A stretch of DNA of 64,000 bases, taken from assembly GCF_947496515.1 (NCBI RefSeq), contig NZ_CANMDB010000009.1, forward strand, positions 62,001-126,000. Reading direction: 5' to 3'. Made by a program: the position numbers and the translations under genes. The notes under the pieces are model-generated. The model searched no databases and had not been told where the DNA came from. It saw nothing but the letters and a program-made list of their open reading frames with translations. Shown piece by piece: positions 1-64,000 of this stretch. Every line of letters begins with the position of its first letter. The stretch's first letter is position 1. Source of the DNA: an uncultured Roseobacter sp. Its GTDB lineage: Bacteria; Pseudomonadota; Alphaproteobacteria; Rhodobacterales; Rhodobacteraceae.

Positions 1-1
1 C

Positions 2-292
2 ACCATCATCGAGGACGATTGTTTTATCGGTGCGCGGTCCGAAGTGGTCGAAGGGTGCATCGTGCGCGAAGGCTCGGTGCTGGGCATGGGTGTTTTCATC
101 GGCAAATCCACCAAGATCGTGGACCGTGAGACGGGCGAGTTCACCTATGGCGAAGTGCCCGCAGGCTCGGTCGTGGTGGCAGGATCCATGCCGTCGAAGA
201 ACGGCGTGAACCTTTACTGCGCGGTGATCGTCAAGAAGGTGGATGCGCAGACCCGTTCCAAGACCTCGATCAACGAACTGTTGCGCGACTGA
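2..292 (+). CDS. dapD: DapD, tetrahydrodipicolinate N-succinyltransferase (C-terminal part)
   Basis: This is the C-terminal 96 residues of a gene that begins before the window. The enzyme succinylates tetrahydrodipicolinate in the succinylase branch of lysine and meso-diaminopimelate synthesis in the cytoplasm. The visible part shows left-handed beta-helix hexapeptide repeats ([16 protein letters not shown], then [17 protein letters not shown]) and the usual C-terminal strand region with GSMPSKNG. It ends six bases before the next small gene and lies just upstream of dapE, which takes the same pathway further, so an operon is likely. No internal disruption is seen. The identification is firm because motif order and C-terminus match the family and the neighbour is dapE. 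Confidence 0.93.
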
Positions 293-298
293 CGGGCG

Positions 299-658
299 AT
301 GGCCAACCCGAAAAAACCCTCTCGCCAGCAGGTCTATACGCTGGTCGTACAGATCGGTCGCAAGGCCGGGGATGGCCTGCCCGAGGGGGCGAGCGGTGCG
401 GGGCTCGTGGTTTTTGCCAGCGGTGTGGACGAGGCCGAAGCCGTGCGCGAGACGGTCGCCGTGCTGAAACAGGCGGAGACGGCGCCGCTGGATGTCACGG
501 GCTATGGCACGCTGGCCGAACGGCAGGCCGAAGGTCATGAGATCAGCGAAGAAGAACAGGGTCTGATGCAGCGCGCGCTTGATGAAAACGCCGTCATAAT
601 CGCGCAGATGGAGCCCTTTTACGGCGACGCGCCCGACCCGGACGCGACCCTTCAGTGA
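299..658 (+). CDS. Conserved-looking hypothetical protein between dapD and dapE
   Basis: A 119-residue protein of unknown function. The ATG lies six bases after the dapD stop and the stop lies 16 bases before dapE, so it is probably cotranscribed with lysine biosynthesis. The N-terminus is short and basic ([11 protein letters not shown]), followed by an alternating strand/helix pattern ([11 protein letters not shown], then [23 protein letters not shown] by residue 60) and an acidic C-terminal half. No signal peptide, membrane segment or metal motif is seen. Base composition and codon use match the neighbours, so it does not look transferred. I do not recognise the family and assign no function. 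A small soluble accessory protein is all that can be said. Confidence 0.75.
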
Positions 659-674
659 ACCGAAAGGCAGCGAT

Positions 675-1820
675 ATGACCTCGACAGACCCTGTGAGCCT
701 GACAGCTGATCTGGTGCGCTGCGCCTCGGTCACTCCCGCGGACGAAGGGGCGCTCGATGTTCTGCATGATCTGTTGAGCGGCGCCGGGTTCGACTGCGCC
801 TGGGCCGATCGGGGCGGTATCCGCAACCTCTTTGCCCGTTGGGGGCCGAAGGGTCACGCGCGGACCTTCGGGTTCAACGGTCACACGGATGTGGTGCCCG
901 TGGGAGATGAGGCCGCCTGGACCAAGCCGCCCTTTGGGGCCGAGATCCACGATGGTGTGCTCTACGGGCGCGGGGCCACGGATATGAAATCAGGTGTTGC
1001 AGCATTCGCGGCGGCTGCTGTCGATCTGGTGACGCTGTCGCCCCCCGATGGTGCCGTGATCCTCGCAATCACCGGTGATGAGGAAGGCGACGCGACCGAT
1101 GGTACCACCGCTCTGCTGGCGCATATGGAGGATATGGGCGAACGGATGGACGTCTGCCTGGTGGGTGAGCCGACCTGCCCCGACACCATGGGCGAGATGA
1201 TCAAGATCGGGCGGCGCGGGTCGATGTCCGCCTGGATCCGGGTCATCGGGACGCAAGGCCACGCTGCCTACCCGCACCGGGCGCTTAATCCGCTGCCCGC
1301 GATGATGCGGCTGATGGACCGGCTGGCAAGCCACCAGCTGGATCAGGGCACGGAACACTTTGACCCGTCGACGCTGGCCGTTGTCACGGTCGACACCGGC
1401 AATCCAGCCACCAACGTCATCCCGGCGGAGTGTCGCGCGACCGTCAACATCCGCTTTAACGATACCCATAGCGGTGCCTCGTTGACCACGTGGATCGAGC
1501 AGGAGATCGCCCGGATAGAGGCAGAGTTCGGTGTGCGTACCGAGCTCAAGGTCAAGATCTCCGGTGAGAGCTTCCTGACCCCGCCCGGCGCGCTTTCGAC
1601 CCGCGTTGCAGACGCGATCAAGGCCGAGCTGGGCGTGACACCGGTACTGTCCACCAGCGGCGGTACGTCGGATGCACGCTTCGTCAAGGACCACTGCCCT
1701 GTGGTGGAGTTTGGCCTTGTCGGGCGGTCGATGCATCAGGTGGACGAACATGTGGAGATCGCCCATATCCGGCAGTTGAAAGCCGTCTACGGGCGCATTC
1801 TGGCCGATTATTTCGCGTGA
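675..1820 (+). CDS. dapE: DapE, succinyl-diaminopimelate desuccinylase
   Basis: A 381-residue M20-family zinc hydrolase that removes succinate from N-succinyl-LL-2,6-diaminopimelate, giving LL-diaminopimelate for lysine and peptidoglycan. Expected metal-site motifs are present in order: GHTDVVP with His70, [10 protein letters not shown] with Asp103, and [12 protein letters not shown] with glutamates near 136-137. VGEPTC follows, and a C-terminal [11 protein letters not shown] block precedes the late metal-binding region. The length is normal for the family. The dimerisation (lid) domain fits the middle region (about residues 180-290). The gene follows dapD and a small hypothetical, and its stop overlaps the GTG of the next gene by four bases (GTGA), which suggests translational coupling. 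Confidence 0.96.
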
Positions 1821-2239
1821 GCTTGCGGATCGAACAGACCCGCGACATCGCGACCTGCCAGCGGTTACGCGCAGAGGTGTTCACCGGGGAACAAGGCGTG
1901 TCCGAGGCGGATGAGGTCGATGGGCGCGACGGCGACGCGCTGCATCTGTTGCTGTGGGAAGGCGACTGTGCCCAGGGCACGGCCCGTATGCTGATCCTGG
2001 ACGACACTGCCAAGATCGGACGGGTGTGCATCCTGGCCGAAGCGCGTGGCAGGGGGCTGGGGGCTGCGCTAATGCGCGCGGCGCTGACACTGGCGCGCAA
2101 CCAGCCGGGTGTGACACGCGCCAGGCTTGGCGCGCAGCTCTCCGCGCTGACCTTCTACGAAGCGCTCGGGTTCACGGCAGAAGGCCCGGTCTACGATGAT
2201 GCCGGGATCGACCACCGCGATATGGTCCGGGATTTGTGA
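1817..2239 (+). CDS. ElaA-like GNAT family N-acetyltransferase
   Basis: A 140-residue GCN5-related acetyltransferase that would transfer acetyl from acetyl-CoA to an unknown amine. The acetyl-CoA pyrophosphate loop is [15 protein letters not shown] near residues 75-90. The C-terminal [18 protein letters not shown] and the early [18 protein letters not shown] resemble the ElaA/YjcF-type subfamily. The start is a GTG overlapping the dapE TGA (GTGA), and the gene ends in the same kind of overlap with the next one, so it is tightly coupled in the dap operon. Substrate cannot be told from sequence. The link to lysine synthesis is positional only. Confidence 0.85.
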
Positions 2240-2832
2240 AACCCTGGCTCGTCATCATGTTGAAGGAACCTCGCCCGGGCCGGGTAAAGACACGGCTGGG
2301 GCGCGACATCGGGCTGGTCCCCGCCGCCTGGTGGTTCCGCCATCAGGCCGGGTCACTCATCCGCCGCCTGCAGGACCCCAGATGGGATCTAGTGCTCGCG
2401 GTCAGCCCCGACCGCGAGGGGATGCTGAGCCGTGTCTGGCCCGCGCATCTTCGCCGGATGCCGCAGGGCCGCGGCGATCTGGGGGAGCGCATGGCGCGTG
2501 CTTTGAGATGCGGGCACGGGCCGGTATGTATCATCGGCGCCGATATCCCCGGCATCCTGCCCGCTCATATCGCGCGGGCCTTCACCGCTCTGGGGGGCGC
2601 GGATGTGGTCTTTGGCCCTGCGCCAGACGGTGGCTACTGGCTGATCGGGTCACGGCACCCGCGCTGTCTGCCGTCGACGCTCTTCAAGGGCGTGCGCTGG
2701 TCGACGGAACATGCGCTCGACGATACGGCGGCCAGCCTTGGCAATGCCCGCGTCGCCTATGTGGATGTTTTGCGCGACGTGGACGAGGCCCGCGATTTGA
2801 CCATGACGGCACCGGGTGCGCGTGCTACCTGA
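2236..2832 (+). CDS. DUF2064 / TIGR04282-type glycosyltransferase-like protein
   Basis: A 198-residue nucleotidyl/glycosyl-transferase-fold protein. Features seen are the N-terminal [20 protein letters not shown], which resembles nucleotide-sugar transferases (K-x-P-xx-G-x-VKTRL), the GDLGERMARAL block, CIIGADIPGI (metal-binding Asp) and a PDGGYWLIG block typical of the family annotated as rSAM/selenodomain-associated transferase 1. The GTG start overlaps the previous stop (GTGA) and the stop lies six bases before rnr. Family members are often linked to arsenosugar or radical-SAM pathways, but no such partner occurs here, so the substrate is unknown. Confidence 0.82.
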   Translation: MKPWLVIMLKEPRPGRVKTRLGRDIGLVPAAWWFRHQAGSLIRRLQDPRWDLVLAVSPDREGMLSRVWPAHLRRMPQGRGDLGERMARALRCGHGPVCIIGADIPGILPAHIARAFTALGGADVVFGPAPDGGYWLIGSRHPRCLPSTLFKGVRWSTEHALDDTAASLGNARVAYVDVLRDVDEARDLTMTAPGARAT

Positions 2833-2838
2833 GGGGGT

Positions 2839-5094
2839 ATGAACCGCATCCCCACAAAACCCGAAATCCTCGACTGGATCAGCGAAAACCCGACCCAGAC
2901 GGCGAAGCGCGATATCGCCAAGGCCTTTGGAATCAAGGGCGCGGCACGGATCGACCTGAAACGCGTGCTCAAGGAACTGGAGGCCGACGGGCATCTGGAA
3001 AAGCGCAAGCGCAGTTACCGGGACCCGGACCGTCTGCCGCCGGTCAGCGTGCTGCAGGTGACGGGACCGGATGCGGATGGAGATCTTTTTGCCAAACCGA
3101 TGGAATGGCACGGCGACGGGGTGGAGCCTGTGGTGATCGTGGTGCCGCGTGCCTCGGATCCTGCACTCGGTGCAGGCGACCGCATTCTCGCACGGTTGAC
3201 GCTGATCAAGGGCGAGGAGCATCACTACGAGGCGCGGCTCATTCGCCGCATCGGTACTAACCCGCGCCACGTGCTCGGTGTTTTTCGCAAGACGGCCGAA
3301 GGCGGTCGAATCCTGCCGGTGGACAAGGGCTCCGACAAGGAATGGCAAGTGCCCGAAGGCGCGACCCACGGTGCGCAGGACGGCGAGCTGGTGCAGGCAG
3401 AGCTGGCTGGTCCCAAGACCCGCATGGGCCTGCCGCGCGCGCGCATCACCGAACGTCTGGGCGATCCCTCTGCGGCGCGTGCGGTATCGCTGATCGCGAT
3501 CCACCAGCACGGCATCCCCGACAGCTTTCCCGATGACGTGATGTCGGAGGCGGACCGCGCCGAACCGCTCGGCCTTAAGGGCCGGGAGGATCTGCGCGAC
3601 CTGCCGCTGATCACCATCGACCCGTCCGACGCCCGAGATCACGACGATGCCTGCTATGCCCATGCCGACGAGGATCCGGCGAACGAAGGCGGTCACGTTG
3701 TCTGGGTCGCCATTGCCGATGTGGCCGCCTATGTCACGCCCGGCTCCGCGCTGGATCGGGAGGCGCGGCTGCGCGGTAACTCCACCTATTTTCCCGACCG
3801 TGTGGTCCCGATGCTGCCCGATCGTCTGTCAGGGGACCTTTGTTCCTTGCACGAAGGGGTGCCGCGCGCCTGTATCGTAGTGCGCATGGTTCTTGATGCG
3901 GACGGCAACAAGCTGGGGCACGCGTTCCATCGCGGGCTGATGCGCTCGCCCGCGTCACTCCACTACGAGGAAGTGCAGGCTGCAATCGACGGCGCACCTA
4001 ACGACCGCTGCGGGCCACTGTTGGAGCCAGTGCTAAGGCCCCTTTACGCAGCATACGAAGCGCTTGCCGCTGCCCGCGAAAGACGCCAGCCGCTGGATCT
4101 CGACCTGCCGGAACGGCGCATCGTGCTGGATGACGCAGGGCAGGTGACGTCCGTCCAGTTCAAGGACCGGCTGGATGCGCACCGGCTGATCGAGGAATTC
4201 ATGGTGCTGGCGAACGTCTGCGCCGCAGAGACGCTGATCGCCAAAAAGACCCCGCTGCTCTTTCGGGTGCACGAGGAGCCGAGCGCCGAGAAGCTCGACG
4301 CGCTGCGCGAAACCGCTAAGGCAAGCGGCTATGCATTGGCCAAGGGGCAAGTGCTGAAGCCCGCGCACCTGAACCGGCTGTTGCACGAGGCCGCGGGATC
4401 GGACGAGGCGGAGCTGATCAACATGTCCACCCTGCGCTCCATGACGCAGGCCTACTACGCGCCGCAGAACCTCGGCCATTTCGGGCTGGCGCTGGCGCGC
4501 TACGCGCATTTCACCTCCCCCATCCGGCGCTACGCCGATCTGGTCGTGCACCGGGCGCTGATCAGCGCGCACGGTTGGGGCAAGGACGGCTTGCAAGGCG
4601 TCGATGAAGACGAGCTGACCACCACGGGCACCCATATCTCGGACACCGAGCGCCGCTCCATGATCGCGGAGCGTGATACCACCGACCGCTACATGGCGGC
4701 GTATCTGAGCGAACGGGTGGGCAACGAATTCGAGGGACGGATCAGCGGCATCGCCCGTTTTGGCATCTTTGTGAAGCTTGATGAAACTGGTGCCGATGGT
4801 CTGGTGCCGATGCGCGCCATCGGACAGGAGTATTTTCACCACGACGCTGAGACCAATAGCCTGATGGGGGCCGATACCGGCCTGACGATTCGGCTGGGTC
4901 AGCGGGTCACGGTCCGCCTGGCCGAGGCGCTGCCCACCACCGGTGGCATCGCGTTGGAGCTCTTGTCGCTGGAAGGGGAGGCGCTGCCGCAGGGGCGCGT
5001 GTCTCCCGCGGGGCGCACGCCGCGGCGGGGTCGGCCCAAGCCGCGGCGCAAAACCGACAAGGCCAAGCGCAAGCTCAAGCGCAGCCGCAGCTAG
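2839..5094 (+). CDS. rnr: Ribonuclease R
   Basis: A 751-residue processive 3'-to-5' exoribonuclease that degrades structured RNA. Domains in order: an N-terminal winged-helix segment (residues 1-60), cold-shock/OB regions (about 65-200), the RNB catalytic domain starting near 250 with LITIDPSDARDHDDACYA (candidate Mg-binding aspartates 261, 267, 269, 270), a C-terminal S1 domain (EGRISGIARFGIFVKLDE), and a strongly basic tail rich in Arg/Lys. Length and domain order are those of RNase R rather than RNase II. It follows the DUF2064 gene by six bases and ends the plus-strand run. The GST gene converges on it with two bases between the stop codons. Confidence 0.96.
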   Translation: MNRIPTKPEILDWISENPTQTAKRDIAKAFGIKGAARIDLKRVLKELEADGHLEKRKRSYRDPDRLPPVSVLQVTGPDADGDLFAKPMEWHGDGVEPVVIVVPRASDPALGAGDRILARLTLIKGEEHHYEARLIRRIGTNPRHVLGVFRKTAEGGRILPVDKGSDKEWQVPEGATHGAQDGELVQAELAGPKTRMGLPRARITERLGDPSAARAVSLIAIHQHGIPDSFPDDVMSEADRAEPLGLKGREDLRDLPLITIDPSDARDHDDACYAHADEDPANEGGHVVWVAIADVAAYVTPGSALDREARLRGNSTYFPDRVVPMLPDRLSGDLCSLHEGVPRACIVVRMVLDADGNKLGHAFHRGLMRSPASLHYEEVQAAIDGAPNDRCGPLLEPVLRPLYAAYEALAAARERRQPLDLDLPERRIVLDDAGQVTSVQFKDRLDAHRLIEEFMVLANVCAAETLIAKKTPLLFRVHEEPSAEKLDALRETAKASGYALAKGQVLKPAHLNRLLHEAAGSDEAELINMSTLRSMTQAYYAPQNLGHFGLALARYAHFTSPIRRYADLVVHRALISAHGWGKDGLQGVDEDELTTTGTHISDTERRSMIAERDTTDRYMAAYLSERVGNEFEGRISGIARFGIFVKLDETGADGLVPMRAIGQEYFHHDAETNSLMGADTGLTIRLGQRVTVRLAEALPTTGGIALELLSLEGEALPQGRVSPAGRTPRRGRPKPRRKTDKAKRKLKRSRS

Positions 5095-5096
5095 GC

Positions 5097-5804
5097 TCAG
5101 GATCCGGCGGTGTCGGGCAGCAGTGCATCAATGCGCCGGATGTAAGGCATCAGAACAGGATCCTGGCGGATCCGCTCGGATAACAGCGTTTCACCGGGCA
5201 TCGCGATGGCGGCGCTGATCATCGGCCCGACAGAGGCATCTGCCGCGGTGGGCTGATCCCCAAACAGGAACGGGCTCTGATCCACGCGCGCTGCAATCGC
5301 CAGCAGGTCGGGTTCAATGCGGTCCAGCCTCTGGCTTTCGTTGAACCGCCCCAGCCCCTGCGCATTGAGGCCCAGCATCAGCTGCTTGCGGATCCGCGAC
5401 GTAACGAGCCCGCGCAGCACGCGCGGGATCATTGAGAAATAGGTGTCCCGGATGATGGGCCATTGGGCGTCATTGCCCCAGCGGTCCATGACCACGTGAA
5501 AGTAGATGTGCTCCTCCGCCATGCGGATGAAGGCGCGGGCGGTAGACTTGTCCAGCGTGGACAGGCCGGGTTCAAAGGCGGCACCCTGGCTTTCCAGATA
5601 GGCGCGGATGGCATCGCTGTCGGCGATGATTTCCCCGTCCACCCGGATCACCGGCAGTTTTTGAAAGGGCATCTTGCGCGGGTCCAGTTGATCTTCGCGT
5701 TGCCACGTCGCGCCCGCCTGATCCAGCAAGAGCGCCACCTTGGTGCAAAAGGGGCTGGCGGAGAACTGACCAAAGGTAGCCGGATAGGTGACGAGCGTAA
5801 TCAT
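5097..5804 (-). CDS. Glutathione S-transferase family protein
   Basis: A 235-residue two-domain GST-like protein. The N-terminal thioredoxin-fold domain begins MITLVTYPATFGQFSASPFC and carries KLPVIRVDGEIIADSDAI, the cis-Pro and glutathione-binding SD motif. The helical C-terminal domain contains PFLFGDQPTAADASVGPM. The start was set at the ATG preceded by GAAAGGA rather than a longer frame reading into the divergent promoter region. It is transcribed away from a YafY-type regulator, with 81 bp between the two starts, so that regulator is a likely controller. The substrate is unknown. The serine-rich FSASPFC segment may supply the active-site hydroxyl or thiol. Confidence 0.87.
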   Translation of the reverse strand: MITLVTYPATFGQFSASPFCTKVALLLDQAGATWQREDQLDPRKMPFQKLPVIRVDGEIIADSDAIRAYLESQGAAFEPGLSTLDKSTARAFIRMAEEHIYFHVVMDRWGNDAQWPIIRDTYFSMIPRVLRGLVTSRIRKQLMLGLNAQGLGRFNESQRLDRIEPDLLAIAARVDQSPFLFGDQPTAADASVGPMISAAIAMPGETLLSERIRQDPVLMPYIRRIDALLPDTAGS

Positions 5805-5823
5805 GAGAGATGATCCTTTCCTG

Positions 5824-5854
5824 TTGACAGTTGGGTAGGGTGTCATGCTGTCAA
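5824..5854. promoter_or_regulatory. Inverted repeat between GST and YafY regulator genes
   Basis: TTGACAG at 5824-5830 and its exact complement CTGTCAA at 5848-5854, separated by 17 bp, lie in the 81-bp gap between two divergent starts. The position suits an operator for the divergent WYL regulator. The TTGACA halves also look like -35 boxes facing both ways, but no good -10 sits at the matching distance. Confidence 0.45.
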
Positions 5855-5885
5855 TTTCTGGCATGAGATGTGATAGGTGTGGGGT

Positions 5886-6605
5886 ATGAGCCGCACACAC
5901 CGCCTTTTCCAGATGATGCAGACCCTGCGCCGCCTGCCGCCGCCTGTGACAGCCGCCCAACTGGCGCAGGAAATGCAGAAATCGCCCCGCACGATCTATC
6001 GCGACATCGATGCGTTACGCAGCATGGGGGCTGTGATCGACGGTGAGGCGGGCTTTGGCTATACGCTGATTGAAGACGCCGCAATGCCGCCTCTGGGCTT
6101 TGAGGATGATGAGTTGGAGGCGCTGGTGCTGGGGCTGCGGGACGTCACCATGATCGCCGATCCGGCCTTGGCCAAGGCCGCAGGCTCGGCGCTGGCCAAG
6201 ATCAAGGCGCGGGTGCCGCCGCGACAGGCCCACCGGTTGCAATATGCCGTGCTCGACGCGCATCGTTTTGTCAGGCCGCCCGCGATCAGCATCGATGCAG
6301 CTGTCCTGCGGGCTGCAACCTGGGACGAGGTGGCGGTGCGCTTTTGCTATCGTGACCGTCGCGGGGCGGATACGCTGCGCAGTGTCGATCCGTTGGGTCT
6401 GGTCTATCTCGACAACACCAATGTGCTGTTGGCGTGGTGTCATCTGCGCCAGGATTTCCGCACCTTCCGGCTCGACCGGATGCAGGATCTGGAACGCACG
6501 ACCCAGAGCTTTCGGCCGCGCCGGGTGCCGATGCTGCGCGCGCATCTCGCGCTCATCCGTGAGCAGATGGAAAAAGCCGCCGAGAGCGGCGTAACCTTCG
6601 ATTGA
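5886..6605 (+). CDS. YafY-type HTH/WYL-domain transcriptional regulator
   Basis: A 239-residue DNA-binding regulator. The N-terminal helix-turn-helix covers about residues 1-60 (RLFQMMQTLRRL, AAQLAQEMQKSPRTIYRDI) and matches the HTH_11 type. The C-terminal WYL ligand-sensing region (from about 130) shows VRFCYRDRRGADTLRSVDP, with LVYLDNTNVLLAWCHLR near its core. The ATG at 5886 is preferred to an upstream GTG because the protein then starts MSRTHRLFQ, as relatives do. It is divergent from the GST gene, and the shared gap contains a 7-bp dyad, so control of itself and the GST is likely. The inducer cannot be predicted. Confidence 0.88.
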   Translation: MSRTHRLFQMMQTLRRLPPPVTAAQLAQEMQKSPRTIYRDIDALRSMGAVIDGEAGFGYTLIEDAAMPPLGFEDDELEALVLGLRDVTMIADPALAKAAGSALAKIKARVPPRQAHRLQYAVLDAHRFVRPPAISIDAAVLRAATWDEVAVRFCYRDRRGADTLRSVDPLGLVYLDNTNVLLAWCHLRQDFRTFRLDRMQDLERTTQSFRPRRVPMLRAHLALIREQMEKAAESGVTFD

Positions 6606-6674
6606 ATTCTTTCGAAAGCAGCCGATCTGGCGTAGACTGGCCCCAATCAATAATGAGCAGCGGTAGGTCACAAT

Positions 6675-8006
6675 ATGCGAAGAACAGCGGTGTGCGCAGT
6701 CGTTCTGGCGACTGGTTTGATGGGAATGGCGGCGGCAGCATTTGAAGCGCAGCCCTTGTTGAGACCTGTGGTGCGGCCCGCGCCGCCGCAGCTGGAAACG
6801 GTGCAGAAGGTGGCCGCGGCGATCAGACCGCAGCTGCGGCCCTCGGGTCTTGCACCGGCTCCGCTGCAAGCGACGCAAACGGCCAGCAATCAGGGTCTGG
6901 CGCGCTGGATCGACGGGTTTGAGCGACGCGCGCGCGCGCAGGGCATCCGGTCCGAGACGCTGCGCGCGGCGTTCGACGGGGTGCGCTATGATCCGGATGT
7001 GATCCGGCGCGACCGCAATCAGTCGGAGTTTACCAAGACCATTTGGGAATATCTCGACAGCGCGGTATCCGACACGCGCATCCGCAATGGCAAGGCGGCC
7101 CTGCGCGACCATCGCCGGACGCTTGACGCCATTGAGGCGCGCTACGGGGTGGAGAAGGAGGTCGTCGTGGCTGTCTGGGGGCTGGAAAGCGCCTACGGTG
7201 AGTACCGCGGCAGCAACGATGTGATCCAGTCACTGGCCACGCTCGCTTATGACGGGCGGCGGGGCAAATTCTTTGAGGAGCAGTTGATCGCCGCCCTCAA
7301 GATATTACAGAACGGCGATACCAGCCCGCGCAACATGACCGGCAGCTGGGCGGGCGCCATGGGGCATACTCAGTTCATCCCCACGTCCTTTCTGGCCTAT
7401 GCCGTTGATTTCACCGGCGACGGGCGGCGCGACATCTGGTCCGACGATCCCACCGATGCGTTGGCCTCCACCGCGGCTTACCTCAAGCGGTTCGGGTGGG
7501 TCACAGGACAGCCCTGGGGTGTCGAAGTGCGGTTGCCGCAAGGGTTCGACTACGCGCAGGCCAGCCGCAAGATCACCCGGTCGCCCGCAGAGTGGGCAAG
7601 CCGCGGGGTGGTCGGAACCGACGGGCGCGCTGTGCCGAACTACGGCAATGCGTCGATCCTGCTGCCCGCAGGGGGGCAGGGAGCGGCTTTCATGATCTTC
7701 AAGAACTTCAGTGTCATCGAGCGGTACAATACGGCCGATGCTTATGTGATCGGTGTTGGGCATCTGAGCGACCGGATCGAGGGCGGACCTGCGATCCAGG
7801 CGAGCTGGCCGCGCGGGGACCGGGCGCTGAGCTTTGCCGAGCGCAAGGAGCTGCAGCAGCGCCTGACACGCGCCGGGTTCAGCACGAAAGGGGTGGACGG
7901 CCGGATCGGCCCGAACACGATTGCCGCGGTGCGCGCCTATCAGCGCAGTCAGGGGTTGGTGCAGGATGGCTACGCGTCATTGAGATTACTTCAGAGGTTG
8001 CGCTAG
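6675..8006 (+). CDS. MltB-type lytic murein transglycosylase with peptidoglycan-binding domain
   Basis: A 443-residue exported enzyme that cleaves the MurNAc-GlcNAc bond of peptidoglycan with 1,6-anhydro ring formation. An N-terminal signal peptide (MRRTAVCAVVLATGLMGM, Ala-rich end) has no lipobox Cys, so the protein is probably periplasmic rather than a lipoprotein. The SLT_2/MltB domain follows with catalytic Glu171 in WGLESAYGEYRG, then GSWAGAMGHTQFIPTSF and FTGDGRRDIW. A C-terminal peptidoglycan-binding domain (about residues 380-443) includes VDGRIGPNTIAAVRAYQ. It stands alone on the plus strand and converges with an ABC permease gene. Confidence 0.92.
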   Translation: MRRTAVCAVVLATGLMGMAAAAFEAQPLLRPVVRPAPPQLETVQKVAAAIRPQLRPSGLAPAPLQATQTASNQGLARWIDGFERRARAQGIRSETLRAAFDGVRYDPDVIRRDRNQSEFTKTIWEYLDSAVSDTRIRNGKAALRDHRRTLDAIEARYGVEKEVVVAVWGLESAYGEYRGSNDVIQSLATLAYDGRRGKFFEEQLIAALKILQNGDTSPRNMTGSWAGAMGHTQFIPTSFLAYAVDFTGDGRRDIWSDDPTDALASTAAYLKRFGWVTGQPWGVEVRLPQGFDYAQASRKITRSPAEWASRGVVGTDGRAVPNYGNASILLPAGGQGAAFMIFKNFSVIERYNTADAYVIGVGHLSDRIEGGPAIQASWPRGDRALSFAERKELQQRLTRAGFSTKGVDGRIGPNTIAAVRAYQRSQGLVQDGYASLRLLQRLR

Positions 8007-8018
8007 CGGCGGGTGCGG

Positions 8019-8050
8019 GAGCCTCCGGCGGGAGTTTATCTGGCAAGATG
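8019..8050 (+). terminator. Possible terminator-like element after the transglycosylase gene
   Basis: Between converging genes lies a short hairpin, CTCC-GGCG-GGAG (8023-8034), followed by TTTATCTGGCAAGATGAA. From memory, this CCTCCGGCGGGAG-TTTAT...GATGAA pattern recurs downstream of genes in Rhodobacterales. The stem is short, so termination strength is uncertain. Confidence 0.4.
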
Positions 8051-8067
8051 AAAGAGCCGGAAGCGCT

Positions 8068-9246
8068 TTAGCTCGGCGACATGCCGCGGAGGCGTTCGGA
8101 GCGTCGGCGGAGCAGTTCCACCACGGTCAGCAGCGCGATAGAGATGATCACCAGGATCGTGGCGACGGCCAGGATGGTGGGGCTGATCTGTTCGCGCAGG
8201 CCGGTGAACATTTGCCAGGGCAGGGTCTTTTGCCCCGCTGAGCCCACGAAGAGGACCACAACCACCTCGTCAAAGCTGGTGATGAAGGCGAAGAGACCAC
8301 CGGAGATCACCCCCGGCAGGATCAGCGGCATCTGCACGCGGAAGAACGTTGTCACCGGACCGGCGCCCATATTGGCGGCGGCACGGGTGAGCGAATTGTC
8401 GAAGCCCACCAGTGTGGCGGTGACGGTGATGATGACGAAGGGGATGCCCAAGGCGGCATGCGCGAGGACGACGCCGGTGTAGGTGCCCTGCAGACCGATG
8501 CGGCTGTAGAAGAAGTACATGCCAGCCGCCGAGATGATCAGGGGCACGATCATGGGTGAGATCAGGATCGCCATGATCGCGCGGCGGAAGGGGACGTGGG
8601 CCTGGCTAAGGCCGATAGCGGCCAGTGTACCAAAGGTGACGGAGAGCAGGGTCGCCATGGGGGCGATCTTGACCGAATTGGCCAGAGCACCTTGCCAGTC
8701 GGCGTTGGTGAAGAAGTCTTCGTAGTGTTTCAGCGAGTAGCCTGCTGGATCGAACCGCAGCATCTCCGGCGTGAAGGTGAAGAAATCCTCTGCGTTGAAG
8801 CTGAGAGGCATGACGACGAGGATCGGGGTGATCAGGAAGACCAGGATCGCACCGCAGATCACCCGAAACGTGTAGTGCCAGAGCACCTGACCGGGGGTGA
8901 GGTAGGGGGCGACGTAGGCACGGTATCGTCCTTCGTAGAGCCAGAAGGTGAACCAGCCGAAGAACCAGCCGAAGGCGGCTCCGATCAAACCCGCCGCGAT
9001 GCCGCTGAGGGCAAAGCCCGCGATGGCCATGACGAGGATGAGCACCCAACGGCTCGCGCTTTCCGCCTTGACCACCTGCGTGATCCCGAAAGCCGTGGCC
9101 GCCATGAGCAACGCCCCGGAAATGACCCCCAGGAACGAGCTGCCCTGAGCGGTGCCTACCAGCAAACCCGCAATCGCACCGGCGAGGGCCACGACAGGCA
9201 CGTAGAAGGAAACAGGCGTGCGGGAAATGGGGGTAAGGGCTGTCAT
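8068..9246 (-). CDS. Polyamine-type ABC transporter permease (PotC-like) with N-terminal extension
   Basis: A 392-residue inner-membrane permease. The C-terminal part (about 125-392) is a standard BPD_transp_1 domain of the PotC/PotI type, with a coupling-loop region LTRAAANMGAGPVTTFFRVQ. It is preceded by roughly 120 extra residues holding about three or four hydrophobic segments, so the protein is about 110-130 residues longer than usual PotC. It is the last gene of a minus-strand operon (aminotransferase, ATPase, binding protein, DUF1330, permease, permease) and starts four bases after its partner permease stops. Uptake of putrescine, spermidine or a related amine is inferred from the aminotransferase and ABC family. 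Confidence 0.9.
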   Translation of the reverse strand: MTALTPISRTPVSFYVPVVALAGAIAGLLVGTAQGSSFLGVISGALLMAATAFGITQVVKAESASRWVLILVMAIAGFALSGIAAGLIGAAFGWFFGWFTFWLYEGRYRAYVAPYLTPGQVLWHYTFRVICGAILVFLITPILVVMPLSFNAEDFFTFTPEMLRFDPAGYSLKHYEDFFTNADWQGALANSVKIAPMATLLSVTFGTLAAIGLSQAHVPFRRAIMAILISPMIVPLIISAAGMYFFYSRIGLQGTYTGVVLAHAALGIPFVIITVTATLVGFDNSLTRAAANMGAGPVTTFFRVQMPLILPGVISGGLFAFITSFDEVVVVLFVGSAGQKTLPWQMFTGLREQISPTILAVATILVIISIALLTVVELLRRRSERLRGMSPS

Positions 9247-9249
9247 CGG

Positions 9250-10890
9250 TCAGCCTCCGAGCTTGACGTTGTCGATGCCGACGATCCGGTCGTAGGCCCA
9301 GTAGAGCCCGAGCACCAGGGCGAGCAGGATGGTCCCCAGTGCCGCCGCCAGACCCCAGTTGAGTGAGCTGGAGATGTGATAGGCGATCCGGTTGGAGATG
9401 AAGGTACCGGTGGTGCCGCCCACAAGCTCGGGTGTGATGTAGTAGCCGATGGCGAGGATGAAGACGAGGATCGAGCCTGCGCCGATGCCGGGCACCGATT
9501 GCGGGAAGTAGACGCGCCAGAAGGCGGTCCAGTTGGTGGCGCCCAGCGATTTTGCGGCGCGCAGGTAGCTCGGCGGGATCGTCTTCATCACCGAGTAGAG
9601 CGGCAGGATCATGAAGGGCAGCAGGATATGGGTCATGGCGATGATCGTGCCGGTCTGATTGTTGATGAGCGCGAGGCGACTGTCATCGGCCACCAGCCCG
9701 AGCCAGACCAGCGTGTCGTTCACCACGCCCTGCTGCTGCAACATGACCTTCCAGGCGGAGGTTCGCACCAGCAGCGAGGTCCAGAAGGGCAAGAGCACCA
9801 GGATCATCAGCAGATTGGCCGTGCGCGCGGGCAGGTTGGCCAGAATCCAGGCGACCGGGTAGCCCAGCAGAATGCAGCTGCCGGTGATGGCCAGCGACAT
9901 GATCAGCGTGCGGATGAAGAGCTTGATGTAGATCTGTTCGTCATCGGGTCGCATCTCCGGGCCATCGGGCGATTTCTTCATATCGACGGCGTTGAGAAAA
10001 TAGCCGGAGGTGAAATCGGGACTGTAGGTCTGGATCGTTTGCCAGACCTCGATGCTGTGCCAATCCTCGTCGATGTCCTCGAAAGCGGCGGCGTGATCGA
10101 CCGTTTCGAAATCGGGAACGGCTGACATGGCGACCAGGAGTTCTGCCGACCCCGGACCGCCGTAGCCGGAGAGATCCGGCGTCTGGATCAGATCGGTATA
10201 GAGGGCCGAGTACACCAGCTCCCACGGGTCTTCATCTGCGAGGTTGTCTTCATCCTCGCGCTGCACGAAATCCGCAAAGATCTGGAAAATCTCGGCTGTC
10301 TGCGGCAATAGCCCAGTGATCTCCTCTCGCGGTTCGAACGGTGGTTGGGGGTCATCTGATCCCTCGTCCCACTGGATCTGGGCTGCGTTCCAGTCGTCGC
10401 TGCCCATCAGCGCGTTCCAGGTCTCGCTGTCTTTCCAGAAATCATCGAGGTCCTCGAACTGGTCCTGATAGACTTCGCCGATGTCATCGACGCGCCGCCC
10501 GGATTTGCGGAAGAGCGAGGATACGCCCGACAGCTCGTAGTTCAGCCGGGATCCGAGGCGGGTGTGCAGCTTGCGCTCCTGCGCGACGAAGATGTCGGTG
10601 TAGAGCGCCTCGAATACCTCCGGGGGCGGTATCTCGCCGCTGTCGGCGTCCCAATCGGCCAGTGTTTCGGTGGTGCGGGGCAGCGTGTCGGAGACGATCT
10701 GGTTTTCGACCGAGCGAAAGAGCATATCCGCAATCGGCGCGATGAACGTCACCATGATAAAGATCAGCAGCGGTGCGATCAGCGCCAGCGCGCGCAGTTT
10801 CTGCCGCCGCAGGGCGCGGTTCAGGCTGGATTTGAGCGGCCTGCCATCTGCGGCCAGCATGGGCCCGCTCTGATCTGTGATGTCTGCCAT
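9250..10890 (-). CDS. Polyamine-type ABC transporter permease (PotB-like) with large extracytoplasmic insertion
   Basis: A 546-residue inner-membrane permease, against about 280-310 for ordinary PotB/PotH. After a cytoplasmic N-terminus and TM1 (LALIAPLLIFIMVTFIAP, about residues 36-55), an acidic hydrophilic stretch of about 260 residues precedes the remaining membrane segments, which start near residue 328 (LFIRTLIMSLAITGSCILLG). The EAA-type coupling loop is LRAAKSLGATNWTAFWRVYF. By the usual PotB topology the insertion would be periplasmic. The ATG overlaps the DUF1330 stop by one base. It works with the neighbouring permease, ATPase and binding protein. Confidence 0.9.
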   Translation of the reverse strand: MADITDQSGPMLAADGRPLKSSLNRALRRQKLRALALIAPLLIFIMVTFIAPIADMLFRSVENQIVSDTLPRTTETLADWDADSGEIPPPEVFEALYTDIFVAQERKLHTRLGSRLNYELSGVSSLFRKSGRRVDDIGEVYQDQFEDLDDFWKDSETWNALMGSDDWNAAQIQWDEGSDDPQPPFEPREEITGLLPQTAEIFQIFADFVQREDEDNLADEDPWELVYSALYTDLIQTPDLSGYGGPGSAELLVAMSAVPDFETVDHAAAFEDIDEDWHSIEVWQTIQTYSPDFTSGYFLNAVDMKKSPDGPEMRPDDEQIYIKLFIRTLIMSLAITGSCILLGYPVAWILANLPARTANLLMILVLLPFWTSLLVRTSAWKVMLQQQGVVNDTLVWLGLVADDSRLALINNQTGTIIAMTHILLPFMILPLYSVMKTIPPSYLRAAKSLGATNWTAFWRVYFPQSVPGIGAGSILVFILAIGYYITPELVGGTTGTFISNRIAYHISSSLNWGLAAALGTILLALVLGLYWAYDRIVGIDNVKLGG

Positions 10891-11177
10891 TATACGCCTT
10901 CCAACACGATGATCGTGCCCTCGGAAGCGGCCTGTCGGATCTTCATGTTTTCCTGATAGTCAGGGTCGTTGTAGAAGGCGAGCGCGTCCGCGTAGGACGG
11001 AAATTCGATGATCACATGCCGGTCGTGGCTGGTGCCTTCGAGGATCCGGGAGGTGCCCCCGCGGGTCAGGAATTTGCCACCATGGCGCGGCACCAACTCA
11101 TCATTGCGCGCCGAGTAGGGCTGATAGCTTTCCGCATCGTGCAGGTCGACATGACCGATGATGTAGCCTTTGGGCAT
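10890..11177 (-). CDS. DUF1330 family protein
   Basis: A 95-residue soluble protein of the DUF1330 dimeric alpha/beta-barrel type: MPKGYIIGHVDLHDAESY at the start, RHGGKFLTRGG in the centre, EFPSYADALAFYNDPDYQ near the end, then IVLEGV. The ATG at 11177 follows a GGAG ribosome site. The stop overlaps the permease ATG by one base, so it is translated with the transporter. Its biochemical role is unknown. Placement between the binding protein and the permeases suggests a function tied to the transported compound, perhaps as an oxygenase-like or ligand-binding barrel. Confidence 0.87.
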   Translation of the reverse strand: MPKGYIIGHVDLHDAESYQPYSARNDELVPRHGGKFLTRGGTSRILEGTSHDRHVIIEFPSYADALAFYNDPDYQENMKIRQAASEGTIIVLEGV

Positions 11178-11198
11178 GGGGCGTCTCCGTCGGGATTG

Positions 11199-11230
11199 GA
11201 ACGGGGCCAACCGCGGCCCCGTTCTTTTTT
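11199..11230 (-). promoter_or_regulatory. Intercistronic stem-loop after the binding-protein gene
   Basis: A perfect 10-bp stem (GAACGGGGCC at 11199-11208 with GGCCCCGTTC at 11215-11224, 6-nt loop) lies between the binding-protein stop and the DUF1330 start. On the minus strand there is no T-run after it, so partial termination or mRNA 3'-end protection is more likely than full termination. Six Ts follow on the plus strand, so it could also stop antisense transcription. Confidence 0.6.
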
Positions 11231-11248
11231 ATCCGCCGTGGCAGTGGC

Positions 11249-12361
11249 TTATTGAGCCAGCCACGCCTGGAATTTGGCGTCCAGATCATCACGGTAGTCC
11301 GCCCACCATTCGTAGTTGTTCACGAATGTGTTTTCCGCGTTGTTGGGATCGGTTGGCATATGGGGTGCCATGTCGATGCCAAGCTCCGCGTGCTGACCGA
11401 CCAGGGGTGCCGAAGATGCGCGCGCGGGGCCGTAGCTGATGTATTTGGCCTGATCCGCCAGACGTTGCGTGTCAGTGGCGAACTTCAGATAGTCCATCAC
11501 GCGGGCAAGACGCTCGTCCGACAGACCGGTGGGGACGACCCAGCCGTCCAGATCAAACATCTGCCAGTCCCAGGCCATGCCAACCGGCTGACCCTGCTCT
11601 GCGATGACCGAGAACAGACGCCCGTTGAAGGTGGAGCCCATGAAGATCTCGCCATCGGCCAGAAGCTGGGGTGTCTCGGCACCGGCGGACCACCAGATTG
11701 TCTCATCCTTGATGGTGTCCAGCTTGGCAAAGGCCTGTGCCTGACCTTCTTCGGTCTCCAGCACGTCATAGACGTCCTCGTAGGCCACGCCGTCACACAA
11801 CAGCGCCCATTCCATATTGGCGATCGGGCGCTTGTTGAGCGCGCGTTTGCCGGGGTACTTCTCGATCTCGAACACGTCACAGGCCGAGGTGGGTGGCTCT
11901 ACACCTTCTGGCACCATATCGGTACGGTAGCCGAAAGTGGTGGAGAAGACGATCTGCGGAATAAAGCAATCCGATGCGATCGTATCGCCAAAGTCGTCCG
12001 AGGCAGAGGTGCCATCGGGTGCCGCGGCGAGCACTTCGTCGTGGTCAATCTCCATCGCCAGCCCCTCGTCACAGAGCCGGATGGCATCGGCGGCTTCCAC
12101 GTCCACCAGATCCCAGGTGATGTTGCCAGCCTCGTTCATGGCGCGCAGCTTGGCGACCGCTTCGGGCGAGCTTTCATCGTTGATGATGGTGATGCCGGTA
12201 TCCGCCATGTAGGGGTCGTGATACGCTTTTTGTTGCGAGTTGGAGTAGGCGCCGCCCCAGCTGACAATCGTCATCTCGGATGCCATGTGGCCGTCGGCGA
12301 GCGCCACACCACTGGCAACCGTCAGCGCGGTGGAGGCCAAAAGTGTCTTGGTCAGTTTCAT
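11249..12361 (-). CDS. Polyamine-type ABC transporter periplasmic substrate-binding protein
   Basis: A 370-residue exported binding protein. The signal peptide is MKLTKTLLASTALTVASG with cleavage near ALADG (residue 23). The mature part begins MTIVSWGGAYSNSQQ, as in PotD-like family 1 extracellular proteins, and contains ITWDLVDVEAADAIRLCDEG and GSTFNGRLFSVIAEQGQPVG. It lies between the ATPase and DUF1330 genes on the minus strand. A strong stem-loop follows it, an arrangement that usually lets the binding protein be made in excess over the permeases. The ligand is inferred to be a polyamine or related amine from the family and the linked transaminase. Confidence 0.92.
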   Translation of the reverse strand: MKLTKTLLASTALTVASGVALADGHMASEMTIVSWGGAYSNSQQKAYHDPYMADTGITIINDESSPEAVAKLRAMNEAGNITWDLVDVEAADAIRLCDEGLAMEIDHDEVLAAAPDGTSASDDFGDTIASDCFIPQIVFSTTFGYRTDMVPEGVEPPTSACDVFEIEKYPGKRALNKRPIANMEWALLCDGVAYEDVYDVLETEEGQAQAFAKLDTIKDETIWWSAGAETPQLLADGEIFMGSTFNGRLFSVIAEQGQPVGMAWDWQMFDLDGWVVPTGLSDERLARVMDYLKFATDTQRLADQAKYISYGPARASSAPLVGQHAELGIDMAPHMPTDPNNAENTFVNNYEWWADYRDDLDAKFQAWLAQ

Positions 12362-12481
12362 GTATTTCTCCCAGTTATCTGCCCGTTCAGGTGTCTAAGG
12401 CGGGAGGGCCACGGGCTTGGCCTGCGCCTCGTCATTCATCGCGCCCGCGGGACGGACACGACAGTTTTGGTGCATGCGCCC

Positions 12482-13582
12482 TCAGGCGTCCAAGGCACGG
12501 CAGTCTTCCGGCAACCAGCCGATTTTCAGCTTTTCGCCCGGCTTGAGCCTTGCCTGATCGGGTGCATTGCGGCATTTCATCACGAAGCTGTCGCTGCCCG
12601 CAACCCGAAGTCGGGTGCGAAAGACGTCACCCATATAGATGAATTCCAGCACTTCGGCGTCGAGCATGTGCGCCTGATCGCTGAGCCGGTCGGGCTTGTA
12701 TTCGACCCGCTCGGGCCGGATGGAAACACGGGTGCGCTCCCCCACGGCAGAGACGTTCACGGGCTTTGCAGTGATCAATTCACCATCGTCCAGCTGGACG
12801 AGCGCATGGCCATTCTGGATCTCCTTGACCACGCCTTCCAGCGTGTTGTTCTCGCCAATGAACTGCGCCACGAAGCTGTTCTCCGGCGCTTCATAAAGCT
12901 GATCGGGCGGGGCGAGCTGCTGAATGCGCCCGTCGTCAAACACCGCGACCCGATCCGACATTGTCAGCGCCTCGGTCTGGTCGTGGGTGACGTAGACGAC
13001 TGTGATGCCCAGATCATGCGCCAGATTGGTGATCTCGAACTGCAGGGTCTCGCGCAGCTGCTTGTCGAGCGCGCCCAGCGGCTCATCCATGAGAACCAGC
13101 TCCGGCTCGAACACCAGCGCACGGGCCAGCGCGATCCGTTGCTGCTGGCCACCTGACAGCTGGGCGGGCCGCCGTCCGGCGAAGCTGCCCATCTGGACCA
13201 TATCAAGGGCGCGTTTCACCTTGGCCTCGCGGTCGGATTTGCCCATTTTGCGGACTTCCAGCGGAAAGGACAGGTTTTCCGCCACCGTCATATGCGGAAA
13301 CAGCGCATAGTTCTGGAACACCATGCCGATACCGCGTTTGTGCGGCGGGATGTTGTTGATCGACTTCCCCGCGAGGCGAATGTCACCGTGGGTTGCCGTC
13401 TCAAAGCCTGCGAGCATCATCAGACAGGTGGTCTTGCCGGATCCCGATGGCCCCAGCATCGTCAGGAACTCGCCTTTCGGCATGGACAGGTTGAGATCTT
13501 TCACGACGAGGTTTTCCCCGTCATAGCTCTTCTGCACGCGTTCGAATTCAACGAAGGCGCTGTCGCTTTTTATGTCGGCCAA
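12482..13582 (-). CDS. Polyamine-type ABC transporter ATP-binding protein (PotA-like)
   Basis: A 366-residue cytoplasmic ATPase. Walker A is [10 protein letters not shown] (about 43-52), the ABC signature is [15 protein letters not shown], Walker B is [12 protein letters not shown], and the switch His lies in [14 protein letters not shown]-terminal TOBE-like domain (about 280-366) includes [12 protein letters not shown] chose a TTG start because GGGGAG sits seven bases upstream and the protein then begins [13 protein letters not shown]. An in-frame extension to 13801 has no family counterpart. A 215-bp gap separates it from the aminotransferase, so it could have its own promoter. Confidence 0.92.
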
Positions 13583-13797
13583 AAGTGGCTCCCCGGTGGC
13601 TTCGGCGCGTTTCCGCCGTTGTTTGATCAAAAGTAACGCAAATTCAGCGGCAGGACGCAACCGGTTAACCTGCGCCGGGCGCGAATGCCGCGTCTCATGA
13701 TTGGTTAGGTTGCGTTCGCTGGGCAATTCCGCACCCCTCAAACGGGAACGGCGGGGCGCCTCACGAACGGCGTGCCCGAATCGCAGGGCAGTTACGA

Positions 13798-15195
13798 TCA
13801 AGCTGGCGGGGTCAGCAAGCCCTGCGCCTTGAGCTCCGCGTAGGTTTCATCCAGCGCAGTGCGGGCGCGCGTCATGAAGACGTCGATGTCTTCCGGCTCA
13901 ATGATCAGCGGGGGTGAGACGATCATCCGGTCGCCCACATGGCGCATCACCAGATTGTTTGCAAAACAGCGCTCGCGGCAGATCAGGCCCACCGTGCCTG
14001 TTGGCGCGGCGAACCTGGCGCGGCTCTCCTTGTCCGGGGTCAGCGGCAGCGACGCCATCATCCCCTTGATCGACAGGCCGCCCACCAGCGGGTGATCGGT
14101 CAGCCCCTCCAGCCCGGCCTTGAGCGCAGGCGCCCCGACCGTGCGTACCCGCTCGATGATCTGCTCTTCCTGCAGGATGCGCAGGTTTTCCAATGCCACT
14201 GCTGCAGCAACGGGATGGCCGGAATAGGTGTAGCCGTGGTTGAACTCCGCCGCCCCGATCACCTCTGCGATCTGGTCGCAAACGATGGAGCCGCCGATGG
14301 GCTGGTAGCCCGAACTCAGCCCCTTGGCGATGGTCATGATATGCGGTCGGATGCCCATGGTCTGGCTGCCGAACCAGTTGCCCGTCCGGCCAAAGCCGCA
14401 GATCACTTCATCCGCGATCAGCAGGATCTCGTACTTGTCGCAGATGCGCTGGACTTCGGGCCAGTAGCTGTCGGGCGGCACGATCACACCGCCTGCGCCC
14501 TGCACCGGTTCGGCGATGAAGGCGGCGACGTTCTGCTCTCCCAGCTCTTCGATCTTGGCCTCCAGTTCGCGCGCACGGGCGAGGCCGAATTCCTCGGGGT
14601 TCATCTCGCCCCCTTCTGCCCACCAGTCGGGCTGGCCAATATGGTGAATGCCCGGGATCGGCATGCCGCCCTGCGCGTGCATGTAGCTCATGCCGCCCAG
14701 CGACCCCGACCCCATGGAGGACCCATGATAGGCGTTCTTGCGGCTGATGATATGGGTCTTGGCCGGTTTGCCCTTCTCTGCCCAGTAGGTGCGCACCATG
14801 CGGATGTTGGTGTCGTTCGCCTCAGACCCGGAGCCCGCGAAGAACACATGGTTCAGCCCTTCAGGTGCCAACCGGGCGATTTCCTGCGACAGCGCGATGG
14901 CGGGTACATGGGTCGTCATGAAAAACGTGTTGTAGTAGGGCAGCTCCATCATTTGACGGGCGGCGACCTCTGCCATCTCCTTGCGGCCGTAGCCGATGTT
15001 CACGCACCACAACCCTGCCATGCCATCAAGGATGCGGTTGCCATCGCTATCGGTGAGATACACGCCTTCGGCCCGGGTGATGACGCGCGCGCCCTTGTCC
15101 GCCAGCTCATCGTTGGTGGTGAAAGGGTGCATGTGGTGTGCGGCGTCCAGCGCCTGCAGCTCTGCCGTGGGCATGTGGTTGGTGATCAGGGACAT
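13798..15195 (-). CDS. spuC: Class III aminotransferase, SpuC-like (putrescine/omega-amine:pyruvate)
   Basis: A 465-residue PLP enzyme of the omega-transaminase group. PLP-binding features are GSGSEANDTN (phosphate cup), ADEVICGFGRTG with Asp262, and the Schiff-base Lys291 in MTIAKGLSSGYQPIG. The start HMPTAELQALDAAHHMHPFT is characteristic of SpuC-type putrescine-pyruvate aminotransferases. The ATG at 15195 follows GGAGG. It heads the minus-strand polyamine transporter genes, next to the FCD GntR regulator. Expected role: deaminate putrescine or a similar diamine to the aminoaldehyde. The exact amine is not provable from sequence, as close relatives use taurine, hypotaurine or beta-alanine. 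Confidence 0.85.
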   Translation of the reverse strand: MSLITNHMPTAELQALDAAHHMHPFTTNDELADKGARVITRAEGVYLTDSDGNRILDGMAGLWCVNIGYGRKEMAEVAARQMMELPYYNTFFMTTHVPAIALSQEIARLAPEGLNHVFFAGSGSEANDTNIRMVRTYWAEKGKPAKTHIISRKNAYHGSSMGSGSLGGMSYMHAQGGMPIPGIHHIGQPDWWAEGGEMNPEEFGLARARELEAKIEELGEQNVAAFIAEPVQGAGGVIVPPDSYWPEVQRICDKYEILLIADEVICGFGRTGNWFGSQTMGIRPHIMTIAKGLSSGYQPIGGSIVCDQIAEVIGAAEFNHGYTYSGHPVAAAVALENLRILQEEQIIERVRTVGAPALKAGLEGLTDHPLVGGLSIKGMMASLPLTPDKESRARFAAPTGTVGLICRERCFANNLVMRHVGDRMIVSPPLIIEPEDIDVFMTRARTALDETYAELKAQGLLTPPA

Positions 15196-15238
15196 GGCAG
15201 CCTCCGGCAGGGATGAGATGTGCAGCTGGCGCACAATA

Positions 15239-15251
15239 TGATCACATTATT
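15239..15251. promoter_or_regulatory. Motif TGATCACATTATT upstream of the aminotransferase
   Basis: This 13-mer just upstream of the aminotransferase (overlapping the GntR gene stop) resembles TGGTCATATTATG at 16059-16071 upstream of potF, sharing TG-R-TCA-Y-ATTAT. Both are in front of polyamine genes flanking one GntR gene, so they may be binding sites of that regulator or AT-rich promoter elements. Confidence 0.35.
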
Positions 15252-15957
15252 CCGTGTCAATCGAATCGCGCTGCGGCAGGTCGGTGGTGACGGCAGCGCG
15301 CACCTGACGCATGCCTTGGGCCACGTCCTGCCGCATCGCCTCGCCCGCCGCCTCGCTATCTCGTGCCGCGAGTGCTGTCAGTAATTCTGCATGCTTGTCC
15401 GGCAGGTTCAGCGTGCCGTAGCGCCCGCACACCACCCGGAGTGATGGCGCAAACCGAAGCCACAGGCGATCCACCGTTGTGGCCAGGATAGGCGCAGCGG
15501 CGCAATCGTAGAGCATCCGGTGAAAACGGTAGTTGTGGGTCAGATATCCGCGCACATCGCCTTTTGAGATGGCGTCATTCAGCGCGGTATCCTGCGCGTG
15601 CAGGCCGCCAAGCGCAGCGGTGTCGAGGCGCCCTGTCGCTTGCCGCGCGAGCTCTGGTTCCAGCGCTTGTCGCATGAAATCCAGTTGGTCGATGCAGGCG
15701 GTTGAAAGCTCTGGAACGATCACGCGGCGGTTGTCCAGCATGCTGAGCGCCCCGTCTGAGGTGAGCCGCCGGATCGCCTCGCGCACCGGCGTGGTGCCTG
15801 CGCCCAGATCCTTTCTGAGCCCTTGGATCGTCACCGCCTGACCAGGGGCGAGGTCGCCAAAAAGGATGCGGGCCCTGAGGTCTTCGTAGATCGTCTGATG
15901 GGCCGGTGCCTTCGGGCGGTCAGTCGCCGCAATCCGCGCCGGTTTCATGAGCGTCAT
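15247..15957 (-). CDS. GntR-family regulator, FCD (FadR-type) subfamily
   Basis: A 236-residue transcription factor. The N-terminal winged helix (about 20-90) includes HQTIYEDLRARILFGDLAPG and GTTPVREAIRRLTSDGAL. The C-terminal all-helical FCD effector domain (about 95-220) has candidate metal-ligand histidines in NYRFHRML and DKHAELL. It lies between two polyamine transport loci, upstream of the aminotransferase on the same strand and divergent from potF. A palindrome sits 26 bp upstream of its start, consistent with autoregulation. A polyamine or its catabolite as effector is a guess from context. Start 15957 is used; the ATG at 15948 is an alternative. Confidence 0.88.
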   Translation of the reverse strand: MTLMKPARIAATDRPKAPAHQTIYEDLRARILFGDLAPGQAVTIQGLRKDLGAGTTPVREAIRRLTSDGALSMLDNRRVIVPELSTACIDQLDFMRQALEPELARQATGRLDTAALGGLHAQDTALNDAISKGDVRGYLTHNYRFHRMLYDCAAAPILATTVDRLWLRFAPSLRVVCGRYGTLNLPDKHAELLTALAARDSEAAGEAMRQDVAQGMRQVRAAVTTDLPQRDSIDTE

Positions 15958-15983
15958 GGGTGTCGGATGATCCTATCTCGCAA

Positions 15984-15998
15984 TGCAGGCAGCCTGCA
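15984..15998. promoter_or_regulatory. 15-bp palindrome in the GntR-potF divergent region
   Basis: TGCAGGC-A-GCCTGCA is a perfect 7-bp inverted repeat around one base, 26 bp upstream of the GntR start and about 115 bp upstream of potF. Odd-length, centred palindromes of this size are typical GntR-family operators. A second dyad, TTGCTC-CGGT-GAGCAA, lies at 16039-16054. Confidence 0.5.
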
Positions 15999-16038
15999 CG
16001 CTTGCACAGCGCAGGCGCGCGTGAAAGCATAACCTACC

Positions 16039-16071
16039 TTGCTCCGGTGAGCAAAAATTGGTCATATTATG
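16039..16071 (+). promoter_or_regulatory. Dyad and TGGTCATATTATG motif upstream of potF
   Basis: A 6-bp inverted repeat (TTGCTC at 16039-16044, GAGCAA at 16049-16054) is followed by TGGTCATATTATG (16059-16071), 42 bp before the potF ATG. The AT-rich part could serve as the -10 region, and the motif is shared with the site upstream of the aminotransferase. Confidence 0.4.
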
Positions 16072-16113
16072 CGAGAACCGGGCCAACCCGGTCTACATCA
16101 ACGGGAGTATACC

Positions 16114-17196
16114 ATGAAACAGCTTTTGCTCAGCGGCACAGCAGTTGTCTTTTGCGTGACCGCATCCTTCGCGGATGAGGTGCGCGTCTACAATTGGTCC
16201 GACTACATAGACGAAGCGCTGCTGGAAAAATTCGAACAGGAGACCGGGATCGAACTAATCTACGATGTCTTTGACAGCAACGAAGTGCTGGAGACAAAGT
16301 TGTTGGCGGGCGGCTCCGGTTATGACGTCGTGGTGCCGACGGGCACGTTTCTCGCCCGTCAGATCCAGGCCGGTGTGTTTCAGCAACTGGATAAATCCAA
16401 GCTCACAAATCTCGACAATATGTGGGATGTGGTCGAGGCGCGCACAGCGCAATACGATCCCGAAAATGCCTATTCCATCAACTATATGTGGGGCACGACG
16501 GGCATCGGCGTGAATGTCGGAAAAGTGCGGGACATCCTTGGTGCGGATGCGCCCATTTCCTCGCTCAGCCTGATCTTTGATCCCGGCAACATGGAAAAGC
16601 TGGCCAGCTGCGGCGTGCATTTCCTGGACGCACCGACGGAGATGATCCCCGCAGCGCTGACCTACTTGGGTGAGGATCCCGACGCCAAGGATGCAGAGGC
16701 TCTGGCACGCGCTGAAGAGGTGCTGGCTGCGGTCCGCCCGCATGTGCAGAAATTCCACAGTTCAGAGTACATCAACGCGCTGGCCAATGGCGACATCTGC
16801 GTGGCCTTCGGCTGGTCAGGCGATATCCTGCAAGCGCGCGACCGCGCAGCCGAGGCGGAAAACGGGGTTGAGATCGCCTACAATGCGCCCAACGAAGGTG
16901 CGCTGATGTGGTTTGACCAGATGGCCATCCCGGCGGATGCTCCGAACCCGGAGGCGGCGCATACGTTCCTGAACTTCATCATGGACGCCCAGAATATGGC
17001 GGATGCGTCGAACTACGTCTATTACGCCAATGGCAATGAAGCCTCAAAGGAATTTCTGGTCGAGGACGTGATCGGCGATCCGGCGATCTATCCCGACGAG
17101 GCGGCGCTGGAGAACCTCTATACGGTGACCACATGGTCACCGAGGGATCAGCGCAATCTGACCCGGAGCTGGACACGGATCAAATCGGGCACCTGA
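16114..17196 (+). CDS. potF: PotF, putrescine-binding periplasmic protein
   Basis: A 360-residue exported binding protein with signal peptide MKQLLLSGTAVVFCVTASF-A-D. The mature start VRVYNWSDYIDEALLEKFEQ, then YDVFDSNEVLETKLLAG, YMWGTTGIGVNVGKV, SCGVHFLDAPTEM and FHSSEYINALANGDICVAFG follow the E. coli PotF pattern along the whole length, including ligand-pocket aromatic and acidic blocks. The ATG at 16114 has CGGGAG upstream. It is the first gene of potFGHI plus an amine oxidase, and a strong stem-loop follows it. Putrescine is the likely ligand, though PotF relatives (for example SpuD/SpuE) vary between putrescine and spermidine. Confidence 0.93.
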   Translation: MKQLLLSGTAVVFCVTASFADEVRVYNWSDYIDEALLEKFEQETGIELIYDVFDSNEVLETKLLAGGSGYDVVVPTGTFLARQIQAGVFQQLDKSKLTNLDNMWDVVEARTAQYDPENAYSINYMWGTTGIGVNVGKVRDILGADAPISSLSLIFDPGNMEKLASCGVHFLDAPTEMIPAALTYLGEDPDAKDAEALARAEEVLAAVRPHVQKFHSSEYINALANGDICVAFGWSGDILQARDRAAEAENGVEIAYNAPNEGALMWFDQMAIPADAPNPEAAHTFLNFIMDAQNMADASNYVYYANGNEASKEFLVEDVIGDPAIYPDEAALENLYTVTTWSPRDQRNLTRSWTRIKSGT

Positions 17197-17207
17197 GCCT
17201 GATGAAC

Positions 17208-17241
17208 GGGCGCGGGGATACTCTCCGCGCCCTTCCTTTTT
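17208..17241 (+). terminator. Stem-loop after potF (attenuator-like)
   Basis: An 11-bp stem with one G-T pair (17208-17218 with 17222-17232, loop TAC) is followed by TTCCTTTTT, directly after the potF stop. This is a good intrinsic terminator, yet the operon continues 14 bp later. Partial read-through would favour PotF over the membrane components. Confidence 0.75.
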
Positions 17242-17254
17242 CGGGAAGACGCAT

Positions 17255-18382
17255 TTGGCCGAAACAGTTTTTGCCCCCTGGGACGATCCTGCCGAAAAAC
17301 CGCTGATCCGGTTTCGCAATGTCACCAAGCAGTTTGGCAGCTTCACCGCGATCGACGATCTGACGCTGGACATCTTTGAACGCGAGTTCTTTGCGTTGCT
17401 GGGCCCGTCGGGCTGCGGCAAGACCACGATGATGCGGATGCTAGCGGGGTTCGAGACGATCAGCGGCGGGACCATCGAACTGGCGGGACAGGACATTGCC
17501 GCCGTGCCGCCAAACAAGCGCGCGGTGAACATGATGTTCCAGTCCTACGCGCTGTTTCCGCATCTGAGCGTTTACGACAACATCGCCTTTGGCCTGCGCA
17601 GGGACCGCAAGTCGCGCGGGGAAATCGACGCGCGGGTGGCTGAGATGCTGAAGCTCACCCGGCTGGAAAAATTCGCGCGTCGCAAGCCGCATCAGATTTC
17701 GGGTGGCCAGCGTCAGCGTGTGGCGCTCGCCCGCAGCCTTGCCAAGGCGCCCAAGCTGCTGTTGCTGGATGAACCGCTTGGCGCGCTCGACGCCAAACTG
17801 CGGCAGGCCACGCAGTTTGAACTGATGGACATTCAGGAAAAGACCGGCACCACGTTTGTGATCGTGACCCACGATCAGGAAGAGGCGATGACTGTTGCCA
17901 GCCGCGTGGCCGTCATGGACGAGGGCCGGCTGATGCAGGTCGCCACGCCGGAGCGGATCTATGAGGCGCCCGAAAGCGTCTACGTGGCGGATTTCATCGG
18001 AGACGTGAATATCCTGACCGGGACGGCACAGGCCTCGGGCGAGGCGCAGTTCAGGGTTATCTGGGACGGGGAGCAGACCCCGCTGGTGGCTGCCTCGTCG
18101 CGGGAGTTCCACGATGGGCAGGCCTGTCACCTTGCGGTGCGGCCGGAAAAAGTCTCGATCAGCGCTGAAAGGCCAGAGGCGGCGGAGAACGCGGTGCAGG
18201 GCAAGGTGCTCGATATCGCCTATCTGGGCAACCTAAGCACCTATCACGTGGAGCTGCCGGGCGGACAGATCATCAAGGCGCAGACAGCCAACACGCGCCG
18301 GATTTCGCGCCGCAGCTTTACCTGGGAGGACCCGGTCTGGGTCTCATGGAGCGCCACTGCGGGGGTGCTGTTAGCGGAATGA
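17255..18382 (+). CDS. potG: PotG, putrescine ABC transporter ATP-binding protein
   Basis: A 375-residue ATPase with Walker A LGPSGCGKTT (49-58), signature ISGGQRQRVALARSL, Walker [13 protein letters not shown], switch VIVTHDQEEAMTV and a C-terminal TOBE region. I use a TTG start at 17255, since the protein then begins AETVFAPWDDPAEKPLIRF, like PotG relatives, with GGGAAGACG upstream. It lies after potF, separated by a terminator-like hairpin, and before two permease genes, in the canonical potFGHI order. Role: drive putrescine import. Confidence 0.93.
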   Translation: MAETVFAPWDDPAEKPLIRFRNVTKQFGSFTAIDDLTLDIFEREFFALLGPSGCGKTTMMRMLAGFETISGGTIELAGQDIAAVPPNKRAVNMMFQSYALFPHLSVYDNIAFGLRRDRKSRGEIDARVAEMLKLTRLEKFARRKPHQISGGQRQRVALARSLAKAPKLLLLDEPLGALDAKLRQATQFELMDIQEKTGTTFVIVTHDQEEAMTVASRVAVMDEGRLMQVATPERIYEAPESVYVADFIGDVNILTGTAQASGEAQFRVIWDGEQTPLVAASSREFHDGQACHLAVRPEKVSISAERPEAAENAVQGKVLDIAYLGNLSTYHVELPGGQIIKAQTANTRRISRRSFTWEDPVWVSWSATAGVLLAE

Positions 18383-18413
18383 CACCTCGCGCCATCAGCA
18401 AAGGAGGCCGCCC

Positions 18414-19289
18414 ATGCAGCGTGTGATACTGATCGCGATCCCCTATGCGTGGCTGCTGGCGTTGTTCCTGATCCCCTTCGTGATCGTCTTCAAGATTTCC
18501 CTGTCGGACATCGCACTCGCCATTCCGCCCTATACGCCGACGCTGGATGACGGGGTCGGGCCCTTCTTTCGCGCGCTCGACTTTGAGAATTTCGCCTTCC
18601 TGATGTCCGATGACCTTTATTGGAAGGCCTATCTCAGCTCGCTTCGGATCGCGGTGATCTCGACCTTGCTGACGTTGCTGGTGGGCTATCCGGTGGCTTA
18701 CGCCATGGCGCGGGCACCCGAGGAATGGCGTGCCACGTTGATGATGCTGGTGATCCTGCCGTTCTGGACCTCTTTCCTGATCCGCGTTTACGCGTGGATG
18801 GGTATCCTCAGCCAGGAAGGCTTTCTGAACCAGTTCCTGCTGTGGACCGGGGTGATCGGAGAGCCGCTGACTATCCTCAATACAACGACGGCGGTCTATA
18901 TCGGGATTGTCTACACCTACGTGCCCTTTATGATCCTGCCGATCTACGCCGCGCTCGACCGTTTAGACGGATCCTTGATCGAAGCGGCGGAGGATCTGGG
19001 CTGCTCCCGGCTGCAGGCGTTCTGGCTGGTCACCGTACCGCTGTCGAAGAACGGCATTATTGCGGGCAGTTTTCTGGTGTTTATCCCTGCGTTGGGTGAG
19101 TTCGTGATCCCGTCGCTGCTCGGCGGCTCCGGGACGCTGATGATCGGCAAGGTGCTGTGGGAGGAGTTCTTTAACAACCGCGACTGGCCCGTTGCCAGTG
19201 CCGTGGCGGTGATCCTGCTGCTGTTGCTGATTGTGCCGATCATCCTGTTCCAGCGTAACCAGCAGCGTCAGGCGGAGGCTGAGGGATGA
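18414..19289 (+). CDS. potH: PotH, putrescine ABC transporter permease
   Basis: A 291-residue inner-membrane protein of normal length for PotH. TM1 is at the N-terminus (IAIPYAWLLALFLIPFVIVF), and the later core has PFWTSFLIRVYAWMGIL and the coupling loop LIEAAEDLGCSRLQAFWLVT. Unlike the PotB-like permease of the neighbouring locus it has no large insertion. AGGAGG lies a few bases upstream of the ATG, and the stop overlaps the potI start by four bases (ATGA). Confidence 0.94.
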   Translation: MQRVILIAIPYAWLLALFLIPFVIVFKISLSDIALAIPPYTPTLDDGVGPFFRALDFENFAFLMSDDLYWKAYLSSLRIAVISTLLTLLVGYPVAYAMARAPEEWRATLMMLVILPFWTSFLIRVYAWMGILSQEGFLNQFLLWTGVIGEPLTILNTTTAVYIGIVYTYVPFMILPIYAALDRLDGSLIEAAEDLGCSRLQAFWLVTVPLSKNGIIAGSFLVFIPALGEFVIPSLLGGSGTLMIGKVLWEEFFNNRDWPVASAVAVILLLLLIVPIILFQRNQQRQAEAEG

Positions 19290-20104
19290 CGCGGCTCAGC
19301 TGGTTCAACGTGACATCGCTGACATTGGGCTTTGCATTTCTCTATTTGCCGATGGTGATCCTCATCATCTACTCTTTCAACGCCAGCCAGCTCGTGACTG
19401 TCTGGGCCGGGTTTTCGACCAGATGGTACGGCGAGCTTTTGCAGAACGAGGCGTTTCTGGATGCGGCCTGGGTGACGATCAAAGTGGCTGTGCTGTCCTC
19501 GACCATCGCGACGGTGCTGGGGACCATGGCCGCCTATGTTCTGGTGCGCGCGGGGCGTTTTCTCGGGCGCACGCTGTTTTCGGGCATGATCTATGCGCCA
19601 TTGGTGATGCCCGAGGTGATCACTGGCCTGTCGCTGTTGCTGCTCTTTATCGGGATCGGCCTTGATCGCGGGGTGCTGACCATCGTTTTGGCTCATACGA
19701 CCTTTTCCATGTGCTACGTCTCTGTTGTCGTCTCCTCCCGGCTGATGAGCTTTGACCGCTCGCTGGAGGAGGCGGCACTTGATCTGGGATGTTCAGGCTT
19801 TGATGCCTTTCGCCTTGTGACGCTGCCGATCATCGCGCCTGCGGTGATTTCCGGCTGGCTGCTGGCATTCACGCTCAGCCTTGATGATCTGGTCATTGCC
19901 TCATTTGCCGCCGGCCCGTCCGCCACGACCCTACCAATCAAGATCTTCTCTGCCGTGCGGCTCGGTGTGTCGCCGGAGATCAACGCGCTTTCCACGATCA
20001 TGATCGGAATTGTAACGGTTGGTGTGATCAGCGCGTCGCTTATCTCCAAACACCGCACGCTGCGGCAGCGGCAAGAGGAGCAGGCTGCGGCCCGCGCGGC
20101 ATGA
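19286..20104 (+). CDS. potI: PotI, putrescine ABC transporter permease
   Basis: A 272-residue inner-membrane permease partnering PotH. It has five or six hydrophobic segments, starting with LTLGFAFLYLPMVILIIYSF, and the coupling loop LEEAALDLGCSGFDAFRLVT. The C-terminus is cytoplasmic and rich in Arg/Gln. The start overlaps potH and the stop overlaps the amine oxidase gene (both ATGA), so the five genes form one translationally coupled unit. Confidence 0.94.
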   Translation: MTRLSWFNVTSLTLGFAFLYLPMVILIIYSFNASQLVTVWAGFSTRWYGELLQNEAFLDAAWVTIKVAVLSSTIATVLGTMAAYVLVRAGRFLGRTLFSGMIYAPLVMPEVITGLSLLLLFIGIGLDRGVLTIVLAHTTFSMCYVSVVVSSRLMSFDRSLEEAALDLGCSGFDAFRLVTLPIIAPAVISGWLLAFTLSLDDLVIASFAAGPSATTLPIKIFSAVRLGVSPEINALSTIMIGIVTVGVISASLISKHRTLRQRQEEQAAARAA

Positions 20105-21426
20105 CGCGGATCTTTGGGGATTATGCCTACGGGTCCGGCCCTCGGGCGGGGTGCTGGTGGGATGAGACCTGTGCCGCACCGGAACGGCCATCTCTGAGGG
20201 GGACGCGCAAGGTTGACGTCGCGATCATCGGCGCTGGCTTTACCGGCCTGTCGGCGGCCCTTCATCTGGCTGAGGCGGGCCTGTCGGTCATGGTGCTGGA
20301 CGCGGCCTATCCGGGCTGGGGGGCCTCTGGGCGCAATGGCGGGTTCTGTTGTTTGGGTGGTGGGATGCTGGGGGACGCCGAGCTGGATGCCCGTTTCGGC
20401 CGGTCGGAGAGGTTGGCCTTTCGCGCTACGGAAAAGGCCGCCGTCGAATGTGTGTCGGACCTGATCGGGCGGCTGAAGCTGTCGGTTGACCGACACTCAC
20501 ACGGCGAAACAGAGCTGGCCCATCGTCCTCGCCACATGGCGGCGCTGCGGGAGAAAGCGATTGCGGTGGAGGAAAACTACGGCGTTTCTCCTCAGTTGAT
20601 CGAAGCGGAAGCGCTGGCCACACATGGGTTTGCGGGCCCCTTCTTCGGGGCGCTGACGATCCCCGTGGGCTTTGCGCTCAACCCGCGCAAATACCTTCTT
20701 GGGCTTGCCGCGGCGGCGGAGGCGGCTGGTGCGATGATCTTTCATTCCAGCCGCGTGCGGGGATGTGACTTTGCTGAAGGGCGGCATCGGCTGTCCATTG
20801 CCGCTGGTGAGGTGATCGCGAGGCAGGTGATTGTTGCGACCAATGGGTATTCGTCCGAGGATCTGCCTGCTTCTTTGGCCGGACGCTACATGCCTGCACA
20901 ATCAAACGTGCTGGTGACACGCCCCCTCACGGAGGCGGAGATTTCAGCACAGGGCTGGCACACGGATCAGATGTGTTACGACAGCAGACACCTGCTGCAT
21001 TACTTTCGTCTGATGCCAGACAGACGGTTTCTTTTTGGCATGCGGGGCGGTCTGTTCACGGGAGCAAGAGCTGAGCGGCGGGCGCGCAGCCGCATCAGGC
21101 GAGACTTTCGGACGTTATTTCCAGAGTGGGCCGACGTGGCAGTGGATCATATATGGTCCGGGATGGTGAGCCTGGCGCGTCATCGCCTGCCTTTTGTCGG
21201 TGCGCTTGATGAGGGCATCGGCCTTTGGGCCGCCATCAGCTATCATGGCAACGGGATTGCGATGGGCAGCCTTGCGGGCAAGCTTTTGGCCGACCGCATC
21301 TGCGGCCATACGCCAGACGCGATCCCTCTCGCAATGCGTCAACACCCGCCGCAGTTTCCCTTCGGCAGGGCGCGTCGGCTGGTCATGCCTGCGGCCTATG
21401 CCGGATTTCTGCTTGCCGACCTCTGA
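20101..21426 (+). CDS. FAD-dependent amine oxidase, PuuB-like
   Basis: A 441-residue DAO-family flavoprotein. The Rossmann dinucleotide motif is VAIIGAGFTGLSAALHLAEA (about 40-60), followed by GWGASGRNGGFC, typical of gamma-glutamylputrescine oxidase and sarcosine/glycine oxidase relatives, and a C-terminal AISYHGNGIAMGSLAG. It overlaps potI by four bases, so oxidation of the imported amine (putrescine or gamma-glutamylputrescine) is the likely role. No puuA (gamma-glutamylputrescine synthetase) occurs in the window, so the substrate is open. Fifty-four bases separate it from flgD, which converges. Confidence 0.87.
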   Translation: MTRIFGDYAYGSGPRAGCWWDETCAAPERPSLRGTRKVDVAIIGAGFTGLSAALHLAEAGLSVMVLDAAYPGWGASGRNGGFCCLGGGMLGDAELDARFGRSERLAFRATEKAAVECVSDLIGRLKLSVDRHSHGETELAHRPRHMAALREKAIAVEENYGVSPQLIEAEALATHGFAGPFFGALTIPVGFALNPRKYLLGLAAAAEAAGAMIFHSSRVRGCDFAEGRHRLSIAAGEVIARQVIVATNGYSSEDLPASLAGRYMPAQSNVLVTRPLTEAEISAQGWHTDQMCYDSRHLLHYFRLMPDRRFLFGMRGGLFTGARAERRARSRIRRDFRTLFPEWADVAVDHIWSGMVSLARHRLPFVGALDEGIGLWAAISYHGNGIAMGSLAGKLLADRICGHTPDAIPLAMRQHPPQFPFGRARRLVMPAAYAGFLLADL

Positions 21427-21480
21427 TTGGCAATAGATTTTGGGCAGCTAGGCTTTCCCCGATACCCGATCTATGGTGCC

Positions 21481-22164
21481 CTATGGAGTGCTCTCCGGCT
21501 CGCGCAAGGCGCTCACCTGATCGGTTGTAACGCTGGCACCACCGGCGAGGATAAAGACCGTGTTTGTGCCATCGCGGCGGGCCTCGGTGATCTTGGCATA
21601 TGTTTCCGCCGGTGTTGTGGCGATAGCTTGGCCCAACTGCCGACTTTCCACGGCGAAATTGTATAGCCCGTATGGCAGTGACTTCCCGTCTTCATCGACC
21701 CCTTGCCAATCGACGGGATCACTGCTGTTGTCGATTTGCTGGCGCGATACCACATTGCCGTCCGCATCATAGGCGATCAGAACCACTTCATCTGCAGTGC
21801 TTTCGGGTTTCGGCGTGACACTGATGCTGGATCCATCAAACGGCACCTTGGCAGTTGTGCGTGCTTCCATCCCGATCCAGCTGGCACTTTGACCGATGCT
21901 GGTGGCTGAGAGTTGACCTGCCAGCGCTTCGAGAAGGTCGTTGGAAAGAACCTGTTGCTCGACCATCGAGAATTGGGCCAGTTGCGCTGCGTATTCTGAG
22001 GAGTCTATCGGTTCCAGCGGATCCTGGTATCGCGCCTGGGCGGTCAGCATTTGAAGAAATGTCTCGAAATCTGAAGACAGAACTGCTGCGGACTGCTCGC
22101 TCGCGGCAGCGGCACGGGCTGTGTTTTGGGCAGCCTGAACGGTTTGGGTGGCTGTGACGTCCAT
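21481..22164 (-). CDS. flgD: FlgD, flagellar hook-capping protein
   Basis: A 227-residue scaffold that caps the growing hook. The N-terminal secretion/cap region contains FETFLQMLTAQARYQDPLEP and EYAAQLAQFSMVEQQV, the family hallmark. The C-terminal part has a beta-rich FlgD Tudor/Ig-like domain ending in VFILAGGASV. It is exported by the flagellar type III system, so it has no signal peptide. It lies 11 bp downstream of fliK on the minus strand, the usual pairing of hook-length control with hook cap. Confidence 0.94.
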   Translation of the reverse strand: MDVTATQTVQAAQNTARAAAASEQSAAVLSSDFETFLQMLTAQARYQDPLEPIDSSEYAAQLAQFSMVEQQVLSNDLLEALAGQLSATSIGQSASWIGMEARTTAKVPFDGSSISVTPKPESTADEVVLIAYDADGNVVSRQQIDNSSDPVDWQGVDEDGKSLPYGLYNFAVESRQLGQAIATTPAETYAKITEARRDGTNTVFILAGGASVTTDQVSALREPESTP

Positions 22165-22175
22165 AAAATGGCTCC

Positions 22176-23510
22176 TTAAAGGCGTAGATCGACACCGGTT
22201 GCCGGTGTCAGCGTGATTGGGATCTCGGGCTCTGCAGCGTCCTCAAAAAGGCGGGATGGCTGAAAGGAGGGGGCGTCATCATTGTCGGTCGTTTGCTGCT
22301 CGCTACCTGACTGGCCTTCGTTGAAGGCAAAATTGATGTTTTCGTATCCCAGGGCCTTAAATTCCTGCCCAAGCTGGTCGATATTGCGGCGCATAAGGTC
22401 CAGCGTTTCGGGCCGTTCCGCTGTGATCTGGACCGTGATGCCTGCTTCTGCCGCCATGATGTTCATACGAACCCGACCGAGTTCCCGCGGATTGAGCGAA
22501 ACCTCAACCGGCCGGTCCGGCAGTCTTTGGAGAGCCTCGGCCATCTGGCGGCCGATCATGCCGGGGGTTTCTGACCGTGCGAGTGTTTGAGCGAGCGTGT
22601 TGGGGTTGGTCGAGCGAGCCTCCCACGAAGATGGCAGATCAAGGTCGCCGACAGCCGAAAGCGATAGCTCCGGACCTGCGGCATCTGCTTGAACCGTCAG
22701 AGGCATTCCGCTTTGCTGAAGCGCGGAGGGCGTGACAGTCAATGGCGGCTTTGTTGCCAGGGGGGCTGATGATGCGCTGGTGGTTTTGACCGAATGCAAC
22801 TCGGCCGTTGTGACACGTCTGAGCCGTCGCTCATCACCTTCGGCATTCCGTTCGCCGCTTATTGACTTTGCGATCGATGTCGGCGCTGTTGGCAGTGGAT
22901 TGACGGGTTGTGCGCTAAGCGTTTGTGTCGCGGCAGGTGTCGCAGTCGACACTGCCTTGGCGGTCGACGGAGCAGCGTCTGGCGTTGATGCTTCACGCGG
23001 TACCGATGGCGCAACACTCGCCATGACGGCTGCTTGCGGTGTCGCCTTGACAGATGGATCTACTGCAGTAGTGCTTGCTTCTTTGACGTCGCGGGGCGCC
23101 GTTGTAACACGCTGCGCGAAGGCCAGTTCACTCGTCTCGACACGAGGTTTTGTCGTGACGGATGTTGTTGCGCCAACTCCCTGATCCTCCAGTTTTGCCG
23201 CTTTTGGTACGTCGGTGGTGGCCATATCCGCCGACGGATCTGCATCAGTGGATCCTGTCGCCGTGTCAGGATCCTCGTCCACCGCTGGCGTCGCCACTAA
23301 GTCTTCGGCCGGCTCATCCGGTGCAACGGACGAAGGTGCCTTTTGCTCCATATCCTCCAATGTCTCCTCAGTCGAGGATTCTGCGGCATATGCGGTATCG
23401 AAATCCGCTTCCGAACTATTTTCCTTCGTATCTTGGGAAGGATCACGCATCGCTTGATTGTCGGTTCGGGTCGGCTTTGTAACGGCCGGTATGAGTTGAA
23501 GGTCGGTCAT
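22176..23510 (-). CDS. fliK: FliK, flagellar hook-length control protein
   Basis: A 444-residue protein with a long low-complexity Ala/Thr/Ser/Pro-rich N-terminal region (about 1-310), consistent with a molecular ruler, and a C-terminal Flg_hook domain (about 330-420) with PVEVSLNPRELGRVRMNIM and ITVQITAERPETLDLMRRN. The ATG at 23510 has GGAGATACCG upstream and is preferred over a longer frame that would run into the divergent flgJ promoter. It works with FlgD and FlgE. Sequence identity in the N-terminal part would be low even between relatives, so the call rests on the C-terminal domain. Confidence 0.9.
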   Translation of the reverse strand: MTDLQLIPAVTKPTRTDNQAMRDPSQDTKENSSEADFDTAYAAESSTEETLEDMEQKAPSSVAPDEPAEDLVATPAVDEDPDTATGSTDADPSADMATTDVPKAAKLEDQGVGATTSVTTKPRVETSELAFAQRVTTAPRDVKEASTTAVDPSVKATPQAAVMASVAPSVPREASTPDAAPSTAKAVSTATPAATQTLSAQPVNPLPTAPTSIAKSISGERNAEGDERRLRRVTTAELHSVKTTSASSAPLATKPPLTVTPSALQQSGMPLTVQADAAGPELSLSAVGDLDLPSSWEARSTNPNTLAQTLARSETPGMIGRQMAEALQRLPDRPVEVSLNPRELGRVRMNIMAAEAGITVQITAERPETLDLMRRNIDQLGQEFKALGYENINFAFNEGQSGSEQQTTDNDDAPSFQPSRLFEDAAEPEIPITLTPATGVDLRL

Positions 23511-23624
23511 CGGTATCTCCGGGAGTTCTTCCGCGCTTGGCCTCTTATGACGCCGTTTGGTTACCGCATCTTTACCGGTTTCGCGCATACCGTCGAAAAG
23601 TAGTTGCAATTGGAGAGACCTCAT

Positions 23625-23906
23625 ATGACCGCCCCCATGATCGTCGGATCATCTGCTGCACCCATGTCCCCGCAAGACCGCGCCTTGCATCATGTCGCCC
23701 AAAAGCTTGAGGCCAGTTTTCTCGCGGAAATGTTGAAATCCGCGGGTTTGGGTAAGACGAGCGAACATTTCGGCGGTGGTGCAGGCGAGGATCAGTTCAG
23801 CTCTTTCCTCGTCGAAGAACAGGCCATGTACATGGTCAAGGCGGGCGGCATCGGCCTGAGCGAATCGTTGTTTCACGCACTGAAGGAGAAGCAAAATGAC
23901 CAATGA
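23625..23906 (+). CDS. flgJ: Rod-binding protein (FlgJ N-terminal-type)
   Basis: A 93-residue protein equivalent to the rod-capping domain of FlgJ, without the muramidase domain, as is normal in alphaproteobacteria. The family block is QKLEASFLAEMLKSAGLGK (29-47), followed by EDQFSSFLVEEQAMYMVKAG and IGLSESLF. The ATG at 23625 follows GGAGAGACC. It is divergent from fliK and its stop overlaps the next gene by 11 bases. Confidence 0.9.
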   Translation: MTAPMIVGSSAAPMSPQDRALHHVAQKLEASFLAEMLKSAGLGKTSEHFGGGAGEDQFSSFLVEEQAMYMVKAGGIGLSESLFHALKEKQNDQ

Positions 23907-24255
23907 TGATATTGCCGACGTCATCGACGCCCTTGATGAATTGCTGGATGCAGAGCGCGCAGCTGTTCTCAACGGTGATCTTGATGAGGTCGGCCGTTTG
24001 CTGGCTCGTAAAGAGAGCCTGATAGCCGATCTGGACACCCAGCAAGACGCTGATCGCCAGGCGCTGGAGGCCATGAACCAGAAGATCCGGCGCAATCAAC
24101 TGCTGCTCGAGCAGGCGATGGAGGGGATCCGCTCCGTGACCGACCGGTTGGCCACGCTGCGTCGTGTGAGCCGCTCTCTGGAGACCTATGACGAGAACGG
24201 TGAGCGCAAGACCGTCGACATGGGCGGCCAGAGCGCTGTGGAAAAGCGCGCCTGA
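23896..24255 (+). CDS. FlgN-like flagellar chaperone/secretion protein
   Basis: A 119-residue, mostly helical, acidic protein with heptad-like spacing (VIDALDELLDAERAAVLNGD, RLLARKESLIADLD, LLLEQAMEGIRSV). Size, helicity and position right after flgJ match FlgN-type export chaperones for FlgK and FlgL, which lie in this same cluster (36.6-39.0 kb). It overlaps flgJ by 11 bases. The assignment is by pattern and context, as FlgN proteins diverge rapidly. Confidence 0.7.
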   Translation: MTNDDIADVIDALDELLDAERAAVLNGDLDEVGRLLARKESLIADLDTQQDADRQALEAMNQKIRRNQLLLEQAMEGIRSVTDRLATLRRVSRSLETYDENGERKTVDMGGQSAVEKRA

Positions 24256-24429
24256 CACTGCATTTGAATTAAATGCGATCAACGAAGGAAGCAGCGATTA
24301 AGGTTCCATTAGTCTGTTTTCGCGCATGTTCCGCCTGCATCCGAGGTCGGGTGGCGCAGGGCTGAGAAAAGTCTCTGCATTGGTCAGAATGACAGTTTTG
24401 TCCCGCCGTGAAGGCGCGCGGGCCTAATC

Positions 24430-24442
24430 CACGCAAAGCGTG
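24430..24442 (+). promoter_or_regulatory. Hairpin in the flagellin 5' leader
   Basis: CACGC-AAA-GCGTG forms a 5-bp stem ending eight bases before the AAAGGA ribosome site (24450-24455) of fliC. In Caulobacter, FlbT acts on the leader of flagellin mRNA; flbT is two genes downstream here. The 209-bp region before fliC holds no gene. Confidence 0.4.
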
Positions 24443-24464
24443 ATTGATCAAAGGAACATGCTTC

Positions 24465-25787
24465 ATGTCGAGCATTCTTACCAACAACAGCGCAATGGTT
24501 GCGCTGCAAACCCTGAAATCCATCAACATGAACCTTGGCAAGGTGCAGAGCGAGATCTCCACCGGCCTGACCATCGAAAGCGCCAAGGACAACGCTGCTA
24601 CATGGGCCATCTCCAAAGTGATGTCTTCGGACGTTGCGGGCTTCGAAGCAATCTCTGACTCGCTGGCTCTTGGCCAGTCTACCGTCGGCGTGGCCCTGAA
24701 TGCGGCTGAAAGTATCACGGATCTTTTGGAAGAGGTCAAAGGCAAGATCGTTAACTCACAAGAGGCAAACGTTGATCGCGAGAAGATCCAAACAGATATC
24801 AAGGAGTTGACCGACCAGATCTCTTCGATTGCTGGTGCAGCGCAATTCAATGGCCTAAATCTGCTGAATGGCTCTGATACTGCTGATGTCGATATCCTGT
24901 CCTCGCTCGATCGCTCGGCCGATGGCTCTGTTACCACGGGTGAAATCTCCGTTGCTCGCTCAGACCTTACCTCGACGGACATTGCCCTTGGAGATACAAC
25001 TGTTGCAGCTGGTAGCGGTAATGGTGGTAACGTGGGTGGCGCTGTTGGTGGCGATAGCACAAGCAGTTTGGCTATCGCCGTTGGTGACGGTACGACACTC
25101 GTGTCTGCTGGTGGTTCTGTTGACGGGGTCGCATTTGCGCTGGCTCTTAGTGCGGGTGCGGGTGCTTACTCAACCGCTGGTAACGATTTGAACCTGACAG
25201 GTTTGAGCGCTACCGGGATTTCATATGTAGCATCAGAAGGTGATACTGCCGCGGATATCGCAGCAGGCCTCGAAGCCGCTTGGATCGGCTTTGCAATGGA
25301 TCAAGGCTACGATCTGAACGCTGAGAACTTCCTGCAGGTTCGCGCCAATGGCGGTGCCATTGAGGTGACAACCAGCGGTTCTTTGGGTGCGACGGCTAAC
25401 AACATCACTGCTTCGGTAAGCGTCAACGTCGCAGATGCGGCAACCGCGCCGCACAAGGCGGCAGGTCTGATGAACAACCTGAGCAAGATGGACGTGTCAA
25501 CCGAAGCCGGTGCAGGTAACGCGCTGCTGGCGATTGAAAACCTAATTCAGACTTCGATTGATACTGCTGCTGCTCTCGGTTCGGCTGGTGGCCGGATCGA
25601 AACTCAGAACGAGTTCGTCAGCAATCTGATCGATAACCTGAAAACTGGTATTGGCGCACTTGTTGACGCGGACATGGAAGCGGCTTCGGCCAAGCTTCAG
25701 GCTCTGCAGACACAGCAGCAGCTGGGTGTTCAGGCTCTGTCGATTGCCAACCAGGCACCGCAGACAATCCTGTCGCTCTTCCGTTAA
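24465..25787 (+). CDS. fliC: Flagellin
   Basis: A 440-residue filament subunit. The conserved D0/D1 ends are clear: N-terminal ILTNNSAMVALQTLKSIN with VQSEISTGLTIESAKDNAA, and C-terminal LQALQTQQQLGVQALSIANQ with PQTILSLFR. The centre (about 150-330) is Gly/Ser/Ala/Val-rich and variable, fitting surface-exposed D2/D3 domains. The start at 24465 has AAAGGA upstream. A hairpin in the leader and flaF/flbT downstream suggest post-transcriptional control. A strong stem-loop follows the stop. It is secreted by the flagellar export system. Confidence 0.95.
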   Translation: MSSILTNNSAMVALQTLKSINMNLGKVQSEISTGLTIESAKDNAATWAISKVMSSDVAGFEAISDSLALGQSTVGVALNAAESITDLLEEVKGKIVNSQEANVDREKIQTDIKELTDQISSIAGAAQFNGLNLLNGSDTADVDILSSLDRSADGSVTTGEISVARSDLTSTDIALGDTTVAAGSGNGGNVGGAVGGDSTSSLAIAVGDGTTLVSAGGSVDGVAFALALSAGAGAYSTAGNDLNLTGLSATGISYVASEGDTAADIAAGLEAAWIGFAMDQGYDLNAENFLQVRANGGAIEVTTSGSLGATANNITASVSVNVADAATAPHKAAGLMNNLSKMDVSTEAGAGNALLAIENLIQTSIDTAAALGSAGGRIETQNEFVSNLIDNLKTGIGALVDADMEAASAKLQALQTQQQLGVQALSIANQAPQTILSLFR

Positions 25788-25796
25788 GCGATACCT

Positions 25797-25822
25797 TGGG
25801 GGCGCGTTTGATCGCGCCCCCA
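25797..25822 (+). terminator. Stem-loop after fliC
   Basis: A perfect 10-bp stem (TGGGGGCGCG at 25797-25806, CGCGCCCCCA at 25813-25822, loop TTTGAT) lies ten bases after the flagellin stop. It lacks a T-run, so it may protect the abundant flagellin mRNA or partly terminate before flaF. Confidence 0.65.
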
Positions 25823-25855
25823 GACTTCAATTAGTTAAAGAGTAAAGGTTGCATC

Positions 25856-26227
25856 GTGAACGCTTACGCACAGGCCCAGAGCGCATATGCGCCAGCGACG
25901 GCCCCGACCAGAACGGCACGCAGAGCGGAATATGAGGTAATCGCTCGGATTTCTCACCGTCTCAAGAAGGCAATTAAGGACGACGACTTCCCCGCTCTCG
26001 CCGCTGCCCTTTATGAGAACAACAAACTCTGGACCACACTGGCGGTTGATGTCTTGAATGAAGACAACCTCCTGCCCGATGATCTGCGCGCACGTATAGT
26101 TTACCTGGCCAATTTTACCCGTCTGCACACTCAGAAAGTGCTCCGCAAAGAAGAAACAGCCGTCCCGCTTCTCGAAATCAACGCGATGATACTCGGCGGT
26201 CTCAGTGGAACTGGAGAGCAAAAATGA
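25856..26227 (+). CDS. flaF: FlaF, flagellin synthesis regulator
   Basis: A 123-residue alphaproteobacterial protein needed for flagellin production and secretion, acting opposite FlbT. Family features include AYAPATAPTRTARRAEYEVI near the N-terminus, ALYENNKLWTTLAVDV, and LPDDLRARIVYLANFT. It starts at GTG (25856) with AAAGG upstream, and the stop overlaps the flbT ATG by four bases, giving the standard fliC-flaF-flbT order. Confidence 0.94.
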   Translation: MNAYAQAQSAYAPATAPTRTARRAEYEVIARISHRLKKAIKDDDFPALAAALYENNKLWTTLAVDVLNEDNLLPDDLRARIVYLANFTRLHTQKVLRKEETAVPLLEINAMILGGLSGTGEQK

Positions 26228-26628
26228 GCGGTCTCGTCCTCAAACTGAGCCCAAAGGAGAGGGTCTTGATCAACGGCGTCGTTATAGAAAATGGTGACCG
26301 TCGGAGCCGGTTGGCGATTATGACACCGGGCGCGCACATTCTGAGACTCCGGGATGCAATTCACCCAGAAGATGCAAAAACCCCCGTCAAACGGGCTTGC
26401 TTTGCCATGCAACTGGTGCTGTCGGGTGACAAGGATCCTGACGACGCGCACCTGCCTCTATTGCGTCAGCTTGAAGAGCTGAGCCAGGTTTTTACGGACG
26501 CGGACAGCCGATCTATTCTGGCGGAAGCAACGACTGGTCTTGTTGAAAAACAGCACTATCGCGCTCTGAAGGCTCTACGTGCTTTGATACCGAGAGAAGA
26601 GCGGCTGCTTGCCGCACGGCTGACCTGA
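26224..26628 (+). CDS. flbT: FlbT, flagellin mRNA repressor
   Basis: A 134-residue RNA-level regulator that in Caulobacter promotes decay of flagellin mRNA when the hook is incomplete. Family blocks are LKLSPKERVLINGVVIENG at the N-terminus and the central RLRDAIHPEDAKTPVKRACF. It overlaps flaF (ATGA) and shares one base with the next gene (TGATG), so the three are coupled. Confidence 0.94.
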   Translation: MSGLVLKLSPKERVLINGVVIENGDRRSRLAIMTPGAHILRLRDAIHPEDAKTPVKRACFAMQLVLSGDKDPDDAHLPLLRQLEELSQVFTDADSRSILAEATTGLVEKQHYRALKALRALIPREERLLAARLT

Positions 26629-27926
26629 TGTTTGTCCCAATAATACCATCATCTGGTCTCGCTGGCTGGCGCTTCCTGCAAAGAACGTACGACAGCCAGT
26701 TTGCCAATTTCTCCAACTCAGCACAGGTAAGCCGGAGTGCAGAGTACTTCTCCGAAAATATCGGAAAAGTCGAGACGGCCAAAGATCTCACGTCTGACAG
26801 ACGTCTTCTGGAGGTTGCGCTTGGTGCCTTCGGCCTCCAAGATGATATAGATAACCGCTTCTTCATTCAAAAAATCTTGGAAGAAGGAACAACGGCGGAT
26901 GACGCCTTGGCGAACAGATTCTCCGATAGTCGCTATCAGGAGTTTTCCAAAGCCTTCGGACTAGGTCCCGGTGAACAAGTGCAGGTGTCAGCGGATGGCT
27001 TTGCCGCTGATATGGTGGCGCGTTTCCAGGCCAATAGTTTTGAAGTATCTGCCGGTCAGCAGGACGATACCATGCGTGTCGCTCTATACGCTCAACGCAC
27101 CCTTGTTGATCTAGCAAGCCCACCGGTGAAACCAGATGATCGGATCGCTACCGAGGCGGTTGCAGCTGCCGTCAGCGAATTTGCCGAAACGATCGAGGGT
27201 GACGCGGCCTATTTTGAGAACAAGATTGGCAGCGTGATAACACCCGATGATCTTCTAGATGACACGCGTCTCCTGAAAATGGCCCTCGGCGCATTCGGTC
27301 TTTGGGATGATTACGATGCAATTATAAATTTCGAACCGACTGTTGATGTTCCGGTGAGCCCCGTTCGCGATAAAGTCAAGCAGGTTCTCGAAGAAGGCAG
27401 CATTTCAAATGTCGCCTTTGCCAATGAGTTGGAAAATCCTGCCTACGCCGACCTTGCGCGCGCCTTTGGTTTTGGCATTGCTGAGACGGTTCAAGTCAGA
27501 CAACAAGGGTTTGCTGGCTCAATTGTGGATCGTTTCATTGAGCAGAATGTCGAGATACCAGACGGCGTTATCTATAATGAACCTCTTGTGGTCATAGATG
27601 GATCATTGCCACTAGAACCGTTTTCCGATCAAGACATGTCAAATGATGCCAAGTGGTTTACGATCATGGGTGAACCGCCGCTGCGGGCTCTTTTCGATGC
27701 TGCTCTGAACCTTCCAAGTGAAGTCGGGCAGATCGATATTGAAAAACAGTTGACTATCTTTAAAGAGCGCGCTCAGTCCATCTTCGGGAGTGATCAGGTA
27801 AATCAGTTTTCCGATCCTGAGAAAGTGGACGATCTCATTACGCAGTACTTACTTCGCTCACAGATTCAGTCATTCAACAACGCCACATCTTCCCAAGCAA
27901 TTGCTCTGACACTTCTTCGCTCATAG
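26628..27926 (+). CDS. DUF1217 flagellar-cluster protein with internal repeats
   Basis: A 432-residue protein of the DUF1217 family, found in flagellar clusters of Rhodobacterales and Rhizobiales; its role is not settled. Two homologous units are visible: about residues 35-135 (SAEYFSENIGKVETAKDL, LLEVALGAFGLQDD, ILEEGTTADDALANRF, YQEFSKAFGLG) and about 190-300 (DAAYFENKIGSVITPDDL, LLKMALGAFGLWDD, VLEEGSISNVAFANEL, YADLARAFGFG). A shorter divergent third unit starts near DAKWFTIMGEPPL. No signal peptide or membrane segment is seen. Its start overlaps the flbT stop by one base, and fliI converges ten bases downstream. Confidence 0.87.
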   Translation: MFVPIIPSSGLAGWRFLQRTYDSQFANFSNSAQVSRSAEYFSENIGKVETAKDLTSDRRLLEVALGAFGLQDDIDNRFFIQKILEEGTTADDALANRFSDSRYQEFSKAFGLGPGEQVQVSADGFAADMVARFQANSFEVSAGQQDDTMRVALYAQRTLVDLASPPVKPDDRIATEAVAAAVSEFAETIEGDAAYFENKIGSVITPDDLLDDTRLLKMALGAFGLWDDYDAIINFEPTVDVPVSPVRDKVKQVLEEGSISNVAFANELENPAYADLARAFGFGIAETVQVRQQGFAGSIVDRFIEQNVEIPDGVIYNEPLVVIDGSLPLEPFSDQDMSNDAKWFTIMGEPPLRALFDAALNLPSEVGQIDIEKQLTIFKERAQSIFGSDQVNQFSDPEKVDDLITQYLLRSQIQSFNNATSSQAIALTLLRS

Positions 27927-27935
27927 CGGATGTGG

Positions 27936-29312
27936 TCAGCCAGCGGAGGTGTGGTGTCGTAAACCGTTTGAAGCGGGAACGTCCGACGATGTTCTGACGC
28001 GGCGTAAGATAAGATCGAGCTGTGTAAAGCTTTCCCTTATGGTGTCCCGTTCCTGCATGGCCATGAGTTTGTCAAGATCGGACCATATCTGGATCGCTGC
28101 GTCGATCTCGGGATCGCTGCCCATCGAATAGAGCCCAGCACGGATCATCATCGCATTTTCTTCATAGACAGAAAGTAGTCGGCGAGCCTTAGAGATAGAT
28201 GCATTTTGTGGTTGTGTCGCGGCATCTGGCAAACTCCGGGAAATCGACTTCAGAACGTCGATAGCGGGGTAGCGACCGCGTTCCGCTATTGCGCGGTCAA
28301 GCACGACGTGACCATCAAGGACCCCTCGCAGGATATCTGCAATTGGTTCATCCAGATCTGATCCAGCAACCAATACACTGAATACTCCGGTGATATTGCC
28401 TTGGGTCCCTTGTCCCGGACCTGCTCGTTCACAAAGGGATGTGATCAAATGTGTTGTCGATGGAGGGAATCCCCTCAGCACCGGTGCCTCGCCCGCAGCA
28501 ACCGCAACCTCGCGATGCGCTTCGGCAAAACGTGTGATTGAGTCTGCAAGCAGTAGAACCGATTGACCTTGATCACGAAAATGTTCTGCTACCGACATCG
28601 CGGCCCAAGCGCACCTTCTGCGCATCAAGGGCGATTGATCGGATGTTGCGCAAACGATTACAGCGCGGCGCAACCCTTCAGGACCCAACACACTTTCAAC
28701 GAAGTGGCGCAGTTCACGGCCACGCTCGCCGACCATGGCGATAACAACCACATCTGACGTCATGTTCTGTGCAAGCTGACCTAGCAAGCTTGACTTGCCG
28801 ACACCCGAGCCCGCGAATAATCCGATACGCTGGCCCGCGACAATCGGCAACATCGTGTTTAGCGCAATCATGCCGGTATTCATGCGATCTCCGAGGCCGC
28901 GCCGTGCGCCAGCATCCGGTGGGGCCCGGCGCAAGGGGTGTGTCACCGGACCAGACAACAACGGCTTGCCATCCAGCGGCTGGCCGAGGGGATCGACGAT
29001 CCGGCCGATCCAGGCGTTCGATGGAGATATGCCAGAGGCGCCTAAAAGCGCGACGCGATCGTTCAGCGCAACGCCGTCCGGTGTTTGATCCGGCAGTAAA
29101 ACCAACGAGGTATCATCTAGCTGCAGAATCTCGCCGCACAGGGGTGTGCCCTTCCGGCGGATTGCAACCAGATCGCCCACCCGAGCTTTGTGGGTCAGGC
29201 CAGATACGTGAATGACGCCTGCTTCAACCCGACTGACCCGTCCTATGCTGTTGGTTGATGTCAGCCTATTGATCTCGGCTGCGAGCCCATCGAATGGAAT
29301 TGGCGCTTTCAT
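27936..29312 (-). CDS. fliI: FliI, flagellar export ATPase
   Basis: A 458-residue AAA/F1-like ATPase that unloads substrates for flagellar type III export. Walker A is FAGSGVGKSSLL (166-177), followed by VVIAMVGERGRELRHFVES and LLLADSITRFAEAHREVAV. The N-terminal beta barrel (about 1-95) and C-terminal helical domain are present, with normal length. The ATG at 29312 has AAAGGATCGTC upstream. Its usual partners FliH and FliJ are not adjacent here. The gene is divergent from flgB with an 81-bp gap that must hold both promoters. Confidence 0.96.
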   Translation of the reverse strand: MKAPIPFDGLAAEINRLTSTNSIGRVSRVEAGVIHVSGLTHKARVGDLVAIRRKGTPLCGEILQLDDTSLVLLPDQTPDGVALNDRVALLGASGISPSNAWIGRIVDPLGQPLDGKPLLSGPVTHPLRRAPPDAGARRGLGDRMNTGMIALNTMLPIVAGQRIGLFAGSGVGKSSLLGQLAQNMTSDVVVIAMVGERGRELRHFVESVLGPEGLRRAVIVCATSDQSPLMRRRCAWAAMSVAEHFRDQGQSVLLLADSITRFAEAHREVAVAAGEAPVLRGFPPSTTHLITSLCERAGPGQGTQGNITGVFSVLVAGSDLDEPIADILRGVLDGHVVLDRAIAERGRYPAIDVLKSISRSLPDAATQPQNASISKARRLLSVYEENAMMIRAGLYSMGSDPEIDAAIQIWSDLDKLMAMQERDTIRESFTQLDLILRRVRTSSDVPASNGLRHHTSAG

Positions 29313-29393
29313 GACGATCCTTTGCTGTTCGCACACTCTTTCTAAAGGAATCAGGGTTAAGCCTTGATGAAACCGTTCGAGGGAGAAGCCCGG

Positions 29394-29792
29394 ATGTTCA
29401 AAAACCTAGAAGTCTTCAAGATTTCCCATGCGATGGCGCGACACGCGGGCCACAACCAGGCCGTGGTTGCCGAGAACGTCGCGAATGCTGACACGCCAGA
29501 ATACAAGGCGCGTGCGCTTGACGGTTTCAAAGATAGCTATCTGGCGAGTGTTTCGATGGGCTCGACCCTGGGCCAAAAAGCAACGCGCGCGAAACATCTG
29601 AATGGCGCTGTACCTGGGCAAATCGCACAGGTTCGAACAGACGACGCAGCAATTGCATCCCCCAATGGAAATACGGTGTCGCTCGAAGGGGAGATGCTGA
29701 AGTCTCTGAATGCCCGTCGCCAGCATGACCGCGCGCTGGCCATCTATAAATCCTCCCTTGGTATTCTTCGCGCGACGTTGAGTCGGCAATAA
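29394..29792 (+). CDS. flgB: FlgB, flagellar proximal rod protein
   Basis: A 132-residue rod subunit. The rod-family N-terminal signature QAVVAENVANADTPEYKARA lies near residues 25-45, and the C-terminal helix ends with HDRALAIYKSSLGILRATL. The ATG at 29394 after GGGAGAAGCC is chosen over an upstream in-frame ATG. It heads the flgB-flgC-fliE-fliQ-flgF-flgG-flgA-flgH-fliL run. Confidence 0.94.
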   Translation: MFKNLEVFKISHAMARHAGHNQAVVAENVANADTPEYKARALDGFKDSYLASVSMGSTLGQKATRAKHLNGAVPGQIAQVRTDDAAIASPNGNTVSLEGEMLKSLNARRQHDRALAIYKSSLGILRATLSRQ

Positions 29793-29804
29793 GGAGAACG
29801 TTTC

Positions 29805-30197
29805 ATGAACGATTTTGCAAAGGCACTTGATGTCACCTCAAGCGGGCTGAAGGCTCAGGCTACCCGACTCCGGCATCTGGCGGAGAACATCTCTAACTCC
29901 GATACGCCCGGCTATCGGCGAAAGCTGGTCCCATTCGAAACGGCTTTCAATTCTGACAGCCGCGTATCGATGGTCGAAACCGGACGCGTTCAGCTGGATC
30001 GGTCGACTCTGGAGCGCGTCTATGACCCATCGCACCCTATGGCGGACGATAGTGGCTATTTCGATGGCTCAAACGTCGATTTGATTATCGAGCTCGCAGA
30101 CACCCGGGAGGCGCAACGCAGTTACGAAGCCAATCTCAAGGTGTTTGAACAAACCCGGAAAATGTCCAGCAGCTTGATGGATCTGCTGAGAAGTTAA
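29805..30197 (+). CDS. flgC: FlgC, flagellar rod protein
   Basis: A 130-residue proximal rod subunit. The rod signature is RLRHLAENISNSDTPGYRRK (about 22-41) and the C-terminal helical block is DTREAQRSYEANLKVFEQTRK. It follows flgB by 12 bases with an AGGAG ribosome site and precedes fliE by 43 bases. Normal length and order. Confidence 0.95.
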   Translation: MNDFAKALDVTSSGLKAQATRLRHLAENISNSDTPGYRRKLVPFETAFNSDSRVSMVETGRVQLDRSTLERVYDPSHPMADDSGYFDGSNVDLIIELADTREAQRSYEANLKVFEQTRKMSSSLMDLLRS

Positions 30198-30240
30198 CCA
30201 ACCAGATTTGTTACCGGCCCTACGTTAAAGGAGATCCAGA

Positions 30241-30567
30241 ATGGATATGAAAGCTGTCTCAGCAATTCAACGTTTCACCGACGCGCGCGCCGCGTCTGCG
30301 ATCGAGAGCTATGCCCAGGCCCGGCCTGCCACCGAACCCATGCCAGATCAGCCGACCATCATGGAGACCGCTAAAGTGGTCGCCGTGGATTTCGCCCAAA
30401 CCCTCGCGGAGAGCGAGGAGACCGCTAAAGCGTCGATGATCGGTGATGCTGATCCACATGCTTTGGTTCAGGCGCTCGCTCAGACGGAACTCGCGGTCGA
30501 GGCCGCTGTGACAGTCCGTAACAAGGTGGTGGAGGCGTACCAGGAAATTCTGCGGATGCCCGTCTAG
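30241..30567 (+). CDS. fliE: FliE, hook-basal body complex protein
   Basis: A 108-residue adaptor between the MS ring and the rod. The C-terminal half shows the family pattern: ADPHALVQALAQTELAVEAA, TVRNKVVEAYQEILRMPV. The N-terminal half is variable. AAAGGAG lies upstream of the ATG, and fliQ starts two bases after its stop. Confidence 0.93.
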   Translation: MDMKAVSAIQRFTDARAASAIESYAQARPATEPMPDQPTIMETAKVVAVDFAQTLAESEETAKASMIGDADPHALVQALAQTELAVEAAVTVRNKVVEAYQEILRMPV

Positions 30568-30568
30568 C

Positions 30569-30838
30569 ATGCTGGATGAAGTCCTCTTCTTCGACACAAT
30601 GCGGCAAGGGCTGTGGATTGCCTTTCTCATATCAATCCCAATCCTGACAGCCGCTTTGATCACGGGCGTGTCTATCGGTCTCGTTCAGGCCCTGACATCT
30701 ATCCAGGAGATGACGCTCACGTTTGTGCCGAAACTCGGTGCCATCGTTCTCGTCTTCTGGCTGTCCATGGGCTTCATGACACAAACCTTGGTGTCGTTTT
30801 TTCACAACCGGATCATACCGCTGATCATCGGAGGGTAA
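30569..30838 (+). CDS. fliQ: FliQ, flagellar export gate component
   Basis: An 89-residue inner-membrane protein with two hydrophobic hairpin helices (LWIAFLISIPILTAALITGV and IVLVFWLSMGFMTQTLVSFF) and the conserved SIGLVQALTSIQEMTLTFVPK between them. Length is normal. It starts two bases after fliE. Its gate partners FliP and FliR are not in the window. Confidence 0.95.
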   Translation: MLDEVLFFDTMRQGLWIAFLISIPILTAALITGVSIGLVQALTSIQEMTLTFVPKLGAIVLVFWLSMGFMTQTLVSFFHNRIIPLIIGG

Positions 30839-30839
30839 G

Positions 30840-31553
30840 ATGGAAAATACTGGCTACACGACTTTGACCCGGCAATCCGGGCTCATGCGCGAAATGCGTA
30901 TCGTTGCCAACAATATCGCAAATGCCGCAACGACCGGCTTTCGGCAAGAGGGGTTGGTGTTTTCGGAATACGTGATGTCCGTTGACGGCGCTTCCAGCCT
31001 GTCGATGGGGCAGGGCAATGTCCGCAATACCTCCTTCGATCAGGGAACCCTGACCCAAACCGGCGGGACCTTTGATTTTGCAATTGAGGGCGAAGGGTTT
31101 TTCTTGGTCGAAACTCCCGACGGCGAAAGGCTGACCCGATCAGGTGCGTTTACCCCCAATGCAGAAGGTGACCTCGTGACCTTCGATGGTTACCGGGTGC
31201 TCGACGCCGGCGGCGCGCCCGTTTTCATCCCACCGGGCGCGTCGGATATCGCCGTCGCAGCGGATGGAACCATTTCAAGCGAGGGCAATCCCGTTGGTCA
31301 GATCGGCGCGGTTCAACCCGTCAATCCGCGTGAGATGGTTCGCGAAGACGGTGTCATGTTCCGGGCCGATGACGGATTTGAACCTGCAGAAAACGCCCGA
31401 ATCCTGCAACGTTTCGTCGAGAACTCGAACGTAAACCCGGTTCTACAGATCACACGGATGATCGAGGTACAGCGCGCCTACGAACTGGGTGCCAGTTTCT
31501 TGGATGCGGAGGATGAGCGTGTGCGTCAGGCGATGCGTTCGATGTCTGAGTAG
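30840..31553 (+). CDS. flgF: FlgF, flagellar proximal rod protein
   Basis: A 237-residue rod protein. The N-terminal motif is MRIVANNIANAATTGFRQEG and the C-terminal motif ITRMIEVQRAYELGASFLDA, with FAIEGEGFFLVETPDG in the central beta domain. It is shorter than FlgG next to it, as expected. It begins one base after the fliQ stop. The rod/hook family has no Sec signal and is exported by the flagellar machine. Confidence 0.93.
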   Translation: MENTGYTTLTRQSGLMREMRIVANNIANAATTGFRQEGLVFSEYVMSVDGASSLSMGQGNVRNTSFDQGTLTQTGGTFDFAIEGEGFFLVETPDGERLTRSGAFTPNAEGDLVTFDGYRVLDAGGAPVFIPPGASDIAVAADGTISSEGNPVGQIGAVQPVNPREMVREDGVMFRADDGFEPAENARILQRFVENSNVNPVLQITRMIEVQRAYELGASFLDAEDERVRQAMRSMSE

Positions 31554-31576
31554 TTTTTCTTTAAAAGGAGTATCCC

Positions 31577-32362
31577 ATGCGAGCCCTCAAGATTGCCGCA
31601 ACAGGAATGAGCGCCCAGCAGATGCGGGTGGAGACCATTTCAAACAACCTCTCGAACATGAGCACCACTGGCTACAATGCCCGCCGGGCGGAATTTGCCG
31701 ATCTGCACTATCAACAGATGACGCGGCCTGGCACGATCAGTTCTACAGACGGAACGGTTATGCCAACCGGTGTACAGCTGGGTTTGGGTGTGCGACCCGC
31801 AGCGGTGTCGATGCAATTGCAGCAGGGCTCTCTTAGTGCGACGGGTGGCGACCTAGATATCGCCATTGAAGGCAGAGGGTATCTTGAGGTGACGCTGCCA
31901 GCCGGTCAGATTGCCTATACCCGCGACGGCGGGCTGAAGCGCAACGGAGAAGGATTGATCGTCAATTCGGACGGCTTCCCTCTGGAGCCTGAAATCGTGA
32001 TCCCGGACGATGCCCGCAGTATTTCTATCAGCGCCTCCGGAGAAGTCTTTGCCTATTTTGCAGACGCGGTCGATGCTGAGCTGTTGGGCCAGTTTAATCT
32101 GACCGGCTTTACCAATCCAAAGGGGCTTGAGGCGCTTGGCGGCAATCTTTTCGTCGAGACCGAGGCCTCTGGCCCGCCGCTGATCTCCACCCCGGGTGAG
32201 GACGGGCTGGGAACGGTTCGCCAAGGGTATCTGGAGGAAAGCTCGGTAGATGCCGTGCGTGAAATCACCGAGCTGATCGAGGCGCAGCGCGGCTATGAGA
32301 TGAACGCCAAGGTAATCTCTGCAGCCGACCAGATGATGGGCGCCACGACACAGATCCGATGA
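31577..32362 (+). CDS. flgG: FlgG, flagellar distal rod protein
   Basis: A 261-residue distal rod subunit. The N-terminal part has MRALKIAATGMSAQQMRVET and ISNNLSNMSTTGYNARRAEF, with the FlgG-specific rod stretch after it (ADLHYQQMTRPG). The C-terminus is REITELIEAQRGYEMNAKVI. Length is exactly typical. The stop overlaps the flgA ATG by four bases. Confidence 0.96.
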   Translation: MRALKIAATGMSAQQMRVETISNNLSNMSTTGYNARRAEFADLHYQQMTRPGTISSTDGTVMPTGVQLGLGVRPAAVSMQLQQGSLSATGGDLDIAIEGRGYLEVTLPAGQIAYTRDGGLKRNGEGLIVNSDGFPLEPEIVIPDDARSISISASGEVFAYFADAVDAELLGQFNLTGFTNPKGLEALGGNLFVETEASGPPLISTPGEDGLGTVRQGYLEESSVDAVREITELIEAQRGYEMNAKVISAADQMMGATTQIR

Positions 32363-32781
32363 CCCGCATCCTGAGCCTCCTTTTTGCATCCAGCCTGTCA
32401 TCGATGGTATTTGCGGATGTGGTCGTACCCACAAGAACGATCCGTGCGAACGCGATCATCACTGAGATGGACGTCAGTGCGAAAGCCGGTGAGGTCGCCA
32501 ACACTTTTAATCGCCCGACCGATGTGATTGGGCAGGAGGCGCGCACCACGCTTTATGCCGGGCGCCCAATCAGGTTTGACGATGTCGGCCCGCCTGCTTT
32601 GGTTGCACGCAACCAGATTGTACCTTTGCGATTTGAGTCAGGTGGCCTCTTGATCACGACCGACGGCCGATCTCTTGAGAGAGGCGGCGTCGGCGACCGG
32701 GTCCGGATCATGAATCTGGATTCGCGCACAACGCTCTTCGGTCAGGTTCGACCGGATGGGTCCGTACAGGTAAAAAGATAG
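32359..32781 (+). CDS. flgA: FlgA, P-ring assembly chaperone
   Basis: A 140-residue periplasmic protein with an N-terminal signal peptide (MTRILSLLFASSLSSMVF-A) and a SAF-type chaperone domain: LYAGRPIRFDDVGPPALVAR, ITTDGRSLERGGVGDRVRIM and a C-terminal QVRPDGSVQVK. It helps assemble FlgI, which lies on the other side of the IS6 remnant. It is the short form, without the extra N-terminal domain of enteric FlgA. Confidence 0.92.
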   Translation: MTRILSLLFASSLSSMVFADVVVPTRTIRANAIITEMDVSAKAGEVANTFNRPTDVIGQEARTTLYAGRPIRFDDVGPPALVARNQIVPLRFESGGLLITTDGRSLERGGVGDRVRIMNLDSRTTLFGQVRPDGSVQVKR

Positions 32782-32790
32782 GGGTATCCA

Positions 32791-33522
32791 ATGCTTTTTC
32801 GTAATTGTGTTATTGTCGGATCCGTTGTGCTGATCGCGGCCTGCGCTCGGATGGATCATTTGGGGAAACCGCCTACATTCTCGTCCCCTCGGGCCACATC
32901 TGAGCACAACGCCATGCTGTCTCCGGGGCTGCCGTTGCGGTCCGATGCGCAGGGACCGACCGAACGTGCGTCTCTATGGTCAGGGGCGCGTCAGTCTCTT
33001 TTGGGAGATCGCCGCGCTATTCAACAAGGCGACATCTTGACGGTTGTGATCGAAATCGACGAGGAGGCCGAGATTTCTAACGCCACCGACCGATCTCGCT
33101 CAGGCTCTGAAAGCTTGGGTATTCCTGGTCTTTTTGGATTGCCGCAACGCCTCGACGAAAGGCTACCAGATGGCGCGTCTTCGGCTGACGCGGTTTCAAT
33201 CAACTCAACCAGCAGCTCTTCCGGTGATGGCTCTGTCAAGCGCAACGAGAAACTAACACTGCGTATCGCGGCTACAGTTATTGGTGTCTTGCCGAACGGC
33301 GTTTTGTCCATCTCCGGTAGTCAAGAGCTGCGCGTGAATTTTGAGATGCGGGAGCTGTTGGTTAGCGGTTATGTCCGGCCGGAAGATATCTCCCGCCAAA
33401 ATGAGATCACTTATGACAAGATCGCAACTGCGCGGGTTTCCTACGGTGGTCGAGGTCAGATTACCGATGTCCAACAGCCGCGGATCGGCCAACAGGTGCT
33501 TGATGGTATCCTGCCATTTTAG
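32791..33522 (+). CDS. flgH: FlgH, L-ring lipoprotein
   Basis: A 243-residue outer-membrane lipoprotein forming the L ring. The signal peptide ends in a lipobox IAAC with lipidated Cys18. The mature protein has SLLGDRRAIQQGDILTVVIE and the C-terminal VSGYVRPEDISRQNEITYDK and ARVSYGGRGQI blocks. It follows flgA by nine bases. Confidence 0.96.
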   Translation: MLFRNCVIVGSVVLIAACARMDHLGKPPTFSSPRATSEHNAMLSPGLPLRSDAQGPTERASLWSGARQSLLGDRRAIQQGDILTVVIEIDEEAEISNATDRSRSGSESLGIPGLFGLPQRLDERLPDGASSADAVSINSTSSSSGDGSVKRNEKLTLRIAATVIGVLPNGVLSISGSQELRVNFEMRELLVSGYVRPEDISRQNEITYDKIATARVSYGGRGQITDVQQPRIGQQVLDGILPF

Positions 33523-33534
33523 AGGAAACATGAG

Positions 33535-34047
33535 ATGAAAAAGCTGCTTCCGATTGTCATGCTTCTAATCGGCTCCGGCGCAGGTGTCGGTGCGGGAATA
33601 TTTCTGAGGCCGGAGCCCGTTGAAGAGAAACAGGCGCTCTCCGAGGAAATGGAGGCGGAGCAAGACACCCAAGTTGAGAAAGATGAGGGAGCTGCTGATG
33701 AAACGAGTGGTCCTACCGCAGGTATGGAATACGTTCGGCTGCCCAATCAATTCGTAGTCCCTCTTGTCGCGGATGATCGGATTTCAGCGCTTGTTGTTAT
33801 GTCCTTAAGCATGGAAGTCGCATTAGGTAGCACCGATACGATTCTTTTGGCTGAACCCAAAATCCGGGATAGCTTTTTGAGGGTGTTGTTCGATCACGCC
33901 GCCATTGGGGGCTTTGACGGTGCATTTGCAACCACGGAGAACATGGACGTAGTCCGCCGTAAGCTCCGAGATATCGCGCAGAGTATAATGGGCGAAGATA
34001 TCGTCAACGATGTACTGATTTTTGAAGTTGCTCGGCAGGACTACTAG
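33535..34047 (+). CDS. fliL: FliL, flagellar stator-associated protein
   Basis: A 170-residue single-pass inner-membrane protein. The N-terminal TM (LLPIVMLLIGSGAGVGAGIF, about 4-23) is followed by an acidic linker rich in Glu (28-58), then a periplasmic FliL domain (about 65-170) with YVRLPNQFVVPLVADDRI and the C-terminal VLIFEVARQDY. It is the last flagellar gene before the IS6 remnant. Confidence 0.9.
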   Translation: MKKLLPIVMLLIGSGAGVGAGIFLRPEPVEEKQALSEEMEAEQDTQVEKDEGAADETSGPTAGMEYVRLPNQFVVPLVADDRISALVVMSLSMEVALGSTDTILLAEPKIRDSFLRVLFDHAAIGGFDGAFATTENMDVVRRKLRDIAQSIMGEDIVNDVLIFEVARQDY

Positions 34048-34090
34048 TCGAATAACTATGTGGTCAACTTTTTCGAAAGATGGTGTTTAA

Positions 34091-34944
34091 GGACTGTTGC
34101 GTTAATGGGGGGAGTGCTTCTGCAAGGGTCTTCATCGCCGGGGTTATGCGGTAACTTTAAAGAGGGCATTGATAAGCGCGATCGCGCCCCGAATACCCGG
34201 TTGTTTTTGATGGATGTGGCCGGGTTTAATGGTCTGGATAGTTTTTAGTCCACTCGGGGTTGCTTTGGCGGTTCGCACGGATCGGAAGCTCTGCTGATAT
34301 CCTAGAATCCGTCTCACGGCGGAATCATCACTTTTGATAAGATTGTTGCGCCACTTTCGGTCAATGCGGCGAGTACTGTCAAAATGAGGACTATAGCGGT
34401 GATTGAGCCCGCGGATGACACGGGCGTGGGCCTGTGTTTTGTCCGTGCAGATCGTGGCGGGTTGATGTAGGCGTACGCGCTCGATCGCATTGTTGAGAAA
34501 GGCTTTGGCCGCTTTCGCATCCCGCCGCGCGGTCAGGCGGAAGTCGACCATCTGCCCGTTCGCATCCACAGCGTACCACAAATATCGCCACTCACTGCTC
34601 GGCAGTCGCTGCTTGCAGCGATGAGAGGGTGCCACCGACACGGATATAAGTCTCGTCCACGCGCCAATCGACACTGGCGCGGTGCAGATTTTTCGGTTCG
34701 CTTCGTCAGCTCCGGACCGAACTTCTGGACCCAGCGATGCACGGTTGAGCGGTCAACGGTGACACCGCGTTCTGCCAATAGATCGACAACGTCTCGATAG
34801 GACAGAGGATACCGAAGGTACCACCGCACAGCACACAGAATGATCTCACGCGGAAAGCGATGATGCTTGAACGGTGATTTGCGCGGCATAGCGAACCTAA
34901 AAAGCAGCACCTTGGCCAAAATGGAGCGACTACCGCGACAGTCC
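34091..34944 (-). mobile_element. Degenerate IS6-family insertion sequence
   Basis: An element of about 854 bp bounded by imperfect inverted repeats: GGACTGTTGCGTTAATGG at 34091-34108 and, on the minus strand from 34944, GGACTGTCGCGGTAGTCG (13 of 18 positions equal). It encloses a broken IS6-type transposase. Flanking bases do not show an 8-bp target duplication, so it may have moved by cointegration or later rearrangement. It lies exactly between fliL and the flgI arm of the flagellar cluster, followed by anonymous DNA. Confidence 0.8.
34144..34889 (-). pseudogene. IS6-family transposase, frameshifted
   Basis: Reading the minus strand, the N-terminal part (from ATG 34889) gives FKHHRFPREIILCAVRWYLR and the helix-turn-helix DLLAERGVTVDRSTVHRWVQ. 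The frame is then lost near 34689-34693 (run of five A), where the next frame continues HRASVDWRVDETYIRVGG with the first DDE Asp. A 37-bp insertion at about 34593-34629 shifts the frame again. The rest reads WRYLWYAVDANGQMVDFRL, then TARRDAKAAKAFLNNAIERV and DRKWRNNLIKSDD, to the usual end INALFKVTA. Three frames are thus needed for one DDE transposase, so it cannot be functional without two recoding events. Confidence 0.88.
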
Positions 34945-35485
34945 CCCAAATCGGCTCAAATCCGCAGAATCTGATCAGCTTATTGTCGTGATCAGCTTTT
35001 CTCTTTGGCTATATCCAGCCCCAAAGTACACAAGCCGAAAGCGCTAAGCTGAGGCAGACTTGGAGCGCATGCTCTTCGTTCCCGGCGAGCGCGTTGTGCC
35101 TGAAGACATGGCAATCACAACCGAAACTTTGAGCCTTCTTGCAAGATTTCCAAAAGAAATTCATTTGACGTGAAATGCCCTGGCCACGTTGGGAGAAGCC
35201 ATAGCAAGGCGGCGGCCCGTTGCCTAAATGGAACGCATCAATCTGGCCACATCCGACGACTTTGAGCGCGTCGAGCATCTGGTCGGTCTGGCCATTATCG
35301 GATGGTGCAGTTTCGATAATGGCCGATGGATGGCGGTTATCCCATAAACGCGTCATAGCCCTTGGATCGGTGTCCGACCCACCAATCACTGAACCATCCG
35401 CTAACTCAAGGTACGCTTAAGTGATGGCGTCTCAAGAGTAGTCTTCGAAGCCCCCTTGGATGTAAAATTCAGTCCGTGTTAGCAA
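34945..35485. other. Anonymous 541-bp stretch between the IS6 remnant and flgI
   Basis: No recognisable gene. Only weak frames exist. The longest, on the minus strand (35009-35389, GTG start), contains SDTDPRAMTRLWDNRHPS and DNGQTDQMLDALKVVGCG. It looks protein-like but is cut by a stop just upstream and matches no family I know. The plus strand has an equal-quality overlapping frame, so neither is called. It may be a gene relic left by IS-mediated deletion within the flagellar cluster. Confidence 0.5.
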
Positions 35486-36589
35486 CTACCTGACGATAAA
35501 CTCGGCATGTAGGGCACCTGCTGCTTTAATGCTCTTAAGAATGTCAATCATATCTCTTGGCGCAACACCTAGTGCGTTCAAACCAGCGATAACTTCTGAT
35601 AAGGATGTACCGGTTGGAACCTCTGCAAGTCCAATTCCTGGCTCTTCCTCGATTTCTGCCTCCGTGCGTGGGACGACCACTGTCTCACCATCGGCAAACG
35701 GGTTAGGTTGTACGGCGATTGGTGCTTCTTGTATTCTGAGTGTCAGATTTCCTTGTGACACTGCAACTCGAGAAATACGTACATCTTCGCCCATGACAAT
35801 TGTGCCTGATCTTTGATCTACAACGACGCGTGCCTTTCTTTCGGGCTGGACGGATATGTTCTCAATTCGGCCAAGCGCATGCGCGACCGATGCCATACGC
35901 GTTTCAGGTATGTTCAGTTGAACAGTGCCGGAATCGAGCATGAAGGCAACTGGCCGACCGAAATCGGCATTTATGGCGTCTTCAATACGCGAGGCAGTTG
36001 TGAAATCGGCATCTCTTAGGGCAAGCCGCAGGTTTGTAAGGGTCGAGAGGTCGAAATCAATTTCGCGCTCCACCCGAGCACCGGAGGGTATAACTCCAGA
36101 TGTTGGTACACCTTGGGTTACATTTGCACCATCACCTTCGGCCACGGCCCCTCCGGCAATGATTGTTCCTTGTGCTACAGCATAAATCTGCCCATCAGCG
36201 GCATTGAGAGGGGTCATGACAAGCGTACCACCAAGCAAGCTGCTGGCGTCGCCTATCGCTGAAACGGTCACGTCAATCTGACCACCGCCGCGGGCGAATG
36301 GGGGCAAGACGGATGTCACTAGCACAGCAGCGACATTTTGCGGTCGGAATTGCTCTCCTGTCACGTTCACGCCCAAACGCTCAAGAATATTGGACATTAT
36401 TTCTTCGGTAAAAGGCGCGTTTCTCAGGCCGTCACCAGTCCCATTCAATCCGACAACCAGGCCATAGCCAACAAGGTCGTTGCCCCGAACACCATCAAAT
36501 TCAACAAGATCCTTTATACGTACAGGCGTTGCCCAAGACAGTTGCACCGATGCAGAAATAGCAAGTAGGAATGCGAGAAACAGCTTCAT
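35486..36589 (-). CDS. flgI: FlgI, P-ring protein
   Basis: A 367-residue periplasmic protein forming the P ring. The signal peptide is MKLFLAFLLAISASVQLSWA. Family blocks are RIKDLVEFDGVRGNDLVGYG, GLNGTGDGLRNAPFTEE, NVAAVLVTSVLPPFARGG and GTIVMGEDVRISRVAVSQGN, with a C-terminal LNALGVAPRDMIDILKSIK. Its start overlaps the flgL stop by four bases. The GC content is clearly lower than that of flgK and flgE upstream. Confidence 0.96.
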   Translation of the reverse strand: MKLFLAFLLAISASVQLSWATPVRIKDLVEFDGVRGNDLVGYGLVVGLNGTGDGLRNAPFTEEIMSNILERLGVNVTGEQFRPQNVAAVLVTSVLPPFARGGGQIDVTVSAIGDASSLLGGTLVMTPLNAADGQIYAVAQGTIIAGGAVAEGDGANVTQGVPTSGVIPSGARVEREIDFDLSTLTNLRLALRDADFTTASRIEDAINADFGRPVAFMLDSGTVQLNIPETRMASVAHALGRIENISVQPERKARVVVDQRSGTIVMGEDVRISRVAVSQGNLTLRIQEAPIAVQPNPFADGETVVVPRTEAEIEEEPGIGLAEVPTGTSLSEVIAGLNALGVAPRDMIDILKSIKAAGALHAEFIVR

Positions 36590-37590
36590 AGGAAGTTCAC
36601 CAATCTAAGCTGGGAACTGCGAACTGTAATGGTGTAGAGACTTTCAAGCTGAAACTGTACACTTTCGAGTTGGGTTGCAGCCTCAAACGGATCCGATGCA
36701 AGCAACGCGTTCCGCGCGAATTCGGTGCCTATTTCCTCGGCTTGGTTACGGGCCGAAATTGTCTCGACGCGTCCCTCCACAAAGCCAATCGTCGTGCGGA
36801 CCCGGGTAAGCTGGTCCTGATTAGACTGTAAACCGAGACCCGCGATGCCAAAGAGTTCTGATTGCGTTGGTACGTCGAGTGCCAAACCGGGGTCATCGGC
36901 GAGGGCAGCAACGCTCATATTCATTAATAGCTCTTTAATGGCTGGGTTATTCGCACGGATGTCCAATGACACGCGTTCCGTATCAGAAAGAACAAAAGGG
37001 GCTAGCGATGTATTTGATCCGCTATATGCGACCGTATCGAATCCTGCAGGGTCGTCAAACCACGCCTTTGCAGCCGCGAAGATATCCTCAGGTGTTGTCT
37101 GTCCGAGGACTTCTGCTCGAACGAGCGCAATCAGCTCGTCAGCGTCCGGGAGTGGCACTGTGTCAGTTGCGGCGCCAGCAAAAAGGCTACGACCGGCCAC
37201 GTCATCATTAAGCGAATTCAGTGTTGCCGATAGCTGAGTTCGTGCATTCTCCGACTGATTGCCAGATACAACACCGATAGGACCACCGCCCGCTAAGATA
37301 AGATCCAGCCCAAGTTCGCTGCCGAAATTCTGAACGTTTTCAAGTGACGTTTGCATTGTCTCCATCAGGTAGGCCGCTTCGGTATTTGCGACCGAATATC
37401 CGTTGAGAACCTCAAGAGATCTTTCAAGACTGGTGAGATAGTTATGATTGCCGTCCAATACTTGCCGCACATCCGCGACTTTCCCACTTGAAAGCTCGGT
37501 GGTAAGGCGTGTCATGTCCTGTCGCAGCGCACTGCTCCGGCGCTGTAGCATGAAAGATTGGGCGAGATCGCCAAGGGACGTGGTTGTCAT
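36586..37590 (-). CDS. flgL: FlgL, hook-filament junction protein (HAP3)
   Basis: A 334-residue flagellin-like junction protein. The N-terminal coiled part includes SSALRQDMTRLTTELSSGK, and ARTQLSATLNSLNDDVAGRS and LFAGAATDTVPLPDADE follow. The C-terminal helices include EIGTEFARNALLASDPFEAA and VQFQLESLYTITVRSSQLRL. It lies between flgK (two bases upstream) and flgI (overlap). Export probably relies on the FlgN-like protein at 23.9 kb. Confidence 0.9.
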   Translation of the reverse strand: MTTTSLGDLAQSFMLQRRSSALRQDMTRLTTELSSGKVADVRQVLDGNHNYLTSLERSLEVLNGYSVANTEAAYLMETMQTSLENVQNFGSELGLDLILAGGGPIGVVSGNQSENARTQLSATLNSLNDDVAGRSLFAGAATDTVPLPDADELIALVRAEVLGQTTPEDIFAAAKAWFDDPAGFDTVAYSGSNTSLAPFVLSDTERVSLDIRANNPAIKELLMNMSVAALADDPGLALDVPTQSELFGIAGLGLQSNQDQLTRVRTTIGFVEGRVETISARNQAEEIGTEFARNALLASDPFEAATQLESVQFQLESLYTITVRSSQLRLVNFL

Positions 37591-37592
37591 TA

Positions 37593-39038
37593 TTACAGCC
37601 TCAGGATTGTTTGCATCATCTCGTCTGCCGCCTCGATCATTCGGGCATTCGCGGCGTAGGTTTGTTGAACGACAATCAAACGCTGCATCTCTTGGTCGCT
37701 GTCGACCCCGTCAGCCAGAACCAGCTGGGTCAGCTCATTGAATTGGGTTGATGCATAACTCTGCACCTGCTCTGCCTGTGCTCTGTCTGCAGCAACGTTC
37801 GAGGTAAGTCCCGACGCCAGATTGACGAAGGAAAATGCGCCGACGCCAAAGCTGCCAGAGGCTGGCGTGCGCCGATCGGTCAGCGTATCAGACAGCGTTT
37901 GCAGCAAGCGAGCGTCGCCGACATCACCCTGAGTGACTGCATTGATCCCGTCCCTGATGCGCCAGGCCTCACCACCTTGCCGTTCATCTACGGCGGCGTT
38001 GAGCGTGATACGTTCTGATATTCCCACCTCGTTTAATGGGTCAAAGGCCGCTCCAGCATCTGTAAACAGCCCGGCGTCGGTCGCTCCGAGCGTCGGATCG
38101 ACGGCGGGATCTTGAAACCGTTCGATCAAGTCGCGTGCGAGCGCGTCTAGCTGAGTTTGCGCTTCTACACCAAGTTCGTCGCGGATCTCGAATTGGGCAC
38201 CCAGAGTGCCGCCCCCGAGTGCTCCGCGCGCACTGCTTGTTCGAACGGAAAAGCCATCAACGGTCAGGCCCGATAACGAACCGCCGTCGAGCGTCATGTA
38301 AGGTGTGACCTGGTTGACTGCGCTGAACTCAATTTCGGCCACGCCACCGTCAAGCAGAATGGCACCACCTGTTGAGTAAAGCGCGATCTGACCGTTCTCG
38401 CGAGAGACCTGCCGCACGGGGACCATGGCGCTGATTTCATCGACCAGTGACTGCCGATTGTCTTGGAGTGCTGAGGTATCGCCGCCCAAAACCATAGTCT
38501 TCGTGATCTGACGATTGATCTCCTTGACGCTTTGCAGTGCGGTGTTCAACCTGTTGACTTGGGTCTCGATATTGCGATCAGCGTCACTTCGTGAGCGCTG
38601 GATTTCTGTTGAGGCGGCCACGATGAATTCCGCCAGATCACGGGCCGCATCGACGCTGCCCCCAAGACGCTCTGCCGCATCGGGCCGGCTCGACGCGGTG
38701 ACCAAGCTCCTTTCGAAGTCCGAGATGCGTCCAGATAGCGAGTTGGCCTCATCCGGTATGCCGAGTGCGTTCTCATAGTTGGTCAGAAACTGCGTCCTGT
38801 TGTCGGCATTGCGGAAAGCGGCCTCGGCGAGGCCGCGATCCATTAAGAGGGCTGGATTGACGGTGCGGTTGATCCCATCGACCCGAACACCGCCGATCTG
38901 CGACGACGACAGCGCGACGGACCGGACGCCGTAGCCGGGCGTCAGGGCGTTGGCAATGTTGGCCGAGATCGTCTGCGAGGTGCGCCCCGCAGCACGCAGA
39001 CCGGTCATCGCATTTGATAGTGCAGATGAGATTGTCAT
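37593..39038 (-). CDS. flgK: FlgK, hook-filament junction protein (HAP1)
   Basis: A 481-residue junction protein. The N-terminal motif is RTSQTISANIANALTPGYGV and the C-terminus reads RLIVVQQTYAANARMIEAAD and MMQTILRL, the usual D0 pairing. The core contains AQFEIRDELGVEAQTQLDAL. The order motB-flgE-flgK-flgL-flgI on this strand is a typical late-hook operon. A ribosome site (AAGGGGGCC) lies upstream of the ATG. Confidence 0.95.
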   Translation of the reverse strand: MTISSALSNAMTGLRAAGRTSQTISANIANALTPGYGVRSVALSSSQIGGVRVDGINRTVNPALLMDRGLAEAAFRNADNRTQFLTNYENALGIPDEANSLSGRISDFERSLVTASSRPDAAERLGGSVDAARDLAEFIVAASTEIQRSRSDADRNIETQVNRLNTALQSVKEINRQITKTMVLGGDTSALQDNRQSLVDEISAMVPVRQVSRENGQIALYSTGGAILLDGGVAEIEFSAVNQVTPYMTLDGGSLSGLTVDGFSVRTSSARGALGGGTLGAQFEIRDELGVEAQTQLDALARDLIERFQDPAVDPTLGATDAGLFTDAGAAFDPLNEVGISERITLNAAVDERQGGEAWRIRDGINAVTQGDVGDARLLQTLSDTLTDRRTPASGSFGVGAFSFVNLASGLTSNVAADRAQAEQVQSYASTQFNELTQLVLADGVDSDQEMQRLIVVQQTYAANARMIEAADEMMQTILRL

Positions 39039-39079
39039 TTTTGGCCCCCTTGGTCAGGCAACGATTTTCCTAGCCGCCG

Positions 39080-40417
39080 TCATCGCTTGATGTTGGTCGT
39101 TTCCTGCAACATTTCGTCGACAGTCTGGATCACTTTGGCGTTGGAAGAATAGGCCCGCTGTGTCTTGATCATATCGGTCAGTTCGCCGGCAACATCCGTG
39201 GTTGACTCTTCCCTTGCGAAAGAGACTACGTCGCCGGTCGGTCCATCACCTGCATCCCACAGGAAAAATGAACCGCTCGCCCGCGTGGGCAGATAGGTCT
39301 GGCTGTCCAAGGCTTCCAACCCATTCGGGTTGGGAACGTTGACCAGCGGGATCTGGTACACGAGACGGATCTCGCCGGTATCGAACGTTGCCCGGACAAA
39401 GCCGTTGGCGTCTACATCAAGACCCACAAAGTTACCGATAGCGGAGCCGTCCTTTGTCACCGAGATCGGCGCGAAGTTGTAGGAAAGCTGTGACAAACCA
39501 CCAGTGTCGCCATAGGCGCCAATATCAATGGTAATTGGGCCAGCAGCGACGTCGACGGTCAGCAACCCGGTTGTGCTGGTATACGCCGGGCTGGGGCCGG
39601 CATTGGGACCTGCAGGGATGGCAATGGGCGCAACATTCGAGATTGTTCCGCCAGCGGTGCGTGCATCAAGGAACGTAATTTCATAGCGGCCAATCTCGGC
39701 GCCGGCCTGGGCTGAATCGGTCAACACCATCGTCCACTCGTTGGTCGCAGGGTCGGTTGCCGCTACCGGAGGTGTAGGCGTGAAGGTGATGCTGATGCTC
39801 TGCGACGTGCCAAGGTTGTCAAAGTATTCAACAGACAGTTGTTCCGTCAGAGCTGCCGCGCCAAATTCTGTCTCTGTTGCAGGCAGGTTGATGCCCAGCT
39901 TCATATTCAGTGTCGGATTGCCCGCCAACTGACCTGTATCGATTCGAACGGGTTCAAGTGCGTCGGCCGTGTCACGCGGGAAAGGCGGAATGGTTCCATC
40001 CAATGCTGCCGGGATGCCCATCAGTACCAGGCCAGACTGCGACGTCAGATACCCTTCGGCGTCGGTCCGGAACGAACCGGTTGTCGCCAGATACATCGGG
40101 GCATCATTCCCAAACGCCTGAACCTGTGCCGCCTGTGCGACGGGCATCATGCCTGCGCCCCGCACGGCCAGATCTGTCGCGTTGGATGTGCCGATAAGCG
40201 TGCCGCGTTGATCAATCAGCCGCTGTGTCGCCGCCCGAACGCCACCTGCGGCGTAGGATCCACCGCCCGATGACAACACCATGGATTCGAAGTCGGTTTC
40301 TACCCGCTTGTATCCAAATGTCGCTGAATTCGAGATGTTGTCGGAGATCGAGCCAAGCCGCTGTGCATTGGCTTGCAGCCCCGCAACACCTGCGTTGAGC
40401 GATGAAGAAATTGTCAT
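39080..40417 (-). CDS. flgE: FlgE, flagellar hook protein
   Basis: A 445-residue hook subunit. The N-terminus has SSLNAGVAGLQANAQRLGSI then DNISNSATFGYKRVETDFES, and the C-terminus reads LTDMIKTQRAYSSNAKVIQT and VDEMLQETTNIKR. A central variable beta region spans roughly 150-350. The ATG at 40417 is preferred to a GTG two codons upstream because of AAAGGCG spacing. It is followed by flgK with a 41-bp gap. Confidence 0.94.
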   Translation of the reverse strand: MTISSSLNAGVAGLQANAQRLGSISDNISNSATFGYKRVETDFESMVLSSGGGSYAAGGVRAATQRLIDQRGTLIGTSNATDLAVRGAGMMPVAQAAQVQAFGNDAPMYLATTGSFRTDAEGYLTSQSGLVLMGIPAALDGTIPPFPRDTADALEPVRIDTGQLAGNPTLNMKLGINLPATETEFGAAALTEQLSVEYFDNLGTSQSISITFTPTPPVAATDPATNEWTMVLTDSAQAGAEIGRYEITFLDARTAGGTISNVAPIAIPAGPNAGPSPAYTSTTGLLTVDVAAGPITIDIGAYGDTGGLSQLSYNFAPISVTKDGSAIGNFVGLDVDANGFVRATFDTGEIRLVYQIPLVNVPNPNGLEALDSQTYLPTRASGSFFLWDAGDGPTGDVVSFAREESTTDVAGELTDMIKTQRAYSSNAKVIQTVDEMLQETTNIKR

Positions 40418-40516
40418 GGGCACGCCTTTCTGATGTGATCATTTCTTGATACCCAGATAGACGTTCCGACTTAACGCCGCGCTAACAGCTAAAATCTGCC
40501 CTATTTATGCCACATT

Positions 40517-41350
40517 TCATCTCAGCAGAACAATTTCCACCCGGTCGTTTCGGGTCGCCATCGGATTGGGATGGATGGGTTCACGGTCCGCATGTCCCGT
40601 CACGCGCTGCATCCGGGCAGTACTGATACCGTCCTCCTGCAGCATCAGCCGCGTGCGCGAGGCGCGTTCAGCCGAGTTATCCCAGACGGGGTTGTCAGCC
40701 AAGACAATCGGACCCGCTCTTACATGACCACCGATTGCCACATCATTCGTGACCTTCTGGCTCATGTCAGCCACCATCTCGATCAGCGTCTCCATCAATT
40801 CGGTGGGCTGATCGGTGCCTTCGTCAAACAGCGGCATGCCATCCAGAGCGAACAGCTCAATCACGAGTCCCTCGTCGGTGATTCTGGTCACCACATGTTT
40901 GAGGGCATTTTCCATGACCATGCTTTCGCCACCGCGGGCGGTTAACTGGTCCACCAACTCTTGGAATTCGGCATCGGCGGCATCGCGTTCACCGTCGTCG
41001 CTATCCGTACCAGACTCGCCCCGGGACTGCTGCTGCTGGGCCGCGTAGTTCTGCGTGGCGCCGAGGCCATTCTGCGGCAGTGTCTCTTCGGAGAATATGC
41101 TCTCACCACCAAAGGCACCATCGCCGCCGCCTGAGACACGGTTCACCGGAATGGTCGGCGAAAAGTAATCCGCCAGACCTTTGCGTTGTTGTTCCGTCGT
41201 TGCATTCAACAGCCACATCATCATGAAGAACGCCATCATCGCTGTCACGAAGTCCGCATATGCGACCTTCCAGGCACCACCGTGGTGCCCGCCTGCGATA
41301 ACCTTCTTCCGTTTGATGATGACTGGTGCCAGATTGCTCTGCGCCGCCAT
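40517..41350 (-). CDS. motB: MotB, flagellar stator protein
   Basis: A 277-residue stator subunit anchoring to peptidoglycan. The single TM with the plug start is AWKVAYADFVTAMMAFFMMM (about 25-45), which contains the proton-binding Asp33 in YADFVTAMM. A long acidic linker leads to the OmpA-like domain (about 150-277) ending RMQRVTGHADREPIHPNPMA. Its partner motA is not adjacent or in the window. The gene is 99 bp upstream of flgE on the same strand. Confidence 0.93.
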   Translation of the reverse strand: MAAQSNLAPVIIKRKKVIAGGHHGGAWKVAYADFVTAMMAFFMMMWLLNATTEQQRKGLADYFSPTIPVNRVSGGGDGAFGGESIFSEETLPQNGLGATQNYAAQQQQSRGESGTDSDDGERDAADAEFQELVDQLTARGGESMVMENALKHVVTRITDEGLVIELFALDGMPLFDEGTDQPTELMETLIEMVADMSQKVTNDVAIGGHVRAGPIVLADNPVWDNSAERASRTRLMLQEDGISTARMQRVTGHADREPIHPNPMATRNDRVEIVLLR

Positions 41351-41479
41351 AAATCACCACTCTCGTATTCACCCAAAGCGTAGATGTAACGAAAAGGTCT
41401 TTCAGCCTCCTTAACAGCGCAGGGCAATTCTGTGGCGGGCGGGCGGAACGGGACGCAATCACTGCTGAGGGATGCCGGA

Positions 41480-42367
41480 TCAAGCCTGTCGCAGTCGTGC
41501 GAGCGTCATCTGGCGCTGGCGTTCGCGAAACCGGGCCTTGTCCTCAGCGGACGTCTCATCGATGCACAGATGACAGCTGACTCCGGCCTCATACTCGGCC
41601 CGATTTGTATCCGATGGCAGCAAGGGGCGGCGGCAGCCGTGGCACAACAGATGCGGCCCCTCGCGCAGCCCATGCTCCACGCTGACGCGGTTATCAAAGA
41701 CGAAACACGCGCCGTGCCATTTGCTGTCGGGTTCCGGCACTTCCTCAAGGTATTTCAGAATGCCACCCTTGAGGTGATAGACATCCTCGACCCCCTGGCT
41801 AAGCAAGTAGTTTGTCGATTTCTCACAGCGGATCCCACCGGTGCAGAACATGGCGACGCGTTTGCCTTCGAACTGCGCCTTGTTCTCCTCCCACCATGCG
41901 GGAAAGTCGCCGAAGCTCTCGGTTTTAGGATCGATCGCGCCGTCGAAGGAGCCAATGGCAACTTCATACGCGTTCCGTGTGTCAATCACGGCCACATCAG
42001 GCGCTGAAATCAACGCATTCCAGTCCTGTGGCTTCACGTAGTGGCCCACTCGCGCACGCGGATCCACATCGGGCTGGCCCATGGTGACGATTTCGCGCTT
42101 CAGCCGCACCTTCATCTTGCCAAAGGGCGGCTGGGCACTGGTCGATTCCTTCCACTCCAGATCCGCGCAGCCGGGCAGGCTTCGCAAATGCGCAATCACC
42201 GCGTCGATGCCTTTGCGCGGTCCGGCGATCGTGCCGTTCACACCCTCGTTCGCCAGGAGCAGCGTGCCTTTGACCTCTTCCGCCGCGCATAGGGCGACCA
42301 GCGCCGGCTTCAGGGCGGCCGGATCGCCGATGCGCGTGAAGTGATAGAGAGCGGCAATCGTGAACAT
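41480..42367 (-). CDS. trhO: TrhO, tRNA uridine-34 hydroxylase (rhodanese family)
   Basis: A 295-residue YceA/TrhO-type rhodanese that hydroxylates U34 of some tRNAs. The N-terminal UPF0176 domain starts MFTIAALYHFTRIGDPAALK. The rhodanese domain (about 110-220) contains VAVIDTRNAYEVAIGSFDGA and the active-site loop FCTGGIRCEKSTNYLLSQ. A C-terminal Cys-rich segment (CHGCRRPLL, CHLCID) follows. The start at 42367 matches the family N-terminus; a longer frame upstream is not supported. It is divergent from pncA. Confidence 0.93.
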   Translation of the reverse strand: MFTIAALYHFTRIGDPAALKPALVALCAAEEVKGTLLLANEGVNGTIAGPRKGIDAVIAHLRSLPGCADLEWKESTSAQPPFGKMKVRLKREIVTMGQPDVDPRARVGHYVKPQDWNALISAPDVAVIDTRNAYEVAIGSFDGAIDPKTESFGDFPAWWEENKAQFEGKRVAMFCTGGIRCEKSTNYLLSQGVEDVYHLKGGILKYLEEVPEPDSKWHGACFVFDNRVSVEHGLREGPHLLCHGCRRPLLPSDTNRAEYEAGVSCHLCIDETSAEDKARFRERQRQMTLARLRQA

Positions 42368-42495
42368 GCCCGTCAGATATGACCAAGCACCGGGACGCGC
42401 AAGACCGTGCCTGCCTGCGCTGCCCCGCGGGCGGTCGCCATTGACGCGTCCCGCCCCGGCCCTTACCCACAGAGGACAGAAAGAGGGAGGAGCGC

Positions 42496-43104
42496 ATGGC
42501 CGAAGCTCTGATTGTGATCGACGTCCAGAAAGACTTCTGCCCAGGCGGTGCTCTGGCCGTACCCGACGGCGATGCAATCGTTGGTGGAATCAACGCGCTG
42601 ATGGCCGATACAGCGGCGGTGATCCTGACGCAGGACTGGCATCCGGCGGGTCACTCTTCCTTTGCGTCCTCCCATGAGGGTCGCGTCCCCTACGATGTCA
42701 CGCAAATGCCCTACGGCGATCAGGTTCTTTGGCCCGATCACTGCATCCAGGGCAGTATCGGTGCACAGTTCCATGCGGAGTTGCACGCGGACCGCGCCGA
42801 TCTCCTTCTGCGCAAGGGCCATAATGCCGCCATCGACAGCTACTCCGCGTTCTTTGAGAACGACCGAACCACGCCCACCGGGCTTGAGGGGTATCTGCGC
42901 ACCCGCGGCATTGACCGCCTCGTCATGGTCGGATTGGCTCTGGATTTCTGCGTGAATTACTCTGCAGTCGATGCAGCGCGGCTGGGGTTTGACGTCACAG
43001 TGCGCCGTGATCTCTGTCGCGCCATCGATCTTGCGGGATCATTGGCCGCCGCGCTCGACGGGATGCAGACGGCGGGCATCGCGCTGGAGACAGCACATGG
43101 TTAA
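42496..43104 (+). CDS. pncA: PncA, nicotinamidase
   Basis: A 202-residue enzyme hydrolysing nicotinamide to nicotinate in NAD salvage. The catalytic triad is visible: Asp9 in LIVIDVQKDFCPGG, a Lys in LLRKGHNAAIDSYSAF, and the nucleophilic Cys in GLALDFCVNYSAVDAARLG. The metal site is in LTQDWHPAGHSSF. The stop overlaps the pncB ATG by eight bases, so substrate and product enzymes are coupled. Confidence 0.96.
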   Translation: MAEALIVIDVQKDFCPGGALAVPDGDAIVGGINALMADTAAVILTQDWHPAGHSSFASSHEGRVPYDVTQMPYGDQVLWPDHCIQGSIGAQFHAELHADRADLLLRKGHNAAIDSYSAFFENDRTTPTGLEGYLRTRGIDRLVMVGLALDFCVNYSAVDAARLGFDVTVRRDLCRAIDLAGSLAAALDGMQTAGIALETAHG

Positions 43105-44389
43105 CATCGCCCGTCGCGTTTGGAACCATAAGTGGAAGATCGACCCCATCGTGCGATCCTTGATCGACACGGATTTCTACAAGCTGCTCATGTGCCAGTC
43201 GGTGTTCCGGAACAAGCCCGGCACCCGCGTCACCTTCAGCCTGATCAACCGCTCTACCGACGTGCCCCTGGCCCGGCTGATCGACGAGGGCGAGCTGCGC
43301 GAACAGCTTGACCATATCCGCTCTCTGTCGCTGTCCCGGGGAGAGAGCACCTGGCTGCGCGGCAATACCTTTTACGGCAAGCGCCAGATGTTCCGCCCCG
43401 ATTTCATGGAATGGTTCGAGGCGCTGCACCTGCCGCCCTACCATCTGGAGCGCAAGGGCGATCAGTACGAACTGACCTTCGAGGGCAACTGGCCCGAAGT
43501 GATGCTGTGGGAAATCCCCGCCCTGTCGGTACTGATGGAACTCCGGGGCCGCGCGGTGCTCAACCAGATGGGCAAGTTCGAGCTGGAAGTGCTTTACGCC
43601 CGCGCCATGACCCGTGTGTGGGAGAAGATCGAGGCGCTGCGCGAAGTGCCGGATCTGTCCATCGCGGATTTCGGCACCCGGCGGCGGCACAGCTATCTGT
43701 GGCAGGATTGGTGCGTGCAGGCGATGCAGGAGGGACTGGGGGCTGCGTTTACCGGTACCTCCAATTGCAAGATCGCCATGAACCGGGAGCTTGAGGCCAT
43801 CGGCACCAATGCGCATGAGCTGCCCATGGTCTACGCCGCGCTGGCCGAAGATGACGCGGAACTGGCACAGGCGCCATACGACGTGCTGTCAGACTGGCAC
43901 GACGAGCATGAGGGCAATCTGCGGATCATCCTGCCCGACACCTTCGGCACCAAGGGCTTTCTCGACAAGGCGCCGGATTGGCTCGCTGGCTGGACGGGCA
44001 TTCGCGTGGACAGCGGCGATCCCGCGACCGCCGCAGAAACGGCCATCGACTGGTGGCAAGCCCGTGGTGAGGATCCTGGCGCCAAGCGCATCATCTTCAG
44101 CGACGGTCTTGATGTGGACAAGATCCGCGCCCTACACCGGGCCTTTGCGGGGCGCACCAATGTCTCCTTCGGCTGGGGCACGCTCCTGACCAATGACTTC
44201 CGGCATCTGGTGCCGGATGATCGGCTGGCGCCCTTCTCGCTGGTCTGCAAGGCCATTGAAGCCAATGGCAAACCCACGGTCAAACTGTCGGACAACCCCA
44301 ACAAGGCGATGGGCCCGGCGGAGGAGATCGCCCGCTACAAGCGCGTCTTCGGTGTGGGGAACCAAGTCGCGCAAGAGGTTATCGTGTGA
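43097..44389 (+). CDS. pncB: PncB, nicotinate phosphoribosyltransferase
   Basis: A 430-residue enzyme making nicotinate mononucleotide from nicotinate, PRPP and ATP. Family features are LIDTDFYKLLMCQSVFR at the N-terminus, IADFGTRRRHSYLWQDW with the catalytic region, FTGTSNCKIAMNRELEAIGT (with a nearby HEL), IRVDSGDP for PRPP binding, and a C-terminal FGWGTLLTNDF. The start is within pncA and the stop overlaps the next gene (GTGA). Confidence 0.96.
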   Translation: MVNIARRVWNHKWKIDPIVRSLIDTDFYKLLMCQSVFRNKPGTRVTFSLINRSTDVPLARLIDEGELREQLDHIRSLSLSRGESTWLRGNTFYGKRQMFRPDFMEWFEALHLPPYHLERKGDQYELTFEGNWPEVMLWEIPALSVLMELRGRAVLNQMGKFELEVLYARAMTRVWEKIEALREVPDLSIADFGTRRRHSYLWQDWCVQAMQEGLGAAFTGTSNCKIAMNRELEAIGTNAHELPMVYAALAEDDAELAQAPYDVLSDWHDEHEGNLRIILPDTFGTKGFLDKAPDWLAGWTGIRVDSGDPATAAETAIDWWQARGEDPGAKRIIFSDGLDVDKIRALHRAFAGRTNVSFGWGTLLTNDFRHLVPDDRLAPFSLVCKAIEANGKPTVKLSDNPNKAMGPAEEIARYKRVFGVGNQVAQEVIV

Positions 44390-45324
44390 CGCCACCCGAC
44401 GCCGCGCCTGCCGCCCATACGACCCACGATGCCGAGGGCGATCCCCGAAACCGCGACATCAAGATCTACGTCAACGGTGCGCTGGTGCACCGGGATGCCG
44501 CCGTCGTCTCGGTCTATGACAGCGGCTTTCTGCTGGGCGACGGCATGTGGGAAGGCATGCGGCTCTACAACGGTGTCTGGGCGTTCTTCGACGCGCACAT
44601 GGACCGCTTCTTTCAGTCCTGCAAGGCGGTCTCGCTCGACGTGGGGATGGACCGTGCAGGGATCCTCGATGCCCTGACCAAGACAGCCGAAGCCAACGGC
44701 ATGGTGACCGATGTGCACTGCCGTCTGATGCTCACCCGCGGGGTCAAGGTCAAACCCTTCCAGCACCCCTCGCTCAGCCGGAGCGGTCCGACGCTGGTGA
44801 TCATCATGGAACACTCGAAACCCGCCGACAGTCTGCAGCGCGCGGGCATCCGCCTCGCCTCCGTGCCGCAGGTGCGCGGGCTGCCCCACGCGCAGGATCC
44901 GAAACTCAACAGCCATTCCAAGCTCAACTGCGTCATCGCCTGTCTGCAGGCAGAGGCAGCGGGTGCAGACGAGGCGCTGATGCTCGACCCGCATGGCTTC
45001 GTGAACACGACGAATGCCTGCAACTTCTTTATCGTGCGCAAGGGGGAGGTGTGGACCTCCACAGGGGACTACTGCATGAACGGCGTCACCCGGCAAAAGG
45101 TGATCGACCTCTGCCACGCCAACGATATCCCGGTCTTCGAGAAAAACTTCTCTCTTTACGAGGCCTACGGTGCCGAGGAAGCCTTCCTGACCGGCACCTT
45201 CGGCGCCCAGACGCCCGTGCGCAGCATCGACGGTCGGCACATCAGCGATGGCCCGGGGCCTGTGACGAAACGTATCCAGGCGCTCTACAAAGCGCTGATC
45301 GCGGAGGTGACGGCGGGTCGGTGA
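44386..45324 (+). CDS. Class IV PLP aminotransferase (D-amino acid/branched-chain type)
   Basis: A 312-residue fold-type IV aminotransferase. Features are VNGALVHRDAAVVSVYDSGF near the start, LLGDGMWEGMRLYNGVWAFF, the Schiff-base Lys in NSHSKLNCVIACLQAEAAGA, and LMLDPHGFVNTTNACNFFIV. GTG start overlapping pncB. Whether it is a D-alanine, branched-chain or aminodeoxychorismate-lyase-like enzyme cannot be settled from motifs; the GDGMWEG block is like D-amino acid/BCAT relatives. Coupling to pncAB has no obvious metabolic reason. Confidence 0.85.
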   Translation: MTPPDAAPAAHTTHDAEGDPRNRDIKIYVNGALVHRDAAVVSVYDSGFLLGDGMWEGMRLYNGVWAFFDAHMDRFFQSCKAVSLDVGMDRAGILDALTKTAEANGMVTDVHCRLMLTRGVKVKPFQHPSLSRSGPTLVIIMEHSKPADSLQRAGIRLASVPQVRGLPHAQDPKLNSHSKLNCVIACLQAEAAGADEALMLDPHGFVNTTNACNFFIVRKGEVWTSTGDYCMNGVTRQKVIDLCHANDIPVFEKNFSLYEAYGAEEAFLTGTFGAQTPVRSIDGRHISDGPGPVTKRIQALYKALIAEVTAGR

Positions 45325-45709
45325 ATAAGGCACTTTGTGGTGATCTGATAGTCTTTTACAGCGCCGTCGCGATGGGCAGAACAGGCCTCCGATGAGGGCA
45401 ATGCAGAACGCTTTCGTGGAGAGTTCCGACGGCAGCGATTGCGATGCCGCTGTTGCTTCCGTCTAAGGCACCAGCTTTCTGCTGGGTTGGGGGCGATTAT
45501 GTCACCCCCGAGGCTATCGCCTTCTCGGGCCTCAATCGCTCGACCAGAGCGGTTACAAGACGGCCTCCGACTCGCGGTCTAATTTCGCTAATTGAAAATT
45601 TTATACTGAGTGCGTATATATGTTTCGCGGGCAAGCGCTGGAGTAAATCCGAGTTGCCATCCGGCGGCAGCGTCCTTAGCGGCGTGATACAGGATCCAGG
45701 GGCCCGCGC
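45325..45709. other. 385-bp gap with no recognised gene
   Basis: No credible coding frame, RNA gene or clear terminator is seen. A short AT-rich patch (about 45585-45625) breaks otherwise ordinary composition. Since it borders the lower-GC DUF3800 gene, the stretch may be part of the acquired segment or the scar of its insertion. A frame at 45444-45713 was considered and rejected. Confidence 0.5.
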
Positions 45710-46516
45710 CTAATCCAACTTTTGAACGAAGTTACGGACGACAGTTTTCGCAAGTGACTGGGCTGGGACGATGGTCAGCCCATGTCCCCAAATGTTTCCC
45801 TGCTTCTTCAAATAACGATCTTTGAAAAACTCAGCATATCTCGTCTCGGTGTCTCCGTATAGATTTGGTTCCAGAGCACAGTATGTTGCACTTGTGACTA
45901 CATCAGCCAACTGAAGACCTGCACGTTTGCTATGATCTTCGACCTTGACGTCTTCTGGATTTAGTACATTCCAGTCAACAGACCTCACCGGCGGGATGAC
46001 TTCTCTCCCATCTCGCATCAGAAATAGGTAGTCACGCATTACTTGATAGTCTGTTCCAGCTCTTTTGGAGAAAGTCACATTGAGCTTACATGGCCTTCTA
46101 GAAGCTGCACTTCGTCTTGCGCATGCTTCCGTTACGCGCTCAAGCAAGAAACGGACCAAGTAGTTGTATAGATGCCCCTTTTGTTTGTAGGCCGCAAAGG
46201 TCTTCGGCGGTAGGTTATGGATCGTCACTTTATCGGAGCAGATGACACAGGCACCGAATCTTTGCTCAGACAACATCCGGCAAGCTGCTACTTTTTGTTC
46301 GTGCTTGATTTTTTGGAAGTGCAGGTCCCGTCTTCTTTTGTGCGGGAACGTACTCATAATTTGGTCGCGCCATTGGGGCAGCAATCGGTCATTTTCTTGC
46401 GAAACAACTATGCCACCAATCATCAACCAATTTGATTGCGCGCTGTTCGGGTTCGCAGTCAGTTTGCCGAAGCCTTCATCCCCAGCTTCGTCGATGTAAA
46501 GGAAGTATTCGTCCAA
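45710..46516 (-). CDS. DUF3800 domain protein (lower-GC, probably acquired)
   Basis: A 268-residue protein with the DUF3800 signature: an N-terminal LYIDEAGDEGFG (acidic site), LMIGGIVVSQEND, and a late GLQLADVVTSATYCALEP. The family has an RNase-H-like fold, and members are common in phages, mobile elements and defence regions. The start is a TTG at 46516 with GAGGTG eight bases upstream; a TTG two codons earlier is possible. Base composition is visibly lower in GC than ettA and pncB around it. It lies directly after ettA on the same strand. Function unknown. Confidence 0.82.
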   Translation of the reverse strand: MDEYFLYIDEAGDEGFGKLTANPNSAQSNWLMIGGIVVSQENDRLLPQWRDQIMSTFPHKRRRDLHFQKIKHEQKVAACRMLSEQRFGACVICSDKVTIHNLPPKTFAAYKQKGHLYNYLVRFLLERVTEACARRSAASRRPCKLNVTFSKRAGTDYQVMRDYLFLMRDGREVIPPVRSVDWNVLNPEDVKVEDHSKRAGLQLADVVTSATYCALEPNLYGDTETRYAEFFKDRYLKKQGNIWGHGLTIVPAQSLAKTVVRNFVQKLD

Positions 46517-46523
46517 TAGCAAA

Positions 46524-48179
46524 TCACCTCACAAACTTCTTGTGCTTCAACCGTTTGGGCTCCAGCGCATCCGCCCCCAGTCGCCGCTTCTTGTCCTCTT
46601 CGTAGTCCTCAAAGTTGCCCTCGAACCATTCCACGTGTGCTTCGCCTTCGAAGGCGAGGATATGCGTGCAGATGCGGTCGAGGAAGAAGCGGTCGTGGCT
46701 GATCACCACAGCACAACCCGCGAAATCGACCAGCGCATCCTCCAGCGCGCGCAGGGTTTCGACGTCGAGATCGTTCGTCGGCTCGTCGAGCAGCAGGACG
46801 TTGCCGCCCGATTTTAGGAGCCGCGCCATATGGACCCGGTTGCGTTCACCGCCTGACAGAAGGCCCACTTTCTTCTGCTGATCGCCGCCCTTGAAGTTGA
46901 ACGACGAGCAATAGGCGCGTGAATTCACCTCCGCATCGCCGAGCTGAATGAGCTCCGCCCCGCCGCTGATCGCCTCCCAGACGTTGTGATCGGCGTTGAG
47001 ATCATCGCGCGACTGATCGACGTAGGACAGATCTACCGTATCGCCGTATTCGATGTTTCCCGCATCGGGCTCAAGCTGACCCGTCAGCATCTTGAAAAGC
47101 GTGGATTTACCGGCGCCGTTCGGTCCGATCACGCCAACGATCCCGCCCGGCGGCAGGGAAAAATCCAACCCTTCCACCAGCTGCTTGTCGCCCATGTGTT
47201 TGGACAACCCAGAGACGTCGATCACCTTGGACCCGAGCCGCTGACCGTTCGGAATGACGATCTGCGCACGCGACAGTTTCTCGCGTTCCGACACTTCGGC
47301 CATCTCGTTATAGGCGTTGATCCGTGCCTTAGATTTGGCCTGCCGGGCCTTTGCGCCCTGACGCATCCATTCCAGCTCGCGCTCCAGCGTCTTCTGGCGC
47401 GACTTATCCTCGCGCGCTTCCTGCGCGAGCCGCTTGGCCTTCTGCTCCAGCCAGCTGGAGTAATTCCCCTCGTAGGGCATGCCGCGGCCACGATCCAGCT
47501 CCAGGATCCAGCCGGTGATATCATCGAGGAAATAGCGGTCGTGCGTCACGATCAGGATGGTGCCCTTATAGTCGATCAGGTGCTGCTGTAGCCAGGCGAT
47601 GGTCTCCGCATCCAGATGGTTGGTCGGCTCGTCGAGGAGCAGCATGTCCGGTGCTTCCAGCAGTAGCTTGCAGAGGGCGACGCGCCGCGCCTCGCCGCCC
47701 GACAGTGTCGTGACATCCGCATCATCGGGCGGACAGCGCAACGCCTCCATCGACACGTCGATCTGGCTGTCCAGATCCCAGAGGTTTTCCGCGTCGATCT
47801 GGTCCTGCAGCTGGGCCATCTCGTCCGCCGTCTCATCGGAGTAGTTCATGGCCAGCTCGTTGTACCGGTCCAGGATCCCCTTCTTGTCGGCCACTGCCAG
47901 CATCACGTTCTCGCGCACCGTGAGCGCCGGATCGAGTTTCGGCTCCTGTGGCAGGTAGCCCACTGTGGCCCCTTCGGCGGACCATGCCTCGCCCTGAAAC
48001 TCGGTATCCAGACCGGCCATGATCTTCATCAACGTCGATTTACCCGCACCGTTGACCCCGACGACACCGATCTTCACACCCGGCAGGAAGTTCAGATGGA
48101 TGTTCTCAAAGCACTTCTTGCCACCCGGATATGTCTTGGACACGCCGGACATATGATACACGTATTGATAGGCCGCCAT
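46524..48179 (-). CDS. ettA: EttA, energy-dependent translational throttle ABC-F protein
   Basis: A 551-residue ABC-F factor with two ATPase modules and no membrane part; it binds the ribosome E site and gates elongation according to ATP/ADP. N-terminal Walker A is GVNGAGKSTLMK; second Walker A is GPNGAGKSTLFK; signatures are TLSGGEARRVALCKLL and LLSGGERNRVHMARLL. The EttA arm and linker include RQKTLERELEWMRQGAKARQ. The ATG at 48179 has AGGAG upstream, and the family N-terminus YQYVYHMSGVSKTYPGGK confirms the start. Confidence 0.97.
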   Translation of the reverse strand: MAAYQYVYHMSGVSKTYPGGKKCFENIHLNFLPGVKIGVVGVNGAGKSTLMKIMAGLDTEFQGEAWSAEGATVGYLPQEPKLDPALTVRENVMLAVADKKGILDRYNELAMNYSDETADEMAQLQDQIDAENLWDLDSQIDVSMEALRCPPDDADVTTLSGGEARRVALCKLLLEAPDMLLLDEPTNHLDAETIAWLQQHLIDYKGTILIVTHDRYFLDDITGWILELDRGRGMPYEGNYSSWLEQKAKRLAQEAREDKSRQKTLERELEWMRQGAKARQAKSKARINAYNEMAEVSEREKLSRAQIVIPNGQRLGSKVIDVSGLSKHMGDKQLVEGLDFSLPPGGIVGVIGPNGAGKSTLFKMLTGQLEPDAGNIEYGDTVDLSYVDQSRDDLNADHNVWEAISGGAELIQLGDAEVNSRAYCSSFNFKGGDQQKKVGLLSGGERNRVHMARLLKSGGNVLLLDEPTNDLDVETLRALEDALVDFAGCAVVISHDRFFLDRICTHILAFEGEAHVEWFEGNFEDYEEDKKRRLGADALEPKRLKHKKFVR

Positions 48180-48332
48180 TGAATGCTCCTGTGCAAAAGA
48201 AGGGCTCGGGTCGTGATCAGATACAACCCCGACGACGCAGGTGCAATGGAGGCCGCGCGGACACGGCAGCATTGACAACCGCGCGCGCCCGACGTTCAAA
48301 AGAAGCGGATAGCAGACGAGGGCAACAGCCTG

Positions 48333-48959
48333 ATGAAACAGGGGTTCCCCGTTGCCAGACCGGGCGAGGTCATCGGTCTCTTGGGTGGGTCGTTCGATCC
48401 CGCGCATGCCGGGCATGTGCACATCACCCGTGAAGCGCTAAAGCGGTTCGGGCTGTCGCGCATCTGGTGGCTGGTCAGCCCCGGCAATCCGCTGAAAGAG
48501 CGTGGACCCGCACCGCTGGAGACGCGGATCGCGCGGGCGCGCAAGCTGATGAAACACCCGCGCGTCCGGGTCACTGGGATCGAGGCGGCACTTGGCACCC
48601 GCTATACCGCCGCGACGCTGCAGGCGTTGCAAGCGCTTTATCCGGGTGTGCAGTTTGTCTGGCTGATGGGGGCGGACAATCTGGCGCAGTTCCACCGTTG
48701 GCAGGATTGGCACCAGATCATGGCCTCCGTTCCGGTGGGCGTGCTGGCCAGACCCGGCGACCGGATCTCCGCTAGAATGAGCCCGGCGGCCCGTCGTTTC
48801 GAGCAGGGGCGCCTGACCGGCGCAAGGGCGCAGCTTTTGGGACGGTCGCAGCCACCCGCATGGTGTTTCGTCAACGTCCCGATGATCTCCCAGTCCTCCA
48901 GTGCGATCAGGGCAGCGGGCGATTGGGAGACAGGTATGGGCGGTCTCACGGAAAATTAA
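48333..48959 (+). CDS. nadD: NadD, nicotinate-nucleotide adenylyltransferase
   Basis: A 208-residue enzyme converting nicotinate mononucleotide plus ATP to deamido-NAD. The nucleotidyltransferase motif is [17 protein letters not shown] (HxGH-type AHAGH), followed by [14 protein letters not shown] and [15 protein letters not shown], with a C-terminal SQSSSAIR resembling ISSTxxR. It acts on the PncB product made by genes 5 kb away in this window. It is divergent from ettA with a 153-bp gap. Confidence 0.95.
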
Positions 48960-49016
48960 ACTCGCTGCAGTAGTGATACGGTTGTTTCTGTAAAAGTGCT
49001 GAGGTTTAGTTGCGTT

Positions 49017-50513
49017 ATGAGTCCTAGGTTTATGTCCAAGATGCCGCGGCGTGCATTCCTGACAGGGGTCATCGCCGCGGGCGCTGGCCCGGTGCTTGGC
49101 GCAACCCCTGCTGTTTCCCTGCGGCCCCGGCTGCGTCCGGCGCGGGCGGTCGGGCCCGCGGCTCTGGCGGGTATGATCCGCGGTGCAGGTGTCAGCGGTC
49201 AGATCGCCTGCGCGGTGGCGGATGCGGAAACCGGTGAGATCCTGGAGGGGTATGCAACCGCCACGCGGCTCGCGCCCGCAAGCGTGACAAAGGCTGTGAC
49301 GGCGCTTTACGCTCTCGAAACGCTGGGCTCCGATCATCGGTTCACAACGCGGGTCGTGGCGACGGGCAAGATCACTAACGGCATTCTTGCGGGCGATCTG
49401 GTGCTCGTGGGTGGCTGTGATCCGACGCTTGATACACGCGGGCTCGCAGCACTCGCCGAAGGGATGAAAGCCGCCGGTATCCGGGAAGTGCGTGGGCGCT
49501 TTCTGGTTTATGAGAATGCGCTGTCGCCGATCCGGACGATTGATCCTGATCAGCCGGACCATCTTGGGTACAGCCCCGCTGTGTCCGGCCTCGCGCTCAA
49601 CTACAACCGTGTCCATTTCGAGTGGAAGCGTCAGGGGGCCAAGTACCTTGTGCGGATGGATGCGCGCACAGCGGGTTACCGGCCCGAGGTGCAAGTGGCG
49701 CAGATGCGCGTGGTGGATCGCGCCACGCCGGTCTACACCTATACGAATGGCGGCCAGCAGGATCACTGGACCGTGGCCCGCGGCGCGCTCGGCTCGGAAG
49801 GGGCGCGCTGGCTGCCGGTCCGCCAGCCGGGTCTTTACGCAGGCGACGTGTTCGCCACCCTTGCGCGCAGCCACGGCATCGTGCTGGGGGCACCGGAGCT
49901 GATCGAAGGCGCCCCGGTGGGAGAAGACGTAGCCACCGTGGACAGCCCGCCGCTGCGTGAGGTTTTGCAGGGGATGCTGAAGTACTCCAACAACCTCACG
50001 GCAGAGATGGTGGGCCTCGCCGCAACGGCACAGCGGGTGGGCCGCGCCCCGACACTGGCCACCTCCGCGCTGCACATGAACCTCTGGGCGATGCAGTCGC
50101 TGGGGATGGAGAGGCCCGGGTTCGCGGATCATTCCGGCCTTGGCAGCGCCAGCCGGATCAGCCCGGCGGATATGGTCCGGGGGCTGGCCGCCGTCCACCG
50201 CGCGGGGGCGCTGCGCCCGATCCTGAAACCGGTCACCATGCGGGACACCAAGGGTCGGCCCGTTGCGGACCATCCTGTCAAGGTGGTCGCCAAGACCGGC
50301 ACGCTGAATTATGTCTCGGGTCTCGCGGGGTACATCAAGACAACCGGTGGCCGCGATCTGGTCTTTGCGATCTTCAGCGCCGACGAAGATGTCCGTGCGA
50401 CCATCACCCGCGCCAACCGGGAACGCCCGGCAGGCGCCCGCGCGTGGGCGTCTCGCGCGCGACGGTTGCAACGGCGTCTGTTGTCCCGGTGGGGTACTGA
50501 AATCAGCGGATGA
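49017..50513 (+). CDS. dacB: DacB-type D-alanyl-D-alanine carboxypeptidase/PBP4 with Tat-like signal
   Basis: A 498-residue S13 penicillin-binding protein trimming peptidoglycan in the periplasm. The N-terminus reads MPRRAFLTGVIAAGAGPVLG, a twin-arginine-like signal, whereas enteric DacB uses Sec. Active-site motifs are SVTK (SxxK, in APASVTKAVTAL), SNN in YSNNLTAEMVG, and KTG in VAKTGTLNYVSG, each at family-like spacing. Start is uncertain: ATG 49017 is used, 49032 is possible. It stands between nadD and the TRAP genes, with a 187-bp non-coding stretch afterwards. Confidence 0.9.
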   Translation: MSPRFMSKMPRRAFLTGVIAAGAGPVLGATPAVSLRPRLRPARAVGPAALAGMIRGAGVSGQIACAVADAETGEILEGYATATRLAPASVTKAVTALYALETLGSDHRFTTRVVATGKITNGILAGDLVLVGGCDPTLDTRGLAALAEGMKAAGIREVRGRFLVYENALSPIRTIDPDQPDHLGYSPAVSGLALNYNRVHFEWKRQGAKYLVRMDARTAGYRPEVQVAQMRVVDRATPVYTYTNGGQQDHWTVARGALGSEGARWLPVRQPGLYAGDVFATLARSHGIVLGAPELIEGAPVGEDVATVDSPPLREVLQGMLKYSNNLTAEMVGLAATAQRVGRAPTLATSALHMNLWAMQSLGMERPGFADHSGLGSASRISPADMVRGLAAVHRAGALRPILKPVTMRDTKGRPVADHPVKVVAKTGTLNYVSGLAGYIKTTGGRDLVFAIFSADEDVRATITRANRERPAGARAWASRARRLQRRLLSRWGTEISG

Positions 50514-50630
50514 TGACCCGGTGTGCTGCAGGGACGTCGGGCCGGTCGACGGGGTCAGATGCGTGGCAGCGCATTCTGGCACGGCCTCGTGTTACCGGTC
50601 ATTGCGATGAACGGTTCCAATGAGAGAAGG

Positions 50631-50644
50631 GCAGCGACCGCTGC
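50631..50644 (-). terminator. Possible weak terminator downstream of the TRAP genes
   Basis: On the minus strand GCAGCG-GT-CGCTGC is followed by CCTTCTCTCATT, downstream of dctM. The stem is short and the pyrimidine tract is not pure T, so this is a weak candidate. Confidence 0.3.
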
Positions 50645-50700
50645 GCGTGCCTCCCGACATGTCGCCAGCAAGGTTCAACCCACCTCGGCAAGGCAAAGCG

Positions 50701-52008
50701 TTACAGGCTCGGCAACCAAAGGGCGATACCGGGGAACAGGATCAGCAAGGCCACCAGCACCAAGGAACAGCCGATGAAGGGGAAGGCGGAAGTGTAGATT
50801 GTCCGCATCGTCGTGCCTTTTGGCGCCACTCCCTTCATCACGAACAGCAGTAACCCAAAGGGTGGCGTGGTAAAGCTGATCTCCAGCGCCAACAGCATGA
50901 TCAGCCCGAACCAGATCGGATCGAACCCCAGCGTCTGTGCGAGGGGGAAAAAGATCGGCACCGTAAGCAGCATGATGGAGATCTGCTCCATAAACATGCC
51001 CAGCAGCAACAGTACCGCGAACATTGCCAGCAGCATGGCAAGCGGTGCCAGATCGTAGGAGGTCGCCCATGTGATCAGCCCGCTGGAGGCACCGGAAAAC
51101 GCCAGAAGCTGGCTGAACGTGGCGGAGCCGAAGACGATCAGATAGGCCATCAGCGTCACCTTGAGCGCGCCGATGACCGCCTTGCGGATCGCCTCCCACG
51201 TGAGGCACCGAAAGACGGCGGCCAGGATAAGGACCCCGAGCGCGCCAAAGGCCGCTGCCTCGGATGGCGTGATGAGCCCGTTGATCATGCCGATGACGAT
51301 CAGCACCATCACCCCGATCATCGGGACGACTTCGCGCAGCAGCAGGCCGATCTTGGCAGCCAAGGACAGGGGTGTGACGTCGTAGGCGGGGGCGGCCTCC
51401 GGATTGATCCGGGTTTGCAGCCAGATCGTTCCGATGTAGAACAGCGCCAGAATGAGCCCGGGCACGACACCGGCGATCAGCAGGGCCGCGACATCAATCT
51501 GCGCCAGCGTCGCCAGCAAGACCGCCAGCGCCGAAGGTGGGATGATGATCGCCAGCCCACCGGTGCCCAGAATGGGACCAATGCTCATATGCGGCTTGTA
51601 TCCGCGTTGCGTCATCTCCGGCACCATCAGCGAGCCCAGAAGCGCTGTCGATCCCATGGACGACCCCGACAGGGTGGAGAACGCCGTGCCGCCTAGTACG
51701 GTCGCGTAGCTCAGCCGCCCCGGCAGCCGCCCCAGCAGCCGGTCGATGGCGTTGAACATGCGCCCGCCCAGCCCGGTGTGAAAGAAGATTTCGCCCATGA
51801 GCAAGAACAGCGGGATTGGCACCAGCGCGTATTTCGTCAGTGACCCCAGACCGTTATTGAGCAGTTGCCCGATGCCACGTTCGCCCCCCATAAACACCCA
51901 TGCACCGAGGATATTGGCCGCCAGAAAGGCAATCGCCACAGGCATGCCAAGCGCCATCAGCGCCATGATCGTGCCCACCAGCAGCGCCAGAGCCTCGTAC
52001 CATTCCAT
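50701..52008 (-). CDS. dctM: DctM-type TRAP transporter large permease
   Basis: A 435-residue, very hydrophobic permease with about 12 membrane segments, the transport subunit of a sodium-driven TRAP system. Family features include LLMGEIFFHTGLGGRMFNAI, TVLGGTAFSTLSGSSMGSTA and IGPILGTGGLAIIIPPSAL, with a C-terminal EISFTTPPFGLLLFVMKGVA. The ATG overlaps the dctQ stop by one base. Substrate is unknown. It is the last gene of the GntR-leuCD-dctPQM strand. Confidence 0.94.
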   Translation of the reverse strand: MEWYEALALLVGTIMALMALGMPVAIAFLAANILGAWVFMGGERGIGQLLNNGLGSLTKYALVPIPLFLLMGEIFFHTGLGGRMFNAIDRLLGRLPGRLSYATVLGGTAFSTLSGSSMGSTALLGSLMVPEMTQRGYKPHMSIGPILGTGGLAIIIPPSALAVLLATLAQIDVAALLIAGVVPGLILALFYIGTIWLQTRINPEAAPAYDVTPLSLAAKIGLLLREVVPMIGVMVLIVIGMINGLITPSEAAAFGALGVLILAAVFRCLTWEAIRKAVIGALKVTLMAYLIVFGSATFSQLLAFSGASSGLITWATSYDLAPLAMLLAMFAVLLLLGMFMEQISIMLLTVPIFFPLAQTLGFDPIWFGLIMLLALEISFTTPPFGLLLFVMKGVAPKGTTMRTIYTSAFPFIGCSLVLVALLILFPGIALWLPSL

Positions 52009-52505
52009 TATTCGTGGATCCCGGCTTCACCGCTGTGCAGGATGTCCTGTCCGGCAACGAACCTTGCGAACTCCACCGCCATCAGGCCAAAACTCAGCGG
52101 AAAGGCGACGGTCAGGAGCCAGCGGGGATAGTAATAAGCGCGGGTATCCACGTCGCCGCGCGCGATATTGGTGAGGAAAAGCTCCGCCCCTTTCCACGCA
52201 AGCACGCCGCAGACAAGCACGCAGGCCGCGGCGACCAGACGGCTGACAATCCGGCGCAGCCGGGCGGGCAGAACGGCGGTGACCAATTCGATATGAACGT
52301 GGCCCCGCTCGCGCACCAGCCAAGGCGCACCCAGCATGGTCATGTAAAGCAGCCCGTATTCCGCGGAGGTAAAGAGCCAAGCAAAAGGCTGCAGCCCGAG
52401 GTTGCGCATCAGCACGGATGTCACCACCGATACCATCAGCCAGACGAGCGTCATGCCAGCGATGATCGCCATCGCGAAAAGCAGCGCGTCATAGGCTCGG
52501 CTCAT
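52008..52505 (-). CDS. dctQ: DctQ-type TRAP transporter small permease
   Basis: A 165-residue, four-TM small subunit (segments near ALLFAMAIIAGMTLVWLMVS and VAAACVLVCGVLAWKGAELF, among others). The conserved LGAPWLVRERGHVHIELVTA lies about residue 60-80. The ATG at 52505 is preceded by GGAG. It follows the binding-protein gene, with a stem-loop in between, and overlaps dctM by one base. Confidence 0.91.
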   Translation of the reverse strand: MSRAYDALLFAMAIIAGMTLVWLMVSVVTSVLMRNLGLQPFAWLFTSAEYGLLYMTMLGAPWLVRERGHVHIELVTAVLPARLRRIVSRLVAAACVLVCGVLAWKGAELFLTNIARGDVDTRAYYYPRWLLTVAFPLSFGLMAVEFARFVAGQDILHSGEAGIHE

Positions 52506-52532
52506 GGGGCAGTCTCCGCGGGGCAAAAGAGA

Positions 52533-52556
52533 GGGGCCTGCGCATTGGCAGGCCCC
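52533..52556 (-). promoter_or_regulatory. Stem-loop after the TRAP binding-protein gene
   Basis: A perfect 9-bp stem (GGGGCCTGC at 52533-52541, GCAGGCCCC at 52548-52556, loop GCATTG) lies seven bases after the dctP stop and before dctQ. No T-run follows. It is placed like the stem-loops after the two polyamine binding-protein genes. Confidence 0.6.
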
Positions 52557-52563
52557 CGAGGTA

Positions 52564-53577
52564 TCAGTTGGCGCTGTCCAGATCGTAGAAGAGCTCGATC
52601 AGCCGGTCGTAGTTGTCGGTACCTCCGGGCTGCTCTGCCATCAGGTTTGACATCCGCTCCCAAGTCTTTTCGCGTGCGGCAGCCAGATAGTTGGCCTTGG
52701 CCTCTCCCTCCAGGGTGATGACCTGCATGCCTGCTTCTTCAAGCCGGGCGAAGTCCTCATCGCGTTTGACCTGCAGCGCCTCGACGCTGTCCTTCTCGTG
52801 CTGGATGGCCACGTCTTGCAGGATGGTGCGGGCCTCGTCGGACAGGGCGTTCCAGCTTTCCAGATTGACGATCACACCGAGGTCCGTGGAGAAAAAGCAA
52901 GGCTCGATCCGGTAGTTCAGAAACTCGTTCCATTTCAGGTCAATAAGGCCGATCTGGGTCCAGCCGGTCGCATCCACAACACCACGCTGCAGCGCAGCAT
53001 AGACCTCGCCCGTTGGTAGGTCGATCACCTGCGCACCGAGGTAGTTTGTAAAGAAGGCGTTATAGACGTTGTTGCCGCGCAGCTTCAGCCCGTCCACCTC
53101 CAGATTGCCGTCGGCGTCAAAGGAGGGCGCGTCGCGGGTCCAGAGGTTGTAGCAAACGCCGCTGTCAAACCAACCGAGATACTTCAACCCCATCTTTTCC
53201 TGGTGGATCTGGTCGATGAGTTCGATGCCACCGTTCTCGCGGGTCTCCACCGCTGTCAGGTTGGAGGCGACCATGGCGTCCTTTTCCGGCAGCGCACCGC
53301 CGTAGAAGGATCCGGGGGTGTAGACCATGTCAACAATCCCGTCGCGCACCGCATCGGGCTGCTGGAACATGCCGATGGCTTCGGGTCCGCCACGCACGTC
53401 GATCTGTATGACGCCTTCGCCTGCCTCGTTCACCTTGTCCACGAAGGACAGAAAGCTTTGCGTGTAGATCAGCGTTTCGGGAAAGGCATGGACCGCCGTG
53501 ATCGTCTCTTCTGCCTGCGCCAGCCCGGCGGCGAGGGTAGAGCCAGCGAGCAGCCCGCCAAGAAATGTCTTTTTCAT
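52564..53577 (-). CDS. dctP: DctP-type TRAP transporter substrate-binding protein
   Basis: A 337-residue periplasmic binding protein. Signal peptide: MKKTFLGGLLAGSTLAAGLAQA-EE. The mature part shows VDKVNEAGEGVIQIDVRGGP and VDGLKLRGNNVYNAFFTNYL, where DctP proteins carry the carboxylate-binding Arg, and VYAALQRGVVDATGW. The ATG at 53577 has GGAG upstream; a longer frame is not supported. It is 71 bp downstream of leuD. By family, the ligand is most likely a carboxylate, matching the dicarboxylate-type enzymes around it. Confidence 0.93.
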   Translation of the reverse strand: MKKTFLGGLLAGSTLAAGLAQAEETITAVHAFPETLIYTQSFLSFVDKVNEAGEGVIQIDVRGGPEAIGMFQQPDAVRDGIVDMVYTPGSFYGGALPEKDAMVASNLTAVETRENGGIELIDQIHQEKMGLKYLGWFDSGVCYNLWTRDAPSFDADGNLEVDGLKLRGNNVYNAFFTNYLGAQVIDLPTGEVYAALQRGVVDATGWTQIGLIDLKWNEFLNYRIEPCFFSTDLGVIVNLESWNALSDEARTILQDVAIQHEKDSVEALQVKRDEDFARLEEAGMQVITLEGEAKANYLAAAREKTWERMSNLMAEQPGGTDNYDRLIELFYDLDSAN

Positions 53578-53648
53578 TGTTTTCTCCACTGTTCGGGGTG
53601 TCATGTTACGTCTTTCGCGGAACCACCATGACCCCTGTTGATGCGCCG

Positions 53649-54268
53649 TCATGGCGCGTTTATCTGCTTTGCCGGCAGAGCACCGGGCATGGATTTGACA
53701 TGAGCGTCTCTGAACGACGCAATCGCCGATTGGTGCTGCAGGGTCAGGTCAATATCATCCCACCCGTTGATCAGCTTGGTCCGCCAGCTCTCATCCAGCT
53801 GAAAGGGAATGCGCTGGCCGGCAAGGCTGATCCAACCGGCGGAGAGGTCGATGTCCACCGGCTGTGGGTCATCTTGCAATATTTCGGCCAGCGATTGCGC
53901 CTCTGCCTCCGAGACCCGCCCGGGCAGGAGACCATTGTTGACGGCATTAGCGGCGAAGATGTCGCCGAAACTCGGGCCGACGACGGCTCTGATCCCCGCA
54001 TCAACCAGCGCGTAGACGGCAGCTTCCCGTGATGATCCGCTGCCGAAATTCCGGCCGACGACCAGCACGCAGACATCCTCGTGTCGGTTGAGAGGGAAAT
54101 CAGGATGCGGTGCACCCTGTGCATCGCGCCGCAGGTCGTGCATCAGAAACCGGCCGTACCCATCGGCGCGTGGGGCCGACATGAAACGCGCGGGGATCAA
54201 CTGATCGGTATCCAGGTTATCCATGGGTAACCTCAGGGCCGTGCCGCGATGGGTGCGCCAGCCCGCCA

Positions 54269-54269
<1 letters not shown>
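53649..54269 (-). CDS. LeuD-like hydro-lyase small subunit
   Basis: A 206-residue small subunit of an aconitase-superfamily dehydratase. LeuD-type features are LPMDNLDTDQLIPARFM, VVGRNFGSGSSREAAVYALV and GPSFGDIFAANAVNNGLLP. It starts one base into the large-subunit stop (TGATG). The canonical leucine genes in this order of bacteria usually lie with leuB, which is absent here, so this is probably a paralogue. In position it belongs to a TRAP/GntR catabolic cluster, so the substrate may be a methylated or otherwise branched unsaturated dicarboxylate rather than isopropylmalate. Confidence 0.88.
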
Positions 54270-55671
<1,402 letters not shown>

Positions 55672-55675
<4 letters not shown>

Positions 55676-56475
55676 GCAGAGGCCTCGTTCGGTTTGCCGA
55701 TCACCGGTTCCCAATGCCGTGCCTGCTCGCTGCCGACACGGGCCAGCGGCATCTCCAGCTGAAACATATCCGGACGATACAGCGCGGCGAGGTATTCGAC
55801 CCCGTTGCCGTTCACATCTCGGACCATGCGCCGCAGCGACAGCAGGGCGACACCAACGTCAACCGCCAGCGCCTCGGCAACCTCCGGTCCGGCGAGCGTT
55901 GCCGAAACCGTCTGATGCGCTTCGGCGATCTGCACCCCGCTGCGCTCCAACAGACGGAAAAGCGGTGTCGTTGCCAGATCGTTTTCAGAGTAGTTCTGCG
56001 CGATCCCGGCGGGCACATAGGTTGTCAGGTGGGAGAACGGCGTGTCGTCAACACTGCGGACCCGCGTGGCGATCTGTACTTGGTCCGCCGGGTTCAGAAG
56101 CATCGCCGAGGCGACAAACCCCGGCGCCGAGCCATAGGAGAAGGACAGGAGCCGGGCCGTGGTGTTCTGCCCGATATCCACAAGCTGGGGCATCAGCGTC
56201 GACAGGTTCATGGAGACAGGACCCGCAGACGTCGTCTTACTTCGTACAATCGTCCCGCTGCCTGCGCGCCGTTCGACTAGCCCTGCAGCTCTGAGACTTT
56301 CCAGGGCCCGCCGGATGGTCACGCGCGAGACGGAAAACTGTGCCGCCAGTTTCTGCTCTCCGGGCAGGTGATCGCCAGCGTTCAGGCGCCCGGCGGAGAT
56401 CTCATCGTGCAGCGCGAGGTAGACACGACGTGCCTTTGCTCCTTCGGGGAGCATTGGTTCGACCACCGTGTTCAT
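55672..56475 (-). CDS. GntR-family regulator, HutC (UTRA) subfamily
   Basis: A 267-residue regulator. The winged helix (about 15-80) reads FSVSRVTIRRALESLRAAGL and VERRAGSGTIV, and a UTRA ligand domain (about 105-260) follows, with LTTYVPAGIAQNYSEND and RRMVRDVNGNGVEYLAALYR. It is the first gene of the leuCD-dctPQM strand, divergent from the SnoaL-hydantoinase operon by 124 bp. Control of both arms by this single regulator is the simplest reading. Effector unknown, presumably the pathway substrate or an intermediate. Confidence 0.91.
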
Positions 56476-56539
56476 TGCACTAAGTCCTGGCTCATAGCCG
56501 CAAGAGTACAGTTGGTTCGACGAAAATCAAGCTTTTGTC

Positions 56540-56575
56540 TTAACAAGAGGCTATAAACGGTATTATAGAAAATAC
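56540..56575. promoter_or_regulatory. Candidate promoter and operator in the GntR-SnoaL divergent gap
   Basis: TTAACA (56540-56545) and TATAGA (56564-56569) are spaced 18 bp and face the SnoaL operon. GTATT (56560-56564) and AATAC (56571-56575) form a 5-bp inverted repeat with six bases between, overlapping the -10. This is a plausible operator for the divergent HutC-type regulator. Confidence 0.4.
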
Positions 56576-56599
56576 AGGTTTAGCGGTTGGAGGGGCAGA

Positions 56600-57154
56600 A
56601 TGGCCGTTGTCGAACTTCGGATTGGTCAGGATTATGGTCCTGATGCGGAAAGCCGATTGAGTGCTGCTTTGACCGACGCGGTGCGCGAGGCGCTGCCCAC
56701 AACACCGGACGAGATCGAGGTCAAGATCCGCAAAGCGCCGATGGCAGAGACCGTCGCAGAGGCTGTTCCCGCAGGTCAGCTTGATCCGGCAACCGTCGCC
56801 CGGCGATTTCTGGCAGCGATGGAGCGGCGCGAGATCGCGACCGCCCGCGCCATGGTGACCCAAGATTTTACCATGCAGTTTCCCGGAGCACCGCAGATCA
56901 CGGACCTGCGCCGTCTGGTTGAATGGTCCGCCTCGCGCTACCGGCATGTGACCAAGACCTACAGCCGTTTTGACGTGCTGGACGTTGGCGGGGTTTCGGC
57001 CGTGGTCTATTGCACCGGTACGCTTTCGGGCGCCTGGCCGGACGGCACCCCATTTGACGGCATCCGCTTCATCGACCGGTTCGAGATCGAGGGTGGCAAG
57101 ATTGTCCGGCAGGAGGTTTGGAACGACATAGCGGAGGCCCGGGCGCGCAGATGA
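56600..57154 (+). CDS. SnoaL-like protein with an N-terminal tautomerase-like segment
   Basis: A 184-residue two-part protein. Residues 1-60 (AVVELRIGQDYG, RLSAALTDAVREALPTTPDE, IEVKIRKAP) resemble a 4-oxalocrotonate-tautomerase beta-alpha-beta unit, but Pro1 is replaced by Ala2 (MAVVE), so this part is probably not an active tautomerase. Residues 65-184 form an NTF2/SnoaL fold (VARRFLAAMERREIATARAM, GVSAVVYCTGTLSG, FIDRFEIEGGKIVRQEVWND). First gene of the plus-strand catabolic operon; the stop overlaps hyuB (ATGA). An isomerase, hydratase or cyclase-like role is possible; none is proven. Confidence 0.8.
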   Translation: MAVVELRIGQDYGPDAESRLSAALTDAVREALPTTPDEIEVKIRKAPMAETVAEAVPAGQLDPATVARRFLAAMERREIATARAMVTQDFTMQFPGAPQITDLRRLVEWSASRYRHVTKTYSRFDVLDVGGVSAVVYCTGTLSGAWPDGTPFDGIRFIDRFEIEGGKIVRQEVWNDIAEARARR

Positions 57155-58845
57155 GCGAGATTGATCCCATTACCCTGTCAGTGCTCGCCGGTCGGATGGA
57201 GCAGATTGCTGACGAGATGGATGCGACGCTCTTTCGGGCGGCGTTCAACCCGATCATCGCGGAGGCGCATGACGCCAGCCACGGTCTTTACGCCGCGGAT
57301 ACGGGCGACACGCTGGTGCAGGGAAAGTCGGGCCTGCCGATCTTCGTGGGTGTGATGTCCTTTGCGGTGAAGGCGGTGATCGACAAGACCGCAGCGGAGG
57401 GTGATCTGCAGGATGGCGACATCTTTATCTTCAATGACGCGCATATCGGCGGGACGCATTTGTCGGACATGCGGCTGGTGCGGCCCTATTTCCATGAGGG
57501 TCAGCTGTTCTGCTACCTCGCATCCGTCGGGCATTGGCATGACGTGGGCGGTGCCGTGCCCGGCAACTACAACCCTGCGGCCACGGAGGTGTTTCAGGAG
57601 GCATTCGTGCTGCCACCCGTACGGCTGGCGCGGGCGGGCGAGATCAACCAGGACATCATCGACATCCTGATGCGCAATACCCGGCTGCCGCAATCGGCCA
57701 TGGGGGATCTCAACGGGCAGCTGGGGGCGCTGGATCTCGGGGTGCGGCGGATGGATGAGCTGTTGGACGAATACGGTGCGGAGACTGTGCATGCTGCGCT
57801 CGATGCGCTCGGCCACCGGGCAGAGGCGTTGATGCGCGCGGAACTGGCCGCTTTGCCGGATGGTCGGTGGGAAGCTGAGGACTTCCTCGACAATGACGGG
57901 ATCACCGATGAGCCCTTGCCCATCAAGGTGGCGCTGGAGATTGATGGCGACCGCATGGTGCTGGATTTTGCAGGCTCTGCGCCACAATGTGCAGGCCCGG
58001 TGAACATCGCCTTGCCGACCACCGTTGCCACCGCCTATGTGGCCATCAAGCACATGTTTCCGGCCCTGCCCGCCAACGCGGGCGTGATGCGTCCCATCGA
58101 CGTGCGTGTGCCCGAGGGGGCGATCCTGTCCGCGGCATTTCCGGCCCCGACCGGCGGGTATACGGAGACGATCCTGCGGATGATCGACGTGATCTTTTCC
58201 GCCTTTGCGGGGGCTGCGCCAACGCGGGTGGTGGCCCATGCCTACGGGACGATCAATGCGCTGTCGATTGCCGGAAAACGCAAGGGCGGTCAGCCTTGGG
58301 TGATGTTCAGCTTTTACGGCGGCGGGCACGGCGGCTCGGTGGAGGGCGACGGGCTGAACCATGGCAATGCACCGATTTCGACTGCCACGATCCCGCCGAT
58401 GGAGATCCTGGAGGCGGCTTATCCGGTGATGTTCCGTCAGTGGGCTTTGCGTTCGGACAGTGCTGGAGCAGGGGCGCATCGCGGCGGTGTGGGGGCTGTC
58501 TACGAGATTGAAGTGCTGGAGGAGAACGGGGCCGAAGCGTTCCTCTTTGGTGAGCGGGGGCGTTTCGCGCCGAAGGGGATCGCGGAAGGTGGCGACGCGG
58601 CTCTGAACTGCTTTTCGTTCGAGCAGGACGCGGGTTGGGGCACTCCGCCATTGGCCTCGAAGATGCGCGGCATCACGCTGCGCCAGGGGCAGGCGGTACG
58701 GCTGGAGACGCCGGGGGGCGGTGGCTACGGTCCGCCGCAGGCGCGCGCGCCGTCAGCGGTGGCGCTTGATGTGGCGCGCGGGTTGGTCAGCGACACCGCT
58801 GCGGATGAAACCTACGGCCCGGCGTGGCGCGAGGTCCGCACGTGA
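57151..58845 (+). CDS. hyuB: Hydantoinase B / oxoprolinase family subunit
   Basis: A 564-residue partner of an ATP-dependent cyclic-amide (hydantoin, oxoproline) hydrolase or of an acetone-carboxylase-like enzyme. Family features are the N-terminal DPITLSVLAGRMEQIADEMD, FIFNDAHIGGTHLSDMRLVR, SVGHWHDVGGAVPGNYNPAA and the C-terminal VRLETPGGGGYGPP. Start ATG at 57151 overlaps the SnoaL gene, and its own stop overlaps hyuA (GTGA). Order B then A is less common than A then B. Substrate class: cyclic imides or lactams or ketones; not resolvable by motif. Confidence 0.92.
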   Translation: MSEIDPITLSVLAGRMEQIADEMDATLFRAAFNPIIAEAHDASHGLYAADTGDTLVQGKSGLPIFVGVMSFAVKAVIDKTAAEGDLQDGDIFIFNDAHIGGTHLSDMRLVRPYFHEGQLFCYLASVGHWHDVGGAVPGNYNPAATEVFQEAFVLPPVRLARAGEINQDIIDILMRNTRLPQSAMGDLNGQLGALDLGVRRMDELLDEYGAETVHAALDALGHRAEALMRAELAALPDGRWEAEDFLDNDGITDEPLPIKVALEIDGDRMVLDFAGSAPQCAGPVNIALPTTVATAYVAIKHMFPALPANAGVMRPIDVRVPEGAILSAAFPAPTGGYTETILRMIDVIFSAFAGAAPTRVVAHAYGTINALSIAGKRKGGQPWVMFSFYGGGHGGSVEGDGLNHGNAPISTATIPPMEILEAAYPVMFRQWALRSDSAGAGAHRGGVGAVYEIEVLEENGAEAFLFGERGRFAPKGIAEGGDAALNCFSFEQDAGWGTPPLASKMRGITLRQGQAVRLETPGGGGYGPPQARAPSAVALDVARGLVSDTAADETYGPAWREVRT

Positions 58846-60905
58846 GCGGGCGGATGATCGGTGTCGACGTGGGCGGGACCTTCACGGATGTCTTTGTGCT
58901 GGATGAAACAGATGGTACTGCCGCTGTCGCCAAGGTGCCCACAACCCGTCCTGACCAGTCGGGGGGCTTTCTCGACGGGATCGCGCGCAAGGTGTCCGAT
59001 CTCTCGGGGATCTCGGTCGTCGTGCACGGCACCACCGCTGGCACCAATGCGCTGTTGGAGCGCAAGGGGGCAAGGACCGGCGTCATCTGCACCGAAGGCC
59101 TGCGCGATGTGCTGGAAATGCGCCGCCGGGACCGGCCCCGCACCTGGGGTCTGCGCGGGGATTTCGAGCCCGTCGTGGACCGCCGCGACCGATTGGAAGT
59201 GCCGGAACGCACGCTCGCCGATGGCTCTATCCGTACCGCCGTGGATCTGGACGCTGTGCGTGCCGCGGCAAAGACCCTGCGCGCGCAAGGCTGCGAGGCC
59301 ATCGCCGTTCTATTTGCCAACGCCTACGCCAACCCGGCCAATGAGGCCGCGGCAGTTGCTGCGGTGCGCGAGATCTGGCCCAACGCTCATGTCTCCGCCT
59401 CCTCCGAAATCCTGCCGGAGATCCGGGAGTTCGAGCGGTTCTCGACGACAGCGCTCAACGCCTATCTGCAGCCGGAGGTTTCGGGCTATCTGGACCGTTT
59501 GGAGGGCGCTCTGAAAGCGGGCGGTTTCGCGGGCGAGTTCATGATCGTGCAATCGAACGGCGGTGTCATGGCGGTCGAGACCGCGTGCCGTCTGCCGGTT
59601 CGCACGGCGCTGTCCGGCCCCGCGGCTGGGGTAATCGCTGCGGGCTACATCGCGTCTGAGGCGGGGTTCGACAACGTGATCACCGGCGACATGGGCGGCA
59701 CCAGCTTTGATGTCTCGCTGATCGCGGAAGGCGCGTCGATGCTGTCGGCGCAAACCTCCATCGACTTCGGCATGGTCGTGCGCACGCCGATGATCGAGAT
59801 CACGACCATCGGCGCGGGCGGAGGCTCGATCGCCTGGGTGGACAAAGGTGGTCTGCTGAACATCGGACCCGAGAGCGCGGGGTCTGACCCTGGCCCGGTG
59901 GCCTACGGGCTGGGCAACGACCGGCCCACCGTGACCGATGCCAACGTGGTGCTAGGGCGGATCGACCCCGACAACCCCATCGGGGGCAAGCTCGAACGTC
60001 TTGATGTCGAGGCCGCCGGGGCTGCCATTGACACCCATGTGGCGCGTCCGCTGGGGCTCGACCGACTGGCCGCGGCGGAGGCGATCCTGCGGGTGGCCAA
60101 CTCGCGCATGGCTGGGGCCATCCGGCTGGTTAGCATCGAGCGCGGCTTCGATCCCAAGCGCTTTGCCTTCATGCCCTTTGGTGGGGGCGGCGCGCTGCAC
60201 GCAGGTGCCATGCTGGCGGAGGTTGGCATCGCACGCGCCATCGTGCCGCGTTACCCGGGGGTAACCTCGGCCATGGGCTGTGTGATTGCCGACATGCGCC
60301 AGGATTTTGTGCAGACGATCAACACCGGGCTCGCCGGTCTGGACGAGGCCGCGCTGGGCCGCTTCATGCAGGCCCATGCGGACGATGGCATGGCGTTGCT
60401 CGACGCCGCGCGCACCACCTTCGAGGCGCGCCGTGTCCAGTTCGAGCTCGACATGGCCTACGTGGGTCAGACCCATACGGTGCCCGTTCCGCTTGAGGTC
60501 ACGGTCAGCGCGGGCCGGATCACCCCGCCCAGCCGGTTGCAGATCGCGGAGGCTTTCGATGCGACCTATCAGGCGACCTTCGGTCGGCTTCTGAAAGACG
60601 GCACGCGGCGGATCCTCAACCTGCGCAGCGCTGTCATCGGTACCCGGCCAAAGTTCGATCTGATGACGCTGGCACCGGATGCAGGCGGCGCCTTTGAACC
60701 AAAGGCCACCCGTCAGGTGCACTTCGGCGATGCCTGGCACGCGACCGCGATCTACGACCGGCTGGCCCTGCCCGCGGGAACCGTCCTCAACGGCCCTGCG
60801 ATCCTGGAACAGCCGGATACCACGGTGCTGGTCGAACCCGGTCTGCGCGCCAGTATTGATGATTTCGGCAACACCATCCTCGCCCCGAAGGAGGCGCTTT
60901 CATGA
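58842..60905 (+). CDS. hyuA: Hydantoinase A / oxoprolinase family subunit
   Basis: A 687-residue ATP-binding subunit. The phosphate-binding motif is MIGVDVGGTFTDVFVLDE near the N-terminus and the second actin-like motif is GDMGGTSFDVSLI near residue 290. Other blocks are VHGTTAGTNALLERKG and FMPFGGGGALHAGAML. The GTG start overlaps hyuB; the stop overlaps the isochorismatase-like gene (ATGA). It couples ATP hydrolysis to ring opening or carboxylation with HyuB. Length is normal for the N-methylhydantoinase A type. Confidence 0.93.
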   Translation: MSGRMIGVDVGGTFTDVFVLDETDGTAAVAKVPTTRPDQSGGFLDGIARKVSDLSGISVVVHGTTAGTNALLERKGARTGVICTEGLRDVLEMRRRDRPRTWGLRGDFEPVVDRRDRLEVPERTLADGSIRTAVDLDAVRAAAKTLRAQGCEAIAVLFANAYANPANEAAAVAAVREIWPNAHVSASSEILPEIREFERFSTTALNAYLQPEVSGYLDRLEGALKAGGFAGEFMIVQSNGGVMAVETACRLPVRTALSGPAAGVIAAGYIASEAGFDNVITGDMGGTSFDVSLIAEGASMLSAQTSIDFGMVVRTPMIEITTIGAGGGSIAWVDKGGLLNIGPESAGSDPGPVAYGLGNDRPTVTDANVVLGRIDPDNPIGGKLERLDVEAAGAAIDTHVARPLGLDRLAAAEAILRVANSRMAGAIRLVSIERGFDPKRFAFMPFGGGGALHAGAMLAEVGIARAIVPRYPGVTSAMGCVIADMRQDFVQTINTGLAGLDEAALGRFMQAHADDGMALLDAARTTFEARRVQFELDMAYVGQTHTVPVPLEVTVSAGRITPPSRLQIAEAFDATYQATFGRLLKDGTRRILNLRSAVIGTRPKFDLMTLAPDAGGAFEPKATRQVHFGDAWHATAIYDRLALPAGTVLNGPAILEQPDTTVLVEPGLRASIDDFGNTILAPKEALS

Positions 60906-61522
60906 GCGAGCCTGCACATTGGGATCTGTCCCGGACCGCCCTGCTGACGATCGATCTGCAGAACGATTTTCTGCACCCCGAGGGGGCCTATGGCCGTGCA
61001 GGGCAAGGGGCTGACAGCATCGCCGCCCTGCCGCAAAGGATCGCGCCGCTGGTAGCAGCGCTGCGGGCGCGGGGCGGGTGCTATATCTCCGCTCAGTTCA
61101 CGCTGGTGCCCGACGCTGCCGGAGAGCCGTTGATCGCGCCGCATCTGAAAAAACTGCGACCGTTTCTGGGACGCGGCGATTTCGCCCCCGGCAGCTTCGG
61201 TCATGATCTGGTCGAGACCTTGGCACCCGCGGATTTCACCTTGGAAAAGGTTGCCTATTCCGCGCTCTACCAGACCCGGCTGGAATACATCCTGCGCGCG
61301 GTCGGCATCGACCACCTGATCGTCGGCGGTATCGTCACCAACGGCGGCGTCGCCTCGACCCTGCGGGACGCGCATCTGCGCAACATCGAAACCTGTCTGC
61401 TGACCGATGGCAGTGCCGCCTTTCGCGACGAGGTGCATGCGGCGACGCTGCTGTCGCTCGGCACGGTCACGCATCAGATGAGCTGTGCGCGGGCGCTGGG
61501 CTGGCTGGAGGGCGGGGTATGA
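60902..61522 (+). CDS. Isochorismatase-fold hydrolase lacking the cysteine nucleophile
   Basis: A 206-residue isochorismatase-superfamily protein. Conserved parts are the N-terminal acid in LLTIDLQNDFLHPEG and a Lys in EKVAYSALYQTRLE. Where amidases of the family have T-N-x-C-V, this protein has VTNGGVASTLRDA, with Gly in place of the catalytic Cys. This resembles PhzD/EntB-type isochorismatases, which lack the Cys and act on vinyl ethers by acid catalysis. So it may not be an amidase. It overlaps hyuA and the next lyase by four bases each (ATGA), fully coupled. Confidence 0.85.
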   Translation: MSEPAHWDLSRTALLTIDLQNDFLHPEGAYGRAGQGADSIAALPQRIAPLVAALRARGGCYISAQFTLVPDAAGEPLIAPHLKKLRPFLGRGDFAPGSFGHDLVETLAPADFTLEKVAYSALYQTRLEYILRAVGIDHLIVGGIVTNGGVASTLRDAHLRNIETCLLTDGSAAFRDEVHAATLLSLGTVTHQMSCARALGWLEGGV

Positions 61523-62385
61523 GCCTGCGCGCACGGATCGCCTCCGATGAGATCCTTGTGGCCCCCGGGGTTTACGACGGGCTCACCGCGGCGATTGCCG
61601 CGTCAGCGGGGTTCGAGGCGCTCTATCTCAGCGGGGCGGCGGTCGCCTACACGCGGCTGGGGCGGCCTGACATCGGGCTGACCTCGGTCACCGAGATGGC
61701 GGACACGATGACGCTGATCGCGGACCGGACACCCCTGCCGGTGATCATCGACGCGGATACGGGCTTTGGCAACGCGCTCAACGCGCAGCGGACCATGCGG
61801 CTTTATGAGCGGGCGGGGGCCGCGGCATTGCAGGTGGAGGACCAGAGCTATCCCAAGCGCTGCGGGCATCTGACCGACAAATCCCTGATCCCCGCGGCGG
61901 AAATGGCGGGCAAGCTGCGCGCGATGGCGGATGCGCGACAGAGCGAAGAGACGCTGATCATCGCGCGCACCGATGCCATCGCGGTAGAAGGGTTCGACGC
62001 CGCCATCGACCGGGCGGAGCGGTATCTGGAGGCGGGTGCCGACGTGCTGTTCGTTGAAGCACCACAGAGCAGCGACCAGCTGGGCCAGATTGCGGGGCAT
62101 TTCGCAGGGCGCATCCCGCTACTCGCCAACATGGTGGAGGGCGGGGCGACGCCGATCACCGGGGCGGGGGCACTCCAAGAGCTGGGGTTTTCAATCGTGA
62201 TCTTTCCGGGCGGCATCGTCCGGGCGCTGGCGCACACCGCAGAGGCGTATTACGCCAGCCTGCGCGAAAACGGCAGCAACCGCCCTTTTGCCGACCGTAT
62301 GCATGACTTCGACGGGCTCAACGCAGTGATCGGCACGCCCGAGACGCTGGCGGAGGGGCGGCGCTATGACGGAAATGACGGCTGA
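61519..62385 (+). CDS. Isocitrate lyase/PEP mutase superfamily lyase (PrpB-like)
   Basis: A 288-residue TIM-barrel lyase. The metal site is VIIDADTGFGNALNAQRTMR and the active-site loop is YPKRCGH, with the lyase-type Cys (PEP mutase and oxaloacetate decarboxylase relatives lack this KRCGH block). This favours C-C cleavage of a 2-methylisocitrate- or 2,3-dimethylmalate-like 2-hydroxyacid, giving pyruvate or glyoxylate plus a second acid. It starts inside the previous stop, and the flavoprotein ORF overlaps its last 20 bases. Combined with the LeuCD-like hydratase, hydration then cleavage is a sensible route. Confidence 0.88.
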   Translation: MSLRARIASDEILVAPGVYDGLTAAIAASAGFEALYLSGAAVAYTRLGRPDIGLTSVTEMADTMTLIADRTPLPVIIDADTGFGNALNAQRTMRLYERAGAAALQVEDQSYPKRCGHLTDKSLIPAAEMAGKLRAMADARQSEETLIIARTDAIAVEGFDAAIDRAERYLEAGADVLFVEAPQSSDQLGQIAGHFAGRIPLLANMVEGGATPITGAGALQELGFSIVIFPGGIVRALAHTAEAYYASLRENGSNRPFADRMHDFDGLNAVIGTPETLAEGRRYDGNDG

Positions 62386-63748
62386 CATTGCCGCGCCACC
62401 CGCGGCGTTCGATCTGGACTGCGAAACGCTGATCGTCGGGGCGGGGGCGTGCGGGCTGGTGGCAGCACTTGCCGCCCATGAGGCCGGGCAATCGGTGCTG
62501 GTGATCGAGGCGGACCCCGTGCCAAGTGGCTCCACCGCGCTGTCGGCAGGGCTGATCCCCGCCGCAGGCACGCGCGCTCAAGCGGCCGCGGGGATCGTGG
62601 ATGACGCCCGGCGCTTTGCCGAGGACATTCAGGCCAAGGCAGCCGGAGAGAACGACCCGGATCTGGTGGAGCGGTTGGCCGCGCAGTCAGGCCCCGCAAT
62701 TGATTGGCTGAGCACGCGCTACGGGTTGCCCTTTTCGGTCGTGGCGGACTTCGATTATCCGGGCCACAGCCGCCGCAGGATGCACGGGCTGCCGAGCCGC
62801 GCGGGGACCGAGCTGATCGACAGCCTGCGCAGCGCTTGCGAGGCTGAGGCGCTCGACATCATTTGCGAGCGGCGGGCGCGCAGGCTCTACCACGCGGACG
62901 GTCGGGTGCGCGGTATATGCGTGCGGCGTCCCGACGGCGGGGAAGAGACGATTGGCTGCGAAAAGCTGATCCTCGCGTGCAACGGGTTCGGCGGCAACCG
63001 CAGGCTGGTCTCCGAACACATGCCGGAGATCGACGGTGGGCTGTGGTTCGGCCACGACGGCAACCGGGGCGAGGCGGTGCTCTGGGGCCGGGCGCTCGGC
63101 GCCGATCTGATGCATCTGGGTGCGTATCAGGGGCACGGCAATGTGGCCCACCCGCACGGCATTCTGATCACCTGGGCTGTCATCAGCGAAGGCGGTGTGC
63201 AGGTGAACCGCGACGGCGTGCGCTTCTGGAACGAGGCGCAGGGCTATTCCGAAGCAGCCCGCGCCGTTCTGGCCCAGCCCGGGGGAGAGGCCTTCAGCAT
63301 CTTTGACGTCCGCATCGCCGGGATTGCCCGCCAGTTCGAGGATTTCCGCCGGGCAGAGGCTGGGGGTGCGATCCGCGTAAGTGACACAGTGGAAGGGCTC
63401 GCGGTGAGCCTTGGCCTGCCTGCCGACGCCTTGGCCGAAACGCTGAGCGGTTTGCCGCAGAACGGCAGCGACAGGTTCGGGCGCAGCTTTGGCGGCGCGG
63501 CGCTGGCACCGCCATTCTGCGGCGTGCGGGTGACAGGGGCGCTCTTTCACACGCAGGGCGGGTTGCGCACGGACGAAAATGCCCGGGTCCTCAGGCCCGA
63601 CGGCACCGCGTTCGAAAACCTGCATGCAGGCGGTGGCGCGGCCTGCGGTGTGTCGGGCCGAGGCGATAGCGGCTATCTCTCTGGGAACGGGCTGTTGAGC
63701 GCTGTGGTGCTGGGCAGGCTGGCCGGGCAGGCGCAGATCACACGCTGA
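62366..63748 (+). CDS. FAD-dependent dehydrogenase/fumarate-reductase-type flavoprotein
   Basis: A 460-residue flavoprotein. The N-terminal dinucleotide motif is TLIVGAGACGLVAALAAHEA, with IEADPVPSGSTALSAG for FAD, and the substrate-domain motif ALFHTQGGLRTDENARVLRP, then HAGGGAACGVSG near the C-terminus, as in fumarate reductase/3-ketosteroid dehydrogenase relatives. It could introduce or reduce a C=C bond next to a carboxylate, like tricarballylate dehydrogenase. No signal peptide, so probably cytoplasmic. GGAGG lies nine bases upstream of ATG 62366. Last gene of the operon. Confidence 0.88.
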   Translation: MTEMTADIAAPPAAFDLDCETLIVGAGACGLVAALAAHEAGQSVLVIEADPVPSGSTALSAGLIPAAGTRAQAAAGIVDDARRFAEDIQAKAAGENDPDLVERLAAQSGPAIDWLSTRYGLPFSVVADFDYPGHSRRRMHGLPSRAGTELIDSLRSACEAEALDIICERRARRLYHADGRVRGICVRRPDGGEETIGCEKLILACNGFGGNRRLVSEHMPEIDGGLWFGHDGNRGEAVLWGRALGADLMHLGAYQGHGNVAHPHGILITWAVISEGGVQVNRDGVRFWNEAQGYSEAARAVLAQPGGEAFSIFDVRIAGIARQFEDFRRAEAGGAIRVSDTVEGLAVSLGLPADALAETLSGLPQNGSDRFGRSFGGAALAPPFCGVRVTGALFHTQGGLRTDENARVLRPDGTAFENLHAGGGAACGVSGRGDSGYLSGNGLLSAVVLGRLAGQAQITR

Positions 63749-64000
63749 GGTGCATTGCACCGGGCGCTGTAAGGGCCGAAAGCACCTCGGCGGGCGAAAG
63801 TGGTGCAAGATGCCCCCGACCTTTATGCGCGGCGCCCGACGTCGTGCCTCACCCTTTGCGTGCCAGCCTTGCCGGCAGGGCGAGGCCTTTTCGGAGGCAG
63901 ACTGAACTCCCCCAGCCCCTTATAGAGTCGCGTTCCCTTTACTTGATAAAAAGAATCAATTAACCGCGATGCAAGCCCAGCCCGTCGCCAGGTATTTCAT
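63749..64000. other. Distal end of the window, no recognised gene
   Basis: After the flavoprotein stop no clear gene is seen. A possible GC-rich stem (GCCTTG at 63866-63871, CAGGGC at 63876-63881) ends a few bases before GGCCTTTT and might be a weak terminator. The last bases hold an ATG on the minus strand that opens only a 14-codon frame. Confidence 0.35.

What the first reader, a model, noticed from the sequence alone, without database searches (positions are those of the whole stretch)
50701..63748. Candidate undescribed catabolic system: TRAP + LeuCD-like hydratase + hydantoinase BA + PrpB-like lyase + flavoprotein under one GntR
Two divergent, tightly overlapping gene runs share a 124-bp gap and one HutC-type regulator. 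Seen: genes and overlaps. Known: LeuC/LeuD relatives include dimethylmaleate/citraconate-type hydratases; the KRCGH lyases split methylisocitrate- or dimethylmalate-like acids; hydantoinase A/B opens cyclic amides or imides with ATP; fumarate-reductase-like flavoproteins desaturate diacids. Inference: import of a branched or cyclic dicarboxylate (for example a dialkylmaleimide such as those from tetrapyrrole breakdown, or a methylsuccinimide-like ring), ring opening, hydration, and cleavage to pyruvate plus a short acid. This echoes the last steps of Eubacterium nicotinate fermentation (hydratase then dimethylmalate lyase), but with a different gene set.
Basis: partly seen in the sequence, partly recalled or inferred. 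Interest (0 to 1): 0.78.

Follow-up and report, generated by a model that had tools for sequence, protein, structure and literature searches.

The report
Gene cassette for ring-opening carboxylate breakdown
A conserved set of about a dozen bacterial genes, not described in the papers searched, looks like a pathway that imports a nitrogen-containing ring acid, probably a fragment of heme or chlorophyll, opens it and splits it into pyruvate and glutarate; no step has been tested at the bench.

Summary
In detail: two divergent, mostly overlapping gene runs (50701-56475 minus; 56600-63748 plus) share a 124-bp gap and one GntR/UTRA regulator.

The block is a real unit. Its LeuC and lyase occur in the same 29 of 198 family genomes; both arms adjoin in 26 of 28 relatives, the other two breaking at contig ends. 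In 8 more family genomes the LeuCD pair is replaced by a HacA/DmdA-type pair beside the same lyase, HyuBA and hydrolase. The host has a separate leuCD.

New clues: none of 146 hydrolase rows has the catalytic cysteine. In 11 of 80 named loci the cassette carries glutaryl-CoA dehydrogenase, in 10 a succinate-glutarate-type CoA-transferase. The lyase product is therefore probably glutarate plus pyruvate (C5+C3), which fits hematinic acid (C8 maleimide of tetrapyrroles) with exact carbon count. Substrate and every reaction are inferred, not shown.

The parts
50701..52008 (-). TRAP large permease DctM
   Evidence: PF06808 9e-76; TIGR00786 286.2 bits, cut-off 268.45
52008..52526 (-). TRAP small permease DctQ (TTG 52526 or ATG 52505 start)
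   Evidence: PF04290 1.5e-23
52564..53604 (-). TRAP solute-binding protein DctP (start 53604 or 53577)
   Evidence: PF03480 4.4e-25; best solved relative 4mnc/4mni 6.6e-52
53649..54269 (-). LeuD-like small subunit of hydratase; motif GSSREAAVYAL instead of GSSREHAPWA
   Evidence: TIGR00171 148.6 bits, cut-off 116.25; motif counts, alignment
54269..55675 (-). LeuC-like large subunit of hydratase
   Evidence: PRK12466 709.9 bits; TIGR00170 605, cut-off 560.25; 69-79% identical in 28 of 197 other family genomes
55672..56475 (-). GntR/UTRA (HutC-subfamily) regulator
   Evidence: PF00392, PF07702
56560..56575 (.). Candidate operator, inverted repeat GTATT-n6-AATAC (relatives: TGTAT-n8-ATACA)
   Evidence: TGTAT-n8-ATACA exact in 39 of 90 distinct gaps, at most 3 for any motif in 200 shuffles; 68 of 90 with up to 2 mismatches
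56600..57154 (+). Tautomerase-like N-terminus plus SnoaL_2 domain; Pro1 of the consensus is Ala in this copy
   Evidence: PF12680 1.5e-9; consensus of 78 rows; 'tautomerase family protein' in NZ_CP025809
57151..58845 (+). HyuB, hydantoinase B/oxoprolinase subunit
   Evidence: PF02538 5.5e-169; start
58842..60905 (+). HyuA, hydantoinase A/oxoprolinase ATPase subunit (GTG 58842 or GTG 58824)
   Evidence: PF01968 2.9e-88; N-methylhydantoinase 7hk5 2.1e-131
60902..61522 (+). Isochorismatase-fold hydrolase without the catalytic Cys (TNGGVAST; D18, K116 kept)
   Evidence: PF00857 3.3e-27; model pLDDT 90.5
61519..62385 (+). PrpB-like C-C lyase, PKRCGH motif
   Evidence: PF13714 4.2e-44; TIGR02317 291.8 bits, cut-off 354.4; PK[RK]CGH in 140 of 140 rows, 134 distinct
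62366..63748 (+). Stand-alone FAD_binding_2 flavoprotein, fumarate-reductase/TcuA-like
   Evidence: PF00890 3.7e-53; TIGR01813 220.9 bits, cut-off 285.45

Best explanation
The block encodes import and dismantling of a small nitrogen-containing ring acid. Most likely substrate: hematinic acid (3-(4-methyl-2,5-dioxopyrrol-3-yl)propanoate, the maleimide left by heme, bilin and chlorophyll oxidation) and, through the flavoprotein, its dihydro form. Proposed steps, all inferred: (1) TRAP uptake; in other hosts a LIV-type ABC system instead. (2) HyuBA opens the imide with ATP to a half-amide. (3) The Cys-less isochorismatase-fold enzyme frees ammonia; Asp/Lys chemistry plus attack by the neighbouring carboxylate (dialkylmaleamic acids are known to do this; recalled) could replace the missing Cys. 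(4) The flavoprotein desaturates the succinate-type analogue. (5) The LeuCD-type pair, or a HacA/DmdA-type pair in other genomes, hydrates 2-methyl-cis-homoaconitate to 2-methylhomoisocitrate. (6) The PrpB-like lyase splits it into pyruvate (C3) and glutarate (C5). (7) Glutarate goes through a CoA-transferase and glutaryl-CoA dehydrogenase, encoded in the cassette of some hosts; this host has a GCDH on another contig. The GntR regulator probably binds the inverted repeat in the shared gap. Shown: gene content, co-conservation, replacement of the hydratase, loss of Cys, linked glutarate-type genes. My confidence in 'unsaturated tricarboxylate to pyruvate plus glutarate' is about 0.6; in hematinic acid itself, the figure below.
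For: Co-conservation: the same 29 of 198 family genomes carry this LeuC (69% identity or more; next best listed 58%) and this lyase. Of 80 named loci fetched by the Cys-less hydrolase, HyuA is in 79, lyase 79, HyuB 75, LeuC-type hydratase 72, flavoprotein 73. The hydratase is replaced by a pair from another subfamily of the aconitase family in 8 of 8 further family loci (subfamily models run on 6 of the 8 large and 2 of the 8 small subunits) and in 11 of 24 class/phylum loci. Glutarate: glutaryl-CoA dehydrogenase adjacent in 11 of 80 named loci, 2 of 24 class/phylum loci and a Tistrella plasmid; CoA-transferase best matching succinate-glutarate in 10 of 80, 3 of 24 and the plasmid (identity checked on L013, L126, L167). 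Two placements (after the flavoprotein or lyase; between hydrolase and LeuC) suggest two recruitments. Genome G116 has a second GCDH besides the cassette one. The lyase keeps PK[RK]CGH in 140 of 140 rows. Carbon count C8 = C3 + C5. Hematinic acid is a natural product: E. coli ChuS releases it from heme (PMC11442138, passages); it is found among chlorophyll products in leaves (PMC7318184, passages). pufLM-type genes: 19 of 29 cassette genomes against 65 of 169 others, p=0.008, not corrected for kinship.
Against: No biochemistry. The half-amide step is assigned to an enzyme lacking the usual nucleophile. The window's own cassette has no glutarate genes; the host's GCDH lies on another contig, and GCDH is in 188 of 198 family genomes, so its mere presence says nothing. 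Window LeuC and LeuD pass the leuC and leuD model cut-offs, so the models do not exclude a leucine-type activity. Glutarate-gene carriers are a minority and few lineages: five loci are Marivita-like, and L165 and L166 are near copies of the Tistrella plasmid genes. The CoA-transferase scores 513-533 against a cut-off of 750 for the named model. No heme oxygenase (PF01126) in any of the 37 cassette genomes (3 of 198 overall). Roles of the tautomerase-like, PrpD, OYE, racemase and aminotransferase genes seen in some copies are unexplained. Three of 104 loci carry the Cys-less hydrolase without HyuBA in view: L142, L182, L183.
Confidence: 0.38

Rival explanations
1. Same chassis, other substrate: a dialkylmaleimide or methylsuccinimide, ending in pyruvate plus propionate or butyrate through 2,3-dialkylmalate, as in the last steps of Eubacterium nicotinate fermentation.
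For: Lyase relatives include 2,3-dimethylmalate lyase and petal death protein; the replacing hydratase's small subunit is of LeuD/DmdB type in the two scanned; methyl ethyl and methyl vinyl maleimides also come from tetrapyrroles (PMC7318184, passages).
Against: Glutarate-type genes in the cassette of some hosts would have no role; these neutral imides would not obviously need a TRAP carboxylate carrier (inference).
Confidence: 0.17
2. Product glutarate, but another precursor: a non-methylated analogue (homoaconitate type, giving glyoxylate plus glutarate) or a lactam, hydantoin or lactone of the same C7-C8 skeleton, with the Cys-less enzyme hydrolysing an enol ether or enamine as in isochorismatases.
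For: Gly at the Cys position as in E. coli EntB; HyuBA relatives include a hydantoinase, a lactamase, oxoprolinase and carboxylases; the six replacing large subunits scanned pass the homoaconitate-hydratase-family model TIGR01343, though not the methanogen homoaconitase model.
Against: No abundant natural C7 analogue known to me; the lyase resembles methyl-accepting PrpB, with Phe of the LF-x-EA motif kept in the six copies aligned.
Confidence: 0.22
3. Ureide or hydantoin catabolism: HyuBA plus hydrolase open and decarbamoylate a hydantoin, the rest being loosely associated organic-acid genes.
For: Closest solved HyuA relative is N-methylhydantoinase; closest folds to the hydrolase are biuret and triuret hydrolases and RutB; Asp/Glu/hydantoin-racemase-family genes near L078, L197, L198 and near L086, L106, L107 (clusters; one member of each scanned).
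Against: The amidase cysteine is absent in all 146 rows; hydratase and lyase are as tightly conserved as HyuBA; no amino-acid enzyme in the core.
Confidence: 0.1
4. A second leucine-pathway LeuCD that happens to sit beside unrelated genes.
For: Passes leuC and leuD model cut-offs.
Against: Separate leuCD in the host; co-occurrence with the lyase in 29 of 29 genomes; changed LeuD motif; replaced by another hydratase type elsewhere.
Confidence: 0.03

Closest known systems
Methylcitrate cycle tail (AcnB/PrpB)
   Same: Aconitase-family hydration followed by a PrpB-family lyase giving pyruvate and a dicarboxylate
   Different: No synthase in the block; lyase below the PrpB cut-off and changed near the substrate pocket, e.g. 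NITEFG to NMVEGG; proposed product glutarate, not succinate
Nicotinate fermentation of Eubacterium barkeri (DmdAB plus dimethylmalate lyase; recalled)
   Same: Hydratase of the LeuCD superfamily, then a lyase of the same superfamily
   Different: No mutase or isomerase set in the block; has HyuBA, Cys-less hydrolase, TRAP and GntR
N-methylhydantoinase plus N-carbamoylsarcosine amidohydrolase (creatinine route; recalled)
   Same: HyuA/HyuB-type ring opening next to an isochorismatase-fold hydrolase
   Different: The hydrolase here lacks the catalytic Cys; hydratase and lyase follow
Caprolactamase CapAB
   Same: Best NCBIfam relatives of HyuA and HyuB
   Different: 506.2 and 313.1 bits against cut-offs of 1000; different partners
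Isochorismatases EntB and PhzD
   Same: Fold, Asp and Lys, Gly at the Cys position (EntB aligned; PhzD seen only as a sequence and fold match)
   Different: No isochorismate or phenazine genes seen in the block; closer to biuret and triuret hydrolases by sequence and fold rank

Membership tests
3-isopropylmalate dehydratase (LeuCD) | leuC and leuD model scores over cut-off | tested here: met
   605 over 560.25 and 148.6 over 116.25 bits
3-isopropylmalate dehydratase (LeuCD) | GSSREHAPWA motif of LeuD | tested here: not met
   GSSRE[AG]A[VA]Y[AT]L in 108 of 110 rows with a motif found (111 rows in all); the other 2 have GSSREQAAQAL; housekeeping copy has GSSREHAPWA
3-isopropylmalate dehydratase (LeuCD) | Only copy in the genome | tested here: not met
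   Other leuCD on contig C10
Methylisocitrate lyase PrpB | TIGR02317 cut-off | tested here: not met
   291.8 against 354.4
Methylisocitrate lyase PrpB | Catalytic K-R/K-C-G-H loop | tested here: met
   140 of 140 rows, 134 distinct
Caprolactamase CapAB | NF050156 and NF050157 cut-offs | tested here: not met
   506.2 and 313.1 against 1000
Cysteine hydrolase (amidase) of the isochorismatase fold | Asp, Lys, Cys triad (PMC3581539, passages) | tested here: not met
   At the Cys position Gly in 145 and Ala in 1 of 146 rows, 140 distinct; Asp and Lys invariant in two alignments of 12 and 19 rows
Isochorismatase (EntB-like) | Gly in place of Cys | tested here: met
   Alignment with E. coli EntB and RutB
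Isochorismatase (EntB-like) | Acts on isochorismate | not testable with these tools
   needs enzyme assay
Flavocytochrome c / fumarate reductase | TIGR01813 cut-off and active-site Arg (R402 of FccA, number recalled) | tested here: not met
   220.9 against 285.45; Arg of TTRDKA aligns with Tyr of QGYSEA; Tyr there in 120 of 121 rows, one gap
Tricarballylate dehydrogenase TcuA | NF006130 cut-off | tested here: not met
   145.9 against 369
TRAP transporter | DctP, DctQ and DctM together | tested here: met
Glutarate module of relatives: glutaryl-CoA dehydrogenase | Closest solved relatives are glutaryl-CoA dehydrogenases | tested here: met
   L013: best 1sir human GCDH 1.5e-185. L126: best 4w9u, labelled only acyl-CoA dehydrogenase, the other 9 of 10 listed GCDH. 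No curated GCDH model passed its cut-off: NF045552 214.8 and 209.5 against 470
Glutarate module of relatives: succinate--glutarate CoA-transferase | NF052585 cut-off | tested here: not met
   Best model for all three scanned, but 533.1, 531 and 513.1 against 750

The most novel reading that the evidence does not exclude
Alphaproteobacteria, many of them carrying photosynthetic reaction-centre genes, own a dedicated pathway, on plasmids in some hosts, that mineralises the maleimide end product of tetrapyrroles (hematinic acid and its dihydro form) to ammonia, pyruvate and glutarate, using an amide hydrolase that works without its fold's catalytic cysteine by letting the substrate's own carboxylate attack.
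Probability: 0.3. Interest if true: 0.9.

Novelty: new variant of a known kind. Interest (0 to 1): 0.74.

Why it matters
Chlorophyll alone turns over on a 10^12 kg yearly scale (PMC7318184, passage), yet the searches made here showed no bacterial route for the small maleimides left when the macrocycle is broken (judged from listings and a few passages). If the reading is right, a defined, widely found gene set makes that step testable, gives a genomic marker for it, and adds a Cys-less mechanism to the cysteine-hydrolase fold. Even if the substrate is another, the set is an uncharacterised pathway whose genes are annotated leuC, leuD and cysteine hydrolase in the plasmid records read, which will mislead leucine and amidase annotation.

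Tried and rejected
Rejected: housekeeping leucine role of the LeuCD pair. Rejected: chance neighbourhood. Corrected in the course of work: I first took the isochorismatase-fold enzyme for an ordinary half-amidase; the motif check removed that. Uninformative: GCDH presence across the family (188 of 198); heme oxygenase (3 of 198, none in cassette genomes). Weak: pufLM association, p about 0.008, not corrected for kinship. Literature: ten searches showed no paper on this gene set or on bacterial hematinic acid catabolism in the held library, judged from titles and abstract starts; two lists were capped (20 of 32; 15 of 770). I read passages of PMC8669743, PMC11442138, PMC7318184, PMC5958127 and PMC3581539 and only listings of the rest. 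Neighbours outside the core gave no steady upstream step. No family tree was built; clade claims rest on identity gaps. My simple gene caller found few genes in the AT-rich loci L081 and L084 (39% and 41% GC), so those were read by tblastn. A first motif pattern for the flavoprotein missed 52 of 121 rows; the alignment settled it. Rows counted over all loci include the same genome twice in places, so distinct numbers are given. The gaps run between the edges of matches, not proven start codons. The structure model gave fold only, no ligand.
Full report
Anatomy. The window is G000:C9:62001-126000 of a 4.9-Mb assembly. On the minus strand run GntR/UTRA, LeuC-like, LeuD-like, DctP, DctQ, DctM; on the plus strand a tautomerase-like/SnoaL protein, HyuB, HyuA, an isochorismatase-fold protein, a PrpB-like lyase and a stand-alone FAD_binding_2 flavoprotein. 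Eight of 10 within-arm junctions overlap by 1-20 bp and the arms share a 124-bp gap. In 90 distinct gaps from relatives an inverted repeat TGTAT-n8-ATACA occurs exactly in 39, against at most 3 for any motif in 200 shuffles; with up to 2 mismatches it is in 68, a median 21 nt before the end of the gap on the plus-arm side. The window copy is GTATT-n6-AATAC at 56560-56575. I take it as the GntR operator (inference).

It is a unit. In 198 family genomes the LeuC of this block is found at 69% identity or more in 29 (own included), with the next listed match at 58%. The lyase at 59% or more is found in 37: the same 29 and 8 others. Of the 28 relatives, the arms adjoin on one contig in 26; in G119 and G041 both halves stop at contig ends. 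In all 8 lyase-only genomes the lyase, HyuB, HyuA and the isochorismatase-fold gene lie beside a different aconitase-family pair, its LeuC 32-38% identical to the window's. Six of these 8 large subunits were scanned and pass PRK00402 and the homoaconitate-hydratase-family model TIGR01343; two small subunits pass the LeuD/DmdB model. So the hydratase function is integral but the gene has been exchanged. Outside the block the neighbours differ from genome to genome. Transporters are exchanged too: TRAP, LIV-type ABC, or a TTT binding protein.

Distribution. The isochorismatase-fold profile finds 22 of 337 class genomes and 8 of 398 phylum genomes, own included in both, one of the latter (G870) outside the class. 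In these 80: HyuA 79, lyase 79, HyuB 75, flavoprotein 73, LeuC-type hydratase 72, DctP 60, six of the last at only 46-52% identity and so another TRAP system. Eight of 80 lack a hydratase in view: seven are short contigs or lie near a contig end (L094, L102, L120, L124, L146, L147, L154); L142 is a real exception, the hydrolase standing without HyuBA. In the 24 class/phylum loci 16 have a hydratase in view (5 LeuC-type, 11 of the other type) and 8 do not: L169, L170, L172 and L173 lie near a contig end, L184 and L187 do not, and L182 and L183 lack HyuBA too. On Sulfitobacter plasmids the same order is seen in three of three regions read; PLSDB types these plasmids as non-mobilizable.

Not leucine synthesis. 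The host has a separate leuCD (56% and 36% identical) and a third aconitase-family gene. Window LeuC and LeuD do pass the leuC and leuD model cut-offs, but the LeuD substrate-region motif is changed: of 110 rows with a motif, GSSREAAVYAL in 102, three close variants in 6, GSSREQAAQAL in 2.

The 'cysteine hydrolase' has no cysteine. At the catalytic position triuret hydrolase has TEVCVQTS (6xix) and E. coli RutB TNVCVEST, this enzyme TNGGVAST, and E. coli EntB, a true isochorismatase, also has Gly. The fold's usual triad is Asp, Lys, Cys (PMC3581539, passages). In 146 rows, 140 distinct, the residue there is Gly in 145 and Ala in one (earlier part counts), while Asp18 and Lys116 are invariant in alignments of 12 and 19 rows. 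Two paralogues nearby keep their Cys. The model (pLDDT 90.5) is closest in fold to biuret and triuret hydrolases and RutB, with PhzD at rank 41.

Product. In L013 (Tistrella plasmid) two genes between hydrolase and LeuC are a glutaryl-CoA dehydrogenase (best solved match human GCDH, 1.5e-185) and a CoA-transferase whose best model is succinate--glutarate CoA-transferase (533 bits, cut-off 750). Homologues follow the flavoprotein, or the lyase in L140, at 0-68 bp in loci labelled Nitratireductor, Cohaesibacteraceae, Marivita, Dinoroseobacter, Boseongicola and Paracoccaceae: dehydrogenase in 11 of 80, transferase in 10 of 80. The Marivita copy (L126) has 4w9u (labelled acyl-CoA dehydrogenase) on top and GCDH for the other nine listed. 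It is 79% identical to the host's GCDH on another contig and 71% to the Tistrella one, which suggests separate recruitment. In L165 and L166 the lyase is not in view, but a 68-69% identical lyase lies on another contig of the same genomes; around it, in G358 and G456, are OYE, GntR, LIV, PrpD, flavoprotein and an Asp/Glu-racemase-family gene. I infer that the lyase delivers glutarate.

Chemistry (inference). A PrpB-type cleavage giving pyruvate and glutarate starts from 2-methylhomoisocitrate, hence 2-methyl-cis-homoaconitate, hence, with HyuBA and loss of ammonia, the maleimide hematinic acid: C8H9NO4 = C3 + C5 + N. A TcuA/fumarate-reductase-like flavoprotein would bring in the dihydro (succinimide-derived) form, as from the reduced ring of chlorophyll. 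It is missing in 7 of 80 loci; L117 and L155 end just after the lyase and L142 has the hydrolase alone, leaving L095, L128, L140 and L161, so it seems not essential. Its fumarate-reductase Arg is a Tyr in 120 of 121 rows, one gap. The lyase keeps PK[RK]CGH in 140 of 140 rows and differs from E. coli PrpB near the pocket, NITEFG to NMVEGG. Hematinic acid is made from heme by ChuS (PMC11442138, passages) and found among chlorophyll products in leaves (PMC7318184, passages).

Against. No reaction is shown. GCDH is in 188 of 198 family genomes, so only its linkage counts. The transferase is under its model's cut-off. The linked glutarate genes are in few lineages. No heme oxygenase occurs in the 37 cassette genomes, so the compound would come from outside or from other chemistry. 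The pufLM association (19 of 29 against 65 of 169) is not corrected for kinship. The first plus-strand gene is the least conserved; its N-terminal Pro is kept in more than 80% of 78 rows but is Ala here. PrpD, OYE, racemase and aminotransferase neighbours are unexplained.

Verdict. Observation confirmed. Interpretation partly supported and sharpened. An undescribed pathway, as far as the listings and passages seen in the held papers go, made of known families; the hematinic acid assignment is the best single guess, not a finding.

Noticed in passing
window 56600-56608: The tautomerase-like gene starts M-A-V-V-E-L where most relatives have M-P-I/V-V-E-L, so the catalytic-type Pro1 is lost in this copy.
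   Followed up: partly
G000:C10:95307-97012 (not in window): Host carries pufL/pufM-type reaction-centre genes, so it may be an aerobic anoxygenic phototroph.
   Followed up: no
L197 and L198 (genomes G358, G456): A second replicon or contig holds OYE, GntR, LIV transporter, PrpD, the lyase, a flavoprotein and an Asp/Glu/hydantoin-racemase-family gene: the pathway seems split in two there.
   Followed up: partly
L142:10001-10576: Pseudooceanicola nanhaiensis has the Cys-less hydrolase alone after a GntR-like gene, near TRAP-like and maleate-isomerase-like genes; its function there may differ (neighbour names by eye).
   Followed up: no
L008:6728-8793 (AP027374.1): HyuA is annotated as two overlapping ORFs in Sulfitobacter pontiacus BL28, so that copy may be broken or misread.
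   Followed up: no
L011:14085-15056; L057:17770-19878: OYE-type flavoenzymes sit in or near cassettes; the L011 one matches N-ethylmaleimide reductase and bilirubin reductase models below their cut-offs.
   Followed up: partly
window 48996-50513: Convergent S13 D-Ala-D-Ala carboxypeptidase gene bounds the TRAP arm.
   Followed up: no
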